This document shows positions 1 to 64,000 of a DNA stretch of 64,000 bases, piece by piece. The stretch is taken from positions 1 through 64,000 of the forward strand of contig VHDE01000010.1 in assembly GCA_016871515.1 (NCBI GenBank), written 5' to 3'. The translations under genes and the position numbers were made by a program. Below the pieces are notes generated by a model. The model had not been told where the DNA came from and ran no database searches. It saw only the letters and a list, made by a program, of their open reading frames with translations. The stretch's first letter is position 1, and every line of letters begins with the position of its first letter. Source of the stretch: Verrucomicrobiota bacterium (GTDB taxonomy: Bacteria > Verrucomicrobiota > Verrucomicrobiia > Limisphaerales > SIBE01).

Positions 1-778
1 TTGGCCGGATGGACCGACTGCGATGACGTGGGACGTTTCTTGGCCGAAGGACGGGTTGCCGGGAGGAGGTCCCAGCAGGCCATGAGGTGGCCGCAGCCGC
101 AGGGCTAACTTTCCCAAAGACCGCCGAAGGATTGACGGACCGAGGATGGTATTGCCTTTCATCCCGTGTGGCGGGACTACTTTGGCGCTGCTGACATCTC
201 TGAGGGCAGGGCCGGTGAGACGCCGTTCCTGCCGCCAGCGCGTGGGGCTCGCCTTTTGTTGCTGACTTATAGCGGGCCGTTACGCTGCGGGGGCAGAGAC
301 GCTGTGAGACTTCACCGGTTGATGTGAACGCACTGAATGGCTGACATGACGGCGCGTAGCACCCCAGCGGGTTGGCTGTCGATAACCGCCTTTGCGACAG
401 CAGGAGCTTTCCCTATTGGGGCAGAAAGCCCGGACTTCGCGTTAGCACAGGACGCTCGTCCTCCGCTTGGGCCAAAACGCCTCCCTGTCTGGCCGTGGGA
501 ACGGGCCTCTTCGCGATGGTCCATCGCTGAACCACCCTGGCGACATTCCCGCGGGCAAGCCCAAGGTTTTGTTCCCACGGACTGATTGCACGCGGATGCA
601 ATCAGGTGGTCTGACAGGGCTAGCACTGTTTGTTCCACTCTCACATTCACACTACGGTTCGCGCCGCGCTACGACGGAATGTCTGTCTGAGCCGGGGTAG
701 TCCCGATCTGCGACCATGCGCGACCAAATCAAACAGAATAGCATTTGCTTTCATGGGCGCTTCCGTTATTCAATCGTC

Positions 779-1641
779 ATGAAAACTAGCATTCTCTTTC
801 TCGCACTCCTGAGTTCCATCACTGCGCTGGCTCAAGCTCAAGGCCCGGACTATTCAAAAGTAGAGATCAAAGCCACGCACGTCGCCGGCAACGTCTATAT
901 GCTCGAAGGTCTCGGCGGCAATATCGGTGTCTCCGTCGGACCCGATGGCGTCCTCATGGTCGATGACCAATACATCACAGCGCCGCGAAGATCGATGCCG
1001 CGCTGGAAAAACTGGACAAAGGGCCCCTCAAGTTCGTGTTGAACACGCACGTTCATGGCGATCACACCGGAGGCAATGCGCACTTCGGCCGCAAAGCTGA
1101 CATTATTGCCCACACCAATGTCCGCAAACGGCTCTCTGGAAATCCGGCGACGCCGAAGGAAGCCCTGCCTGTCCTCACCTTCGACGACTCACTTTCAGTG
1201 CATTTTAACGGCGAGGAGATTCGAGTCCTTCATTTGCCGCCCGGGCATACCGACGGCGACAGCGTGATTCATTTCACGAAGTCAGGCGTTGTCCATACCG
1301 GCGACCAGTTTGTCAACGCGCCTTTTCCGTTCATCGACCTTGGCAGTGGCGGCGATGTAGCCGGCTACATCAAGAATGTTGAAACGATGTTGGAGAAAAT
1401 TCCATCCGACGCCAAAATTATTCCAGGTCATGGCGCGCTGGCGACTCGGGAAGACCCGAAGAAATTCCACCGCATGCTGACCGAAACGGTGTCGATCGTG
1501 CGCAAAGCCATTACGGAAGGGAAAACGCTCGAACAGGTCCAAGCCGCTGGGTTGCCGGCGGACTACAAGGATTGGGGTGCTGGCTTCATCAACGTGAACC
1601 GCTGGCTCCAGATCATGTACAACAATCTCAACAAGAAATAG
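779..1641 (+). pseudogene. MBL-fold metallo-hydrolase, frameshifted (ORFs 716-1042 and 1036-1641)
   Basis: Signal peptide MKTSILFLALLSSITALAQA in the first ORF. HVHGDHTGG, GHTDGDS and PGHG metal-site motifs in the second. The skipped frame reads AKIDAALEKLDKGPLKFVLNTHVHGDH, which joins the two parts. Confidence 0.8.
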
Positions 1642-1651
1642 GCGTGTCGTC

Positions 1652-1744
1652 ATGCCAGGAGCGCGGCGTCCCGCCTGTCCGGCATCTGCGTCCACCAAGA
1701 GCAGGACAGGCGAGACACGCTGTCCTGCTGCATTCATGGGCGGT
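1652..1744. repeat. Palindromic intergenic repeat, core type A (GCGTCCCGCCTGTCC...GGACAGGCGAGACACGCTGTCC)
   Basis: Inverted arms; same core recurs at about 4188, 5283, 11372, 22555 and 41756. Confidence 0.8.
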
Positions 1745-1754
1745 CCGACAACTT

Positions 1755-2825
1755 ATGAGAATCGCTGCAGCAGCTCTCTTGTTGGGCGCTGTTGTTCTGA
1801 CGACAAGCGGCGCGTCGGCCTCATTTCTCGAAGAATTGCACCGCTCCGAAATCGAACAGACGCTCCGATTTCAAGAAGGTGGCGGTTGGGCCGAGATCAT
1901 GAAATGGATTTCGCGTTTGGGGCCAGGTCCATTTATTGCCGTTTTTGCATTCTTGTACCTCAGCGTGGATTCACGGATCGCGACAAGGCTGATTCTGCTT
2001 TATTTCTTGAGCGCCTGCGTGCGTGACTTGCTGGCGATGAGCTTTCGATCGCCGCGCCCGTACTGGCTCGATTCGCGCGTCACAACGTTCACAGCGAAGC
2101 CATTTTCAGCGAGCAGTTACAGTTTCCCTTCGGGACACGCAACTGTTGGAACAACCTTATGGGTTTACGCGGCGAGTCTTGTCAACAAGCCGTGGGCGTG
2201 GGTCGCGGGGTTTTCGGTCGCGATTCTGATTTGTATTTCGCGCGTCTATCTGGGCGTTCATTACATCAGCGATGTTGTCGCGGGATTTCTGTTGGGACTC
2301 TTCTTTGTGCTCTGTTTCCGAATTGCCGAAACGAAACTTGGTCCCATCTTCAAGCAAATGAGTTTCGGCAAGTTGGTGGCATATTCCGCGCTGGCGGCCT
2401 TCGCCATGATCGCGGCCGCCGTGTTCGTCCGATGGGCCATCTCAAACTCGCCCGACCCTGCGGATTGGGCGACGTTCGCCAAACGCGTTCGAACGTTGAA
2501 GGGCGTCGCGAAGGACGCCGGTGTGGTTTTGGGACTTGGCGTCGGCATTGCTATGTCGCGCCGCTGGGCGCCCTTCGACGCGAGCGGCCCTTGGGGACAG
2601 CGGATTCTGCGGACAGTGATCGCGGCGGCTGTGATTGGACCGCTGGTTTGGCTTTTCCGAAAAAAGATTCCGCAAGAGCCGGAGGTTCTGGGCACGGCAA
2701 TTCAGTTTAGCCTCGCTATGTTCGGAGCTTGGACATTGTCATTCCTCTTGCCTTGGATTTTCCTGCGGACGGGCCTGGCGCCCCGGGCACTTGACCAAAC
2801 GCCACCGTCGACAACCAGCGGCTGA
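1755..2825 (+). CDS. PAP2-family phosphatase, membrane protein
   Basis: SFRSPRPYW, SFPSGHA and SRVYLGVHYISDVVAG motifs plus multiple TM segments. ATG at 1755 preferred; the upstream ORF extension is repeat-derived. Confidence 0.85.
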   Translation: MRIAAAALLLGAVVLTTSGASASFLEELHRSEIEQTLRFQEGGGWAEIMKWISRLGPGPFIAVFAFLYLSVDSRIATRLILLYFLSACVRDLLAMSFRSPRPYWLDSRVTTFTAKPFSASSYSFPSGHATVGTTLWVYAASLVNKPWAWVAGFSVAILICISRVYLGVHYISDVVAGFLLGLFFVLCFRIAETKLGPIFKQMSFGKLVAYSALAAFAMIAAAVFVRWAISNSPDPADWATFAKRVRTLKGVAKDAGVVLGLGVGIAMSRRWAPFDASGPWGQRILRTVIAAAVIGPLVWLFRKKIPQEPEVLGTAIQFSLAMFGAWTLSFLLPWIFLRTGLAPRALDQTPPSTTSG

Positions 2826-2831
2826 TTTAAT

Positions 2832-3407
2832 TTACTCCGACGCGGCTCCCACCTTGCGGACCAATTCACGCACGAGCGGTTTGGCGCGCTCAAAGGCGTC
2901 GCGCAATTCGACAAGTTCCGGAATCACCGCCTCTGAAAACGCATTCTCGATTTGAGCCGGCGTGACCTGGTCGTGTTGGACCATGAATCTGATGTCGGCC
3001 ATGTCCTGGGCATCGTCACCGCGCATCATCTTCGTGAGAACGAGGTCCACAGTTGCTGGTCGAAAAAGGCGCAACCAACGTGTAGGAGGTCGAAGAACTG
3101 GCACGAGGTGTTTTTCCCAATCGTGGCGAAGGAAGACCTGGTCGGCGCGGAAAAGGTGTGTAATATAGAGTCCCTTCGGACCAAGCTCACGGTTTGTGGC
3201 TTCTTGTGCATCCCAGAAACTGTCGTCTTCCGAAAGCCGGTCCAAATCCGCGAGCGGTATGATCGCGTCGACATCCTTGGATTCTGCAACTTCTGGCGGT
3301 GCCGCTGTAAAGCCGAGACAAAGAGCAGCTCGGCCATACAAAATCAGCCGTGTGGATCGGCTCAAACGACCGTCAAACGTGGACAAAATGATCGACGGAT
3401 TATCCAT
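2832..3407 (-). CDS. Nucleotidyltransferase-like protein (DUF6036/AbiEii-like)
   Basis: LYGRAALCLGF...KDVDAIIPL resembles the NTase G-x-A-L / D-x-D pattern; overlaps the upstream ORF by 8 nt. Confidence 0.6.
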   Translation of the reverse strand: MDNPSIILSTFDGRLSRSTRLILYGRAALCLGFTAAPPEVAESKDVDAIIPLADLDRLSEDDSFWDAQEATNRELGPKGLYITHLFRADQVFLRHDWEKHLVPVLRPPTRWLRLFRPATVDLVLTKMMRGDDAQDMADIRFMVQHDQVTPAQIENAFSEAVIPELVELRDAFERAKPLVRELVRKVGAASE

Positions 3408-4014
3408 TGACAGGCGCCACGGGTCCTGGGCGAATCCATTGAATAATGGTTTCGATTCCCCGGCGGGTCATTCCAGTCATGGCAACAAAGCGCGTGGGAT
3501 GAGGAACCACCGACGATTTGGGCGAGGCAACTGACGGCAGAAGGTTGAGCAGATTAATCCAAAAGTGGTTCTGCGGTTCAAATTTCCCCCCAGCCTCCGC
3601 CACGTAACGAACCACAGCTTGGCAGCGCTCGAGTAAAGATAGACGGGCGAGCTCTTCTGGGAGATTACCCGGCGCACTCAGCATAGCGGCACCCAATCGT
3701 ATCGTTTGTGGATCATAACGAAGCGCCGGATTCAGAAGGGCGATCGCGAGTTCAGCATTTGAAAATTGCTCCGATGAAACCAGCATGGGCGGTAATGGGC
3801 TCCCATCATGGTAGTAATTGCAACCTCGCTGCACCGCGAGAATCTCCAGTTCGCGCTGGCCCAGCCCCAAACGTCGCGCTTTCTGAAGCAACGGCGAAAT
3901 GTGCGTCGTCGTTCCAAGCTTCGCCGCCAATGTGGGCGCATCTGTTGCCATTCGGCTCCGAAGGTGCCCTGAAATCGCAGCGAAGTAAATGGCTTCAGTG
4001 CAACTTCCCATCAT
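3400..4014 (-). CDS. Hypothetical protein paired with the downstream nucleotidyltransferase-like gene
   Basis: 204-aa ORF; its stop overlaps the start of the 3407-2832 gene (ATGGATAA). Confidence 0.55.
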   Translation of the reverse strand: MMGSCTEAIYFAAISGHLRSRMATDAPTLAAKLGTTTHISPLLQKARRLGLGQRELEILAVQRGCNYYHDGSPLPPMLVSSEQFSNAELAIALLNPALRYDPQTIRLGAAMLSAPGNLPEELARLSLLERCQAVVRYVAEAGGKFEPQNHFWINLLNLLPSVASPKSSVVPHPTRFVAMTGMTRRGIETIIQWIRPGPVAPVNG

Positions 4015-4187
4015 TTGCCGGGTGCGGCGCTTGGGGCTTTATACCCAATTCTCGCCGCGCGGGAAAAATTGAAGTCGGTGCGTTAGAAGACGCTTATGCT
4101 TTTGGAGGATAATGGATTGCCCCAGAAACGCGAATGGCATGACGTTCAGCAAGATGGTGCATCGGCCGCAAAAAGGCGTGGGAACGT

Positions 4188-4285
4188 CCCATGAACCGGA
4201 ACGTAGGATAGGCGTCCCGCCTGTCCAAGCATTTGCGTACAGCAAGAGCGTAGACAGGCGAGACGCGCTGTCCTGCCAGGCGCCG
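4188..4285. repeat. Palindromic repeat, core type A with CCCATGAACC left anchor
   Basis: GTAGGATAGGCGTCCCGCCTGTCC...GACAGGCGAGACGCGCTGTCCTGCC. Confidence 0.8.
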
Positions 4286-4299
4286 CCGCTACGGGAACT

Positions 4300-5268
4300 T
4301 TGCTCTTTGAAGCCATACCGTTCGTCCCTATTCTCCGGCGCGTGTCCGACTTGGCCGCAAATACGATTACCGCCGCGACGCGCTATTGCGCAGTGCTCGG
4401 CCATCCAATCAAGCATTCCGCGTCGCCAGCAATGCAGAACGCGGGCATTGCGGCCCTTGGGCTCGACTGGAGGTACCTCGCGTTCAATGTGCACCCTGAC
4501 AACTTAAGAGTTGCAATTCATGGCGCCAGAGCGATGCGCTTCATCGGCCTGAATCTCACCGTTCCGCACAAACTTTTAGCCTTGCACATGGTGGACGCAC
4601 TGGACGAGTCAGCCAAAACCTGGGGCGCCGTCAATACGATCCGATTCGAAAGCCGGCGGCAGGATGAGCAATGGAGGCCAATCGGCGAATTTGCGCCGGA
4701 AGAAATCTTCGAAATTCGCAGTCATGGATTCAACACGGACGCCGACGCGATTGTCCAATCTCTGCGCGAGGATCTCGGAGTGAATCTGCGCGATGCCTCG
4801 GTCTTACTCCTGGGCGCCGGTGGCGCGGGACGAGCGGCTGCATTGAAGTTGGCCGCCGAAAGCGTGAAAGCATTGTATCTGGTCAATCGGACGGAAACCA
4901 AAGCGACCGAAGTGGGACGCGAGATTCAAGCGCGGTTCCCGTCGGTTAAGGTGGCGATTGGTTATCCCAAGCACGCCATCGATTTGGCGCTCAATGCGAC
5001 TTCGCTGGGCTTGAAAGCAGACGATCCATTGCCACTCGACGAAGCGCGATTTCCGTTGCGCGATGCAGGCGCAGTGTACGACATGATCTATCGCCCGGCT
5101 GAAACTAAATTTCTTCAAGTAGCCAAAGCAGCGGGATGCCGCGTTGCGAACGGCTTGGGTATGTTGCTGTACCAAGGCGCGAAGGCACTGGAGATTTGGT
5201 CGGATCGTCCGGCGCCGATTGCAGTCATGCGGCGGGCCTTGAAAGAGAATGTTTATGGGACACAGTGA
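4300..5268 (+). CDS. aroE: Shikimate dehydrogenase
   Basis: AVLGHPIKHSASPAMQN, NLTVPHK, LLLGAGGAGRAAAL and NATSLGL motifs; start codon uncertain. Confidence 0.9.
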   Translation: MLFEAIPFVPILRRVSDLAANTITAATRYCAVLGHPIKHSASPAMQNAGIAALGLDWRYLAFNVHPDNLRVAIHGARAMRFIGLNLTVPHKLLALHMVDALDESAKTWGAVNTIRFESRRQDEQWRPIGEFAPEEIFEIRSHGFNTDADAIVQSLREDLGVNLRDASVLLLGAGGAGRAAALKLAAESVKALYLVNRTETKATEVGREIQARFPSVKVAIGYPKHAIDLALNATSLGLKADDPLPLDEARFPLRDAGAVYDMIYRPAETKFLQVAKAAGCRVANGLGMLLYQGAKALEIWSDRPAPIAVMRRALKENVYGTQ

Positions 5269-5282
5269 AAAAGCCGCCATTC

Positions 5283-5385
5283 TTTCCGTGAACTGCTTGG
5301 CAGGAAAGCGCGTCTCGCCTGTCCAAGCGTTGAGGTGCATCGGGACAGGCGGGACGCGCTGTCCTGCGAAGTTCATGAGCGCAAT
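5283..5385. repeat. Palindromic repeat, core type A with GTTCATGAGCGCAATGCG right anchor
   Basis: GCGCGTCTCGCCTGTCC...GGGACAGGCGGGACGCGCTGTCC. Confidence 0.8.
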
Positions 5386-5430
5386 GCGTGCGCAAGGCGA
5401 ATGGAGCCTCTCGATGAACCTCCTGGCAAG

Positions 5431-5513
5431 TAGTCCCGCCTTTAGGCGGCAGCATTTGCTGGCAGCGAAACACATTGGCGGAGGGCAATCGCACCGCCTG
5501 AAGCCGGGACTAC
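5431..5513. repeat. Palindromic repeat, core type D (TAGTCCCGCCTTTAGGCGG...CCGCCTGAAGCCGGGACTA)
   Basis: Inverted arms; immediately downstream of GATGAACCTCCTGGCAAG; partial copy at 15662. Confidence 0.75.
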
Positions 5514-5582
5514 ATACCACACCAGTGATGGTTGGCCAAATGCGAATTGCTGATAAGCGAGGGGCGATATTACCTCTTTCCT

Positions 5583-6746
5583 ATGTTTGACCCTCAACCT
5601 TGGGCCGCGGCGCCGTTTCATTTCTGGTCGGTGGTATTCTTCGTTCTCGGCTCGATGGTTGGGAGTTTGCTCAATGTCTGCATCCACCGCATGCCACGCG
5701 ATGAAAGTATTGTTTCCCCTGGTTCGCACTGCCCGCATTGCGGCTATGCGATTCCGTGGTTTTTAAACATTCCATTGCTTACCTGGCTTTATTTGCGCGG
5801 CAAATGCGCGAACTGCGCGGCGCCAATTTCGTTCCGCTATTTTCTCGTCGAGCTGCTGACAGGCGTCACGTTCCTGGGCGCCTGGCTCGCGCACGGCGCT
5901 CAATCGCCACTGCTGGCTTTGGCCTATTGCTTAGTGTTGTCCGGCTTCCTTGCAGCCACGTTCATCGACTTCGAACATTTCATCATTCCCGATCAAATCA
6001 CGCTGGGAGGAATCGCGGTGGGGTTTGTTTGCTCTGCCATCGTTCCGGCGCTGCACGCCGATCTATTTACCGGCGCCGTGCCGTCGGCGGCGCTGGCCTT
6101 GCGACGAAGCTTTCTCGGTATCTTGGTGGGCGGCGGATTGATTTACCTCATCTTGCGCATCGGAAAAATCTTGTTCGGCCGCCAAAGGTTCGCTCTTGAA
6201 CCGAACACGAAAGTCGTCTTTACCGAAACGGCGCTGCACCTGCCCGGCCAGGAAATTGCCTACGGCGATGTGTTTTATCGGAAGTCGGACGCGATTGCAT
6301 TCGAGGCGAAGAGCATTGAGTTGACAGACCGCTGCTATACTCATGTGGACGTGCGTCTGACACCGAGCCACCTCTGGGTTGGTGACGACAAATTCAATCC
6401 CGAAGAGATTCCTCGCATGGATGCAGTCACCGATCAGATTGTGTTGCCGCGCGAGGCGATGGGACTCGGTGATGTGAAATTCATGGCAGCGATCGGGGCG
6501 TTCCTCGGCTGGCAGGCCGTGATTTTTTCATTGATGCTCAGCGCGATGATTGGCGCGTTTGCAGGCTTGCTCTTGGTGGCATTGCGAAAGCAGGCTTGGT
6601 CGAGCCGTTTGCCGTACGGACCTTACATAGCGCTCGCAGCGACGCTCTGGATTTTTGCCGGCCATCCAATCGTCCATTGGTGGTTCAATGTTTTGAATCC
6701 TTGGCTGGCCCGGCAGTTGCAAGGGCTGCTTGGATTTGCGGTCTGA
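5583..6746 (+). CDS. Prepilin peptidase (A24 family)
   Basis: CPHCGYAIPWFLNIPLLTWLYLRGKCANC zinc motif and GLGDVKFMAAIGAFLGW catalytic region. Confidence 0.88.
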   Translation: MFDPQPWAAAPFHFWSVVFFVLGSMVGSLLNVCIHRMPRDESIVSPGSHCPHCGYAIPWFLNIPLLTWLYLRGKCANCAAPISFRYFLVELLTGVTFLGAWLAHGAQSPLLALAYCLVLSGFLAATFIDFEHFIIPDQITLGGIAVGFVCSAIVPALHADLFTGAVPSAALALRRSFLGILVGGGLIYLILRIGKILFGRQRFALEPNTKVVFTETALHLPGQEIAYGDVFYRKSDAIAFEAKSIELTDRCYTHVDVRLTPSHLWVGDDKFNPEEIPRMDAVTDQIVLPREAMGLGDVKFMAAIGAFLGWQAVIFSLMLSAMIGAFAGLLLVALRKQAWSSRLPYGPYIALAATLWIFAGHPIVHWWFNVLNPWLARQLQGLLGFAV

Positions 6747-6763
6747 GCGGTGACATTCAGAGA

Positions 6764-6893
6764 TCGTAGCGCAGACTTGCAGTCGGCATCGCGCCCGAAA
6801 AGATCGGGCAGTCTCGGTCCTTACGGATGCGCTGCAGAATGGAATTAAATGGAATTCTGCGATACAGCAGAGTGAAACTCCGCGCTACGTCGG
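6764..6893. repeat. Palindromic repeat, type E (GTAGCGCAGACTT...GCAGAATGGAATTAAATGGAATTCTGC...CGCTACG)
   Basis: Shares segments with 33356-33431 and 48267-48350. Confidence 0.65.
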
Positions 6894-6959
6894 TTCGAGC
6901 TGAAGGCCAGCATCGTTAGGCACGGCTCGCCTGAAAACGAGACTATGTGCAATCAGTCT

Positions 6960-7109
6960 ATGGAAAGACTTCTCCGAAACAAAACTTCGCGCATTGAACC
7001 CATGAACCTGAAGGCAGGGCGCGCCACTCCGTGCGCGCCGCCGCCGGCTTGCCCCATGGTCTTGCTCGGCGCGCACGGAGTGGCGCGCCCTGCCTTCAGG
7101 TTCATGGGG
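6960..7109. repeat. Anchor sequence plus perfect 42-bp inverted repeat, core type B
   Basis: Left arm 6999-7040 is the exact reverse complement of 7067-7108; 26-bp loop. Confidence 0.95.
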
Positions 7110-8507
7110 AGGCGTAATACCATCTCGCGGCGGGCAGCGATCGAATTGCTCGGCTGCGCTGCGACCGGAGTTGTTTTGCCTGGCTGTGCGACGGCGCAAA
7201 GGCAGCCGCTGCGGCTCGCTGCGTTTAGCGCCGATGTCACTGTTCCGCAGGGCCATGGCATGATGGGCGGCGCATGGCTTTCAAAAAGCGTGGCTGATCC
7301 GCTCGAAGCGCACGGCTTTGTCTTACTGAGTGGCGAGGCGCCAGTTGTGTTCGTCTCCGTGGATTGGTGTGAGATTCGCAATGACGCATACGCGCGCTGG
7401 CAGACAGTCCTCGCTAACGCCGCTCACACCAGAACTGAGCGCGTGATGATTGCCACCGTGCATCAACACGACGCGCCGGTGGCTGATCTCGAAGCGGAAC
7501 GCATTTTGCGCAGTGGCAAGCTGGCGGGCACAGTGTGCGACTTGGAGTTTCACGAACGCGCGGTGCAAGCCGTGGCGCGTGCCCTCCGGAAGAGTCTGGC
7601 AAACGCAAAGCCAGTGACGCACATCGGCACGGGCCAAAGCAAAGTCGAGAAGATTGCTTCGAATCGCCGCTACCTGACGCCCGAGGGACGAGTGCGGTTT
7701 GATCGTACGAGCAGCACCCGCAACATCTTTGCGATCGACGCCGACGAGGGATTGATTGATCCATGGCTCAAGACGCTGAGCTTTTGGAATCGCGACATTC
7801 CACTCGCAGCGGTTAGCTTCTACGCCGTTCATCCGATGAGTTACTATGGGCAAGGCGAGGTCTCGGCGGATTTTCCCGGCCAGGCCCGGCGCCGCCGGCA
7901 ATCGGAGACGGCGGGGACAAAACAGATTTATTGCTCCGGCTGCAGCGGCAACGTAACGGCGGGCAAGTACAACAATGGCGCGCGCGAGAATCGCGTCGTG
8001 CTGGCCGATCGCCTTCACCAAGCCATGATCTCGGCTTGGCGCAACTCGACGAAACATTCTGTGCGCAGGACGGATTTTCGTGTTGCGAAGCTCCATCTTG
8101 AACCTCGCAATGACGCTGGCTTTGCGGTGGCTGAACTCGAACGGAAGCTGGAAATGGAGACCAGGCCGTTCCAGCAATGCCTGGCCGCGATGGGACTGAG
8201 CTGGCAACGCCGCGTCACTTCGGGCCGGCCTATCGAAGTGCCCGCGCTTGATTTCGGCGTCGCACAACTTCTTTTGCTGCCCGGCGAAGCTTACGTCGAA
8301 TTTCAGCTCGCCGCGCAACAGATGCGGCCTGATTCCTTTGTTTGCGTGGCAGGTTACGGTGACGGCGCCACGGGATACATACCCACAGAGAAGCACATCA
8401 CCGAAGATGACACTAATCTCGGCGACTGGTGCTGGGTCGCGCCAGGGAGCGAAGCCAGGCTTTTGGAAGCCATCGGCCGTGCCTTAAACAGCAAGCCACT
8501 TCAATAA
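7104..8507 (+). CDS. Neutral ceramidase-like secreted protein with Tat/lipoprotein-like leader
   Basis: SRRAAIELLGCAATGVVLPGCA leader; VTVPQGHGMMGGAW, SVDWCEIRNDAY, TVHQHDAP and CSGNVTAGKYNN resemble the alkaline ceramidase family. Confidence 0.65.
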   Translation: MGRRNTISRRAAIELLGCAATGVVLPGCATAQRQPLRLAAFSADVTVPQGHGMMGGAWLSKSVADPLEAHGFVLLSGEAPVVFVSVDWCEIRNDAYARWQTVLANAAHTRTERVMIATVHQHDAPVADLEAERILRSGKLAGTVCDLEFHERAVQAVARALRKSLANAKPVTHIGTGQSKVEKIASNRRYLTPEGRVRFDRTSSTRNIFAIDADEGLIDPWLKTLSFWNRDIPLAAVSFYAVHPMSYYGQGEVSADFPGQARRRRQSETAGTKQIYCSGCSGNVTAGKYNNGARENRVVLADRLHQAMISAWRNSTKHSVRRTDFRVAKLHLEPRNDAGFAVAELERKLEMETRPFQQCLAAMGLSWQRRVTSGRPIEVPALDFGVAQLLLLPGEAYVEFQLAAQQMRPDSFVCVAGYGDGATGYIPTEKHITEDDTNLGDWCWVAPGSEARLLEAIGRALNSKPLQ

Positions 8508-8593
8508 CTTCGGCGCAGCGGGGTCTCGCAGAGCGCCGCTGCTCTCACCAAGGCATTTTGCGGCGCCCTGCCGGGACGCCGCGACGCCGAAAT

Positions 8594-9676
8594 TCATTGC
8601 CCGCACTGGGCCTTGTGTCGCAACGCATGATCAATCAGAACTAGCGCGGTCATTGCTTCCACCATGGGGACGGCTCGCGGCAACACACATGGATCATGAC
8701 GGCCACGGCCTTTTAACGTCGTGTTCTTCAAATCCACATCCACGGTATCCTGTTCGTGCATCACGGTGGCCACGGGTTTGAACGCGACACGGAAGTAAAT
8801 CGTTTGGCCGTTTGAAATGCCGCCTTGAATGCCGCCCGAGTAATTCGTGGTTGTCACGACTTTCCCCGCTTTCATTCGAAATGGGTCATTGTGCCCGCGG
8901 CCGGTCATTAGAATTCCGTTGAACCCCGAGCCCACGTCGAACCCCTTTGACGCCGGCAAACTTAACATCGCTTTGGCCAAATCCGCTTCGAGCCGGTCAA
9001 AGACTGGTTCGCCCCAACCTCCGGGAACGCCCCGCGCAACGCCCTCGATGATACCACCCACGCTATCCCCGCCCCGCCGCATCTTGTCGATGAGCCGCAT
9101 CATACGGCCGGCTGTTGTCGAGTCTGGACAGCGGACAATGTTCGCTTCGATCTCGCTGGCTTTCACGGTTTCGGGATTGACCTGCGCCGTGATGCGTTGC
9201 ACTTGCTTGACGTAAGCGAGGACCTCGACGCCGCAGCGCTCGCGCAGCAACTTCTTGGCAATCGCGCCCGCCGCGACTCGCCCCACTGTCTCGCGCGCGC
9301 TGGTCCGCCCGCCGCCCTGCCAGTTGCGATGTCCGTACTTGGCGACGTAGGTGTAATCGGCATGCGAAGGACGGAACTTCGTGGCCATTTCCGAGTAAGC
9401 TTCGGGACGCGCATCTTCGTTTTTGACCCACATCGAAATGGGAGTCCCGAGCGTTTTGCCTTCGAAAATTCCGGAAAGGATTTGGACCGTATCGGTCTCC
9501 TTGCGCGGGGTGACAATCTTGGATTGGCCGGGCCGGCGCCGGTCGAGGTCTGGTTGAATGTCCGCTTCAGACAACTCCAGCAACGGAGGACAACCATCCA
9601 CCACGACGCCGACACCCCCGCCGTGAGATTCGCCCCACGTCGTGATGCGGAACAGGTGACCAAACGAATTCGCCAT
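8594..9676 (-). CDS. aroC: Chorismate synthase
   Basis: [41 protein letters not shown] and [21 protein letters not shown]. Confidence 0.96.
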
Positions 9677-9744
9677 GCCAGCAGCGTGCGAAAAAAATGA
9701 AACAAGGTCAAACGGAGTTCACAGAGACAGGCGAGACGCGTGTC

Positions 9745-11313
9745 CTACTTCAGGCCCAGATCAGCCAGGATAACTTGGGCGCAGTTGTAGCCGGGCAACC
9801 CGGTGATGTTGCCTCCCGGATGACAACTGCCGCCGCACAAGTACAATCCTTTGAAATGGCCTCTGTAATGGCCAGCCCCCGGGAACGGTCGATGATATCC
9901 AACTTGCCCATGATTGAACGCGCCGACTAGCAGGTCGCCGAATCTCATGTTGGGCAAGGTCCGCTCGACGTCCAACGGGCTGGCGGTGAATTCTTCGATC
10001 AGTGCGTCTCCAATATTCGGAGCAAATTTTTGCCAATGCGAAAGCATGGCCTTGCCGTGCTCATGCTTGACTGCATCCCAACGTTTCGGATCGCCCTGCA
10101 ATCGATAGGGAAGCTTCTCCCACATGAATGCGGCATGCCGGTCGCGTGGCGCTTGGGACGAGTCAAAGATCGTCGGGCACGAACCCCACATGACCGTGGG
10201 CGGAAAAGCGCCCGCTTCGTGGTGCTTGACGATTTCTTCAAATTGTTCCGGCCGGTCGAGTCCGAGGATCACCATGAACGCACGCTCGAGTTCGGGATGT
10301 TTTTGAGCGGCGGAGTATCTCGGCGGTTCGCGCAGGTTGACGTTTAACGCAAAGAGCGGCGCGAGCAGGTTGTATTGAAAATTGCGGACCTTCGTGAGCC
10401 AATCGCTCGGCGGCAAAGATTCGTCGATCAGTTCGAGAAAAGTCTGATGCGGATTGAGGCCCGAAGCAACGAACTGGCGAGCTCGAATGACTTCGCCGTC
10501 GGCTGTTTCCACACCGATGACCCGATCCGACTGGATCAGAATGCGCCGTGGCTTGACATTGACGTGGACGTTCCCCCCCGCATTTTGGATCGCCGCGACG
10601 AGAGCCTCCGCAAGTTTTCTCGAACCCCCAATGCACATTTGCGCCATACGCCCGCTCGCGAGCAGCGCAGGGATATGATGCCCAAAGCCGCGACAGCGCA
10701 AGTCTACCTCGCGCAGGCCGTTAAAGAAGAGCAAGCCCGCTTGCACGATCGGATGCTCGAATTCACGGAGCACGAATTCCAGCGGAGACAACGCGCTGAC
10801 CTCAAGCAGCAATCGTCCTTCAGCGCTCTGCGAGAGTAACGAGCGTCGCTGATCGAACGGCACCGGCGGCGCTTGCGCTTCCGGAATCAGAATGTTCGTA
10901 ACGATCGGGCGGAACCTGTGGCACCAATGTTGGACCGTGCCGGCATCTTTGCGAGAGAACTGTGCGACAGACGCCACGGTCTTTTCAAAATCAGTCCACC
11001 ATTCGAGCACGCGCCCGTCGCTGGCTATGAGTGCGACGTTCAGATCTGGCTCGATGTACTCAGCTCCGTAGCGTTTGAGTTCGAGGTCTGCGTACCACGG
11101 CATATGAGTGATGCCGCGGTGATAGAATGAATGCGTGTTATGAAAGAAACCGGAGCCAGGCGGTTGCTCGATCGTGGCCAAACCGCCGCCGGCCAGATCG
11201 CGCGGCTCCAAACAGAGCGTCGTTAACCCTGCACGCGCCAGATACGCCTGCAGAATTAAGCTATTGTGGCCCGCGCCAAGGAGAATGGCATCGTATTCGT
11301 CATGAGCGATCAC
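9745..11313 (-). CDS. NAD(P)/FAD-dependent oxidoreductase (phytoene desaturase-like)
   Basis: YDAILLGAGHNSLILQAYLARAGLTTLCLEPRDLAGG dinucleotide-binding motif and C-terminal GLYLCGGSCHPGGNITGLPGYN. GTG 11313 preferred; ORF to 11478 runs into the repeat. Confidence 0.82.
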   Translation of the reverse strand: MIAHDEYDAILLGAGHNSLILQAYLARAGLTTLCLEPRDLAGGGLATIEQPPGSGFFHNTHSFYHRGITHMPWYADLELKRYGAEYIEPDLNVALIASDGRVLEWWTDFEKTVASVAQFSRKDAGTVQHWCHRFRPIVTNILIPEAQAPPVPFDQRRSLLSQSAEGRLLLEVSALSPLEFVLREFEHPIVQAGLLFFNGLREVDLRCRGFGHHIPALLASGRMAQMCIGGSRKLAEALVAAIQNAGGNVHVNVKPRRILIQSDRVIGVETADGEVIRARQFVASGLNPHQTFLELIDESLPPSDWLTKVRNFQYNLLAPLFALNVNLREPPRYSAAQKHPELERAFMVILGLDRPEQFEEIVKHHEAGAFPPTVMWGSCPTIFDSSQAPRDRHAAFMWEKLPYRLQGDPKRWDAVKHEHGKAMLSHWQKFAPNIGDALIEEFTASPLDVERTLPNMRFGDLLVGAFNHGQVGYHRPFPGAGHYRGHFKGLYLCGGSCHPGGNITGLPGYNCAQVILADLGLK

Positions 11314-11371
11314 GACAGCTCTTTTAAACGATAAAACCGCCGGTGACGATTCGATCCGGCGCGACAGTTCT

Positions 11372-11520
11372 CCCCATGAACCTGCGCGGTAGGATAGGCG
11401 TCCCGCCTGTCCTGCTTTTGGTGTGCGCAGATGCAGAACAGGCGGGACGCCCTGTCCTGCCACGTTCATGGGGCGCAATGCGCGAAACGTTGTTTCGGAG
11501 GAATCTTTCCATGAACCTCG
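11372..11520. repeat. Palindromic repeat, core type A, with anchor ATGGAAAGATTCCTCCGAAACAACGTTTCGCGCATTGCGCCCCATGAAC (minus strand)
   Basis: CCCCATGAACCTG...GGACAGGCGGGACG...TTCATGGGGCGCAATGCGCG; anchor also at 6960 and 15603. Confidence 0.85.
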
Positions 11521-11706
11521 CAGGGGCCCGTTGGGGTTAAAGACATTTCAACCCTATTCCTAGGGTAGCCTCGCCAACTCGGCAACCCTGGGCTGATGGA
11601 TTTGAACCTAGAAACCGCAGTCGTGACCACGAAAAACACGAAATAAGAGAAGATCGCCAAGACCAGTAAATTCACCCGCTCTGGTGAATCCAAACGCGTT
11701 TTCAGA

Positions 11707-12189
11707 TTACCGCCTTTGTTTCTCGTCCAATGTGGCCAGCCCCTCCAGCTTCGCCAGCTTGTTGGCCTTCGGATCGAAGCTCCAAAACGTGTCGCAATTG
11801 AGCAACAGTGCGGAAGTGACGTGCAAGAGATCGTACGTCCGAAAGCCATGTTTAGCTGTGTGACGCAAAGAAAGTTCCTGAAACTGGCGTTCCAGGTCCG
11901 ATTGTGTCACGATTGTTTGGCGCAAGAAGCTAGCCGGGTCGCGGCAATCATCTTCGAACCGAGTGTTGGCAGCCGCAGCGGTTTCAGGTGTGACGCGCGT
12001 TTGGCCCAACGTCCTCGATGCGAACACGTGCAGTTCAAACGCATTCGGCACTTCCAACCGATGCAACCAAATCACCGGCAAACGAAGACCTTCCGTGTTG
12101 AGACGCTCGATTTGAGCGGCGGGCGCCGGAAGCTGATCCGTCAAAAGATAACAGCGCGTTAGAAAATTCGTATCCGCGTACGGTTTCAT
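11707..12189 (-). CDS. PIN-domain protein (VapC-like toxin)
   Basis: MKPYADTNFLTRCYLL, ...YDLLHVTSALLLNCDTFWSFD acidic-residue PIN pattern. Confidence 0.8.
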   Translation of the reverse strand: MKPYADTNFLTRCYLLTDQLPAPAAQIERLNTEGLRLPVIWLHRLEVPNAFELHVFASRTLGQTRVTPETAAAANTRFEDDCRDPASFLRQTIVTQSDLERQFQELSLRHTAKHGFRTYDLLHVTSALLLNCDTFWSFDPKANKLAKLEGLATLDEKQRR

Positions 12190-12458
12190 TCGCCAGCGAT
12201 TCGACGATCGACTAACGCGGTCTGTTTGGCGCCGATCGGCTTCGGAAATGTTCGAGCTAACCAAGCCTTATGCTTATTAAGCCAGTGTTGTCTTTTTTCG
12301 GCTGGCGCCGCTCGCGACTCACCATCGTCACGCCGAACCGTATAACTGCGGCCGTCGCGCCGCCGAACGCGCACGGAACCTTCACGGTCACACGCATCCA
12401 ACACGACAGCAGGCTGCCGGTCCAAATCTCGCACCGTAAACGTTTTCATGTCCGACAC
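12186..12458 (-). CDS. Phd/YefM-like antitoxin
   Basis: MKTFTVRDLDRQPAVVLDACDREGSVRVRRRDGRSYTV; stop overlaps the PIN gene start (ATGA). Confidence 0.7.
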   Translation of the reverse strand: MSDMKTFTVRDLDRQPAVVLDACDREGSVRVRRRDGRSYTVRRDDGESRAAPAEKRQHWLNKHKAWLARTFPKPIGAKQTALVDRRIAGE

Positions 12459-12628
12459 AATGTCGGATGTCGTCGCAACGAGTCAAGGTAATCGATGGTC
12501 TGCCTCGAAGCGAATGTCCGGAAAGATAGAAAAGCGCTGTCGCGCTTCCAACTAGCCCGCAGGTATGGACCGATTCCACTTTACCTATCGATAATTCAGA
12601 GAGCATTTTTCCCGGAGGAACACGGTGA

Positions 12629-12765
12629 GAATAGCCCGGCGTTTCAACGCCGGGACAGGGAAGGAGAGCATGTGAGTCCCGAAAGGGACGGCTGAAGCTC
12701 GTTCGTTGGGAGATGCGAACAATTCGACCGTCCCTTCGGGATTACCGAAAGGCATTGCAGTGGAA
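12629..12765. repeat. Intergenic hairpin repeat (GTCCCGAAAGGGAC...CCGTCCCTTCGGGATTACCGAAAGGCATTGCAGTGGAAT)
   Basis: Related segment ACCGAAAGGCATTAGAGTGGAATCGG at about 40171-40197. Confidence 0.6.
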
Positions 12766-12805
12766 TGCGTCCTCGCCAGATTTTGGTGCTTGAACGCTTG
12801 CTTCC

Positions 12806-14605
12806 CTACTCCTTCCTCCCCACCTTCAACTCGATATGCAAGTCGCGAAGCTGCTTCGGTTCGACTGGAGTCGGTGACTCGGCCATAAGATCGGTCCCTT
12901 TCGCGGTCTTTGGAAACGCAATCACGTCGCGGATACTCGGCGTGCCGCAAAGGATCGCGATCATGCGGTCGAAGCCCAACGCGATACCGCCATGCGGCGG
13001 ACAACCGTAACGGAACGCTTCGAGCATATAACCGAAGCGCGCTTTGACCGTGTCCGGCGGAATCTGCAGCAGTTGCTCGAAAATAGTTTTTTGCACATCG
13101 GGCTGATGAATACGAATCGAACCCCCGCCGAGTTCCATTCCATTCACGACCACGTCGTAATGCTGGCCGCGAACCTTTTTCGGGTCCGTCGCCAGCAACG
13201 GAATGTCCTCCGCAACCGGCGCTGTAAATGGGTGGTGGCTCGAATACCAGCGGTTCTGTTCTTTGTCGAAGCTCAACAATGGAAAATCGACGACCCACAG
13301 AAAGTCGAAGCGATCACTCGGGATGCTGAGCTTTCCCTGCCCTTTCAGCACGTCGGCGGAGTACAAACGAATCTTGCCGAGAATCTCGCAGGCGGTGAGC
13401 CATTGATCCGCCGCAAAAAGGATCAAGTCTCCTTCCTCGATACCCAGCTTCTTCGTCAGTGCTCCTTTCTCGCCGTCATTAAAAAACTTGACGATGGGCG
13501 ATTTCCATTCGCCGTTTTCGACCTTGATGTAAGCGAGTCCTTTCGCGCCGAAGCTCTTGGCATATTCGGTCATGGTTTCGATTTGCCCCTGCGTCGCGCC
13601 GGCCAGCCCTTTCGCGTTAAGCGCCTTGACGACTCCGCCATTCGCAATCGCGCCGCTGAAGACTTTGAAAGTGCTCGCGCGGAATTCTTCAGTGAAATCG
13701 GCAAGCTCCATTCCGAAGCGCGTGTCCGGCTTGTCGATGCCGTAGCGATTCAAGGCCTCTTCAAAGGAAATGCGTTTGAACGGCGTCGGAATATCCATGT
13801 TCAACGCGGTTTTCCAGACGCGTTTCAACAAACCTTCGACCAGATTGTAAATGTCTTCACGCTCGATAAAGGACATTTCCAAGTCGATCTGAGTGAACTC
13901 GAGTTGCCGGTCGGCACGCTGGTCTTCGTCCCGGAAACATTTCGCCAATTGGAAATACCGCTCTACGCCAGCCACCATCAGGATTTGTTTGAATTGCTGC
14001 GGCGATTGCGGCAGCGCATAGAACGAACCTGGATGCACACGGCTCGGAACCAAGAATTCACGCGCCCCCTCCGGTGTGGACTTGAACAGGATTGGCGTTT
14101 CGACCTCGAGAAAGCCTTGCTCGTCGAAATAAACGCGGGTCGCCGTCGCGACTTTGCTGCGGAGACGAAAGTTTCGCGCCATTTCCGGCCGCCGCAAATC
14201 GAGATAACGATATTGCAAACGCAATTCTTCGTTCACTTTGCTCGACACTTCCGGATCGTCCACCGGGAACGGCAGGACGTCAGCTTGGTTGAGCACCTCG
14301 AGCGCAGTAGCCATCACCTCGACTTCTCCAGTCGCGATCTTCGGATTGTTCGTCCCGGCAGGGCGCTGTCTTGCTTTGCCGGTCACGGAAATGACCGATT
14401 CACTGCGCAGTCCAGAGGCGCGTTCAAAGATTTCCTTCGACAAGTCGGATGGATCAAAGACGGTCTGAGTACGCCCCTCACGGTCGCGAATATCAATAAA
14501 GATCAAACCACCCAAATCGCGGCGCGAATGGACCCACCCTGACAAAGCGACAACCTGCCCGATATGTGCCGGGCGCAATTCATTACAATGATGCGTTCGT
14601 TTCAT
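12806..14605 (-). CDS. aspS: Aspartyl-tRNA synthetase
   Basis: MKRTHHCNELRPAHIGQVVALSGWVHSRRDLGGLIFIDIRDREG, FRDEDQRADRQLEFTQID and GIALGFDRMIAIL. Confidence 0.96.
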   Translation of the reverse strand: MKRTHHCNELRPAHIGQVVALSGWVHSRRDLGGLIFIDIRDREGRTQTVFDPSDLSKEIFERASGLRSESVISVTGKARQRPAGTNNPKIATGEVEVMATALEVLNQADVLPFPVDDPEVSSKVNEELRLQYRYLDLRRPEMARNFRLRSKVATATRVYFDEQGFLEVETPILFKSTPEGAREFLVPSRVHPGSFYALPQSPQQFKQILMVAGVERYFQLAKCFRDEDQRADRQLEFTQIDLEMSFIEREDIYNLVEGLLKRVWKTALNMDIPTPFKRISFEEALNRYGIDKPDTRFGMELADFTEEFRASTFKVFSGAIANGGVVKALNAKGLAGATQGQIETMTEYAKSFGAKGLAYIKVENGEWKSPIVKFFNDGEKGALTKKLGIEEGDLILFAADQWLTACEILGKIRLYSADVLKGQGKLSIPSDRFDFLWVVDFPLLSFDKEQNRWYSSHHPFTAPVAEDIPLLATDPKKVRGQHYDVVVNGMELGGGSIRIHQPDVQKTIFEQLLQIPPDTVKARFGYMLEAFRYGCPPHGGIALGFDRMIAILCGTPSIRDVIAFPKTAKGTDLMAESPTPVEPKQLRDLHIELKVGRKE

Positions 14606-14688
14606 GAAACTCTAATCAACTTCCCCCATCTCGGCGAAAATTGAACGGTGATGTTGGCGGGAAACGAAAATGAATTCAAAGAGAAATT

Positions 14689-15366
14689 TTAGAGCCGTTC
14701 GCGGATGGCTTTGGCGGCGGCGCCGGCGCGCGAGTGGACGTGCAGTTTCGCGTAGATGTTGCGCACGTAGGTGTCGGCTGTGTGATAGCTCACCTGCATG
14801 CGATCAGCGATTTCTTTGACGGTCAACCCCTGCACCATGCCTTCGAGCGTTTGCTTTTCACGCGGGGCCAGGCCGTAATCCGGGCGGGACGGTTTTGCGC
14901 CTCCCAATTGGGCGAACATGTTCAAGACGGCGCTGGCCACCGGCGGACTCATCGGAGCCCCTCCGCCAAGGACTTCTCGGATGGCATCATTGAGCTTCGC
15001 CAGAGGCGCCCTCTTCAAGAGATAACCAGAGGCTCCTCCACAAACAGCTTTGAAAATGCGGTCGTGATCATCCGAGGAAGTTAGCACCAAGATTTTCAGT
15101 TCCGGAGCGAGCGCCTTGAATCGGCTTAATCCTTCCAATCCACTGATCCCGCGTAATCCCAGGTCCAAGAGCAGGATGTCAGGCGGTGATTCGACCGCCA
15201 GGGCACTGAACGTCTCCTCGCAATCCGGAAACGTGCGCACTTCCCCACAATTTGGAATCCTGGCAATGACACGGGCTGCGCTGGCCCGATAGGCAGCATT
15301 ATCCTCCACAATCCAGACGCGCAATGGCGTTCGTGTTTCATCAGACGTTGGAGCGTCCGCAGACAT
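14689..15366 (-). CDS. NarL/LuxR-type response regulator
   Basis: VWIVEDNAAYR receiver, DILLLDLGLRG, LVLTSSDD; C-terminal LAPREKQTLEGMVQGLTVKEIADRMQVSYHTADTYVRNIYAKLHVHSRA. Confidence 0.92.
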   Translation of the reverse strand: MSADAPTSDETRTPLRVWIVEDNAAYRASAARVIARIPNCGEVRTFPDCEETFSALAVESPPDILLLDLGLRGISGLEGLSRFKALAPELKILVLTSSDDHDRIFKAVCGGASGYLLKRAPLAKLNDAIREVLGGGAPMSPPVASAVLNMFAQLGGAKPSRPDYGLAPREKQTLEGMVQGLTVKEIADRMQVSYHTADTYVRNIYAKLHVHSRAGAAAKAIRERL

Positions 15367-15768
15367 TACTTGACGTTCGCGCTTTGGATGTTTAGGCGCA
15401 ATCACGGATTTTCGGGGAAGGCGATCGGTGGCCTCTCGGAGACAATAACCACGAATGGACACGAATTGGAGGCTGCGTGATTTGATGTTCTCGTCGCTTG
15501 CCGCTGAGCAATTCGCAAGCTTGGCTCCCGCTGCCATTTCATTCGGGAATCTCGAGGCATTCAGTCTTCTCCGGCTCTTCACGAGCGAGGAGAGGGCTGG
15601 GGAGAACTTCTCCGAAACACATTCTCGCGCATGGCGCCCACGAACCTGACATTGCGGCATGTAGTCCCGGCTTTAGCCGGAGCGATTGCAATCCGCAAAA
15701 GCTGTTTCGCGACCAGCGAATGTATTCTCGGTTCCCCTTAGTTCGTGTTCATGGGTGTCCATTAGTGG

Positions 15769-16538
15769 TTACTGCGAACTATCTCCAGCCAAGTTCCACC
15801 AACACCGTCTCGGGCGCGCGAGAGGAACCGCGATAATGATCGCGGTTCCTTGCCCCGGCTGGCTTGTGATTGCGATTTCGCCGCCAAGATCCGCCGCGCG
15901 CCGGCGCAAGCTTTTCACGCCGTGGCCGAAGCTCGTGCCTGAGGTTTGGAATCCACATCCATTATCCGACACTGTGAGATGAAATTTTCCCGCGTCCGTT
16001 TGAATCCGAATGGCCACGCGCATCGCTCGAGAATGTTTGACGATATTATGGAGTATTTCTTTAAACATCAGAGAAACACGTTCCGGTGAAATTCAATTGG
16101 CAGCCTGATTGAAGATTGATGCTGCGGCGCCTCGAATGAGTAATCTCGTCCGGTCAGAGACAACGTGGCAACCTCGCGCATACGCCGAATCATGTCTGCC
16201 AGATTGTCGAAATCGGGATTCGTGAACCAAACGATGTTGCGCACGGTGGTCCCGGTCTGGCTGGCCAGTCGGCAGATTTCCATCAACTCTTGACGCTGCG
16301 CCGCGGGGACGGCCGGGTCGTTCTGCAACAGTTCAGTGTTTAGGCCAATGCTGCCGATGTTGGCGCCGAGCTCATCATGCAGATCACCCGCGATCCGCAA
16401 GCGCAGACGATTGACCGCTTCAAGTTGGACGATACGCCATCTATAAACGACCCAGGCAACAGCCGGCGTGAGGAGGCTCTGAAGTCTCCATATGATGGCC
16501 GGCGAACAAATGAGCCTCCTCACGCCGGCTGCTGCCAA
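15769..16538 (-). pseudogene. Truncated, frameshifted sensor histidine kinase (HisKA_3/HATPase)
   Basis: RLRIAGDLHDELGANIGSIGLNTELL (H box) in 16068-16538. FKEILHNIVKHSRA...VSDNGCGF...GHGVKSLRRRAADLGGEI (N/G boxes) in 15769-16068. Frames joined by TGATG. Confidence 0.85.
16461..16530. repeat. Inverted repeat, 19-bp perfect arms (AGCCGGCGTGAGGAGGCTC)
   Basis: 16461-16479 is the reverse complement of 16512-16530. Confidence 0.9.
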
Positions 16539-16564
16539 TCACCAAGCTTAGAAACCAGCTCGAT

Positions 16565-17770
16565 CTAACGCGCAGTTTCGTTGAAATAAATCTTCACGTT
16601 TTTGGTCGCGCGTCCAGCAGCGATAATATCCAGGCGCCGGTCGCCGTTGAGATCGGCCAAAGTCAAATCTTCGCACGCCATCGTGTTGTCATCGACCAAG
16701 GTTTGCCTCCATTCCTTGCCTTCGGCGTCGAGCGGGGTGAACAACTTGATCCCGACTTTGACTCCAGGCCGGTTCGCCGCGCCCATGGCCCGCCAGCCCA
16801 CCACGATCTGGTCGCGCCCTACGCCGAGCATATCACCACAGGCCAGCGCGTGACCATCCAAAAGCGTGTCATCCAAGACGCGGCGATTCCAAAGCTTGTT
16901 GCCGGACGAAGGTCGATAAAGCACCAATTGTGTGCCGTGCATCGGTTCGACGGTCGCAAAAAAATCATTGGCTTGCCTTAGCTTCCCAGCGCGGACTTCT
17001 CCCGCTCCACCGCCTTCATTGGATCCGAGTTGAGTTAATTTCAGCGCATTATCGTCGCTCGACCAATTCGACAGAAATACGCCTTCCTTGCCGCCGAAGA
17101 GAAATTCCATCGCTTCGTCGTCATCCCATTGGACTGGATCGAAGTTGTGCGTTTTGTGCAGTGATTCGTCGATGGTCATAATCTCCCAGGGATCGCGAGG
17201 ATTTTCCGGGCGGATGTAGCGCTGAATCTTGACGCCAGCTCCTTCGCCTTTGCCGGGGTCGTTGCCGCGGCCGTGCAACGGAACCACGATCAAGGTGACG
17301 CGTCCCATCCAATCCTTAGCCCATCTCATCCGATGCACGGTCGGTTCGTGCGGCAGTTTGACGGGGTCCCATTTCTGCGTGCGATCCGCTGGAGGGATCA
17401 GATAAAACACAGCGCCGCTATTTCGCGTGTCGCTCGGGGCCCATTCGGCGCCCACCGCGACCTCGGCCTTGCCATCGCCATCCACGTCGGCGGCCGCGAT
17501 GCAAACATGGTCTTTCGGCGTTAGCTTCTCGGCGATGATGTGCTTTTTCCACGATGGGTTCTGATACCAAACAATCACATTGCTGTCGGCGAGCAAGATG
17601 TCCGGCCTCTTGTCCCCATCCACATCGGCAATCGCGAGGCCGTAGCCAATTCCGACTTTCGTATCGACATCAACGGAACGAAACGCGGGAACCGGCAAAT
17701 CGGCGCTCGTGAGGACGGTGGTTGTCGCAGCGACAGTGACCAAACAGAACAATCCTGATGTTGCGTTCAT
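16565..17770 (-). CDS. FG-GAP/VCBS-repeat secreted protein
   Basis: Signal peptide; repeats such as GLAIADVDGDKRPDILLADSN, AAADVDGDGKAEVAVG and LADLNGDRRLDIIAAG. Confidence 0.85.
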   Translation of the reverse strand: MNATSGLFCLVTVAATTTVLTSADLPVPAFRSVDVDTKVGIGYGLAIADVDGDKRPDILLADSNVIVWYQNPSWKKHIIAEKLTPKDHVCIAAADVDGDGKAEVAVGAEWAPSDTRNSGAVFYLIPPADRTQKWDPVKLPHEPTVHRMRWAKDWMGRVTLIVVPLHGRGNDPGKGEGAGVKIQRYIRPENPRDPWEIMTIDESLHKTHNFDPVQWDDDEAMEFLFGGKEGVFLSNWSSDDNALKLTQLGSNEGGGAGEVRAGKLRQANDFFATVEPMHGTQLVLYRPSSGNKLWNRRVLDDTLLDGHALACGDMLGVGRDQIVVGWRAMGAANRPGVKVGIKLFTPLDAEGKEWRQTLVDDNTMACEDLTLADLNGDRRLDIIAAGRATKNVKIYFNETAR

Positions 17771-17864
17771 AGGCGCGAGTATTGTCGGATTTGAATGAGC
17801 CCGAAACTAGCGACGATGCGGCTTCAACTCAACTCCTTTTGGAGCGGGATCCTGCCATGAAGCG

Positions 17865-17960
17865 GCGCGATCCGAGGACCGCCAGGTTTTGGACTGCGGC
17901 AGCCCTCTGCCGCTTTTGATGATGCGACCGAAAGCGCCAGAGGACTGGCGCAGTCCAAGA
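17865..17960. repeat. Intergenic inverted repeat (GGACTGCGGCAG...CCGCTTT / AAAGCG...CGCAGTCC)
   Basis: Complementary arms around GATGATGCGACCG. Confidence 0.6.
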
Positions 17961-18129
17961 CGCTGTCGCGCCTGCGTTTGCCAGAGCCGGTTCGCCGTCC
18001 CGATACGTGCCAAAACGACTAAGGAGTCTCCACAGACGCAGATAGAATTGCTGTGCTCAGTGTCCGAAGTTGCCGAATATCACGGCCTGTTCTAGTCTTT
18101 CATCAGAACAGTTTTTCCTAAGACGCGAC

Positions 18130-19017
18130 ATGCTAGACCTCGAACAACTAGCCGCACTGTACCAGAAACATCGCGACGCGGCGCGTGCGCGGGTGCAGGA
18201 GTTTTCAATCGCGGGATGTCATTTCGCTTTCAATTCGCGGCCGGCCATTATGGGAGTCATCAATCTTTCGCCCGATTCCTGGTACCGCGAAAGTGTCTGC
18301 CTGACGGCCGAACGAGCGATTCAACGGGGACACGTTTTGCACGCGCAGGGCGCTGATATCGTCGATGTCGGCGCCGAGTCCACATTGGCGCATGCCGTGC
18401 GCGCCACCGAAATGAATCAGAAGAGCAAGCTGCTGCCGGTCGTCGAGGGACTGCGTCAGGCGAAGATTCTGGTTTCCGTTGAAACTTACGAGCCTGAAGT
18501 GACGCGCGCGTGTTTCGAGGCCGGCGCCAACATTCTGAACCTTACGGGAACCAATCGGAGCGAAGAGATGTACCGCTTGGTTGCGGAGCACGACGCCGCG
18601 GTAATCATATGCTTCGTGCTCGGCGGCAACGTTCGTGAAGTCGGCGAGTTCAGATTGGGCGACGACTCTGCCGCAGCCATGCACGACTATTTTGCTCGCC
18701 AAATTGAGATAGCGACGCGGGCTGGTGTGACGAAAATCCTGATCGATCCGGGGTTGGGATTCTATTATCCAAACCTCCGGGACAGCGCCGTGCGTGTGCG
18801 GCATCAAATGACAACTTTCCTCAATACGTTTCGCCTCCGAACGCTCGGCTTTCCCATTTGCCACGCTCTGCCGCATGCATTCGAATATTTTGGCGAAGAA
18901 GTCCGGTCGGCCGAAGCCTTCTTTGCCGTCCTGGCGGCTCTGGGAAAGACGGACTTGTTCCGGACACATGAGGTTCCTCGAGTTAAGGCAGTGTTGGATG
19001 CGTTGAAAGTCTTTTAA
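18130..19017 (+). CDS. Divergent dihydropteroate-synthase-fold (pterin-binding) protein
   Basis: IMGVINLSPDSWY, GADIVDVGAEST, VSVETYEPEVTRACFEAGANILNLTG and ILIDPGLGFYYP correspond to DHPS blocks. Confidence 0.75.
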   Translation: MLDLEQLAALYQKHRDAARARVQEFSIAGCHFAFNSRPAIMGVINLSPDSWYRESVCLTAERAIQRGHVLHAQGADIVDVGAESTLAHAVRATEMNQKSKLLPVVEGLRQAKILVSVETYEPEVTRACFEAGANILNLTGTNRSEEMYRLVAEHDAAVIICFVLGGNVREVGEFRLGDDSAAAMHDYFARQIEIATRAGVTKILIDPGLGFYYPNLRDSAVRVRHQMTTFLNTFRLRTLGFPICHALPHAFEYFGEEVRSAEAFFAVLAALGKTDLFRTHEVPRVKAVLDALKVF

Positions 19018-20006
19018 GGGGCTCTCTGGCAAAGAAAGACGCCTTCCTCCTCGGACTTCGTAATCCATTGGTCCAGCACCTGAAGCCCATATTGCCGCAG
19101 CAAATCACGAATTTGACTGGGCGTATGGCGATACGAGAAAAACAAGCGCATCGATTCACCGGCCTCGAAATGAACCGCGTCTTCGTCGATATGAATCGAG
19201 CATCGTTGACGAAGCTGAAAGTAGGCCGCGATTCGCTTCAGGCCGCTGTTGTTCGGGCAATCCTCGATGACGAAGCGTAGCTGGCCGGCGTTTCGGGCCA
19301 CGCCGCAGTCGTCAAGAAAAGTAAGAAGCCAATCGCGAGTCAATTCGTTATCATAGAGAGGAAGGACCTTTTCCATGCCAAACGCGTAATCGGGGCCTGG
19401 AGCAAGATTCGCGCTGAACTGCAAATGATCTCCTCGCGCCAGCAAGCTCGCCAACTGAGGCACGATCGCGCCAGGTTCAAAATTGGGGATCATTCCAAAG
19501 AAGGTCACGATGCGGCTCGCTCCCGAACCAGGCGCAGCCTTGAACAGATCTCCCAGATCGCTCGTTGAAAGGAGATCGCACACGACCGGGTAACAGTTCA
19601 TCGCTGGCAGAGCGGCCAGCGCGGTTTGACAAGCAACAAGCACCATCGATGTGCTGACATCACACGGCGCGTAAAAGACGGCGCGATTCTCGTGTTGGAG
19701 CAGTTGCATCAAACGAAGATCCTTCTGGCCGCCGCCACACCCAAGGCCAAGAACCTGCACGCGCGTGGCCTCTGAGAGGAGCTTGGCTGTCGCCTGAAAA
19801 CTCGATTCATAAACCGCACGACAATCCGCATCTCTGCGCGCTGGTGAATAGGCCTCGTGCAACCTCAGCCATTTCTGAGTTTGCCTGCTGCTGTCGTAAA
19901 GAAACTTGTGATTGAGCCGCCGCGCCCGGAGAGAATGGAGTAAATCTTGCCGGACCTTATCCGGCCACTGGCTTCTATGAATGGTGACTGTGACGGCTTC
20001 TGGCAT
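19014..20006 (-). CDS. EgtD-like (histidine-specific-type) SAM-dependent methyltransferase
   Basis: RRLNHKFLYDSSRQTQKWLRLHEAYSPARRDADCR resembles EgtD N-terminus (KFFYDxxGSxLFexItxLpEYYptR); VLGLGCGGGQKDLRLM SAM motif. Confidence 0.65.
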   Translation of the reverse strand: MPEAVTVTIHRSQWPDKVRQDLLHSLRARRLNHKFLYDSSRQTQKWLRLHEAYSPARRDADCRAVYESSFQATAKLLSEATRVQVLGLGCGGGQKDLRLMQLLQHENRAVFYAPCDVSTSMVLVACQTALAALPAMNCYPVVCDLLSTSDLGDLFKAAPGSGASRIVTFFGMIPNFEPGAIVPQLASLLARGDHLQFSANLAPGPDYAFGMEKVLPLYDNELTRDWLLTFLDDCGVARNAGQLRFVIEDCPNNSGLKRIAAYFQLRQRCSIHIDEDAVHFEAGESMRLFFSYRHTPSQIRDLLRQYGLQVLDQWITKSEEEGVFLCQRAP

Positions 20007-20050
20007 CCGCCATAGGTTCTTAGAGCGTGTTTTAGAAATCAATCCAATCG

Positions 20051-20148
20051 TAGCAGCCGAGGTAACGAGGCTCTGATTTGATTCGAAAACCGGCCATAAT
20101 CCCAGCCCTGACAAAGCGATTTCAGAGCCTCGTTACCTCGGCTGCTAC
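20051..20148. repeat. Inverted repeat, 27-bp perfect arms (GTAGCAGCCGAGGTAACGAGGCTCTGA)
   Basis: 20051-20077 is the exact reverse complement of 20122-20148. Confidence 0.95.
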
Positions 20149-20284
20149 TTTTAAAACAGGTTCTTACCAAGAGGACGCAAGAGGACGGCTTGCCGCCAAC
20201 TCGCAATCGAATCTTTGAGCAAACTGCTAACAGAGGCATTAACGGGCGCACGCTCTACAAATGCCCGCAGTTCTGCCACTTTTT

Positions 20285-20314
20285 CCCAATTGTGCGCGCG
20301 CGCGCACAATTGGG
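20285..20314. repeat. Perfect 30-bp palindrome with alternating GC core (CCCAATTGTGCGCGCGCGCGCACAATTGGG)
   Basis: Self-complementary over its full length. Confidence 0.97.
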
Positions 20315-20337
20315 TTGGGGGTCTGAGAATGTCATTC

Positions 20338-22374
20338 TTACGGCGTTCGGACGCGGAAGAAACGCCGGTCGGTTCGCTGTCCCAGCGGTTCACGATGCGT
20401 GAACGTCCCGCTGTGATTCGTCAGTGCGGCAGACGTGGTCCAATTAAGGAGATCACGCGACGCCTGAATTCGCAAAGGCCAGCGCGCCGGCGCGATGATG
20501 TTCAATTCGATCGCCGGTCCGGCTGTTAACTTGCTTTCGCTAAGCGCGACTAAATCGCGTGGGACCGGGGCTGATTGGACAATGGCGCCATTGGCGCCGA
20601 CGGCCACAAATCTGCCGCCGACAAATGAGATGGCGTTAAGCGAACTGCCTGTCGCAAGCGGAGGGAACCACGACCGTCCGTCTGGCGACAAGACAATCGA
20701 CGTCGCGATCAAGATTCGTCCATCGGGCGAGAAATAAGAGCCCGTCGATGCGATTGCTGCATAGACACCGCCGCCAAAGGCTACACTCCGAAAACCGAGA
20801 CCAGTTCCAGACCAATTGATCCCGTCGTGCGAACTGAACAATGCGCCGCTGGTATCGGTCATCAGAAATCGATCCGAAGCGTATTGAATGCTCGACAAGA
20901 CCGAAGCTCCGATGGGAGCGGACGCGGGAGACCAGCCGACGCCATCGCTCGAAACCAACATGATATTCGTCACTCCGCTCAGGAGTTGGAGACCGCCAAT
21001 GGCGACAAACCGATCGTTGCCGAAAGCCACACTTTGCAACCGCCCCTCGGTCCCTGAAACCCGCCGCGTCCAACTTAGCGCATTCGTCGAAGTCAGAACA
21101 GTTCCACCATCGGCAACTGCGACGAACAGGCCTTTGCCGTGGGCCACACTGAGCAAAGGAAACTGCTCGTCCACTGGGCTGTTTTGCCAATCCGAACCGT
21201 CGGCCGACCGCCAGATTGCGCCTGAGAATGGGCCGTTGCTTCCGACCGCGACAAAATAACCTGGACCACGCGTAAGGCCGGGGAGTCGTTCCGAAGGCGA
21301 TCCTGATCGCGTTTCTTTCCAACTCACGCCATCTGACGAGGCAAGAACCTTGCCGTTCGGTCCCGCGGCCACATAGACACCGTCTCCGTAAGCGATCATC
21401 GTCAAATCGCCCTGCAAATGTGTGGAGCGAGCGGTCCAATTGGTCAAATCGGGTGACGTCAGCAAAGTTCCGGAATCGCCGACGGCAACGTACGTGCCGT
21501 TGCCGAAAGCGACGTCATAAATTGCTGCTTTGGTTCGAGTCGAGTGCTGGTTCCAGTTCACGCCGTTGGTCGAGGCCCATACAATTGTTCCCGGCAAGAG
21601 AAACTGGCCGTTCTCGAAAATCGGCGAGGTGCTCGGACCAGCGAAACTGCTGGTGGGCCAGGTGGCGCCGTCGCGTGAGGTGGAAATAACCCGTCCGCCC
21701 GTTGCGACAAACGTCCCATTCCCGAAGACCACGTTCGTGAATCCTTGCGTGCCCCCAGAGTTCCTCCAACTCCACGCCGTTGCGTCCCGTGACGACAAGA
21801 TATTTCCGCCAGGTCCGACGGAGACATAAAGGCCATCGCCGTAAGCCATATCCTTGACGGAAAAAAAGGAATTGGTGGCCCAATTCATGCCATCGGTCGA
21901 AGTAACGATGGTTGATCGAGTGAGTCCGACATCTGCGAACCCTTTGAAGAACCCGTTGACGAAAGTGATCAGTTCAATTCGGCGCACGCCAATGGTATGC
22001 TTTGACCAAGTGCTTCCGTTCGTCGAAGTCAGGAATGTGCTGGCAGGCGTCGCAGTTATGGCGGCGCTCAAGGTGGCAAACCTGCCGTTCCCATAAGCAA
22101 GCTCGGTCAATGGAGCATCGGTATCGGAGAATTCATGCGTCCACGTCGCGCCGTCGAGCGAAGACAGAATCGTTCCGGCGGCGCCGACAGCCACAAACAT
22201 TCCGTTGCCGAACGAGATGGCGTGGAGGGAAGCGCCGGTTGGAGATGGATTGCACTAGAACCAAGTATCGAGCGGATGCCGATTCATGCTTTGGGCATAG
22301 CTCAGAGAGCATGCAATCGCTAGGCCGGGCGAGAGGAAGCGCAGCAGACTGTGGCTGCGCCGGACATTCGTGAT
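20338..22374 (-). pseudogene. Secreted YCF48/BNR-like beta-propeller repeat protein interrupted by an in-frame TAG
   Basis: Repeats of FGNGTYVAVGDSGTLLTSPDLTNWT type. RRSHSLLRFLSPGLAIACSLSYAQSMNRHPLDTWF lies in the same frame directly upstream of TAG (22255-22257). 5' boundary approximate. Confidence 0.75.
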
Positions 22375-22542
22375 CGACCTGGTGCAAACGCCGGGAGCAG
22401 AACGTTCCCGATCTGCGCGGCCCGCGGCCCGCGATCCAACAAGCCAATTGCCCTGGTGCATGAAGCATAAAGATAGCATTACACATACCGTGGCGGGCCT
22501 GTGCCGCAAGACGCACGGGAAGGCTTTGCCGACCTTCATTGA

Positions 22543-22627
22543 ACCGTCGTCGTAGGACAGGCGTCTCGCCTGTCCAGCAGTTGCGTACACCAAAAGCAGG
22601 AAAGGCGAGACGCGCTGTCCTACCATA
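22543..22627. repeat. Palindromic repeat, core type A
   Basis: GTAGGACAGGCGTCTCGCCTGTCC...GGCGAGACGCGCTGTCCTACC. Confidence 0.8.
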
Positions 22628-22966
22628 TTAACCCTTACGAATCTGGAGGAGGATAACGCCGATGCCGATCGTGATGATGCCGGACCATTGCCACACCGAG
22701 AGTGGCTGCTTAAACATGCGCCATAGGGCGATCTGCGTTAGAGCCAGCGCGCCGCCGTAACAGAGAGCATACATGATATTAGGATTCGCGTACTTCAGGC
22801 CGAAGGTGAGAGAGAGAGGGCCGAAAAATCCAATAACGTTCCCCATGATAAAGTACCAGAGCGCGGTCCGGCCTGCATTGTCGGCGGCTAACTTCAGCTG
22901 AACCGCGGCCGCCGCACTTGCAATCATAAACACTGACCCACACAGCAAAACTAAAACGGTTTTCAT
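22628..22966 (-). CDS. Small multidrug resistance/EamA-like membrane protein
   Basis: About 112 aa, four hydrophobic segments; MYALCYGGALALTQIALWRMFKQPLSVWQWSGIITIGIGVILL. Confidence 0.55.
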   Translation of the reverse strand: MKTVLVLLCGSVFMIASAAAAVQLKLAADNAGRTALWYFIMGNVIGFFGPLSLTFGLKYANPNIMYALCYGGALALTQIALWRMFKQPLSVWQWSGIITIGIGVILLQIRKG

Positions 22967-23691
22967 GCGAAGCACTATACTGGTCGTTGGACATGAACTC
23001 CGAGCAAACAATTGAATGTTTCATCGGAGAGTTTCCTTTCAGGATCAGTTTCGACTTTTGCTGACGCGCTACCAGGTCTCATTTGATGAACGTTACGTGT
23101 GGGATTGATGGAACCCTTTCAGGGTTGGTGAGGTTGCGGGGCCTCGCTAACCCAGGGTAGCCGCATAGCGGCAACCCTGGGCTGAAATGATTTCATCCCG
23201 TTGGGATGACAACGTCTTCGCCACCTCTCCGGGATTCGCCAGGATCTCAGAATGTCCAGGCGCCAGGCTGAAGCCGCGGTGCCAATGAGAGACTAACCTG
23301 TCTGTGAAATATCCGGGCCAAGGTCTCATGATCGCTCGGTTCGAACGATCCCCGTTCGAGGACAGAGGAAAACAGGGGTCAAAAGCTTCACGCCACTGCG
23401 CCTCGCCTATGCACGTTTCCAAAAGCTGATCATTCCAAACTGTCTTTTCGTCAACTTGCCCGAGAAGATCAAGGGCCGCTTTGGTCAAGGGTTAACTGCC
23501 GCGGAAATGAAACGATGCACTTGGTTAAAGCCCGCCCTGGTTTGCCAAGTTAGATTCTCCGAATGGACCCGCGACGGCCACTTAAGGCAGCCGGTCTTCC
23601 TCGGCTTGCGCGAAGATAAGAAAGCGACTGAAGTTGTGCGTGAAAAGCCTCGTCGAATTGGGAATCGAAACGGCGCGCCGCAACAAGATCG

Positions 23692-25200
23692 TTAGGTGAT
23701 CTTTGGCATCAGGAAAGGCCGGCGATATTCCCGCCGCGAAAGGGCATTCGCATCGTCTGCGTAATCGCCGACGAACCGTTCCTGTTTCGAATCGTAAGTG
23801 AGCCACGGCCCAAGGACCGCGGGCGTTGTCTCCAAACTAACTTCGTTTTCACGCAAGTACTCGCGGCAGCGCTCGAACGCGTCCGAGAGTGGCTGGTTTA
23901 TTTGGATCATTTCCTGGATGACTTCCGGCCGCGTTTGCTTGCCGAGTCGATACGAGACGTTCGCCAGGTGGCAACAGGCCGTAGAGTGATGTCCTGCCGA
24001 GGCCGGCGCCGCCAGTTCACTGGCCTTGCGACTGCGAACCGCAGCCACGAAATTCGTCATGTGCGAGGTTTCCAATCCTTTGGATCGGCCTTCGTCTGCA
24101 AACTCTTTGATCTTCTTGCCGTCCTTATTGAAGATTGCGCCTCCCGAAGAATCGCCGGCGAAATAACCGCCTTCGCAATCAATGATGATGCCGCGGTTCT
24201 GATTTCGAAACTTGCCAATTGCCTCCGGGCGTTGCGAGGCGCGCACGTTACGAATTTCACAGATGAGCGGAGCGGATGGGTAATCGAAGAATGCGACGTG
24301 GGTGTTGGCTGTCTCGCCGCAGTCATCGAACGCAAACCGTCCGCCGATGCTCATCGCGCGCGGAGGAGGTTCATCCTGGCCCAACGCCCACCGCGCAATG
24401 TCAATGACATGAATCCCATTGTTGCCCATCTCGCCATTGCCCGTCGCCCAGAACCAATGCCACTCGTAATGCAATTGCTTTCGTATTAGGGACGTCTTCG
24501 GCGCGGGACCGCACCAGAGATCGTAATCGACCGTTTCGGGTAAAGAGAGCGAGGCGTTGACTGTGCCGATGCCGTCGCGCGGTCGATACACAAGCGCATG
24601 CGCGTAACGCATGGCGCCGATTTGGCCGGCGTGCAGGCAATCAAATGCTTCGCGCAGAAGTGTGCTCGAACGATTTTGCGTGCCTACCTGAACAATGCGG
24701 CCGTTCTGCCGCGCTGCAGCCACCATTTGTTGCCCTTCCCAGAGGTCGTAGGAAAACGGTTTCTCGACGTAAACATCCTTGCCTGCTTGACAGGCCCAAA
24801 CCGTGGCCAAGCCATGCCAATGGTTGGGCAAGGCAATAACGACGGCGTCGATGGATTTATCGTCGAGAACTCGGCGCAGGTCGCGGTGCGTGGCTATTTC
24901 TTCGCTGCGATTCTTGAATAACTGCGCTTCGCGGTCGAGATGCGTCTGATCCACATCGCACAGCGCGACGATCTTTGCGCCTGGCGCCTCTCGCACGCGC
25001 GGAATGAGCTGATGCCCGCGTCCACCGACACCACCAACCGCGGTGGTAGAACCCATTCCTATCACCGCGACACGCACCGTGTCATTCGGGCCGAACGATC
25101 GGGCCGCACCCTCGGCGCGCATCACGATTCTCGGCATTCCGAGCGCTAGTCCAGTGGCTGCTGACTTGTTGAAGAAATTCCTACGCGTGATTGTTTTCAC
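23692..25200 (-). CDS. Gfo/Idh/MocA-family oxidoreductase with Tat-like leader
   Basis: RRNFFNKSAATGLALG leader; VRVAVIGMGSTTAVGGVGGRG; DVYVEKPFSYDLWEGQQMVAAARQNGRIVQVGTQNRS. Confidence 0.92.
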   Translation of the reverse strand: MKTITRRNFFNKSAATGLALGMPRIVMRAEGAARSFGPNDTVRVAVIGMGSTTAVGGVGGRGHQLIPRVREAPGAKIVALCDVDQTHLDREAQLFKNRSEEIATHRDLRRVLDDKSIDAVVIALPNHWHGLATVWACQAGKDVYVEKPFSYDLWEGQQMVAAARQNGRIVQVGTQNRSSTLLREAFDCLHAGQIGAMRYAHALVYRPRDGIGTVNASLSLPETVDYDLWCGPAPKTSLIRKQLHYEWHWFWATGNGEMGNNGIHVIDIARWALGQDEPPPRAMSIGGRFAFDDCGETANTHVAFFDYPSAPLICEIRNVRASQRPEAIGKFRNQNRGIIIDCEGGYFAGDSSGGAIFNKDGKKIKEFADEGRSKGLETSHMTNFVAAVRSRKASELAAPASAGHHSTACCHLANVSYRLGKQTRPEVIQEMIQINQPLSDAFERCREYLRENEVSLETTPAVLGPWLTYDSKQERFVGDYADDANALSRREYRRPFLMPKIT

Positions 25201-25208
25201 ACAGTTAG

Positions 25209-25702
25209 TCAGAATTGAAATAGAATCGGGCGAACATATTTTCGCAATCGCTCCAGCTCGATCGAATTATGCGAAAGGAGATTATCCGCCCACGTCACAG
25301 TAGTGTCGTTTTGACAATCCTCGGCCATCGCTAAGCCGATGGTTTCATAGGAGCCGAGCTTTTTCCGAAGTTCTTCGGGTTCTGTCCAAGCACCTGGAAC
25401 GAAGACTCGGTCTTGCAAATGAATTGGAATCGCAGCCTTCGCTGCGTTCAGTCGATCAGAATTGCCATCGAAGTCAATTAGAAGAACCGAAGAACCATAA
25501 ATCGGTTGGCATATCGATCCATTTCCGGAACGCAATCTGCCTTAAAACGATTTAGGACTTCCTGCCATCCGCCCGCCTCCTCAAGGATTTGAATCTTCCG
25601 CGTTGCTACACGCTGATTCAGTTGAAATCCATTGGCCAACTGCCGCTTGGCATCGTCCTTCGGCAGGACCAAAACGTGGGGTAAATATTTGTTGACGCTC
25701 AC
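25209..25702 (-). pseudogene. Small partner protein of the AAA-ATPase system, disrupted by an 8-bp tandem duplication
   Basis: ORFs 25478-25702 and 25209-25535. Deleting one GAAGAACC copy (25481-25496) restores NRFMVLLIDFDGNSDRLNAAKAAIP. Confidence 0.85.
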
Positions 25703-26912
25703 GGTTCAACGTCGCCACGAATCAGTGCGCTCACTAATTCCCCGCTTACATTAATCTCACTTAGACGCCTGATAGCCGTGGGTTCAAGATGATTCCTTCG
25801 ATAGAGAAGAATTGTGTTCTCCTCGGAAAATTGTCGGATCGCTTCCGGATTGTGCGAAGTAGCAAGGAACTGGCCGCGGGATTGGAAAGCTTTACGGAGG
25901 GCCGTCACAAAGTGCCCAACCTCGGAAAGCGCCAAGTGGCTGTCCGGCTCATCCCAAAAGCAAACTAGCGGTCCATAAGCATCATTCGCGGCAAGGACCA
26001 TTGCCGATATCATAAAGCATTTCTCGCCTTCTGAGAGGTCTTCGAAAGGAATGGTCACGTTTCCTTGCTCATTCGAGAATTGCACCTCGAGACTTCAGGA
26101 GTCCTTGCCAATCACCAGATTCCTGATGTCTTTAAGGTCAGGCATTAACTGCCGTAAATAACTATCGATCTTTGCATACGCGGCCGGTGCGTAGGCCAAC
26201 AAACGCGAAAACCATGCTCTAAAATCGGTGCCTTCAGCGTTTGGTTGCAACGTCTCTCGCTCGGAGGCGCCTTTGATTAGGCTAGGGGATCCGGCCGAAG
26301 AATGAGTGCACGGGCGAGCCATTGCTTGAAAACAAACAAGGGGTCTTTCGCAGCCCGTTCCTGAATTATTGGCAAAGCAGCCAGGTGCCAATCGATGAGG
26401 AACTTGGCTTCGTCCTTAGTTGACGTAGCAAGTTGTGCCTGGGCCAGCTTTCGTGTAAAAACCGGTCTGCTGTCTGACGAAAGACTCTCTTCAAACACTC
26501 GCAATTCCTTGAACCCCTGAGGAAATTCGAAAGCAATTGAATACTTAAAGATATGGGCTCCCAGCTGGACTTCGATTTCAAACCGCATGGGAACGTCCGT
26601 GCTTCCGCGAGTAAGATCTTTCGGTTTTACGACGTCGTCCACTCGATTCACGCCTTGGGCGATCCTCTAAAGGATTTCAAGCGCCCGTGTCAGGGTTGTC
26701 TTGCCCGTGCCATTTTTGCCGATGAGCAGAACGGATGGCCGATCGGCGATCGACAGTTCGAAATTCTCCAAACACCGAAAATTATGAACGTAAAATCGCC
26801 CAATCACAAAGCGACCATACTGCGCGATCTCTGCCGCATTCAACTGGAATGTACTGGTCAGATCCAGAACCTTCTGGAATGGTCCACCGCCATGAACGCC
26901 AGAACTGGCCAT
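25699..26912 (-). pseudogene. AAA-family (AAA_21/OLD-like) ATPase, multiply interrupted
   Basis: FYVHNFRCLENFELSIADRPSVLLIGKNGTGKTTL (Walker A), FEDLSEGEKCFMISAMVLAANDAYGPLVCFWDEPDSHLA (signature/Walker B). In-frame TAG 26667-26669 and TGA 26095-26097; frameshift near 26277-26300. Confidence 0.9.
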
Positions 26913-28910
26913 CTAATATTTCTGCCCAAACAAATTCGGGTCGCATTTGATTTCGTTCGCCTGATCCTGATGCTTTCTGTCCTTTCTTCCTCGCTTCAAG
27001 CCCAGAACGCCGTCAGAGCCGGCCGCTTTCATGTCGAACATCCGACCCTGATGAACCTTGGTTTCGAGTGGGCTATCGAAGGCGACGCGAATCGCAACGC
27101 AACTGTGGCAGTTCAATTTCGCGCGGCGGGTGAATCAAAGTGGCGCGACGCTCTGCCGCTCGTCCGCATCGGTGGCGAGAACGTTTACCGTCGCCGCGAG
27201 AACCTCGACTACACAGTGCCGCACGGTTTCGCCGGTTCGATCCTCAACCTGCAACCGGGCACGGAGTACGAATGTCAGTTCGTGATGAGCGACCCGGACG
27301 GCGTTGCGGGCCAGGCTGCGCAAAACGTTAAGGTGAAGACGCGCGTCGAACCGCAACCATACAAAAGCGGTCGCGTTTTGCATGTTTATCCACCTGACTA
27401 TTTCGGGTCTCGCGAGGCGCCTAGCTTCACTGGCCTCTTGCAGGCCTATTACGGCGCGGGCCTCGGTGATTGGTCGGTCGTATGGGAGCGCCGCGCGCAA
27501 CCGGGCGATATTCTCCTGCTCCACGCGGGACGTTACAAAACCGAGCGCCTCAATTACGTCGATCCGATGATGACGCCGTTCGATGGATCGATGTTGCTCA
27601 CGCTCAAAGGCACGCTTGAGAAACCGATCACCATCAAAGCAGCCGGTGATGGTGAGGTTGTCATCGACGGGGACGGCAATCACCGGCTCTTCGATGTGAT
27701 GGCTTCCCGTTATCATATCTTCGACGGGCTTACCTTTCGGAACACGGACGTCGCGATCTTTGCCGGTCAGAAAGAAGTACTCGGCGCGGTAGGTCTCACC
27801 GTTAAGAACTGCCGTTTTGAGAATGTAGGTTTCGGTGTCTGGACCGAGTATGCGGGCTCGAGTGATTTCTACATTGCCGACAATCTCTTCATAGGCCGCG
27901 ACGATCGATTCCGCCTCGTGGGATGGGGTGGGGTTCCGCGCGAACCTGGCGGTCCATCATGGCAGACACCGGCTTACGGTTCGCATCTGCTGACCAGCTA
28001 TTACGCCATAAAAGTCTATGGCCCTGGCCACGTGATCGCCCGCAATTCAATCGCGTACTTCCACGATGGCATCGGCATTTCCACCTATGGCACGCCCGAA
28101 AGTGACCCTGACCGTCGCGCTTCGGCGATCGACATTTATGGGAACGATCTGCACATGCTCAACGATGATTTCATCGAAACCGACGGCGGCGTGCATAATG
28201 TGCGCGTCTTCAACAATCGTGGCGTCAATGCGGCTCAAGGTGGTTACAGTGCGCAACCGGTCTTTGGCGGCCCGGTCTATTTTTTCCGCAACCTCCTCTA
28301 TCACGTCCCGTCCGGCGTTGCTTTCAAATTCTCGGCCAAGCCCGCCGGCCTTTTCGTTTGGCATAACACCATCATCGGCGAACATCTTCTGGGCGACCCG
28401 TCAGCCAATATGCATTTCCGCAATAATCTGTTCCTCGGTCGTGATACGCCAAGCCGCGGCATTCTGACACTGGCCAGCTCAACCTTCCATAACACGACCG
28501 ACTACAACGGTTATCGCCCAAACCGCGGAATCCTAGAACAGTATCGTTACTTCAAACCCAAGTCTGGAGCGAACGTCTACGAACCTAAACGAGAAGAGTG
28601 GCAAATCTTTTCAACATTGAATGAATTCCGAGCTGCAACGGGCCAGGAGACTCATTCGATGGAAGTGGACTTCGACATCTTCGAGAAGCTATCTCCGCCC
28701 GATCATACCAAGCGGTATGCGGTTTACCATGCGATGGACCTGAACTTCACTTTGAAGCCGAACAGTAAGGCCGTAGATGCGGGCGTTGTGATCCCTGCCG
28801 TAAACGAAGAGTTCGCTGGCCGCGCCCCAGACCTCGGGGCGTTGGAAGCTGGACAACCTGCGCCGCACTATGGACCCCGCTGGCTCACGTGGCAGCCGTT
28901 CTACCGGTGA
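26892..28910 (+). CDS. Secreted right-handed parallel beta-helix protein with N-terminal fibronectin-like region
   Basis: Leader LILMLSVLSSSLQAQ; LQPGTEYECQFVMSDPDG; repeated IYGNDLHMLNDDFIETDGGVHNVRVFNNRG-type helix turns. Start codon uncertain. Confidence 0.8.
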   Translation: MNARTGHLIFLPKQIRVAFDFVRLILMLSVLSSSLQAQNAVRAGRFHVEHPTLMNLGFEWAIEGDANRNATVAVQFRAAGESKWRDALPLVRIGGENVYRRRENLDYTVPHGFAGSILNLQPGTEYECQFVMSDPDGVAGQAAQNVKVKTRVEPQPYKSGRVLHVYPPDYFGSREAPSFTGLLQAYYGAGLGDWSVVWERRAQPGDILLLHAGRYKTERLNYVDPMMTPFDGSMLLTLKGTLEKPITIKAAGDGEVVIDGDGNHRLFDVMASRYHIFDGLTFRNTDVAIFAGQKEVLGAVGLTVKNCRFENVGFGVWTEYAGSSDFYIADNLFIGRDDRFRLVGWGGVPREPGGPSWQTPAYGSHLLTSYYAIKVYGPGHVIARNSIAYFHDGIGISTYGTPESDPDRRASAIDIYGNDLHMLNDDFIETDGGVHNVRVFNNRGVNAAQGGYSAQPVFGGPVYFFRNLLYHVPSGVAFKFSAKPAGLFVWHNTIIGEHLLGDPSANMHFRNNLFLGRDTPSRGILTLASSTFHNTTDYNGYRPNRGILEQYRYFKPKSGANVYEPKREEWQIFSTLNEFRAATGQETHSMEVDFDIFEKLSPPDHTKRYAVYHAMDLNFTLKPNSKAVDAGVVIPAVNEEFAGRAPDLGALEAGQPAPHYGPRWLTWQPFYR

Positions 28911-28928
28911 GCCAACGCACAAACGAAA

Positions 28929-31900
28929 TCAGCGGCTTTCCTGCAAGTAGGCGATCAAATCTCTGAGATCGGCCGGAGTGTGGCCCGCTTCTAATCCTTC
29001 GGGCATCAAAGATAATCCGCTGGATTGCATTCGGACGATATTCTTTCGCGCCAGCGTTTTCCGTTGCCCATTTGCTTGCAGTAAAGTGATCGCTGCCGTT
29101 GATTCGGATTCAATGATGCCTGATTCCAACTGTCCGGAACCGAGTTCAATGGTGTAGCTGACGTAAGCGGGGTTGATCGCCATATTCGGGTCGAGAATGT
29201 TGAACAACAAATCCTCGACGCTGCGGTGAGATAAATTGGTTAAGTCGGGACCGACGCGATGGCCAGCCTGGCCTGCGACATGACACTGAGCGCAGACCTT
29301 TTCGAACAGGGCACGGCCGCGCTCGGCGTCGCCACGCTCTGGAAGTTTGCCCAGCCATTCGTCCACGACTGCTTTCCGGTTGCTGTATTCCTCGTCGCCA
29401 AACAGCTTGGTCGCCCGCGCCATGATTTCAGGCGAACTCTCCCGCAGTAATCGCCGCCGCTGTTCCAAATCCAGGTTTAGCTCGCCCAGGCCGATCTCGT
29501 GGGTTTCAATCGCCTTCACCAAATAGTCATGATACGGCAGCCGATCCAACAACAGGTTGATTACCGCTGGCCGAACGGCTGGCGCCAGCGCCCGCCAGCG
29601 CTCGACGATCCTTCGCCCAATATCCGCGTCGTCAAATCCTCGCAACACCTCCAAAGCGGCCACCTGCACCGTCGAGGGCTCCGTCGCTTCCAAGAGTGAA
29701 AACAACGTGGCGCTTATCACCGCGTAGCGACCCAAACTCAAGAGCTTTAAGTTCGCAACGCGATTATCGATTGGCTGGTTTGCGTCGAGCGCGATCTCTG
29801 TGGCGCGCTGCAACGCTTCCGTTTGTCTCTCCGTTTCGGGTAGAGCCACAAGCCGAGATAATCGCCAAGCGGCTGCGGTTAATTGAGGATTGCTTCCTTG
29901 GCTGATCTTCGCCAGTGCCAAAGCAGAAGTCCTGTCGCCGCGAATCGGACTTGTTTGTCGTTCGAGGCCGCTAGCGATGCCTAACAACGCGGATTTTTTG
30001 TACTGATCGTCGAGACTCAGCGCCGCCAGCATCGACAAGATATCGGACACTCCATCGTTCGGCCGCGTTGATAACCGCGCGCCTATTAAATCGGACAATT
30101 CGGCGATCAGGTCCAACTTGTCCTTTTTGATCGGCAAACGAAACCGCGAATCCTGCAACAGCGCTTGCAGGAGTTTGCTCTCGCCCGATCGAATCGAACT
30201 TAAGGCTGCGACACGTGACCAACGATACTGGTAATCATGCCGGAGAATCTTCAACAAGGCAGCATTTGCTGGCCGAGGATCGAAGCTTCCCAAGGCGAGG
30301 GCCGTTTGAAACCGAACTCGGGGATGCGCGTCTTCGGCCAAGGCCAGAACCTCCTTTCGGAGCGCTCTCGATTGCGCGAAAAAGTTTTCCCCGACAAGCA
30401 GCGCATTCTCACGGACACCTGGATGCTTGTCCGTCAACGCCCGGCGCAGGGACGATTCATCGAGGGCGCGCAACCCGCTAAGCGTCCATAGGGCATGCAA
30501 ACGCCCAAGAGGTTCCCCGCCATCGGACGCCATGTTTCGGAGCGACCCCACAACACTCTTATCTTGCCGTTCGACAAGCAGACGCTGCGCGGTGATGCGC
30601 CACCACGGATTGGGATTCGAAAGGTGCTTCACCAACTCGGCCGGCGTGGCTTGTTGCAAATTAGGCTTGCGAGCCGGCAGCCCGCCTTTCGGAGTGATGC
30701 GATAGATGCGTCCCCGATTCTCGCCCGCACGAAGGCCCAGCTTCTCCTTTGCCTTTTGCGGAATGTAATCCGGGTGTTCGATCACATCACGCTGCATATC
30801 GATTAGATAGAGCGCGCCGTCTGGTCCTGTCTCGATTCCGACGGGACGAAACGCATTGTCGCGGCTCGCAAAGAATTCGCTCGTTTGCTCCGCAGTAGAA
30901 CGTTTGGCAATGAAACTCGGCCCGTGCTGTTCCAGAATGTCGCGATGGACAAGATTTCCGACCACATCGCAAACCAGGAGGCTGCCCGACAAATCACCGG
31001 GATAAATCGACAGGTTGATGATGCCCATTCCGCCAGCCGCTGAAAAATGGCCGGCCTGTTCGGGATGATTCACTCGAGTTTCCGCTGCGGAGATCGGATA
31101 AATCCTTCCCATTTCACCGTGATCAGAAATGTTGACCGTCGCCTCGATAGGAGGAAAGCCCGGAAAGCGTTGCAGATAACGCGCTGGAATCATGCGTTGT
31201 TGAATGTGATTGATGTTGTAGGTGGTGAACGTTCGTCCCCAATCATCAAAGACCAGCCCAAAGCCGCCGCTCGTGTGATAGGTCGTTGTGAAGTCGCCGG
31301 TCGATGGATCAAAACTGAAATCGAGTCCGCGAATTGAAACAGGGGCCGCTGGATTACGCGGTGATGAAATCTCGCCGCCATTTCCGCCATTGGCGCCATG
31401 CACTCGGTTGTCCAATCCCCAACGCAGCCCGTTCACGTTGCTGTCAGTGACTCCCAGGGTGAAGCCGCGCAGGAAGACGTCGCGAAGATCAGCTTTGCCG
31501 TCGTTATCGTTGTCTTTGAGATAGACAATCTCCGGCGGTGCAGTCACCAGAACGCCGCCTTTCCACGGCGCAATCGAGGTTGGAAAACTGAGTCCTTCGG
31601 CAAATAGAGTTGCGCGGTCGATTTGGCCATCTCCATCGCGGTCTTCCAACAAACGCACTGTTCCCCCAGCACGCCTTTCCGGACCAATCCCGAGCGGGTA
31701 ATCGCGCATCTCGAGGACGTACATCTTTCCTTTTTCGTCAAACGTCAAGGCGACGGGATCGACCACATTCGGTTCCCCAGCGAATAGGGTCATTTCGAGG
31801 GCAGGGTGCAACTGATAGTCCAAGGCTTCTTTCATGGACTGCGCCAAACAAATCTGAAATCCCACCAACGCCACGGTTGCAGATGTCCATACGAATCTTA
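28929..31900 (-). CDS. Pvc-type haem-binding domain protein (membrane-bound dehydrogenase/HEAT repeats/cytochrome c)
   Basis: EMTLFAGEPNVVDPVALTFDEKGKMYVLEMRDYP; HEAT-like middle; CAQCHVAGQAGHRVGPDLTNL near the C-terminus. Start approximate; ORF to 32387 crosses a repeat. Confidence 0.88.
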
Positions 31901-31914
31901 TCCCGAGACGGAGC

Positions 31915-31996
31915 GCGGATATTCCTGTCTGCAGCGGTCTGGAATTCGCCCAGACCGGTCGAGCTTCAGGATATAGCTGCGGACAGGAATGTCCGC
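31915..31996. repeat. Inverted repeat (GCGGATATTCCTGTCTGCAGC / GCTGCGGACAGGAATGTCCGC)
   Basis: 21-bp arms with 2 mismatches; related sequence at 44986-45057. Confidence 0.85.
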
Positions 31997-32145
31997 GGTC
32001 CGTCAAAGTAAGAATTGCCGCGACATCAGACAGGTAGCTCAACATGCGCGCGACAGTACCAAACCGGAGATCATTGGCCATGCAAATTGGGCTAATTGGG
32101 CTTTTTTCTTGCGGGACGATCTTCGCCAGCCATAACCTGCAACCC

Positions 32146-33294
32146 ATGTTGAAGAAGGGTGTTCTTGTCATCTTGTTGTTCACGACCTCGATTGCATATG
32201 CGCAACCAAAACCCCGCGCGCGCGATTTGGGAATTCCATTCGAAGGCACGCCCGCTCGATTAAATGCAATCACCGATGTGAGTGGCGTCGAAGTGGGCCA
32301 CACAACGTTGATCTCTGGCCAAGGCGCTTTAAAAGTTGGCGAAGGCCCGGTTCGGACGGGCGTGACCGCGATCTTGCCGCGCGGCAAAACCTCCGACCAT
32401 CAGGCATTTGCTGGTTGGTTCTCATTGAATGGCAATGGTGAGATGACTGGCACGACTTGGATCGAGGAGTCCGGCTTTCTCGAAGGTCCGGTCATGATCA
32501 GCAACACACACAGTGTCGGGGTGGTGCGTGATGCCACGATCGCCTGGCGTTTGAAGCGGAGCAACATGCCGCAATCGTGGGCGTTACCTGTGGTCGCGGA
32601 AACCTGGGATGGCCGGTTGAACGACATCAATGGTTTTCACGTCAAGCCCGAGCATGTTTTTGCCGCGCTGGACAACGCGAAGTCCGGGCGAGTTGCGGAA
32701 GGTAATGTTGGCGGCGGCACGGGCATGGTTTGTCACGGCTTCAAAGGGGGCATTGGGACCTCTTCGCGAAAGTTGGAAATGGAATTCGGCGGTTACATCG
32801 TCGGTGTCCTCGCGCAGTGCAATCACGGCACGCGGCCGCAGCTTCGCATAGCCGGCGTTCCAGTCGGTTTGGAAATTGCCGATGACATGTTAAAGCACGA
32901 AGATGTCGGTTCCATTATTGTCGTTGTGGCCACTGACGCGCCCTTGCTGCCGCATCAGCTCAAACGGCTGGCCAGACGCGTATCGATGGGCCTGGCCAGA
33001 ACTGGCAGCATTGCCGGCAATGGTTCGGGCGATATTTTCATCGCCTTCTCTACAGCGAACGTGGATGCCGCCAAACCGGAAGGCACGGCCACGTTGGAGA
33101 TGTTGCCCAACGATCGCATGAACCCGCTTTTTGCTGCGACCGTGCAAGCGACCGAAGAAGCGATCATCAACGCCTTGATCGCTGCGGAAACCATGCTTGG
33201 CGTCGATAATCATAAGGTAATCGCGCTTCCACACAAACTCGTGCGGGAAATCTTGAAAAAGAACAATCGGCTGGCGGAAACAGTGAGGCAGTGA
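32146..33294 (+). CDS. P1-family peptidase (DmpA/L-aminopeptidase-like)
   Basis: RARDLGIPFEGTPARLNAITDVSGVEVGHTTL; GNVGGGTGMVCHGFKGGIGTSSR; ATDAPLLPHQLKRLARRVSMGLARTG. Confidence 0.9.
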   Translation: MLKKGVLVILLFTTSIAYAQPKPRARDLGIPFEGTPARLNAITDVSGVEVGHTTLISGQGALKVGEGPVRTGVTAILPRGKTSDHQAFAGWFSLNGNGEMTGTTWIEESGFLEGPVMISNTHSVGVVRDATIAWRLKRSNMPQSWALPVVAETWDGRLNDINGFHVKPEHVFAALDNAKSGRVAEGNVGGGTGMVCHGFKGGIGTSSRKLEMEFGGYIVGVLAQCNHGTRPQLRIAGVPVGLEIADDMLKHEDVGSIIVVVATDAPLLPHQLKRLARRVSMGLARTGSIAGNGSGDIFIAFSTANVDAAKPEGTATLEMLPNDRMNPLFAATVQATEEAIINALIAAETMLGVDNHKVIALPHKLVREILKKNNRLAETVRQ

Positions 33295-33355
33295 GAGTTG
33301 ATCAAAAGCTCGCTGCGAATCGTCATATAGGAGCGGGACAGCCGTACCGGGTTAG

Positions 33356-33431
33356 CGTAGCGCAGACTTTCATTCTACTGTATCGCAGAATTGTATTAAT
33401 TGTATTCTGCGGATCGCCCGCAAGTTCGAGC
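33356..33431. repeat. Palindromic repeat, type E (GTAGCGCAGACTTTCATTCTACTGTATCGCAGAATTGTATTAATTGTATTCTGCGG)
   Basis: Near-identical segment at 48267-48350. Confidence 0.8.
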
Positions 33432-33580
33432 GCCCCGGAAGGTGCGGACGGTATGCCGATTGCAAATCCGCGATACGCGCTGCGCTTAACACGCACGTTC
33501 CGTGCGGAACACAGTTTTGTAACACGCGACGAGCAAGCGCTAGCGATCGCGGAGCTTCTAGGTTTTCCCGGTTTTGTCTT

Positions 33581-36196
<2,616 letters not shown>

Positions 36197-36199
36197 GCC

Positions 36200-37651
36200 A
36201 TGAATCCCTTTCTTTGGACGCATCGCCAAGCCCCTGGCAGGGAGATGTCTCGACGCGAAATGCTCCGAAGCAGCGCGGTGGGATTCGGTTACCTCGCGCT
36301 ATCCGCACTGTTGGCCGGCGAGTCGAACGCCGACGCCAAGCTTGTTGCGGCAATCGATCCCCTCCAGCCGCGCCTACCGCAGGCTGCCGCCCGAGCCAAG
36401 CGCGTTATCTTTCTTTTCATGAAGGGCGGACCGTCGCAGGTGGATACGTTCGATTACAAGCCGCTATTGCAGCGCGATCACGGCAAGCCGCTCCCGTTTG
36501 AAAAGCCGCGCGTTCAGTTTGCAAAGACCGGCAACCTCCTGAAATCGCCTTGGCAATTCAAAAAATACCGCCAAAGCGGCATTGAAGTGAGTGAACTCTT
36601 TCCGCATGTCGCCCATCGTGTCGACGATATCTGCTTCATCAATTCAGTCCACGGCACGAATGCAGCCCACGGCGGCGCGGTTTTGAAACTTCATACCGGC
36701 AGCGACACTTTCGTCCGCCCGAGCCTCGGTTCCTGGATTACCTATGGGCTCGGCACCGAAAATCGTAACCTGCCTGGATTCGTCACCATTTGTCCAACGC
36801 TGGCTCATGGCGGCGTGAACAACTGGGGTTCCGCTTTTCTACCTGCGCCTTACGGAGGCACACCGATAGGCAACGCCAGTATTCCGGCTGATCAAGCTAT
36901 CGTCCGTTATGTGAAGAATCGCCGGACATCACCGGACCGACAACGCAGCCAGCTCGATTTGCTGGCCCAGCTGAACCGCGAACATCTCCAGGAGACCGGC
37001 CCGAACTTGGCCTTGGAAGGACGGATCAATTCGTTTGAGCTGGCTTTTCGGATGCAGACGGCAATGCCGGAACTTCAAGACATCTCGAAGGAATCTTCGG
37101 CTACCCTCAAACTTTATGGCATCGACGATAAGGTCACCGAAAACTTCGGCCGCCAATGCCTCATGGCCCGAAGGTTTGCCGAAAGCGGCGTGCGCTTCGT
37201 GCAAGTGACCCACAGCGATCCCTACGTCCAATGGGATCAACACAGCGACCTCAAGAAAGGCCACGAGAAAAATGCGCTGGAAGTGGACAGGCCAATCGCA
37301 GGCCTCCTGACCGACCTCAAAGCGCGCGGCCTATTGGACGATACATTAGTGGTCTGGGGGGGCGAATTCGGCCGCACACCGACGGCTCAAGGCGATAATG
37401 GCCGCGATCACAACCCGGAAGGCTTTACCATGTGGCTGGCGGGCGGCGGAGTTCGCGGCGGGATCAGATATGGTGCGACGGACGATTACGGTTATTACGC
37501 CGCGAAGGACAAGGTTCATATCCACGACCTTCACGCAACGATTCTGCACATCCTTGGCCTCGATCACGAAAAGCTCACCTATCGTTACGCGGGGCGCGAC
37601 TTCCGTTTGACCGACGTGCACGGGCACATCGTCACGGAGATACTCGCCTGA
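36200..37651 (+). CDS. DUF1501 (sulfatase-like fold) protein
   Basis: [23 protein letters not shown] leader; [60 protein letters not shown]. Confidence 0.94.
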
Positions 37652-37952
37652 CACCGTAGCAGCCGATGTCAAAGTTTGCGCTCGGGTCGCCGCAGATTTG
37701 AAATTCGAAATCCGAAACAATCCTGCCCGGACTTCGCTTGCCTGGATGTCTTTGATGCGCATTGGCGCTCGGCGGCTAACGAAAAAGGTGAGCGACCGCC
37801 GCTGACCCCGCGCTTGCGCATGCGCCTTTACTTGGGCGGGTGGTTCTGGGCAGTTTGTAGGCTTTGCGCGCGTGCGCACCTTTGGCTGCGCCGCGTAAAG
37901 GGCCTTTGGTGGGAGTCGATTCTGGGCGTGATCTAAAACCCTAGCAGGACGC

Positions 37953-38231
37953 TTGCTCCGGGACTTTCTACGCGGCTGGCTCCATCTGGCGGCCAAAGTG
38001 CGGGCCAATCGCGTGCGCGCTCTGCTGAAAGAACCACCCTTGCTCACCACTCAAGAGCAACAGACCTGGAAGCTGCCGCCAACGATTGAGCCGCGCGGTC
38101 CAGCTCCGGCCTCCAATCCGGCCGAGGCAGGACCGCGCTGTCCTTGTTGCCGCAAACCGATGCGCCTGGTGGCCGCTTGGGCGGCGGGACACCGAGCACC
38201 GCTCCCGTGCTGGCCCAATCGTCCGCCATGA
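37953..38231 (+). pseudogene. Possible IS91-like transposase C-terminal remnant
   Basis: LRDFLRGWLHLAAKVRANRVRALLKEPPLL...RCPCCRKPMRLVA resembles the C-terminal zinc-knuckle tail seen in IS91-type transposases. No catalytic domain upstream. Confidence 0.35.
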
Positions 38232-38520
38232 GATCACGCCCGCGCCCAATAGAGTTTTCCTTTCCCACGAGCTGTCTTGTGCACCGATGGACTCTGCCCG
38301 CGCGCCGAATTTTGTGCCTGAAGCTGCTAAACAATCACTGCCCGTGCGTGCGGCCAGAGCGCTGGAGCAGCGGCCACCATTCTCCAGAACCACTCAAAAG
38401 GTTCCTGGTCCAGCGGTCCTTGGGCTCAGGGCGTAAGACCAAACGAAAACCTTCCGCAAGGAGCTAAGCCTTCAGGGCCACGGGTTATCGGCCGCGGCTT
38501 CGTTCAATCAGGGAATGCAA

Positions 38521-38588
38521 ATAACCCGGAGTGAAGCGATCGTGCTCTCGCACAAATCGTCCCCCTCTGCCGCTTCACTCCGGGTTAT
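38521..38588. repeat. Inverted repeat, 18-bp perfect arms (ATAACCCGGAGTGAAGCG)
   Basis: 38521-38538 is the reverse complement of 38571-38588. Confidence 0.92.
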
Positions 38589-38989
38589 CTACATTCCTTC
38601 TTTTGTTAGACGACCTATTCTGAACCCTCTCATCTCTCGTCAGGTTCGACTCGACTATCGCACCGGATCGCCCAGCGTCAAAATCGATTTCCTCCGCCGC
38701 GCCAACTCCGCCGCATCCCGTGGACGCCGTCCAGCGCAATCTCTCCGCCGAGCGCCATTCTCTGCTCTCGATCTCCCGCGGCGCTCGAATCCGACAACCC
38801 GTATTGAATCTGCCGCGAGCCATTCAAGTTCTGACCCCTGAGCGCCCACTCGCAAGGGCGTCTAACGACCAAGGTCAGGCACGGCGGAACTGGATGCCAC
38901 CATCAACCCGAACGCGCTCCCCGCCGTTGCCTGCACCGTTCTTCGTTCGGCTTTCCCGTCGGCCGAGGACGCGACCACCTCTGATGACC

Positions 38990-39054
38990 ATCCGTGTAAT
39001 CCGTGCAATCCGTGGTCAATACAAAAGGCAGACTGAACCACGGATGACACGGAT
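38990..39054. repeat. Inverted repeat (ATCCGTGTAATCCGTGCAATCCGTGGT / ACCACGGATGACACGGAT)
   Basis: Complementary arms around CAATACAAAAGGCAGACTGA. Confidence 0.75.
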
Positions 39055-39201
39055 AACCCGGATCGATGTGTTGCTCTCACGACATCCTCTCCGGGTTCCG
39101 CCGAACGACGGAACTGAGCGCCGCGAGCGGCCAAGTGCGTCCGCATTGGCAATCGATATGGCCCGCTCGCGTTCGCTCCAGTGATCTGGTTCGGCACGTT
39201 T

Positions 39202-39765
39202 TTAATGAATCCGATCTTCAATAAATGCCGGAGAAGACACCGGCTGTGTTTTAAGAATATCCTCAATGGAATCGATTAAGTCATGGTATAAAGAAAACAT
39301 CCGGCGGTAGTTCATGAAATCAATCGGCCTCATGTGGTAGAAGGAATATGTAGTCCCCTTCCACGTCACCGATTCGTCTCGTCCGGATCGCGAGATGAAA
39401 ATGCCGTTGGAATGCACCGAATTCCGGACGTGCCTCCAGACGTCATACAGTGGAATGTAGCGGTCAAGACCAAGCTGCTTCAGGAGAAAATCGTAGATCG
39501 ACTTGAAAGCTGCACCTCCTCGATCACATGATCCTGGAAAAAGAAAAGTGACCAATTTCCTGAAGGTCCACTCCTGACGGGAAAGGAAAAAGACAAACAT
39601 CGCGTGCTTCGTCATGGATTCAAGGTTGCGTAGGGCACCGAGGTCGCCGGGGCTCGGTTCGTCTTTCTGATAAGCCTGCTTCGTGTCGCTTCGGCAAGCG
39701 TGCTCAACGGACTGCCGGTGTTGAGCACGCTTGCCGAAGCGGCACGTTGATCCACGCACGGGCAA
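39202..39765 (-). CDS. Hypothetical protein (true start probably internal, near [12 protein letters not shown])
   Basis: Open reading frame with plausible composition; the N-terminal part overlaps the hairpin 39683-39745. Confidence 0.4.
39683..39745. repeat. Inverted repeat, 26-bp arms with 1 mismatch
   Basis: GTGTCGCTTCGGCAAGCGTGCTCAAC (39683-39708) / GTTGAGCACGCTTGCCGAAGCGGCAC (39720-39745), 11-bp loop. Confidence 0.93.
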
Positions 39766-40018
39766 GCAGCGACGGCATCACGCCAACGAAACAGGGCTAC
39801 AACGAGCGGTCAAAGAAGCGTTGCGCCTGGCGAATATTCTAAAACCAGCCAGTTGCCATTCCTTGCGGCAGAGTTTTGCGACGCATTTGCTGGAAACTGG
39901 CTATGACATCCGCACGGTGCAGGAACTATTGGGACACGAGAGTGTGGAGACGACGCAGATTTACACGCACGTGATGCAGCGGCCCGGTTTGGGGGTTAAG
40001 AGTCCCTTGGATGGGTAA
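39731..40018 (+). pseudogene. Tyrosine recombinase/integron-integrase C-terminal fragment
   Basis: [76 protein letters not shown]; HxLR, GH and Tyr motifs present, N-terminal domain absent. Confidence 0.82.
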
Positions 40019-40514
40019 GCGGGCTTGGACCTAAACCGCGCACTTGGAGTTAACGCAAAGGCGCAACGACGCGGACGCCCCTGAGGGAGAAGTTAGGGAC
40101 CGAGCGCCTTTTGGTAATTCAGAAGGCATTTGTCCCTCCGGGACAACCATTTGCCGCACGGCCTTGAATCACCGAAAGGCATTAGAGTGGAATCGGTCCT
40201 TACAGCGGGCCGAGAGGGCGATGCCCAAAATCGCATCCCGCGAGAAGAGCGCAGCACTGGCCTGCTTGGACAGGCGGGACGCGCTGTCCTACGGAAGGGC
40301 CGCCCAGCAATTACAACTGATGGGCGGTTTGCGGTTCATCGTTTGTTCAAGCAATGCCATTGCTGTATGTAGCTTAAAGCTCAGGGCTGGCAGATGACGG
40401 GGCTTCATCGCTGTCGATCAGCGACTTTTCGAGGGTCGGAGGCTTTTCAACTTTTCCAGGGCTAAGACGCGTCGAGCTTGCGCGTTGAAGAACGTCCTTG
40501 TTAGCGTGTGCCAC

Positions 40515-41594
40515 ATGATTGAGCGATCCATCCAGAGTTGCACGCGCGAGCAGTTGGGCGAGTTGGCGCAGCGTGTTTTGGCAGGCGGTTCCGTGACGCG
40601 CGAGGAAGGCGCGTGGTTGTTTAACATCGAGGCGGCTGCGGACATTTTTGATCTGTTGTCGTGGGCCAATCGCATCCGCGAACATTTCAAAGGCAACAAA
40701 ATTCACCTTTGCTCGATTGTGAATGCGAAGGCTGGCGCTTGTTCGGAGAATTGCCATTTTTGCGCGCAGTCGTCGTTCTATCAAACCGGTTCGCCACGGT
40801 ACGGATTCATCGATCCCGACCCTGTGTTCGCGGCGGCCGAGGAGGCGAACCAAAATGGTGTCACGGCCGTGGGGTTGGTTGCGGCGTGGAAGGGGCTTAA
40901 GGAAGGTCCGATGCTGGACGAAGTATGCGATCGCATTCGTGATCTGGCGAAAAGCGGGAAAGCGCGGCCCGACGCATCGCTCGGCATTATCAAGAGTCAG
41001 GAGGTGGCGGACCGGCTGAAGGAAGCAGGTTTGGAATGTTACGGACACAATCTGGAAAGCTCGAAACGTTTCTTCCCGCAGCATTGCACGACGCACACCT
41101 ACGAGGATCGGATCGAGACGATTGGTTACTTGAAGAAGGCGGGGATCAAGATTTGTTCGGGCGGGATCATTGGCATGGGCGAAACGCGCGAAGACCGCTG
41201 CGATCTGGCGTTTGCGTTGCGCGAGATAGGGGCAAACGTGGTGCCGATTAATATTTTGAATCCAATTCCGGGCACGCCGTTCGAGCATGTGCCGCCGTTG
41301 CCGCCGCTGGAAATCCTCAAGACGATCGCTTGTTTCCGGTTTATTCTGCCGCGTCAGGAGATCATGGTGGCGGGCGGGCGCACAGTGAACCTGCGCGATT
41401 TGCAAAGCATGATCTTCGTGGCCGGAGCAAGCGCGTTGATGGTGGGGAATTATCTCACGACGTTGAATCAACCGGTGGAAAAGGACCTGCAAATGATCAA
41501 GGACCTCGGTCTCGATCCGAACTGGGACAAGCATGATTTTGCGGATCAGATGGAAGCCGGAGATGAATCTCGATTGTCCTCGGAGAATCACTGA
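40515..41594 (+). CDS. bioB: Biotin synthase
   Basis: CSENCHFCAQSSFY radical-SAM CxxxCxxC; YGHNLESSKRFFPQ; ICSGGIIGMGE; VPINILNPIPGTPFE. Confidence 0.94.
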   Translation: MIERSIQSCTREQLGELAQRVLAGGSVTREEGAWLFNIEAAADIFDLLSWANRIREHFKGNKIHLCSIVNAKAGACSENCHFCAQSSFYQTGSPRYGFIDPDPVFAAAEEANQNGVTAVGLVAAWKGLKEGPMLDEVCDRIRDLAKSGKARPDASLGIIKSQEVADRLKEAGLECYGHNLESSKRFFPQHCTTHTYEDRIETIGYLKKAGIKICSGGIIGMGETREDRCDLAFALREIGANVVPINILNPIPGTPFEHVPPLPPLEILKTIACFRFILPRQEIMVAGGRTVNLRDLQSMIFVAGASALMVGNYLTTLNQPVEKDLQMIKDLGLDPNWDKHDFADQMEAGDESRLSSENH

Positions 41595-41645
41595 GCAGTG
41601 ATTTTGCGGTATCGCAGGAAGCAAATGCGCGCCAGCCTCCTTCCC

Positions 41646-41852
41646 ATGAACCTGCTTGTGAACGATGGCTGGCGAAGGCAAAAAGCAGCCCCTCTCTCCA
41701 TCGGATGGGGCGAGGGGCTTTATGCACCAGGTTCATGCTCCCAATGCGCGCAACTGAACGTAGGATAGGCGTCCCGCCTGTCCAGCATTTGCGTACACCA
41801 AGAGCATAGACAGACGAGACGCGCTGTCCTACCAGGTTCATGGTCCCAATGC
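41646..41852. repeat. Two tandem modular palindromes: core type C then core type A, sharing CCATGAACCTG / CCAGGTTCATG...CCCAATGCG termini
   Basis: CCCATGAACCTG...CCAGGTTCATGCTCCCAATGCGCG then TAGGATAGGCGTCCCGCCTGTCC...CCAGGTTCATGGTCCCAATGCG. Confidence 0.85.
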
Positions 41853-41905
41853 GTGTCAACTTCCAACCAATACACCGACAGGCGAGACGCTGCGGGACGC
41901 CTGTC

Positions 41906-43459
41906 CTATGGACTAACTGCGGCGGTGGTTGTGTTTGTGGATGGCGGGGTCGCGAAGAAGTGATCTTTGACGATGCCGTAACGTTGGAGAACGCGACGCG
42001 TGGCTTGCTCTTGTTCATCCGCGGCGAGGACGAGGCGGCGCAGGGAATCGCTTTCCATGAATTGAATCTGATGGAAGCCGTTGATCGGTTTGCGCAGCGC
42101 TTCACGGAGTTCGGGCAAGCGGCTGATTTTTTGCCCGTTCACTTTATCCACCACCAAATGCCTTAAGTCCTGATAACCGAGATTATAGATGTCGGGCAAC
42201 ACTTGAGATAGAAGGACGAGCGCGGGTCGTTCGCGCGTTGGCTCCTGGTTGTTGTAGTAGTAGAGGCGGAATGGGGAACGGCGTTTCCAGTCGGCGCCCC
42301 AACCCTGGAGGAAAGCATCGGTGAGCGGTTGAAACACGAGACCGCCTACAATCAAGTATTCCGGTTCCTGATCGTACACCGCGTCAGGCACGAGCGTCGA
42401 ACTGTACTCCGCTTTAGGGAGGCGATAGGTCACGTCTTGGGCTTTGCCATCGCGCCAGATTTTCAGCTTCACGTCGTCGCCTGCCCACTTGCCGCGCGTG
42501 GCGAGATTCTCGAGTGAAAGATGGCCGTAGTTCGGGTCGTCGTAATCGCCTTGAATATCGATGTCGAAACCATCGACTTGCAGGAGGATGTCGCGCGGCT
42601 TCAAAGGTGATTCCTGGCCGGGGCGCGACGGGACTTCAATCACGAGCACGCCGCGAGGTTCGCCTTGAAGTTTGAGGAAGGAGAGGCTGGCGGGGTTTTC
42701 GGCGGGTTGCCAGTAAAAATCGAAATAACCTAAGCCGCGATACGACCCTTTCTGGCGCGCTTCCAAAATCGGACGGATGAACGAGGCCGGAATGACAGTG
42801 CACTTCGTGCCCGCTTGCTGTTCGGTGATTCCAACGATGCGCCCGTCGGCGATGACGGGTTCACCCCAGCCTGTGCTCTGAATCTCCGAACTGATTTCCA
42901 GTGTGACGTGCGGGACGAAACTCAACGGGCCGTTATCGACGCTGAACTGAGTGAATTCGGCTTTGCGCGTCTCGAGTTTTCCTTCGCGCCACCGCGTGAT
43001 TTGAAAGGACTCGGTATTGGGGGAAGGATCGCGCAATTGGACGGGCCTCAAGTCCTGCCAGAACGACGCATCCGTCAAGCTGACGATGGCAAGGTTCGCG
43101 TGGTAATCGAGCCAACTCACTTCGCCGTTGAACCAGCGGCCTCGCCCGCCTTTTTGAACGCGAACGAGTGTGCGATCGAATAACTGGTCGGCTGTGGTGA
43201 GAATCTCCTGCCCTTCGAGCACCAAGCCCATCTTAATGGTGTTCTTGGTTCGCTTGGACCACGGCTGGAAGTAGTCGTACTGCTTGCGTGTGACGTCGAG
43301 GAGAACCACCGCACGTTCCCAATTGAGTCGAGTCGAGCGGTCAGGAGCGGTGTTTGCCGACTCACGTTCTGCGGCATTTGTGGGAGGGGACGTCGACTGT
43401 ATCATGACGGCAATGGCAAAGATGCCGGAATACTGTTGAAAACGACGGTTAGGATTCAT
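41906..43459 (-). CDS. HtrA-like PDZ protein lacking the serine-protease triad
   Basis: Aligns by eye with the upstream paralogue; TGWGEPVIADGRIVGI replaces GNSGGPVIQDDLVVGV. Confidence 0.75.
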   Translation of the reverse strand: MNPNRRFQQYSGIFAIAVMIQSTSPPTNAAERESANTAPDRSTRLNWERAVVLLDVTRKQYDYFQPWSKRTKNTIKMGLVLEGQEILTTADQLFDRTLVRVQKGGRGRWFNGEVSWLDYHANLAIVSLTDASFWQDLRPVQLRDPSPNTESFQITRWREGKLETRKAEFTQFSVDNGPLSFVPHVTLEISSEIQSTGWGEPVIADGRIVGITEQQAGTKCTVIPASFIRPILEARQKGSYRGLGYFDFYWQPAENPASLSFLKLQGEPRGVLVIEVPSRPGQESPLKPRDILLQVDGFDIDIQGDYDDPNYGHLSLENLATRGKWAGDDVKLKIWRDGKAQDVTYRLPKAEYSSTLVPDAVYDQEPEYLIVGGLVFQPLTDAFLQGWGADWKRRSPFRLYYYNNQEPTRERPALVLLSQVLPDIYNLGYQDLRHLVVDKVNGQKISRLPELREALRKPINGFHQIQFMESDSLRRLVLAADEQEQATRRVLQRYGIVKDHFFATPPSTNTTTAAVSP

Positions 43460-44907
43460 AGACGTCGATCTTTCGGAATGCCATAGGTCTGCAGAATGGC
43501 GGGAGTGGATTGTTCGGCTTCAACACGATCCAGGCAATCGAAAGTGTTGTTCGGGAGGAACTCGATAACATGGTGGTCATTCTGCACGGTTTCGAAAGCC
43601 TTGACCACGTCTTCGAGTTTCATAATGCGAATGCCGTTGATGCGATCGACCAAGGCGCGCTCGCGAACCATGAGATTCGCATTTACGGGCGCGGCCAATG
43701 TCGTGGCGAGAATGATCGGTTCCGGACGAATCTCAGAGGGCGCTTCATGCCGCCGGTAATAAAGCTCGTAAACGAGTTCGGCATTGGCGGCGTCGGCCCA
43801 GTTGCGCCCGAATGTTTTCATGTAATCGAGGCTCAGCGGGGTAAAGACCAAACCGCCATAGACAAAGTAGCGGGGCAGAGTGCCATACTGATTTCCCACG
43901 GCGCGGTCAGCCTCATAAATATAAACGGGGAGCGAGACATCGATTTCCTTGCCGTCGCGCCAAAGTTTGAGCGGAACGCTGTCGCTGTGCTGCGCCTCTT
44001 GAAAAGCCATCGATCCGTAAACGCGGTTTCCTTGATAAAGGATTGTCCCATCGGACCCGACCGGGTACGGGCCGATTTTCAGAATAACATCGTCCTCCTT
44101 GAGAACCTGCCTCGTGCTTGGGATTTGCAGAATGCTATCGACGCGTGCGCCCAAATCTCCTTCCGGCAGTTTTAGAAACCGTCGGTAAGCTGGATTCTGA
44201 AGAGGCATCAAGCGGATTCCAGCTTGGGGAAAACCGTGATAGGCGCCGTCCTCGATGTCTTTGAAGAAGTGCTGAATGACGGGCGGCGGAATGAAAAACC
44301 CGGTGTTCTCGAGGCCGGCCATGCCCTGAAACGCGACACCAACGACCAAATCATCTTGAATCACCGGACCACCGCTGTTGCCGGGGTTGATCGCGGCATC
44401 GGTTTGGACGCCGAGATACGTCCGATTGCCGATGTGCGCGTATGTTTGCATCTCGATGCGGGAAACCACGCCGCGCGTGTAGGAGATTTGCTCGCCACCG
44501 GCAGGATAACCATATGTGACAACCGTAGATCGAACCTTGGGAAGTTCACCGAAGCTGAGTGGTTCCAAACCATTGAAGAACGATTCGTCTTCGACTTCCA
44601 AAATTGCGAGGTCGCAATCGTAAGCGATGAACCGGACTTTCGCGAGATACGGACGTGGGTCTTGGTAACGCCGGACGAGAATTTGTCGGTCCCAACTGAC
44701 AACGTGCGCGTTGGTCATGATCCGTTTGCCTTTAATGACAAAGCCGGAACCGCCGCCGCGCCTGACCGATTCGAATCTCCAAGGCGCATCCCAGATAGGG
44801 CCTTGGCTGAAACACATGATTTGAATGACCGATTTCTCCGGTTCAGCGGCGCGCCCTGCGCTCAGCGAAATCAGGATCAACCCAGGAATTAGGAAATTTC
44901 TCAACAC
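43456..44907 (-). CDS. Trypsin-like/HtrA serine protease with PDZ-like region
   Basis: TNAHVVSWD, AYDCDLAILEVED and INPGNSGGPVIQDDLVVGVAFQG. GTG 44907 or nearby start; ORF to 45171 crosses a repeat. Confidence 0.88.
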   Translation of the reverse strand: MLRNFLIPGLILISLSAGRAAEPEKSVIQIMCFSQGPIWDAPWRFESVRRGGGSGFVIKGKRIMTNAHVVSWDRQILVRRYQDPRPYLAKVRFIAYDCDLAILEVEDESFFNGLEPLSFGELPKVRSTVVTYGYPAGGEQISYTRGVVSRIEMQTYAHIGNRTYLGVQTDAAINPGNSGGPVIQDDLVVGVAFQGMAGLENTGFFIPPPVIQHFFKDIEDGAYHGFPQAGIRLMPLQNPAYRRFLKLPEGDLGARVDSILQIPSTRQVLKEDDVILKIGPYPVGSDGTILYQGNRVYGSMAFQEAQHSDSVPLKLWRDGKEIDVSLPVYIYEADRAVGNQYGTLPRYFVYGGLVFTPLSLDYMKTFGRNWADAANAELVYELYYRRHEAPSEIRPEPIILATTLAAPVNANLMVRERALVDRINGIRIMKLEDVVKAFETVQNDHHVIEFLPNNTFDCLDRVEAEQSTPAILQTYGIPKDRRL

Positions 44908-44985
44908 GTGGTCAAAATGGTCGTCACTCCGGGAATGGTCAAGTCTTAAGCGGTTCTTAAGCGGCAATTCTCCTTTTGACGGAGC

Positions 44986-45057
44986 GCGGACATTCGTGTC
45001 CGCAGCAATGTCGAGAAACCCAACCGATCCGGGCGCATTCAGACCGCTGCGGACAGA
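44986..45057. repeat. Partial copy of the GCGGACATTC-TGTCCGCAGC inverted repeat
   Basis: GCGGACATTCGTGTCCGCAGC...GACCGCTGCGGACAG; compare 31915-31996. Confidence 0.75.
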
Positions 45058-45111
45058 CAATAAATTTTGAAACTGTAACGGCGGGTTGACTTTGATTACT
45101 CTGCCTGCGCT

Positions 45112-45477
45112 ATGAAACGGCGGACTTTTCGCAAGCTGCGAGCGGCGACGGAGAACGCTTTTCATCATCATGCATACGTGGTGTTGTTGGATGAATGCGT
45201 GGCGGACAACGTCAAAGTCCGGAAAGCGAATCCGAACCGCGATGCCTCAAAACCGTGTGTTTATGTGGGCATGAGCGGGCTCGAACCGGCCCATCGATTT
45301 GAGAATCACAAGGCTGGACGCAAGGCCGCTCGCGTGGTGCAACGTTATGGCATTCGGCTCTTGCCCGAGTTGTTCGAGTGTTTCAATCCGATGCCCTTCG
45401 AAGCCGCCGTCCAAATGGAGCGGGAATTGGCCGAGGAACTTCGCAGTCAAGGTTACCCCGTGACAGGCGGAACATAG
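45112..45477 (+). CDS. GIY-YIG-like nuclease-domain protein
   Basis: CVYVGMSGLEPAHRFENHKAGRKAARVVQRYGIRLLPELF. Confidence 0.6.
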   Translation: MKRRTFRKLRAATENAFHHHAYVVLLDECVADNVKVRKANPNRDASKPCVYVGMSGLEPAHRFENHKAGRKAARVVQRYGIRLLPELFECFNPMPFEAAVQMERELAEELRSQGYPVTGGT

Positions 45478-45525
45478 TCGCGGGATGCGTCTAGGTTCAT
45501 AAATCGCAAAAACCAGAATCTCAAG

Positions 45526-47076
45526 ATGACGCTGTCTAGCTCTCAACCCGCGAGCCTATTGTCGCAGCCTCTCCTCCAAATGCGGGAGATTCACGAACGC
45601 TTTCCAGGTGTGCACGTGTTAAAAGGGGTCAACTTCGACGTTTACGAAGGCGAGGTTCACGCCTTGATCGGCGAGAACGGAGCTGGCAAGAGCACGCTGA
45701 TGCATATTCTCGCCGGCGTTTGCGGGCTGGAGTCAGGCAGAATCGATTTCGGCGGCCGCTCGGATATCATCATCCCTGACGGGCACTCGAGCCAGCAGCT
45801 TGGCATTGCGATCGTGTTTCAGGAACGGAGTTTGTTTGGCACTTTAAGCGTCGCGGAGAATATCTTCGCCGCCCGGCAGCCAGCGAATCGTTTGGGAAAG
45901 ATTGACCGCAAGAAACTCTCCGCCCAGACGCGCGCTTTGCTCACTCGCGTCGGTCTGGATGTGGAACCGCGAACCCCGTTGAGCGAGTTGCCTCCGGCGC
46001 AACAGCACATGGCGGAAATTGCCAAAGCGCTTTCGTTGAATGCGCGCTTGATCATTTTTGACGAACCGACAGCAGCGTTGACCGAAACGGAAACGCGCGC
46101 GCTGTTCAAAGTCATTGGGCAACTCAAGCAAGCTGGGGTTGGCATCGTTTACATCTCGCATCGGCTCGAAGAGATTTTCCAAATTGCGAATCGCGTCACT
46201 GTGCTCAAGGATGGAGCGTGGCAAGGGACGTTCCAAGTGTCGGAGACGAACACGGACGATCTCATTGCGCGGATGGTGGGCCGAGAACTCTCGTTGCACC
46301 GGCGACGCGAAGATGTGGCAACTGTGCGAGGCAGGGTCATATTGGATGTGAGGAATCTGACAGATGCAGAGCAGTTTCGCGGTTCGCGGCCGTTTCTGCA
46401 GAATATTTCCCTTCAAGCGCGCGCCGGCGAGATCGCGGTCTTTGCTGGGTTGGCGGGCGCAGGCCGGACGGAGTTGGCGCTTTCGTTGTTTGGGGTGCGG
46501 CCGCGAGCTTCGGGAGACGTTTATATCGATGGCCGGCAAGTCTTCATCCGATCACCAGCCGACGCCATTGCGGCAGGCTTTGGTTACACCTCGGAGGACC
46601 GCAAGGAAGCCGGATTGTTCCTCGACCAAACCATAACGCAAAACATTGTGTCGAGCCGATTGAACGAGTTTGGCGCTTGGTGGCTGGACGATCGACGCGG
46701 TGAGCAAATGGCGGAACAGTTTCGCCGGAAGTTGAGCGTCAATTGCCAAGGGGTTCGGCAAGTTGTTCAAACGTTGAGCGGCGGCAATCAACAGAAAATT
46801 GTTCTGGCGAAGTGGCTGCTGGTCAATCCAAGAGTGTTGGTGGTTGATGAGCCGACGCGTGGTATTGATGTGGGGGCGAAAGCGGAGGTTCACACTTTGT
46901 TGCGAGAGTTCGCCAGTGGCGGAGCGGCCGTCATTGTGATTTCCTCTGACTTGCCTGAAGTGCTGGCGATTGCCGACCGGATCCTTGTGATGCGCGAAGG
47001 CCGGATCGTCGGTGAAGTTGCGGGTTCCGAAGCCACGGAGGAAAAAATAATGCGTCTGGCAGCGATATCGGTATGA
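45526..47076 (+). CDS. Sugar ABC transporter ATP-binding protein (RbsA/MglA-like, two ATPase domains)
   Basis: ALIGENGAGKSTLMHILAGV; LSLNARLIIFDEPTAALTETE; second-half LSGGNQQKIVLAKWLLVNPRVLVVDEPTRGIDVGAKAE. Confidence 0.95.
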   Translation: MTLSSSQPASLLSQPLLQMREIHERFPGVHVLKGVNFDVYEGEVHALIGENGAGKSTLMHILAGVCGLESGRIDFGGRSDIIIPDGHSSQQLGIAIVFQERSLFGTLSVAENIFAARQPANRLGKIDRKKLSAQTRALLTRVGLDVEPRTPLSELPPAQQHMAEIAKALSLNARLIIFDEPTAALTETETRALFKVIGQLKQAGVGIVYISHRLEEIFQIANRVTVLKDGAWQGTFQVSETNTDDLIARMVGRELSLHRRREDVATVRGRVILDVRNLTDAEQFRGSRPFLQNISLQARAGEIAVFAGLAGAGRTELALSLFGVRPRASGDVYIDGRQVFIRSPADAIAAGFGYTSEDRKEAGLFLDQTITQNIVSSRLNEFGAWWLDDRRGEQMAEQFRRKLSVNCQGVRQVVQTLSGGNQQKIVLAKWLLVNPRVLVVDEPTRGIDVGAKAEVHTLLREFASGGAAVIVISSDLPEVLAIADRILVMREGRIVGEVAGSEATEEKIMRLAAISV

Positions 47077-47423
47077 ACTTTTATAGTATGATCCAGTTGG
47101 AAACGACACAAACGGTGCCCCTGCGAATGGAAGAGGGGGGTGCGATTCGCGTGGGCAATACCGGAGTTACGCTTGATGTGGTTATTGCGCGGTTTAAGGA
47201 TGGTGACACTGCTGAGGATATCCAGCAGAGTTTTCCTACATTGCGGCTAAAGGATGTCTATGCGGCTTTGGCTTACTACCTCGCTCACCAGGAGGAGGTA
47301 GAGAGTTACTTGCGTGAGCGTGATGCCGAGGCTGCCGAGCTTCGGCGATTCTGGGAAAATCACCCTAAATCTAGCACCTTGCGAGCAAGGTTGCGGGCAC
47401 TCAAAGAGCAACAAGCAAAGTAG
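47073..47423 (+). CDS. DUF433-family antitoxin-like protein
   Basis: IRVGNTGVTLDVVIARFKDGDTAEDIQQSFPTLRLKDVYAALAYYLAHQEEVESYL. Confidence 0.85.
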   Translation: MNFYSMIQLETTQTVPLRMEEGGAIRVGNTGVTLDVVIARFKDGDTAEDIQQSFPTLRLKDVYAALAYYLAHQEEVESYLRERDAEAAELRRFWENHPKSSTLRARLRALKEQQAK

Positions 47424-47439
47424 CAGCTTCGGGCAATCG

Positions 47440-47790
47440 ATGGTCCGGATTCTCTTCGATGAAAACATAGACCGTCGAATCATTGGCGGTCTGAGGCGAC
47501 GCATCTCGGGACTGGACAGCTTGACCGTTCAGGAAGCTGGGCTGCGGAGAAGACTCGACGTGGAAATCCTGGCGTTTGCAGCGTCGGAAGAGCGCGTAGT
47601 GATAACTCACGATGTCAATACGCTTATCAAAGACGCAAAGGAGCGAATATCTGCAGAGTTACCAACGCTTGGAGTGTTTATTGTTCCGGCGCAAATGCCG
47701 ATAGGAGCGGCTATCGAAGAATTGCATTTTGCCCTGGCTGCGAGCAACCCAGAGGATTTCTATGGGACATTGACTTACGTGCCACTTTAG
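47440..47790 (+). CDS. DUF5615 PIN-like toxin-like protein
   Basis: MVRILFDENIDRRIIGGLRRR...VVITHDVNTLIKDA. Confidence 0.85.
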   Translation: MVRILFDENIDRRIIGGLRRRISGLDSLTVQEAGLRRRLDVEILAFAASEERVVITHDVNTLIKDAKERISAELPTLGVFIVPAQMPIGAAIEELHFALAASNPEDFYGTLTYVPL

Positions 47791-47825
47791 GGACCACGGT
47801 GCTTTCGGTTTCCGTTGATCATGAC

Positions 47826-48011
47826 ATGAGTGAAATCATCACTGGAGCAACTATTGGTAAAACCAAGGAAAGGAGTCGTTTCCAATTGCCATCCTTTTCC
47901 CGCGAACTCGGTTTGGTTCTGCTGATACTCCCTTGGGCGATTTTGGGACTGGGAGGACCGGGGTTTTACGTTTTTGAGGCTGGCCAGCGAGCCTTGGAGG
48001 AATCGTTCTGA
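47826..48011 (+). pseudogene. Possible N-terminal remnant of an RbsC-like permease
   Basis: FSRELGLVLLILPWAILGLGGPGF resembles the first TM of ribose-type permeases; ORF ends after about 60 aa. Confidence 0.3.
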
Positions 48012-48266
48012 GGAGCCGCGGTGTGGTGGGGGATTATCGGGTTTATGGTTAGTTACACTTGTTACATGACGTCGCACCGCCAGTTGGCAGATGAATTTCG
48101 CGAGGTTGCTTCGAAGCAATTCGTTCGCTTGACATGGGCGAGAGGCGAAAAGCGACGCACACGCAGGCCGCGATCCTTCGCGCACCGTCTTGTTATGCCG
48201 CAACAAAGGTCGCTGTCGTAAATCCAAGATCACGGAGTGCGTGTCTAGCGCACCTGCCTTCGTCGT

Positions 48267-48350
48267 AACGCAGACTTTCAGTCTGCTGTATCGCAGCTGT
48301 ATCGCAGAATTGTATTAAATTGTATTCTGCGGACCGTCCGCAAGTTCGGG
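48267..48350. repeat. Palindromic repeat, type E
   Basis: GTAACGCAGACTTTCAGTCTGCTGTATCGCAG...GCAGAATTGTATTAAATTGTATTCTGCGGACCGTCCGCAAGTTCGGGCG. Confidence 0.8.
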
Positions 48351-48612
48351 CGTGCGACTAGGTCCTGGATTTCGCCAAGGTTCTCGCCGAGATGGTTTTT
48401 TACCTGCATGCCAACCAGACCGCCAGCCTTGTTGACCTTGGTGACGCCAGCTTTGCGTTCACCGGCCCGATATTGACCGTCTCGGTCGCGATCGAATTGC
48501 GTTGTCGTGCGGTCGCGATCCTGCAGCCGTAAATGCGGGGCAGGCGGGACGCCTATCCTACGACGCCTGAAATTCAATTTTCCAATCGGACGGCGTGGGG
48601 GTAGCCTAAGGC

Positions 48613-49092
48613 GTGGTTCTGGCACGCATATTAGTCGATGGATACAGCTTGCTCCATAACTGGTCGGAATTGGCGCTCGGCAAGCCGCGTCACTCCGCGG
48701 CAGCAAGGGAGGAACTGATGCGCTGGCTGACTCGGTATGGCGATGCGATTCGCACGCCGATCACTGTTATTTTCGATGGGGCAGGTGCGGTTGGTCCGAG
48801 GAGCGCCGACGCGCGCTCGGCACCGGAGATGGAAGTCCTTTATTCCGGGCCAGGACAGACAGCGGATCAATTGATCGAGCGCGTGGCGCACCGGCTGACC
48901 GCATTTGGCGATGTGCTCGTAGTGACGGACGATCACGCCGAGCGAGACACAATTACATCGATGGGCGGAATGGCCTCGAGTTGTGACAACTTCGTGGCAA
49001 CAATTAAGTCGGTGTTGAAGGGGTGGGAGGTTGATCTCGAACGTTACAACCAACGGGAGTTGAATCGATTCAGAAGCGCCAACAAATCATGA
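48613..49092 (+). CDS. NYN-domain/YacP-like RNase
   Basis: ILVDGYSLLHNW; ITVIFDGAG; GQTADQLIERVAHRL; VLVVTDDHAERDTI. Confidence 0.82.
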   Translation: MVLARILVDGYSLLHNWSELALGKPRHSAAAREELMRWLTRYGDAIRTPITVIFDGAGAVGPRSADARSAPEMEVLYSGPGQTADQLIERVAHRLTAFGDVLVVTDDHAERDTITSMGGMASSCDNFVATIKSVLKGWEVDLERYNQRELNRFRSANKS

Positions 49093-50363
49093 AGCGCATC
49101 CTGTTTTTGTTCCTGGCCTTTCCCCTTTTCTGTCAAGCTGTCCCGGTGCGCTATCTGTTTGTTGTCGATACTTCTTTTTCAATGGCCCGGGAGAGGCAGA
49201 CTTTGAGCCGTGCAGTTTCGGATATCATTTCGCGAGGCTTAGACGATCGAATGCAAAGTGGCGAGGCATTCACAATTTGGACCTTCAACGAACAAGTTTA
49301 CACTAATCGCTTCTCGCCGCAGATTTGGAGCCGCGATCAACGGCAGCCGCTGGCTGAACGCACTGCGCAGTTCATAAGGAATCAACGCTTTGAGAAACGC
49401 ACGCGCATCGAACGAGTCATGCCTGAGTTGTCGAAAGTCAGCGCGGCTCCCGACCGTCTAAGGATTTTTCTTTTCAGTGATGGTGACACCTCGCTCGCAG
49501 GGACGCCTTTCGATCGCAGCATTAATCTTGCATACGCCCAGCACGGGCGCACTGCGCGAAAAGCGAGAACGCCGTTGGTCACTCTGCTCTCGGTTCGAGG
49601 CGGACGCATGGTGGCGTGAGCTGTCAAGCCTGTCGATCAGCTGCGGTTAGCGGATTTCGGAGAACCGCACGGTCTAGTTCAGACAGTCGTCTCAGTTAAT
49701 CCAGCACCGACGAATCCTTTGCCGCGCCCAGATTCGGTTCCTCCAGTTCAGCAGGAGCCCGCGTTGGCGATCAATGCGAACGCCTCAACGGAAGCGTTAT
49801 CAACGCCGAAGACCAATACAGTTGGCGCTAAAACCGTGGCAAGCGCTGAACCGGCAACACCCGAAATCGCAAACCTTCCGAACTCATCACCGACGCCGGT
49901 GAGCCAGCCGCCGGGCGCAAGCGAGCCCGGCAACCAGGTCCCTACGACTCAAGCGCCGGTTCAACGGCAAGTCGAGATCCACTCTGCCGATTCCGCATCG
50001 AACGTCGGCGTTCAGCCAAAAGCGCCTCCTGTCACTGCGGCCGAACCACGTGCGGTAACATCAGAGGTTCCATCCCATCGGGAATCACAGGTTAAGTTCC
50101 CTCCAGAGAAAGTCACGGAGCACAAACTTCCGTCCGCTGAAACAAAAGAGTTCACGACAGGGGAGTCTTCGACTAACGGGTTGCCGAACGAGACGCCAAC
50201 CTTGGCGACCTCGCCTGTCACGCCAGGTGCGAATCTCTACCTAATGGTGGGATCTATGTTGCTCCTGATCGCCGCTGGATTACTCCTTTGGTGCTTTCGG
50301 AGCAACCGCTCGCACGCGCGCCCGAGCTTAATCTCACGTTCCATAGAAGGCGGAAAGAAGTGA
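49089..50363 (+). pseudogene. vWA-domain secreted/membrane protein interrupted by an in-frame TGA (49617-49619)
   Basis: FVVDTSFSMARERQTLSRAV MIDAS-like motif. ORFs 49089-49619 and 49719-50363 share a frame; C-terminal TM GANLYLMVGSMLLLIAAGLLLWCF. Confidence 0.75.
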
Positions 50364-50370
50364 GCTGACC

Positions 50371-52017
50371 CTATTGCACACGAAGCCAGAGCGTCTTCAA
50401 ATAGGCTGGTTCATCCCGAGTGACGGCAAAGTCGAGCGGTTGCGGCACGTAATGCTTTTGAATGATTCTACGGCTTGATGCCTTGATCGCCTTCGTAACT
50501 GTTTCAACGAAGTTATCAGCGGCCAATTTGGTGGCGTTAGTAGAAACGAAAAGAACACCATTCGATTTGAGCAACGGCAAACTAGTGGTGACTAACTTCC
50601 CAATGTCCCGTTCTGCCCGAAAAACACCGCTCTCCTTCGATCTCGAGAACGTGGGTGGATCAAGGATGATCGCATCGAACGAATGCTGCTTCTTTGACAG
50701 CCGCCGAAACCAATCGAATACATCGCCGTGAAGGAATTCATGTCCGGCCGCATCGATTCCGTTTAGCTCGAAATTGCGCCTTCCCCACTGGAGGTACTTC
50801 TTCGACAGATCGATGCTGACGGTCTGTGCGCCGGCAATAGCCGCGCAGACGGAAAAGCCGCACGTGTAAGCAAAGGCGTTCAACAACCGGGGCGGCCCGG
50901 GGCGTTCGGCGAACAGCGGAAAGTCAGCCGCAATGTGCTCGGTTAAAATGCGTCTGCGATTATCGCGTTCGTCCAAGAAAATGCCGACCGAATAACCTTC
51001 ATCAAAACTCAGTTCGAATCGAACACCGTTTTCCCGAACGGCAAATGAAGCGGGCGTGGCTTCCTGAGGCCGTGGCGCAGGGGAGGCCTTATGTTCCGCC
51101 AAAAGTGTGTTCTGTCCGGAACACACTTTTGTGTGCGCGGCAGATGCGGTGATCTGGCGCGTCAGAATTTTATGGTACGCGCATCGAGTACCCGATGTTT
51201 CCAGCAACCCGGATAATGCTTTCCGTTGCTGCGGAGAGAGGTCATTTGCTGACTGAGACAGGAGGTAATCGTCCAACCGATCAACATACCATCCGGGCCA
51301 TCCGTCCGATGCGCCGTGGATAAGGCGGTAAGCATTGGTCAGTTCGAAATCGATGACGGCTGACCGCAATGCGAGTTGCGCGTCGCATGAAAAATCCACC
51401 GGCGCTTGGAAGGAGATTGCGGCGCCGCTGGCCGGATGAGTGACAGCAATCTCGGCGGCGTGAAGACACAACCTGGGAAAATTCGCTCCCCCGTAGCGAT
51501 TGTCTCCGAGAACAGGAAAGCTGGAATCGGCGGCATGCACGCGGATCTGATGTGTTCGACCGGTGAGGGGTTCAGCCTCGACGAGCGTTCCTAATGGATG
51601 AGAGCCAAGCACGCGAAACCGCGTCTCCGCGTGATCGCAGCCAGCGTGGAGTGGACGACTCACATACCTTTCGCCAGAGCGAACGATGGCTGAAGTTACC
51701 GACGTTTCCTTCCGCTGAATCACCTGGCTGGTCACGAAGAGATATTTTTTGTGGATCAGACGGCGCGTGAATTGGTCGGTCAAGGAACGATTGGCGACGG
51801 CGGTCTTGGAGAACACCAATACGCCGGACGTTTCTTTGTCCAAGCGATGCACGATGGCCAACGCCGCCCAGCGCGGTTCTCTGTGTCGCAGCCAATCATA
51901 AATGCCCTCGCCGGTGAACGGACTTGGGGAATGCGTGCTGAGGCCCGCAGGTTTATTGACGACGAGCAGATGGTCGTCCTCGAAGATTAGCAGCGGATAA
52001 TGCTCGGTGGCGCGCAT
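50371..52017 (-). CDS. Fusion: RluA-type pseudouridine synthase + RlmI-like SAM methyltransferase
   Basis: IVHRLDKETSGVLVFSKT (RluA) then DERDNRRRIL...LLNAFAYTCGFSVCAAIAGA...FDAIILDPPTFSRSKESGVF. Confidence 0.9.
   Translation of the reverse strand: MRATEHYPLLIFEDDHLLVVNKPAGLSTHSPSPFTGEGIYDWLRHREPRWAALAIVHRLDKETSGVLVFSKTAVANRSLTDQFTRRLIHKKYLFVTSQVIQRKETSVTSAIVRSGERYVSRPLHAGCDHAETRFRVLGSHPLGTLVEAEPLTGRTHQIRVHAADSSFPVLGDNRYGGANFPRLCLHAAEIAVTHPASGAAISFQAPVDFSCDAQLALRSAVIDFELTNAYRLIHGASDGWPGWYVDRLDDYLLSQSANDLSPQQRKALSGLLETSGTRCAYHKILTRQITASAAHTKVCSGQNTLLAEHKASPAPRPQEATPASFAVRENGVRFELSFDEGYSVGIFLDERDNRRRILTEHIAADFPLFAERPGPPRLLNAFAYTCGFSVCAAIAGAQTVSIDLSKKYLQWGRRNFELNGIDAAGHEFLHGDVFDWFRRLSKKQHSFDAIILDPPTFSRSKESGVFRAERDIGKLVTTSLPLLKSNGVLFVSTNATKLAADNFVETVTKAIKASSRRIIQKHYVPQPLDFAVTRDEPAYLKTLWLRVQ
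51100..51131. repeat. Palindrome inside the fusion-gene linker (CAAAAGTGTGTTC TGTCCG GAACACACTTTTG)
   Basis: 13-bp perfect arms, 6-nt loop, in frame with the CDS. Confidence 0.95.
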
Positions 52018-52042
52018 GAAGCGTCAATCCTCACCGCTGAAT

Positions 52043-54370
52043 TTAGGGGCCTCGGTGCTTCCAGCGACGCAAGCGGAGAGCATTGCCGATGACAATCAAG
52101 TCTGACAGACCCATCGCCAAAGCTGAAACGATTGGGCTAAGAAAGCCGAACATCGCCAACGGCACGGCGGCCGCGTTGTAAAAGAAAGCCCAGAAGAGAT
52201 TTTGCTTTATCGTGCGCAGAGTTGCTTGGGCCAAAGCCAACGCTTCTGGGACCGCCTGAATCTCCGATCTCAGCAGGATGATATCGGCCGCTTCTCGCGT
52301 GACATCACTCGCTCGGCTGACCGCAATCCCGAGGTCCGCTTGTTCCAACGCTGGCGCATCGTTGATACCATCGCCAATGAAGGCTACGCGCTGCCCTTGA
52401 CTCTGCAACCTTTTGACGATTTCGGCTTTCTCTTCCGGACGGACTTCGGCAAAGAGATTCGTACGGTCAATGCCGATTTGATCGGCGATGGCCGCAGCCG
52501 TGAGTTTGTTGTCGCCCGTCACCAGATGGATGGATTTTCCCTGACGTTTCAGTTGCGCGATGACCTCGGCGGCTCTGGGTTTGACGGCGTCGCGGAGAGC
52601 AATCCAGCCGAGCAACCGGTCGTCAGCGGCGATTCCGAGGATGGTGGCGCCACGCGCCGACCAGACGTCGACAAAGGTTTGGTTGGGCGGCAGCTGCACG
52701 CGTGATTGCGGCAGCCAGTTTATGGAGCCGAGGCGAAACGTGGCTGACGCCAAGGTCGGATCGTGGATGTTCAATCGCGCTTGGACACCGGACCCGCGTA
52801 CTTCTTGCCAATCGATTGGAGTTAAAGTCGCATTCGACAGAGCCGCGACAGCCTGGCTTAGCGGATGTGACGACGGTTTGGCGAGTGAAGCTGCGATTTT
52901 GTGCAGACCCACCGCCTGTTGTGAATCCGTTAAGAAATCTTGTTCGGCGCAAACCGTTAGTTTCCCTTCGGTAAGCGTGCCGGTTTTGTCAAAAATAACG
53001 GCAGTGATTTGGCCGGTCTTTTCGAGCGCAACGCCGTCTCGAATCAAAATACCGCGTTCGGCGGCCACGTTCGCGCCCGCCATAATGGCGACAGGCGTGG
53101 CCAAACCCATCGCGCAGGGACACGCAATGATCAAAACCGCCGCCGCGTGATAGATGGCCGACGCCAACGGTCCAGCCGGATGATGGGCATACCAAAGGAA
53201 ACCACTCAACCATGTGCTGACAGCTAATGCGGACTCCGGCGCCAAACCCCACCAGAGGCCTGTTGCCAGGGCAATCAATATGACGATCGGTACGAAAATG
53301 CTGCTGACCTTGTCGCCGAGCTTCTGAATGTTAGCCCGGCTGTTTTGGGCGTGCTGCACAACGGCGATAATCTGTGAGAGAGCCGTCGCTTCGCCGGTGG
53401 CTAAGACTCGCGCCAGCAACCAACCGTGGAGATTGACGGCGCCGGCATAGATTTTGGCGCTTTTCGCCTTGTCGACTGGGATCGATTCGCCAGTCAGTGA
53501 AGCTTCATCAACGCTGGAGATTCCTTCGATCACTTCGGCGTCGCTCGGAATGCGATCTCCTGGTTTCACGATGATCTGGTCGCCGACTTTGAGATGGGAA
53601 ACAGGCACTTGGAATTCAAGTCCGTTTGGCGCCAAAAGCCGGGCCGTCTGTGGCGCCAGATTCAGGAGGGCGCGCAACGAGTCCGCCGCTCGGGCGCTGA
53701 CTTTCGTTTCGATCCAGTGCCCAACGCTAATGAGCGTGATGATCGCGGCGGATTCCATGAAGAAGAGATGGCCATGCCAGCCGGAGAATAGACCCCAAAC
53801 GCTATAACCGAAAGCGGTTGTCGATCCCAGTGCCACCAGAGTGTCCATGTTGGAGCTGCGAACTTTCAGTTGATTCCAAGCGCCGCGATAAAACCGTGCG
53901 CCGCCGAGAATTTGCAGGGGCGAAACCAGGCAGAAAGCCGCCCAGTGATACCAGCGTTCGGCGCCCAATTGGAAAACCCATTCTGCTAACACAAGCGGTA
54001 TGGTGACAATGGCGCCGAAGACGACATTGAACCTCCAACCGGACAGCGGAGACCAGGATTGATGACCTGGCGGGTGGGCATCGACGAGCAGCGGCTCCGC
54101 TTGATAGCCGGCATCCTCGACCGCTTTGATCAGCGACTCTGCATTTGGCGAAGCGTCCCGTTGCCATCGAACCGTCGCCCGCTGCTGTTCGAGGTTAACA
54201 TTGGCGCTCGCCACACCCGGAACACCCTGCAGCGCTTCCGTGACATGCCGGACGCAGTTGTTGCAACTCATGCCGCGCACCGTCAACTCGCTTCCCGCGG
54301 TCTGCGGCGAACTCTCGACACTCGAACCTCGTTCATGCGTCTGTGGCATAGAGCAATCGAACGATAACAC
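52043..54370 (-). CDS. copA: Copper-translocating P-type ATPase
   Basis: GMSCNNCVRHVTEAL HMA domain; CPCAMGLATP; FDKTGTLTEGKL; GDGINDAPAL. Confidence 0.93.
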   Translation of the reverse strand: MLSFDCSMPQTHERGSSVESSPQTAGSELTVRGMSCNNCVRHVTEALQGVPGVASANVNLEQQRATVRWQRDASPNAESLIKAVEDAGYQAEPLLVDAHPPGHQSWSPLSGWRFNVVFGAIVTIPLVLAEWVFQLGAERWYHWAAFCLVSPLQILGGARFYRGAWNQLKVRSSNMDTLVALGSTTAFGYSVWGLFSGWHGHLFFMESAAIITLISVGHWIETKVSARAADSLRALLNLAPQTARLLAPNGLEFQVPVSHLKVGDQIIVKPGDRIPSDAEVIEGISSVDEASLTGESIPVDKAKSAKIYAGAVNLHGWLLARVLATGEATALSQIIAVVQHAQNSRANIQKLGDKVSSIFVPIVILIALATGLWWGLAPESALAVSTWLSGFLWYAHHPAGPLASAIYHAAAVLIIACPCAMGLATPVAIMAGANVAAERGILIRDGVALEKTGQITAVIFDKTGTLTEGKLTVCAEQDFLTDSQQAVGLHKIAASLAKPSSHPLSQAVAALSNATLTPIDWQEVRGSGVQARLNIHDPTLASATFRLGSINWLPQSRVQLPPNQTFVDVWSARGATILGIAADDRLLGWIALRDAVKPRAAEVIAQLKRQGKSIHLVTGDNKLTAAAIADQIGIDRTNLFAEVRPEEKAEIVKRLQSQGQRVAFIGDGINDAPALEQADLGIAVSRASDVTREAADIILLRSEIQAVPEALALAQATLRTIKQNLFWAFFYNAAAVPLAMFGFLSPIVSALAMGLSDLIVIGNALRLRRWKHRGP

Positions 54371-54445
54371 TGCGATTGTTACTCTGCACGAGAACTTGTC
54401 TCACACGCTTGTTTCTTGTTGATGGGAGCGTGGACCGCCGAGTTC

Positions 54446-54590
54446 GCGAGCGCAACGATTGAATCGAGCGACGAAAACGCGCGGACTCAGCGGTCCGCGC
54501 TCCGCTGCATTGGGGAATAGGAGCGCGGAATTCATTCCGCTTCCGCTGGTTCCAGTCAATACCGAAGCGGAATAAATTCCGCGCTCCGAA
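54446..54590. repeat. Nested inverted repeats (GGAGCGCGGAATTCATTCCGCTTCCGC / GAAGCGGAATAAATTCCGCGCTCC)
   Basis: Complementary arms at 54520-54546 and 54564-54588; additional GCGCGGAC...GTCCGCGC upstream. Confidence 0.8.
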
Positions 54591-54708
54591 AAAGCTGAGA
54601 TGCGCACGAGTTGCCCGAGTTGTCCCCAAAACCAAATTCACGTTGACCGATCTGGCAACTTTTCTATACTGCGCACGGTTATAACTCCAATCAACAATAA
54701 GGACATTT

Positions 54709-55152
54709 ATGAATACTGTTGTGCCTCTGATTAGTTCTGGTGTCGCCGGCCCTTTAGGGGTTCTGCATCTGCCGCGGCTTTGGTTGAAGGTCTCGTTGGA
54801 AGCGCGCGGGAAGCTGGCGCCGGGCTATCCTGGAGCGGGAAAAGGCTACGACCAAATGGTCATTGATGGCATCGGCCTGAACCGGGACGCGGTCATTGCT
54901 TGCATCAAAAACGAACGTCCGACGTACGCTCAATTCGAAGCTTGGGTCAAGAATCAACCTGGCGTGAAGCTGGATAAGGCTTCGGTGGAGAAACTCAACG
55001 CCGCAATTCGCGGGTACATCCATGACGACGGGACGCGCAAGGCTATTCTTTCCGCGAACGGCATTCCCGATGACGGGTCGGCGCCGCGCGATGCGGTTAA
55101 CTTGAACAATTTGGATGATTGGAAGGAATTCCACGAAGCCGTGCTCAAGTAG
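54709..55152 (+). CDS. DUF5069-like protein
   Basis: LHLPRLWLKVSLEARGKLAPGYPGAGKGYDQMVIDGIGLNRD. Confidence 0.65.
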   Translation: MNTVVPLISSGVAGPLGVLHLPRLWLKVSLEARGKLAPGYPGAGKGYDQMVIDGIGLNRDAVIACIKNERPTYAQFEAWVKNQPGVKLDKASVEKLNAAIRGYIHDDGTRKAILSANGIPDDGSAPRDAVNLNNLDDWKEFHEAVLK

Positions 55153-55196
55153 AGTATTAATTCCAGCGCCGCTGAAACCAGTTGCGCAGCTTTCCT

Positions 55197-55230
55197 CCGC
55201 AGCCGCCGGCCAAGCGGCTGCGGTTTTTTT
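55197..55230 (+). terminator. Rho-independent terminator downstream of the DUF5069-like gene
   Basis: CCGCAGCCG CCGGCCAAG CGGCTGCGG followed by TTTTTTT. Confidence 0.9.
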
Positions 55231-55327
55231 GTTGCCTAACCTCCGCGAGATGTTTGCGACGGACAAGCCGGGCCTTTCCGCGCCTTCATAGATCACCTGC
55301 GTCAGTCGCTAAAATCGCGTCTACCCA

Positions 55328-56989
55328 ATGAATGAGCGCGCGAGCCCTGGCGTACGGTTTTGGCTTCGGTTTGCCTGTCTTGGGGTCTCCGTTGTGGCTT
55401 TGTGGTTGATCTTTCGTCGACTCGATTTTCAGGCGTTGGTTGAGGCGATGTTGCGCATCAGGTTTGGGTGGTTCGCCGCTGCCATTATAGTGTTCGGAGT
55501 GGCGTTCGTGCTGGCGGCGATTCGATGGCACCTCGTGCTGCGTTTGAGCCAATGTCATGTCCATTTCGGCGCGACGGTGCGCACCGTTTTTGTCGGTCAT
55601 TTCTTTAACACGCTCCTGTTTGGCCCACCTGGGGGCGATGTGGCTAAGGCAGCGCTCTATGCTCGCTGGTTCAATCATCCCGTGTCATCGATCCTGGCGA
55701 CATGCTTTCTTGATCGACTGTTGGGTGGGATTGGCTTTTTGCTGTTTCTCGTAGCAATACCCGGCTTCTCTCTGGGCGCCGAGCGTTCTTTGCCGTCTCA
55801 TGTGCCCGCGATTTCCGGCTCTCGATGGGTGATGCTCGGAGGGTTGTTGTTGATTTTGCCGCTGGTGGGGTTGGGCCTGCGTCGGACGCTGCTGAGCTGG
55901 ATGCCGCTGAAGAGATTGGCCCAAACATTTCACGCGGGCCTTGGGCAGCTAGCCCGCCAGCCGCGGCAAGCATTTGTGGGAGTGCTGACTTCGTTTCTGG
56001 CTCACGTGTGCATGAGCAGTTTGCTCTTGCTCTGCTTAAACGCGGTGACGGAGCAATCCTTCTCTTTGAAGGCGCTCATTTGGACGTTTCCGGCCATTTC
56101 ACTGATAAGCGCGCCACCCATAACGTTTGCGGGAACCGGCTTGCGGGAAGGCGCTGCGATGGTGCTTTTCGGACGGTACGGAATTCCTGCGGCGGATGCG
56201 GTTGCGGCATCGCTGCTCGTTCTAGTGATCTATTTGGCTTGGGCTGCAATCACCGGGATTCTTTTCTGGCGCGAACAGAGGCTCGAGCGCGGGCGAAGCA
56301 AAGTGACCCCGCGAAGTCTGTCGGTTGTCATTCCAACCCTCAATGAAGCGACGTCATTGCCGGAAACAATTGCGAGTCTGAGGAAAGTCCGGGAAGTTTC
56401 GGAAATCATTGTTGTGGACGGCGGCAGCAGTGATAACACGACGAATATTGCTTTGCAGTTGGGTTGTCATGTTCTCACGACGGCCCGAGGGCGTGGCCGC
56501 CAGTTGCGCGAAGGCGCTTTGAAAGCGACCGGTGATGTCGTGTTATTGTTGCACGCCGACACGCTGGTTCCTAGCGGGGCCGGCAGCGCGGCGCTGAATT
56601 GCTTGCGCGATCCGACCGTTATCGGCGGAGGTTTTTGGAAGGTTTTTCGTACGCGGAGCTTTCTGATGCTGGGCTCGCGGTTCCGCTGTGCGGTCCGGCT
56701 GTATTTAGGCGGACGAATTGCCGGGGACCAAGCGATGTTCATTCGCCGTGACGTTTTGGAAGCGATTGGCGGCGTCCCGGACATGCCCTTGATGGAAGAG
56801 TTCGAACTCTGCCGCCGTTTGCGAATCCATGGACGCCTTGCCTTGGCTGGAGCCATCGTAAGCACTTCCGCGCGACGCTTTGCAAAACTTGGGGTTATCC
56901 GAACATATCTGCGCATGTGCCGCGTCACAGTGCAGTATTATTGCGGAACGCCGGTCCAGAAGTTAGCTAAGTTGTACGAGCGAGACTGA
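55328..56989 (+). CDS. Fusion: LPG-synthase-type flippase (YbhN-like) + GT2 glycosyltransferase (TIGR04283-like)
   Basis: Multi-TM N-terminus with FFNTLLFGPPGGDVAKA and TFAGTGLREGAAMVLF; C-terminus LSVVIPTLNEATSLPETIASL...EIIVVDGGSSDNT. Confidence 0.88.
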   Translation: MNERASPGVRFWLRFACLGVSVVALWLIFRRLDFQALVEAMLRIRFGWFAAAIIVFGVAFVLAAIRWHLVLRLSQCHVHFGATVRTVFVGHFFNTLLFGPPGGDVAKAALYARWFNHPVSSILATCFLDRLLGGIGFLLFLVAIPGFSLGAERSLPSHVPAISGSRWVMLGGLLLILPLVGLGLRRTLLSWMPLKRLAQTFHAGLGQLARQPRQAFVGVLTSFLAHVCMSSLLLLCLNAVTEQSFSLKALIWTFPAISLISAPPITFAGTGLREGAAMVLFGRYGIPAADAVAASLLVLVIYLAWAAITGILFWREQRLERGRSKVTPRSLSVVIPTLNEATSLPETIASLRKVREVSEIIVVDGGSSDNTTNIALQLGCHVLTTARGRGRQLREGALKATGDVVLLLHADTLVPSGAGSAALNCLRDPTVIGGGFWKVFRTRSFLMLGSRFRCAVRLYLGGRIAGDQAMFIRRDVLEAIGGVPDMPLMEEFELCRRLRIHGRLALAGAIVSTSARRFAKLGVIRTYLRMCRVTVQYYCGTPVQKLAKLYERD

Positions 56990-57008
56990 TTCTTAAAGAG
57001 AGCTGGTT

Positions 57009-57812
57009 CTAACGCACGTGGCGAGCTGGAGGCTGATCATCGTTTGGCAATTCATCGAACGGCACATTTCCGACCCGCCGCTTTTGATACCAGGCCATCG
57101 CGAACAGGTCAAAAATTCCCCTGCCTAAGCGATTCCAGAGACCGTACTTTGAGACACCAGCGATGCGTGGGCGATGATTGATTGGAATTTCCCGGGTCGT
57201 CGCGCCTTCGCCATGCACAAGCACGGGAAGGAATCGATGCAGACCGTTGAACGGAAAGAGTTCCTTGAGCACGCTGCGTTTGAAAACGCGAAAAGCGCAA
57301 CCTGTATCGCAGAAGTCCACGCCCAAGACCAACTTTCGCGCCTTTCGAGCCACGCAAGAGGATGCACGGCGGATGAAATTGTCCTGGCGCTTTGTTCGAA
57401 CGCCACAGATGAAATCGTACTTTTCCACCTCAGCCAAAAGCTTCGGCAAATCAGCTGGGTCGTTCTGCAAATCGCCGTCGAGAGTCGCGATGATCGGGCC
57501 GGTGGTCGCTTGCAAGCCGGTCCAAAGAGCGGCGCTTTGCCCGCAATTGCGCGCGTGCCGGAAGCCATGAACGCGCGGGTTCTGGCGGCGCGCTTGCTGA
57601 ATTTTCGCCCAGGTTTGGTCTGTGCTGGCGTCGTCGACAAAAACCAGCTCGTAGGATCGCGTTTCGTGGCGGAGCGCTTGATCCACTTCATCGGCTAAAG
57701 GCAGGATGTTCGCCTCTTCGTTATAAACCGGCACCACGATCGAAATGTCGCACGACACAAGGCACATTAAACTTAAGTGCACACTTCGAAAACGCAATTT
57801 TGCCGCGGACAA
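57009..57812 (-). CDS. GT2-family glycosyltransferase (dolichol-P-mannose synthase-like)
   Basis: ISIVVPVYNEEANILPLADEV; VFVDDASTDQTW; IIATLDGDLQNDPADLPKLL. Confidence 0.92.
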   Translation of the reverse strand: MSAAKLRFRSVHLSLMCLVSCDISIVVPVYNEEANILPLADEVDQALRHETRSYELVFVDDASTDQTWAKIQQARRQNPRVHGFRHARNCGQSAALWTGLQATTGPIIATLDGDLQNDPADLPKLLAEVEKYDFICGVRTKRQDNFIRRASSCVARKARKLVLGVDFCDTGCAFRVFKRSVLKELFPFNGLHRFLPVLVHGEGATTREIPINHRPRIAGVSKYGLWNRLGRGIFDLFAMAWYQKRRVGNVPFDELPNDDQPPARHVR

Positions 57813-57888
57813 AAAGTGCTTTCGTTCATCGTGATTAAAACATACGCTGGTGAAACATAACAGTTGGCATCAGAAAGGATCTTTGCAT

Positions 57889-58080
57889 ATGCAACGGCAT
57901 TGTCGACAAAACGCTCTGAAACAGTGGAAACTTCTCTTTGTTTGTTTGGCGGCAGTTGGATTTACCGGTTGCGCTCACATGACCAGGTATTCCATCGAAT
58001 CTTATGAAGGCCCACTTCTCCTTGAGGAGGATTACGCGTCCGCGCCGACGCCAGCTGTCGCAGTTCCTCCATCGGAATAA
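57889..58080 (+). CDS. Small lipoprotein
   Basis: LLFVCLAAVGFTGCAH lipobox. Confidence 0.6.
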   Translation: MQRHCRQNALKQWKLLFVCLAAVGFTGCAHMTRYSIESYEGPLLLEEDYASAPTPAVAVPPSE

Positions 58081-58190
58081 GCCCGACTGACCGAAGGCCA
58101 TCGGCACGGCCTTGCAAATCAGGGCCACCCCTGATTGCGGGCGCCAGAGTGCGGGCCGTAAGTTACGCGAGCAAAGAAAGGGCGTAACTT

Positions 58191-58449
58191 ATGACCATAC
58201 TTTGGACTCTCATTATCGGGCTGCTGGTGGGAATTGTCGCCAAGCTGTTTAATGCCCGGCAAAGATCCGGGCGGATGCATCGTCACGACGCTGCTGGGTA
58301 TTGCCGGCGCGTTTTTAGACTGCTTAATCGGTTGAGCCGCGGGGTGGTACACCGAAGGAGAACCGGCAGGCTTCGTCGCATCGGTCATCGGTGCGATTCT
58401 GCTTCTCGTTCTGTACCGAATGTTTACCGGTCGAAAAGCACAAACTTAG
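58191..58449 (+). pseudogene. GlsB/YeaQ/YmgE (transglycosylase-associated) protein, frameshift plus in-frame TGA
   Basis: MTILWTLIIGLLVGIVAKL in frame 1. PGKDPGGCIVTTLLGIAGAFLDCLIG*AAGWYTEGEPAGFVASVIGAILLLVLYRMFTGRKA in the shifted frame. Confidence 0.88.
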
Positions 58450-59170
58450 ACGGCAGTTCTCGAATCTTGAGATTGCGGAACCAAGCCTCGTCCTTGTGAT
58501 CCGTTAAGAGAATGTGTCCTTTGATCTTAGTGCCGAACCCGGCAACGTCCTTGAATTTGCTCTGTGCAACACCGGCTTTGACCTGTTCGCTGCCAAGTTC
58601 GTATTCCAACACTTTAGTTCCATTGAGCCAGTGCTCGACGTGATTGCGAGTGACAACGATTTTAGAATGATTCCATTGTCCGGGAGGTTTTAACGGCTTG
58701 TCCGCGGCAGGTGGCAGCACCTCGTAGAAGGAACCGGTGCTGGATTTAGCGTCCTTCACGAGTATGTCATCGATCATTTGATATTCGTGGCCGATGGCCG
58801 AAGCGCGTTGCTCGGTGATAAAATACTTCACGCCGTTATTTGCGCGCGCGGGTATCTTCCATTCCCACTGGAACTCGAAATCGGTGAATTGGTCGATGGT
58901 CAGAATGTCGCCGCCACCGGCATTTGCAACGTGCTTGAGGCAACCATCCTCAACCACCCAGCCTTTGTCCGGAAACGCTTGCTTTTTGAAATTTCGCCAG
59001 CCCTGAGTGGTTTTGCCGTCGAACAGCAGCTTCCAACCCGCGGCCTTTTCCGCCTCGGTGAGCTGATTGTGCGGAGCCGCTTCGGCAGCCGAAGCTTGTC
59101 CGAAATCAACCTGGGCCAGATTAAAAAGAGCAATCAGAACGACGCCTGGGAGCGATATTGTTGTGTTCAT
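58424..59170 (-). CDS. DUF1080 (3-keto-disaccharide hydrolase-like) protein
   Basis: GWKLLFDGKTTQGWRNFKKQAFPDKGWVVEDGCLKH; FEFQWEWKIPARANNGVKYFI; GHILLTDHKDEAWFRNLKIREL. Confidence 0.92.
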   Translation of the reverse strand: MNTTISLPGVVLIALFNLAQVDFGQASAAEAAPHNQLTEAEKAAGWKLLFDGKTTQGWRNFKKQAFPDKGWVVEDGCLKHVANAGGGDILTIDQFTDFEFQWEWKIPARANNGVKYFITEQRASAIGHEYQMIDDILVKDAKSSTGSFYEVLPPAADKPLKPPGQWNHSKIVVTRNHVEHWLNGTKVLEYELGSEQVKAGVAQSKFKDVAGFGTKIKGHILLTDHKDEAWFRNLKIRELPSKFVLFDR

Positions 59171-59251
59171 CGTGTTTGGCAGTGAATTGCTTTTAGCTGC
59201 GAAGCCCGCGAGTGGTCAAGATTCATTCAAACAAGCAAACACAGCCAGGCG

Positions 59252-60004
59252 ATGCCAAAGAAGCCTTGTGATAAGCGCGGGACCGGCCTATTTTCCCGTC
59301 GTATGGCGGCAAATACTCGCACCATTCGCACTTGGCCAACGCCAGGCGAGGTCTTCTATCCGGAAAGCGACGGGAAACCAATGGCGGAAAACACCGAACA
59401 GTTCAATTGGATCGTGCTGTTAGTGGAAAACCTTAAAGCTCTGTTTGCCAATGATCCGAATGTCTTTGTCGCCGGAGATTTGCTTTGGTATCCGGTCAAA
59501 GGCCGAGTGGATATTTCTCTGGCGCCAGACGCTATGGTTGTCTTTGGGCGCCCGATGGGATATCGCGGCTGTTACAAACAGTGGGAGGAAGGCGGGATCG
59601 CTCCTCAAGTCGTTTTTGAGGTGCTCTCCCCGAATAACACGGCCCTGGAAATCGTGGACAAGTTCAATGCGTACACGCGCTACGGCGTCGAAGAGTATTA
59701 CTTGTACGAACCGGAGAAGAAAGAGTTTCGGGCTTGGATCAGACACGGGGATGTGCTTGAGCCGGTTCACAGCGTTGACGGATTCACGAGTCCACGCTTG
59801 CGGGTGCGCTTCTGGCTGACGGCTGACGGCTTAACCGTAGAGAGACCCGATGGCACACCATTCGAGACCCACTTGAAATTGGTTCAACGCGCGGAGCAAG
59901 AACGCCAGCGGGCCGAACGGGAACGCCAGCGCGCTGAAGAGCAACGTGAGCGTGCGGATCGACTAGCCGAAAAGCTGCGCAACCTGGGCCTTGATCCGGA
60001 CTAA
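59252..60004 (+). CDS. Uma2-family (DUF820) endonuclease-like protein with coiled-coil tail
   Basis: DISLAPDAMVVFGRPMG; PQVVFEVLSPNNTALEIVDKFNAYTRYGVEEYYLYEPEK; repetitive QRAEQERQRAERERQRAEEQ. Confidence 0.88.
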   Translation: MPKKPCDKRGTGLFSRRMAANTRTIRTWPTPGEVFYPESDGKPMAENTEQFNWIVLLVENLKALFANDPNVFVAGDLLWYPVKGRVDISLAPDAMVVFGRPMGYRGCYKQWEEGGIAPQVVFEVLSPNNTALEIVDKFNAYTRYGVEEYYLYEPEKKEFRAWIRHGDVLEPVHSVDGFTSPRLRVRFWLTADGLTVERPDGTPFETHLKLVQRAEQERQRAERERQRAEEQRERADRLAEKLRNLGLDPD

Positions 60005-60013
60005 AAAAGATTT

Positions 60014-62116
60014 TCACGGCGGCGCTTCAAGTCCGTGCGGAGGCGGCATCTTTCTTCCCAACCGTATGTGCTGCCAGAGCGCCTCAATTTGTTTGGCTCC
60101 GTCTCCATCGAAAACATCTGTGAGCGGGCTCTTTCCCTGTTCGTCGAAATAGACCGGCATCTTGCTTGCGGGATCAATCCCAAGCGGATTGAACAGCCAG
60201 CGCACAAAATACGGCTTGAGCAGCCGTTCGCCTGAGTAAGCCAGATTAATCCCCGCGCTTTCAAACACCTGGTTGGCGCCTAAGTTCCCGATCGAATGAC
60301 AAGCCACACAAGCGAATCCACCGTCCGTTGCGACAAGTTTCTGACCAATGCGGACGAGCTCCTGATCGGCGCTGGGTTCGGCTGGTGTTCGAGGAGGATA
60401 CCCGTGCAGCGTCGCTAAGCCGCGCGCCAGTGGTTCCGCATACTTCCCAAACGCCGGCATTATCGCGGGCAGCCAGGGACGCGGCTTGTCCGCTATTTCG
60501 CCCGCGATAAATGCCTTGCTCCATTCAGGCTTGAGCTTTCCTCCTAGAATCTCTAGAGGCGGGAAGCCTTCGAATTTCCCGTGACATTCCATACAGTTGA
60601 GACTTCGAATTTTGCGGCTCGCGAAATCTGCCGGATTGTGGCGCGCCAGCGATGACGCGTCAGTTGAGATGAACAATTGCAATGCAGCGCGTTCCTCGGG
60701 CGAGAATGCGAAATCAGGCGCCTTCGAATCAAGGGGACGGACAGGCGCAAGACATCCCTGCTGCTGTTTGACGGCGATTTCCTTGAGCGACTTGGCTGAG
60801 AACTTGTTTTCCAAGTTCATCGCATGGCAATTGAGGCATCCGGTCGTTTGAATCATTTGCTTTCCGCGCTCCACGGTGGTTGGTTCGAATGCCTGCGGGT
60901 TAGGCAGGGGATCAGCATCACGTTGAAGGAACGCCGCCAACTGAGCCGCTTCATCATCTGAAAGCCGAAAGTTCGGCATCCTCGTCCAGGCATAATGCGC
61001 TTCGGGGCTCTTCAGAAAGACCGCGAGCATTCCTGAGGTGAATTTCCGATTCACATGCTTGAGCGAAATCCGCTTCGCATCAACAGCCGTACCGTCCGGC
61101 GGATGATGGCAAGCAGCGCAATGAAGCGTTTCGAAAAGTTGTTTGCCTGTTTCAGCATCAGAGGCGGCTGCAGTTGTTTCTGCACGTGTGCTTCCGCCAA
61201 GCTTTAGAGAAGCTAGATAGGCAGCGGTCGCTGCAGCATTCTCCTCAGCTTTGTCTCCGTGAAAGAAACGGGGCATTCGAGCGGAATGCCGCTCCGTTTT
61301 CGGATCGAGAATCCATCGAACCAACCAATCATAGTTGCGCCGCGAACCGATGCCATCGAATGACGGCGCGTCACGAGTCAGCTCAATCATTCCACCTTCG
61401 GGAATCGCGGTCGCATGACACTGAATGCATCGATATTCAGCGAATAAGTCGCGCCCGAGACGAAGTTTGGCCGCCTGTTGCAGGTTCGGTTCGTCGGTCG
61501 CATGGGTCAGCGCATTCAATGGCATCGGCGCCGGCAGCGCAGCTTTCGGTATCCAGGAGAGCCGCACGAAGGCATCGCCTTTGTCTGGACTTCGAAATGT
61601 CGCGACCAGCGCATTTGTCCCTTTGTTCAATCGAACGAATCGGCCCGGAGAAGAAAGTTCTCCGGCGCCGGACGCGTCGAGCACAGGCACGCCATTGATT
61701 TCCAGCTTCAGACTGCCGTTGAGTTCGGCCTGGAATGAGTATTCCGATCGGAGGTCGAGCGAGACAAATCCGCTCCAGATCAGCGTAAAGGGGCCGCCAG
61801 GCAAAAATGGAGTCGGAGGCGATTTGGAAGGAATGTAAAGCGCGACATTGGGCAGAACCGCAATGTCGGAAGGAGTCCTGGCCATGCTTTCGCCGCTGCC
61901 TGTGTAAAACGTCGCCTGAAGACCCTGGGCGGTTTTTGTTTTGGGTTCAGATCGGTTCTGGGCAAAAACTGAGATGCCACAAAGCATCCCCAGAAAGCCG
62001 ATGTGAAACCAGCGGGCGGAGGCTTGAATCCCCGATCGAACCTGATCGAAGATGTGACCACGAAATACAGCAAAAACACGAAAGCGGGAACTTAATGTAA
62101 CCATGCAACGATGCAA
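60014..62116 (-). CDS. Multi-haem c-type cytochrome with PA14-like N-terminal region
   Basis: Five CxxCH motifs: CIQCH, CAACH, CLNCH, CMECH, CVACH; FTLIWSGFVSLDLRSEYSFQAELNGSLKLEINGVPVLD. Confidence 0.85.
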   Translation of the reverse strand: MHRCMVTLSSRFRVFAVFRGHIFDQVRSGIQASARWFHIGFLGMLCGISVFAQNRSEPKTKTAQGLQATFYTGSGESMARTPSDIAVLPNVALYIPSKSPPTPFLPGGPFTLIWSGFVSLDLRSEYSFQAELNGSLKLEINGVPVLDASGAGELSSPGRFVRLNKGTNALVATFRSPDKGDAFVRLSWIPKAALPAPMPLNALTHATDEPNLQQAAKLRLGRDLFAEYRCIQCHATAIPEGGMIELTRDAPSFDGIGSRRNYDWLVRWILDPKTERHSARMPRFFHGDKAEENAAATAAYLASLKLGGSTRAETTAAASDAETGKQLFETLHCAACHHPPDGTAVDAKRISLKHVNRKFTSGMLAVFLKSPEAHYAWTRMPNFRLSDDEAAQLAAFLQRDADPLPNPQAFEPTTVERGKQMIQTTGCLNCHAMNLENKFSAKSLKEIAVKQQQGCLAPVRPLDSKAPDFAFSPEERAALQLFISTDASSLARHNPADFASRKIRSLNCMECHGKFEGFPPLEILGGKLKPEWSKAFIAGEIADKPRPWLPAIMPAFGKYAEPLARGLATLHGYPPRTPAEPSADQELVRIGQKLVATDGGFACVACHSIGNLGANQVFESAGINLAYSGERLLKPYFVRWLFNPLGIDPASKMPVYFDEQGKSPLTDVFDGDGAKQIEALWQHIRLGRKMPPPHGLEAPP

Positions 62117-62175
62117 TTACCAGGTTGGATGGGGAAGTCGGTTTGTAATTTGCATGGTCAACTCCATGTCATAGT

Positions 62176-62667
62176 TCAAAGCAACAGTTCCATGTAGGCG
62201 ACGTCAAGCCAACGGTCGAACTTGAAGCCGACTTGCTTGAAATGGCCGACGTGTTGAAAACCAAACGACGCGTGGAGGCGAATGCTCACTTCGTTTTGGG
62301 CATCGATTGCGGCGATGATCGCATGAAAGCCGCGCTCGCGCGCGGCTTGAATCAACGGCGCCAGGAGCATTTGGCCAATCCCTTTCCGGCGCTGCTCGGC
62401 CGCGACATAGACCGAGTTCTCAGTCGTGAAGCGGTAGCCGAAGCGATCATGGTATCGATTCAATGCGCTCCACCCAACAACGCGCCCTTCCGGGTTGACC
62501 GCGACAAAAACCGGATAGTTATGCTTGACGTGGTCCTCGAACCACGCGATGCGATGCCCCAACGTGCGCGGCTCGTAATCGTAGCTCGCCGTCGTGTTCA
62601 GCACGGCATCATTGTAGATTTCCAGGATGCCTGGCAAATCGTCGTAAGTGGCCGGGCGAATTTTCAC
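62176..62667 (-). CDS. GNAT acetyltransferase (phosphinothricin-acetyltransferase-like)
   Basis: KIRPATYDDLPGILEIYNDAVLNTTASYDYEP; ENSVYVAAEQRRKGIGQMLLAPLIQAARERGFHAIIAAI. GTG 62667 likely start. Confidence 0.85.
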   Translation of the reverse strand: MKIRPATYDDLPGILEIYNDAVLNTTASYDYEPRTLGHRIAWFEDHVKHNYPVFVAVNPEGRVVGWSALNRYHDRFGYRFTTENSVYVAAEQRRKGIGQMLLAPLIQAARERGFHAIIAAIDAQNEVSIRLHASFGFQHVGHFKQVGFKFDRWLDVAYMELLL

Positions 62668-62668
62668 G

Positions 62669-63976
62669 TTACAATTGGAGCTTTTGTGCTCGATCAATGA
62701 CGCGGTAGAGGCAGTGCAATTGCGCGTCCTTGGAATCGATCTGTAATCCGAGAGCAACCGCTCTTAACGCACCTTCGAGATCGTTCCGGCTGCCTCGAGT
62801 CTTTGCCGCGAAGGCTGCGAAGTGCGGGGGCAGCCAATCGACCGTGACTGGTCTTTCACGAAGTTGACCCAGCGTCAGCAAAATGCGTTCGATCGTCTCG
62901 ACGCCTTCTTGCCACCGGTCTGGTTGCGAAAGGATAAGCGCTTGCGCTTCCGAGAGTCGCATTGCTTCCGGACTGGCGGTTGACGAGAGGCCCGGGTTGG
63001 CTGGATAAGACTCCGGTGGGCGGAAAGGGGAAGTGAAGTACGGATCGTTGGCGTAAATATCATGCTTGCCGATGCTTTCGAAACTCTTCTTGCGCCAGGC
63101 CAAGTATTGAGAAAGTTCTTTGTTGCAGGAAACGTAGGCGCCGAACACCCCAGCAAGCACATCGTGCGAAAGCGCTGCCAAGACCGAACGCTTTTCCGCG
63201 GGCGCGAGTGCCGTCTGCCACGTCCGTTCGTCGAAGAGAAACAACTGTTGGGCATTCGCGCCGATGTAAAAGGCTTTCGGCGCCGCATATTCCAGCACCG
63301 GAAAGGCATCGGTTTGAATCGGTCCCTCCCCGGCGATAGCAAAGGCCGTGTGCTGCGACGCGATCTGCCGCGACAGGATCGCTTCGGGGGTGGTCAAGCC
63401 GATTTTTTCCAAGTCCTGTCGAGGTGCGTCACGATTAAAGATTTGGCGATAAACCTCGGGCGAAGATCTCCACGGCTTTTGGGCGCCAAGCAGAATGATA
63501 TCGCCTTCCTGAGTGTCCCACATTTCCATGAACGGAAAGACCGGAGCAAACGTCCGCAAGACCAAAAAAACAATTCCGTCAGGCATCTCATAAATGTGAA
63601 ACCACTGCGCCATAATCCCATCATCCTTGAGGCGGCTCGCGGCTATCTCAGAAAACTCCTGACTGAAAACGCTGCCCACGCCGGCCACCCATGGATTGGA
63701 CGGCTCGCTGATCAGGACATCATATTTGTGCGGGTCGAGTTTCAACACCGTGCGTCCGTCCTCGTAACGCAGGTGCGTCCGCGCGTTGGTCAGAACACCC
63801 CGGTTCCACGGCTCAAATAGTTGTCCGGCTTTCAGGATTGGCTTGCAGTTCTCGGCAATAGTAAGGCGTTCGATTGGGTGCCCAAGCAATGCGCCAGCGG
63901 TAATGCCGCTGCCAAAACCTAGAACAAAAATATCTTTGCTCTCGGGTTTGGCCGGCATCGGCAGATGGGCGACCAT
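62669..63976 (-). CDS. Spermidine-synthase-like protein (C-terminal part; may extend past the window edge)
   Basis: VLGFGSGITAGALLGHPIERLTIAENCK; YEDGRTVLKLDPHKYDVLISEPSNPWVAGVGSVFSQEFSE. Confidence 0.82.
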   Translation of the reverse strand: MVAHLPMPAKPESKDIFVLGFGSGITAGALLGHPIERLTIAENCKPILKAGQLFEPWNRGVLTNARTHLRYEDGRTVLKLDPHKYDVLISEPSNPWVAGVGSVFSQEFSEIAASRLKDDGIMAQWFHIYEMPDGIVFLVLRTFAPVFPFMEMWDTQEGDIILLGAQKPWRSSPEVYRQIFNRDAPRQDLEKIGLTTPEAILSRQIASQHTAFAIAGEGPIQTDAFPVLEYAAPKAFYIGANAQQLFLFDERTWQTALAPAEKRSVLAALSHDVLAGVFGAYVSCNKELSQYLAWRKKSFESIGKHDIYANDPYFTSPFRPPESYPANPGLSSTASPEAMRLSEAQALILSQPDRWQEGVETIERILLTLGQLRERPVTVDWLPPHFAAFAAKTRGSRNDLEGALRAVALGLQIDSKDAQLHCLYRVIDRAQKLQL

Positions 63977-64000
63977 CAGTTGTGTCGAGAGATCGCCGCG

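Follow-up and report, generated by a model that had tools for sequence, protein, structure and literature searches.

Copies of a small element, apparently an undescribed type of miniature jumping DNA, are scattered through the genome of a Limisphaerales/Pedosphaera-like Verrucomicrobiota MAG. A single pair of ends, which we refer to as the frame, serves many unrelated palindromes (cores), and the insertion sites of the resulting unit are exact. REP-like repeats are usually viewed as one palindrome family per transposase. We hold the anatomy, the insertion, and the core exchange of this unit, taken jointly, with high confidence. No description of the end sequence was found in the open literature.

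The window, which is the whole 64,000-nucleotide stretch of DNA analyzed here, comes from contig 10 of the host MAG (5.73 Mb in 246 contigs; labeled G000). For the analysis, 1.62 Mb of G000 was read along with loci from approximately 20 related assemblies. PSCyt2/PSD1 and DUF1501 genes initially pointed to a planctomycete, a reading rejected because the named genomes listed as matches were almost all Verrucomicrobiota.

Anatomy of the unit and its copies in the window

A shared terminus had been reported at several places by the first-pass annotation, and its coordinates proved to be right: CATGAACCTG, with at most one mismatch, matches the window 16 times versus 3.5 ± 1.7 expected. Genome-wide, the left end CCATGAACCTG occurs exactly 135 times in G000 (reversed control, 0), and the right end GGTTCATGGnnnCAATGCG occurs 131 times when one mismatch is allowed (control, 0). 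Aligned copies give the layout CT / nnC-CATGAACC–core–GGTTCATGG–nnn–CAATG–small hairpin–GGAGGCT, in which the slash marks the left boundary and GGAGAAGTCT can replace the final motif. The right part of the frame, a GGTTCATGGnnnCAATG-hairpin, faces the left end nnC-CATGAACC. This foot carries neither a GTAG nor a CGTC tetranucleotide, and the unit ends read ATGAACC and GGTTCAT. A simple terminal inverted repeat does not describe the element, which is asymmetric and carries CAATGCG on one side only. The purine-rich right terminus closes in CT (GGAGGCT or GGAGAAGTCT); this CT is less uniform than that on the left, with some tails ending in CTT or degraded. In most copies, the core is a long palindrome (20 to 245 nt). 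The "longer anchor" that had been noted ahead of the terminus is real, but it is not extra flank. Rather, it is the unit's own right-hand tail on the other strand and so part of the unit.

As a single strand, the unit presents a large hairpin and a small one enclosed by a pair of CT dinucleotides, so that there is a hairpin near each end: the large one by ssDNA folding and the tail hairpin by covariation. The two intact window copies fold as ssDNA far better than shuffled sequences (z of -6.9 and -13.1), and the truncated module 1 (41642–41755) folds only weakly (z of -1.7). Tail pairing was assessed with 30 distinct tails from G000 and many relatives, which were chosen from one length class (this helps alignment) and not on pairing. 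Among these, 87.3% of cells pair versus 61.9 ± 2.5 in shuffles, double-change cells number 46 versus 15.9 shuffled, and covariation is 0.681 versus 0.210 shuffled, falling to at most 0.14 when partners are slid by 1 to 3 columns. Of 54 loose matches in G000 to the type designated tail 1, 45 adjoin the terminus, and the remainder are mostly chance-like. By inspection, no obvious AG that might act as a guide sequence pairing with the cleavage site lies beside either hairpin; the conserved CAATG precedes the tail hairpin. Rfam gave no match above the gathering score in the window and none above chance at 41400–42000.

The copies in the window are the following.

41642–41755, plus strand: module 1, with left end nnC plus CATGAACC at 41642–41652, core C at 41653–41729, right end GGTTCATGC at 41730–41738, and a truncated tail TCCCAATGCGCGCAAC to approximately 41755; CT at 41640–41641 directly precedes the unit, whose ssDNA forms one long hairpin (z -1.73).
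41756–41866, plus strand: module 2, with core A (REPIN-like) at 41756–41832, right end GGTTCATGG at 41835–41843, and the start of a CAATGCG tail; left end missing; families D5/D6.
11372–11506, plus strand: complete frame around a core A REPIN, with left end, right end, tail hairpin (CGAAAcgttgTTTCG), and CT finish; ssDNA z -6.91.
6966–7109, minus strand: complete frame around core B (42-bp perfect palindrome arms), with left end near 7099–7109, right end at 7000–7008, and tail at 6966–6999; family I4; ssDNA z -13.07.
15603–15757, minus strand: frame around core D (GGCATGTAGTCCCGGCTTTAGCCGG), with tail 1 at 15603–15637.
5285–5409, plus strand: frame around core A/A2, with a degenerate left end and a tail that finishes GGAGCCT at 5409.
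5410–5521, plus strand: second frame, head-to-tail with the preceding one, with left end GATGAACC at 5413–5420 and core D; right end lost; family I5.
4186–4280, plus strand: left end CCATGAACC at 4189–4197, then core A; right end absent.
22551–22623, plus strand: unframed REPIN of core A type, without CATGAACC ends; families D1 and D4.
1656–1730, plus strand: unframed copy of core A type; families D2 and D4.

A second left end, at 11509–11517, follows the frame at 11372–11506. The core types assigned at first pass hold at every position. Core A, placed at 4188, 11372, and 41756, spans 4198–4275, 11385–11460, and 41756–41832; cores B (placed at 6999) and C (at 41646) span 7009–7098 and 41653–41729; and core D (5413–5513) spans 5425–5518, with another at 15648–15680. 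Two of these descriptions need amendment. The copy at 4188 has its left end but no right end. Likewise, both tandem modules reported at 41646–41852 are there, although module 2 has no recognizable left end, its core A following the truncated tail of module 1.

Two other repeats were observed in the window. One is a dispersed family (CGTAGCGCAGACTTTCATTC...CTGTATCGCAGAATT), unrelated to the frame, at 6765–6892, 33356–33432, and 48261–48352. The other is an 80-nt inverted pair (31942–32021 and 44961–45040; 81% complementary) with GGAGCGCGGACATTCCTGTCCGC-like palindromes alongside.

Insertion sites and the putative enzyme

Many copies sit within another palindromic repeat, termed repeat E (CCCCTCTCCCTAACCCTCTCCCCATC). 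For six copies, deletion of exactly nnC...CT restores a host repeat that exists intact elsewhere in G000. The flank joins of these six are 22-mers present 3 to 24 times elsewhere (at most one mismatch, 1.6 Mb read), and no match is found for any of them when the junction register is shifted by 1 to 5 bases. Random cross-joins give a match in 9 of 60 cases, all nine of which look like two repeat flanks, or a flank and the following CATGAACC, joined together. CT occupies positions -5/-4 in 25 of 27 copies in G000 and in 48 of 55 from other genomes (40 of 47 when modules with a neighbor are left out); except for this CT, the left flank is nearly random past -6. At the six resolved sites, nothing longer than CT is duplicated. 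A target duplication of 3 bp (CTC), at first read from three nested copies, was rejected: the left and right triplets disagree over all copies, and CT with a free nnC fits.

Adjacent frames are arranged head-to-tail in all 45 cases from other genomes and in 5 of 6 in G000. Approximately 30 copies of one frame of approximately 130 bp are 97 to 100% identical in the related genome G002, and thus its spread there appears to be recent. The exact empty sites demonstrate that the unit inserts, and its boundaries and the direction of the arrays are established as well. The earlier suggestion of a non-autonomous mobile element is likewise supported by the exact related empty sites, by near-identical copies at many loci, and by a patchy distribution limited to one order (described below). 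At another locus (G000:C7:23396-23569), a frame is nested in the core of another frame, so stacking is possible within units as well as beside them.

The CT boundaries, the lack of a longer duplication, the hairpins at both ends, and the stacking in the same direction fit a Y1 (HUH) enzyme. TnpA_REP enzymes cleave ssDNA between C and T beside hairpins (PMC8266576). It seems reasonable to propose that the unit would be excised and inserted as ssDNA by a TnpA_REP/IS200-IS605-type HUH (Y1) transposase acting in trans, and that it would land after CT with no target duplication beyond this dinucleotide. A usable CT would be left at both unit ends, and further units could then insert alongside in the same direction, giving arrays of head-to-tail units. 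What the unit would have to keep is just its tail and the foot of the large hairpin, which would leave the interior replaceable. Perhaps GTAG-type REPs/REPINs and further palindromes enter the large hairpin by insertion or recombination, after which the composites would spread. We give even odds to this model as a whole, namely a family of small non-autonomous single-strand elements moved in trans by an HUH/Y1-type transposase that cleaves at CT. The parts of it that we infer are the single-strand route, the HUH enzyme, and the way in which cores enter.

An origin from an element moved by an IS110/IS1111-type recombinase is unlikely, although of the alternatives it is among those that fare best. 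Such recombinases join DNA at a CT core without target duplication, which would suit the CT at both boundaries with no longer duplication, and the preference for palindromic repeats as targets points the same way. However, bridge-RNA targeting reads a longer sequence, whereas the left flank is near random beyond -6 except for CT. Moreover, single-strand transposition is the better-known setting for covarying two-hairpin ends.

Y1_Tnp genes are present in 21 of 21 genomes tested, and relatives that have few frames or none carry them just the same. Among 65 Y1 loci in 21 genomes, whose MAG contigs break at repeats, no Y1 gene lies within a complete frame and no RAYT gene is flanked by frame repeats. 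The search for a RAYT/TnpA_REP or other transposase, proposed at first pass, brought up no such partner: none of the RAYT and Y1 genes examined proved to be an autonomous frame element. The Y1 genes of G000 were rejected as autonomous copies, as they have no frame ends nearby and carry GGGG-type TIRs instead. In the genome G077, one Y1 gene lies 83 nt downstream from the left end of a frame; it carries GGGG-type TIRs of its own, lacks a frame right end, and might represent a nested insertion. RAYT genes flanked by GTAG REPs in G002 and G005 (L345, L354, and L355; GTAGCCGTGGC...GCCACGG and GTAGCCCACAG...CTGTGGG) are classical REPtrons in Verrucomicrobiota. We also observed TIRtron-like Y1 transposase genes of approximately 350 aa (MARPLRI...) with GGGGTCACATCT-type flanking repeats (L051 on G000:C160, L052 on G000:C152, L412, L426, L431, and L432).

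A DDE enzyme is about as improbable as an IS110-type recombinase. On this account, the frame and core arms would be the TIRs of an IS4-type IS, and the small copies would be its MITEs. Four fragments in G002 (L229, L231, L232, and L233) carry an ORF bounded by CATGAACC and core arms, and relative to the tail both of its orientations occur. The ORF is incomplete where the contigs end, and its last approximately 85 aa resemble, as judged by eye, an IS4-type transposase C-terminus. However, Pfam gave no match for this ORF fragment, and none of the DDE_Tnp_1 genes of G002 has frame ends nearby. The ORF was set aside as an autonomous copy, given that it could not be completed and that no DDE_Tnp_1 locus has frame ends. 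The asymmetric CAATG tail and the CT boundaries without longer duplication also do not fit, and the observation is confined to one core type in one genome.

Exchange of the cores

The proposal of constant ends with exchangeable cores, made in the first-pass annotation, is borne out. One tail type in G000 accounts for 30 modules with 8 core groups, and 8 modules with one tail in assembly JACQWK carry 5 cores. Cores F and B each occur with tail 1 and with tail 2 in G000, and all four combinations are present (2, 1, 7, and 1 copies); this direct check of two cores by two tails passes the four-gamete test. Automatic clustering found no such case, since the filters left few modules in each cluster. 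In G077, a near-constant tail accompanies two unrelated cores, of 133 nt and 97 nt, and both are found even in one array. Other genomes of the order have the same frame, yet other cores.

Several cores are REP-like, with GTAG or GCAG at the base, and GTAG was seen only at the base of several cores. Some correspond to GTAG-type REPs/REPINs in inverted pairs, and these also occur unframed. The framed fraction of arms is 19/66 for core A, 24/87 for A2, 10/22 for B, 30/49 for C, 5/30 for E, and 8/22 for F; cores C2, D, and E2 are mostly framed. Because six types (A, A2, B, C, E, and F) also turn up unframed, the cores are independent palindromic elements. For each core, the gap from CATGAACC takes few fixed values, which suggests that captures were limited in number and that the composite was then amplified. 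In our reading, independent palindromes were captured repeatedly and the composites then amplified, with the number of captures being what we infer.

The counter-reading raised at first pass, that the cores are independent elements, is therefore correct in part: six types also stand alone, but the composites amplify as units. A stricter version, in which independent REPs landed beside a short repeat of separate nature and never moved jointly with it, is a little less probable than either the IS110-type or the DDE alternative above. The unframed occurrences of these six core types would suit it. Against it are the few fixed gaps per core, the presence of both ends around the core, the precise insertion of composites as units into repeat E, and the composite empty sites.

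Gene context, distribution, and relation to known systems

It is very unlikely that the arrays are integron-like cassettes, joined head-to-tail by a site-specific recombinase that acts on a folded site. Strict head-to-tail order, constant folded ends with variable centers, and the existence of single-copy and array forms would be expected of such cassettes. However, attC boxes read RYYYAAC/GTTRRRY, and by inspection the unit ends do not fit them. The copies are also scattered over many non-array loci, and no common platform was noticed.

As a gauge of lagging-strand bias, 30 of 51 copies are on the G-rich strand (p 0.26), or 16 of 19 counting strong-skew sites only. Regarding gene context, 36 of 51 fall outside of long ORFs, and most of the others are close to ORF edges. 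This placement, and a tail ending in a Shine-Dalgarno-like GGAGG before ATGAAC, might be taken to mean that the units are immobile functional hairpins (terminators, mRNA-stabilizing, or leader elements) with short common motifs spread by recombination, but this is just as improbable as the cassettes, being weakened by the exact empty sites and countered by the near-identical bursts, the patchiness among close relatives, and the finding of no intrinsic terminator at 41646–41852.

Among the matches listed in a scan of named genomes, almost all are Verrucomicrobiota MAGs, with Pedosphaera and Limisphaerales records included. Within the order, 35 of 217 genomes have the tail pattern, and high-copy genomes are adjacent to near relatives with none. 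Among the other genomes sampled from the phylum (387, almost all of them from outside the order), the pattern was found once, which is approximately the chance level; outside the order, it is essentially absent. Full frames were also observed in records titled Akkermansia muciniphila and Proteobacteria (L255, L239, and L271), titles that may be wrong for these MAGs. The frame can serve as a search pattern for this repeat family, which pervades a bacterial order with few cultured members and fragments its assemblies. It also opens the question of which part of a hairpin element an enzyme reads and how capture gives new repeat families. Perhaps, and we suggest this tentatively as something short of an even chance, the units form a distinct class of mobile DNA that is essentially restricted to one verrucomicrobial order. 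Such a class would consist of palindrome cassettes with only the folded ends conserved, CT-directed directional arrays, a routinely exchanged interior, and movement by an enzyme yet to be found.

Several known systems resemble the frame in part. Mobile insertion cassettes (MICs) and TIMEs are characterized by DDE-transposase terminal inverted repeats, direct repeats, and cargo genes; they share with the frame constant ends, variable cargo, and, in our model, mobilization in trans. Unlike a classical DDE-dependent MITE, the frame has no target duplication longer than CT at the six resolved sites, and unlike an integron gene cassette, its ends (ATGAACC and GGTTCAT) are without attC boxes by inspection. 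Non-autonomous IS200/IS605 elements (PATEs) are similar in their subterminal hairpins, their insertion after a short fixed sequence, and their lack of target duplication. However, the target of the frame is only CT, its interior differs from copy to copy, and no autonomous partner with the same ends was found.

In Pseudomonas, Y1-gene families with non-REP ends (TIRtrons/TIRYT) and composite repeats of GTAG REPs with unrelated stem-loops have been described (PMC3733652). TIRYT-like Y1 genes are present in G000 as well, but the GGGGTCACATCT repeats around them are unrelated to the frame, and a common frame with many cores is not described in that study (PMC3733652).

Further parallels are to REPINs/BIMEs, which are moved by TnpA_REP (RAYT) enzymes and also feature many extragenic palindromes, two hairpins, CT beside the hairpins, and no target duplication. 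The frame is set apart by its asymmetric CAATG tail hairpin, by the other palindromes that it encloses, and by the exchange of its cores. As in the GTAG REP super-family, its palindromes are short, its copy number is high (135 ends), and its location is extragenic (36/51 outside long ORFs), whereas the GTAG/CGTC foot and the flanked RAYT of that super-family are not seen. Judged by the defining tag, of which it carries neither form, the frame is not a REP. By analogy, it would nevertheless work like a single-strand REP-type element, and we file it as a candidate relative only.
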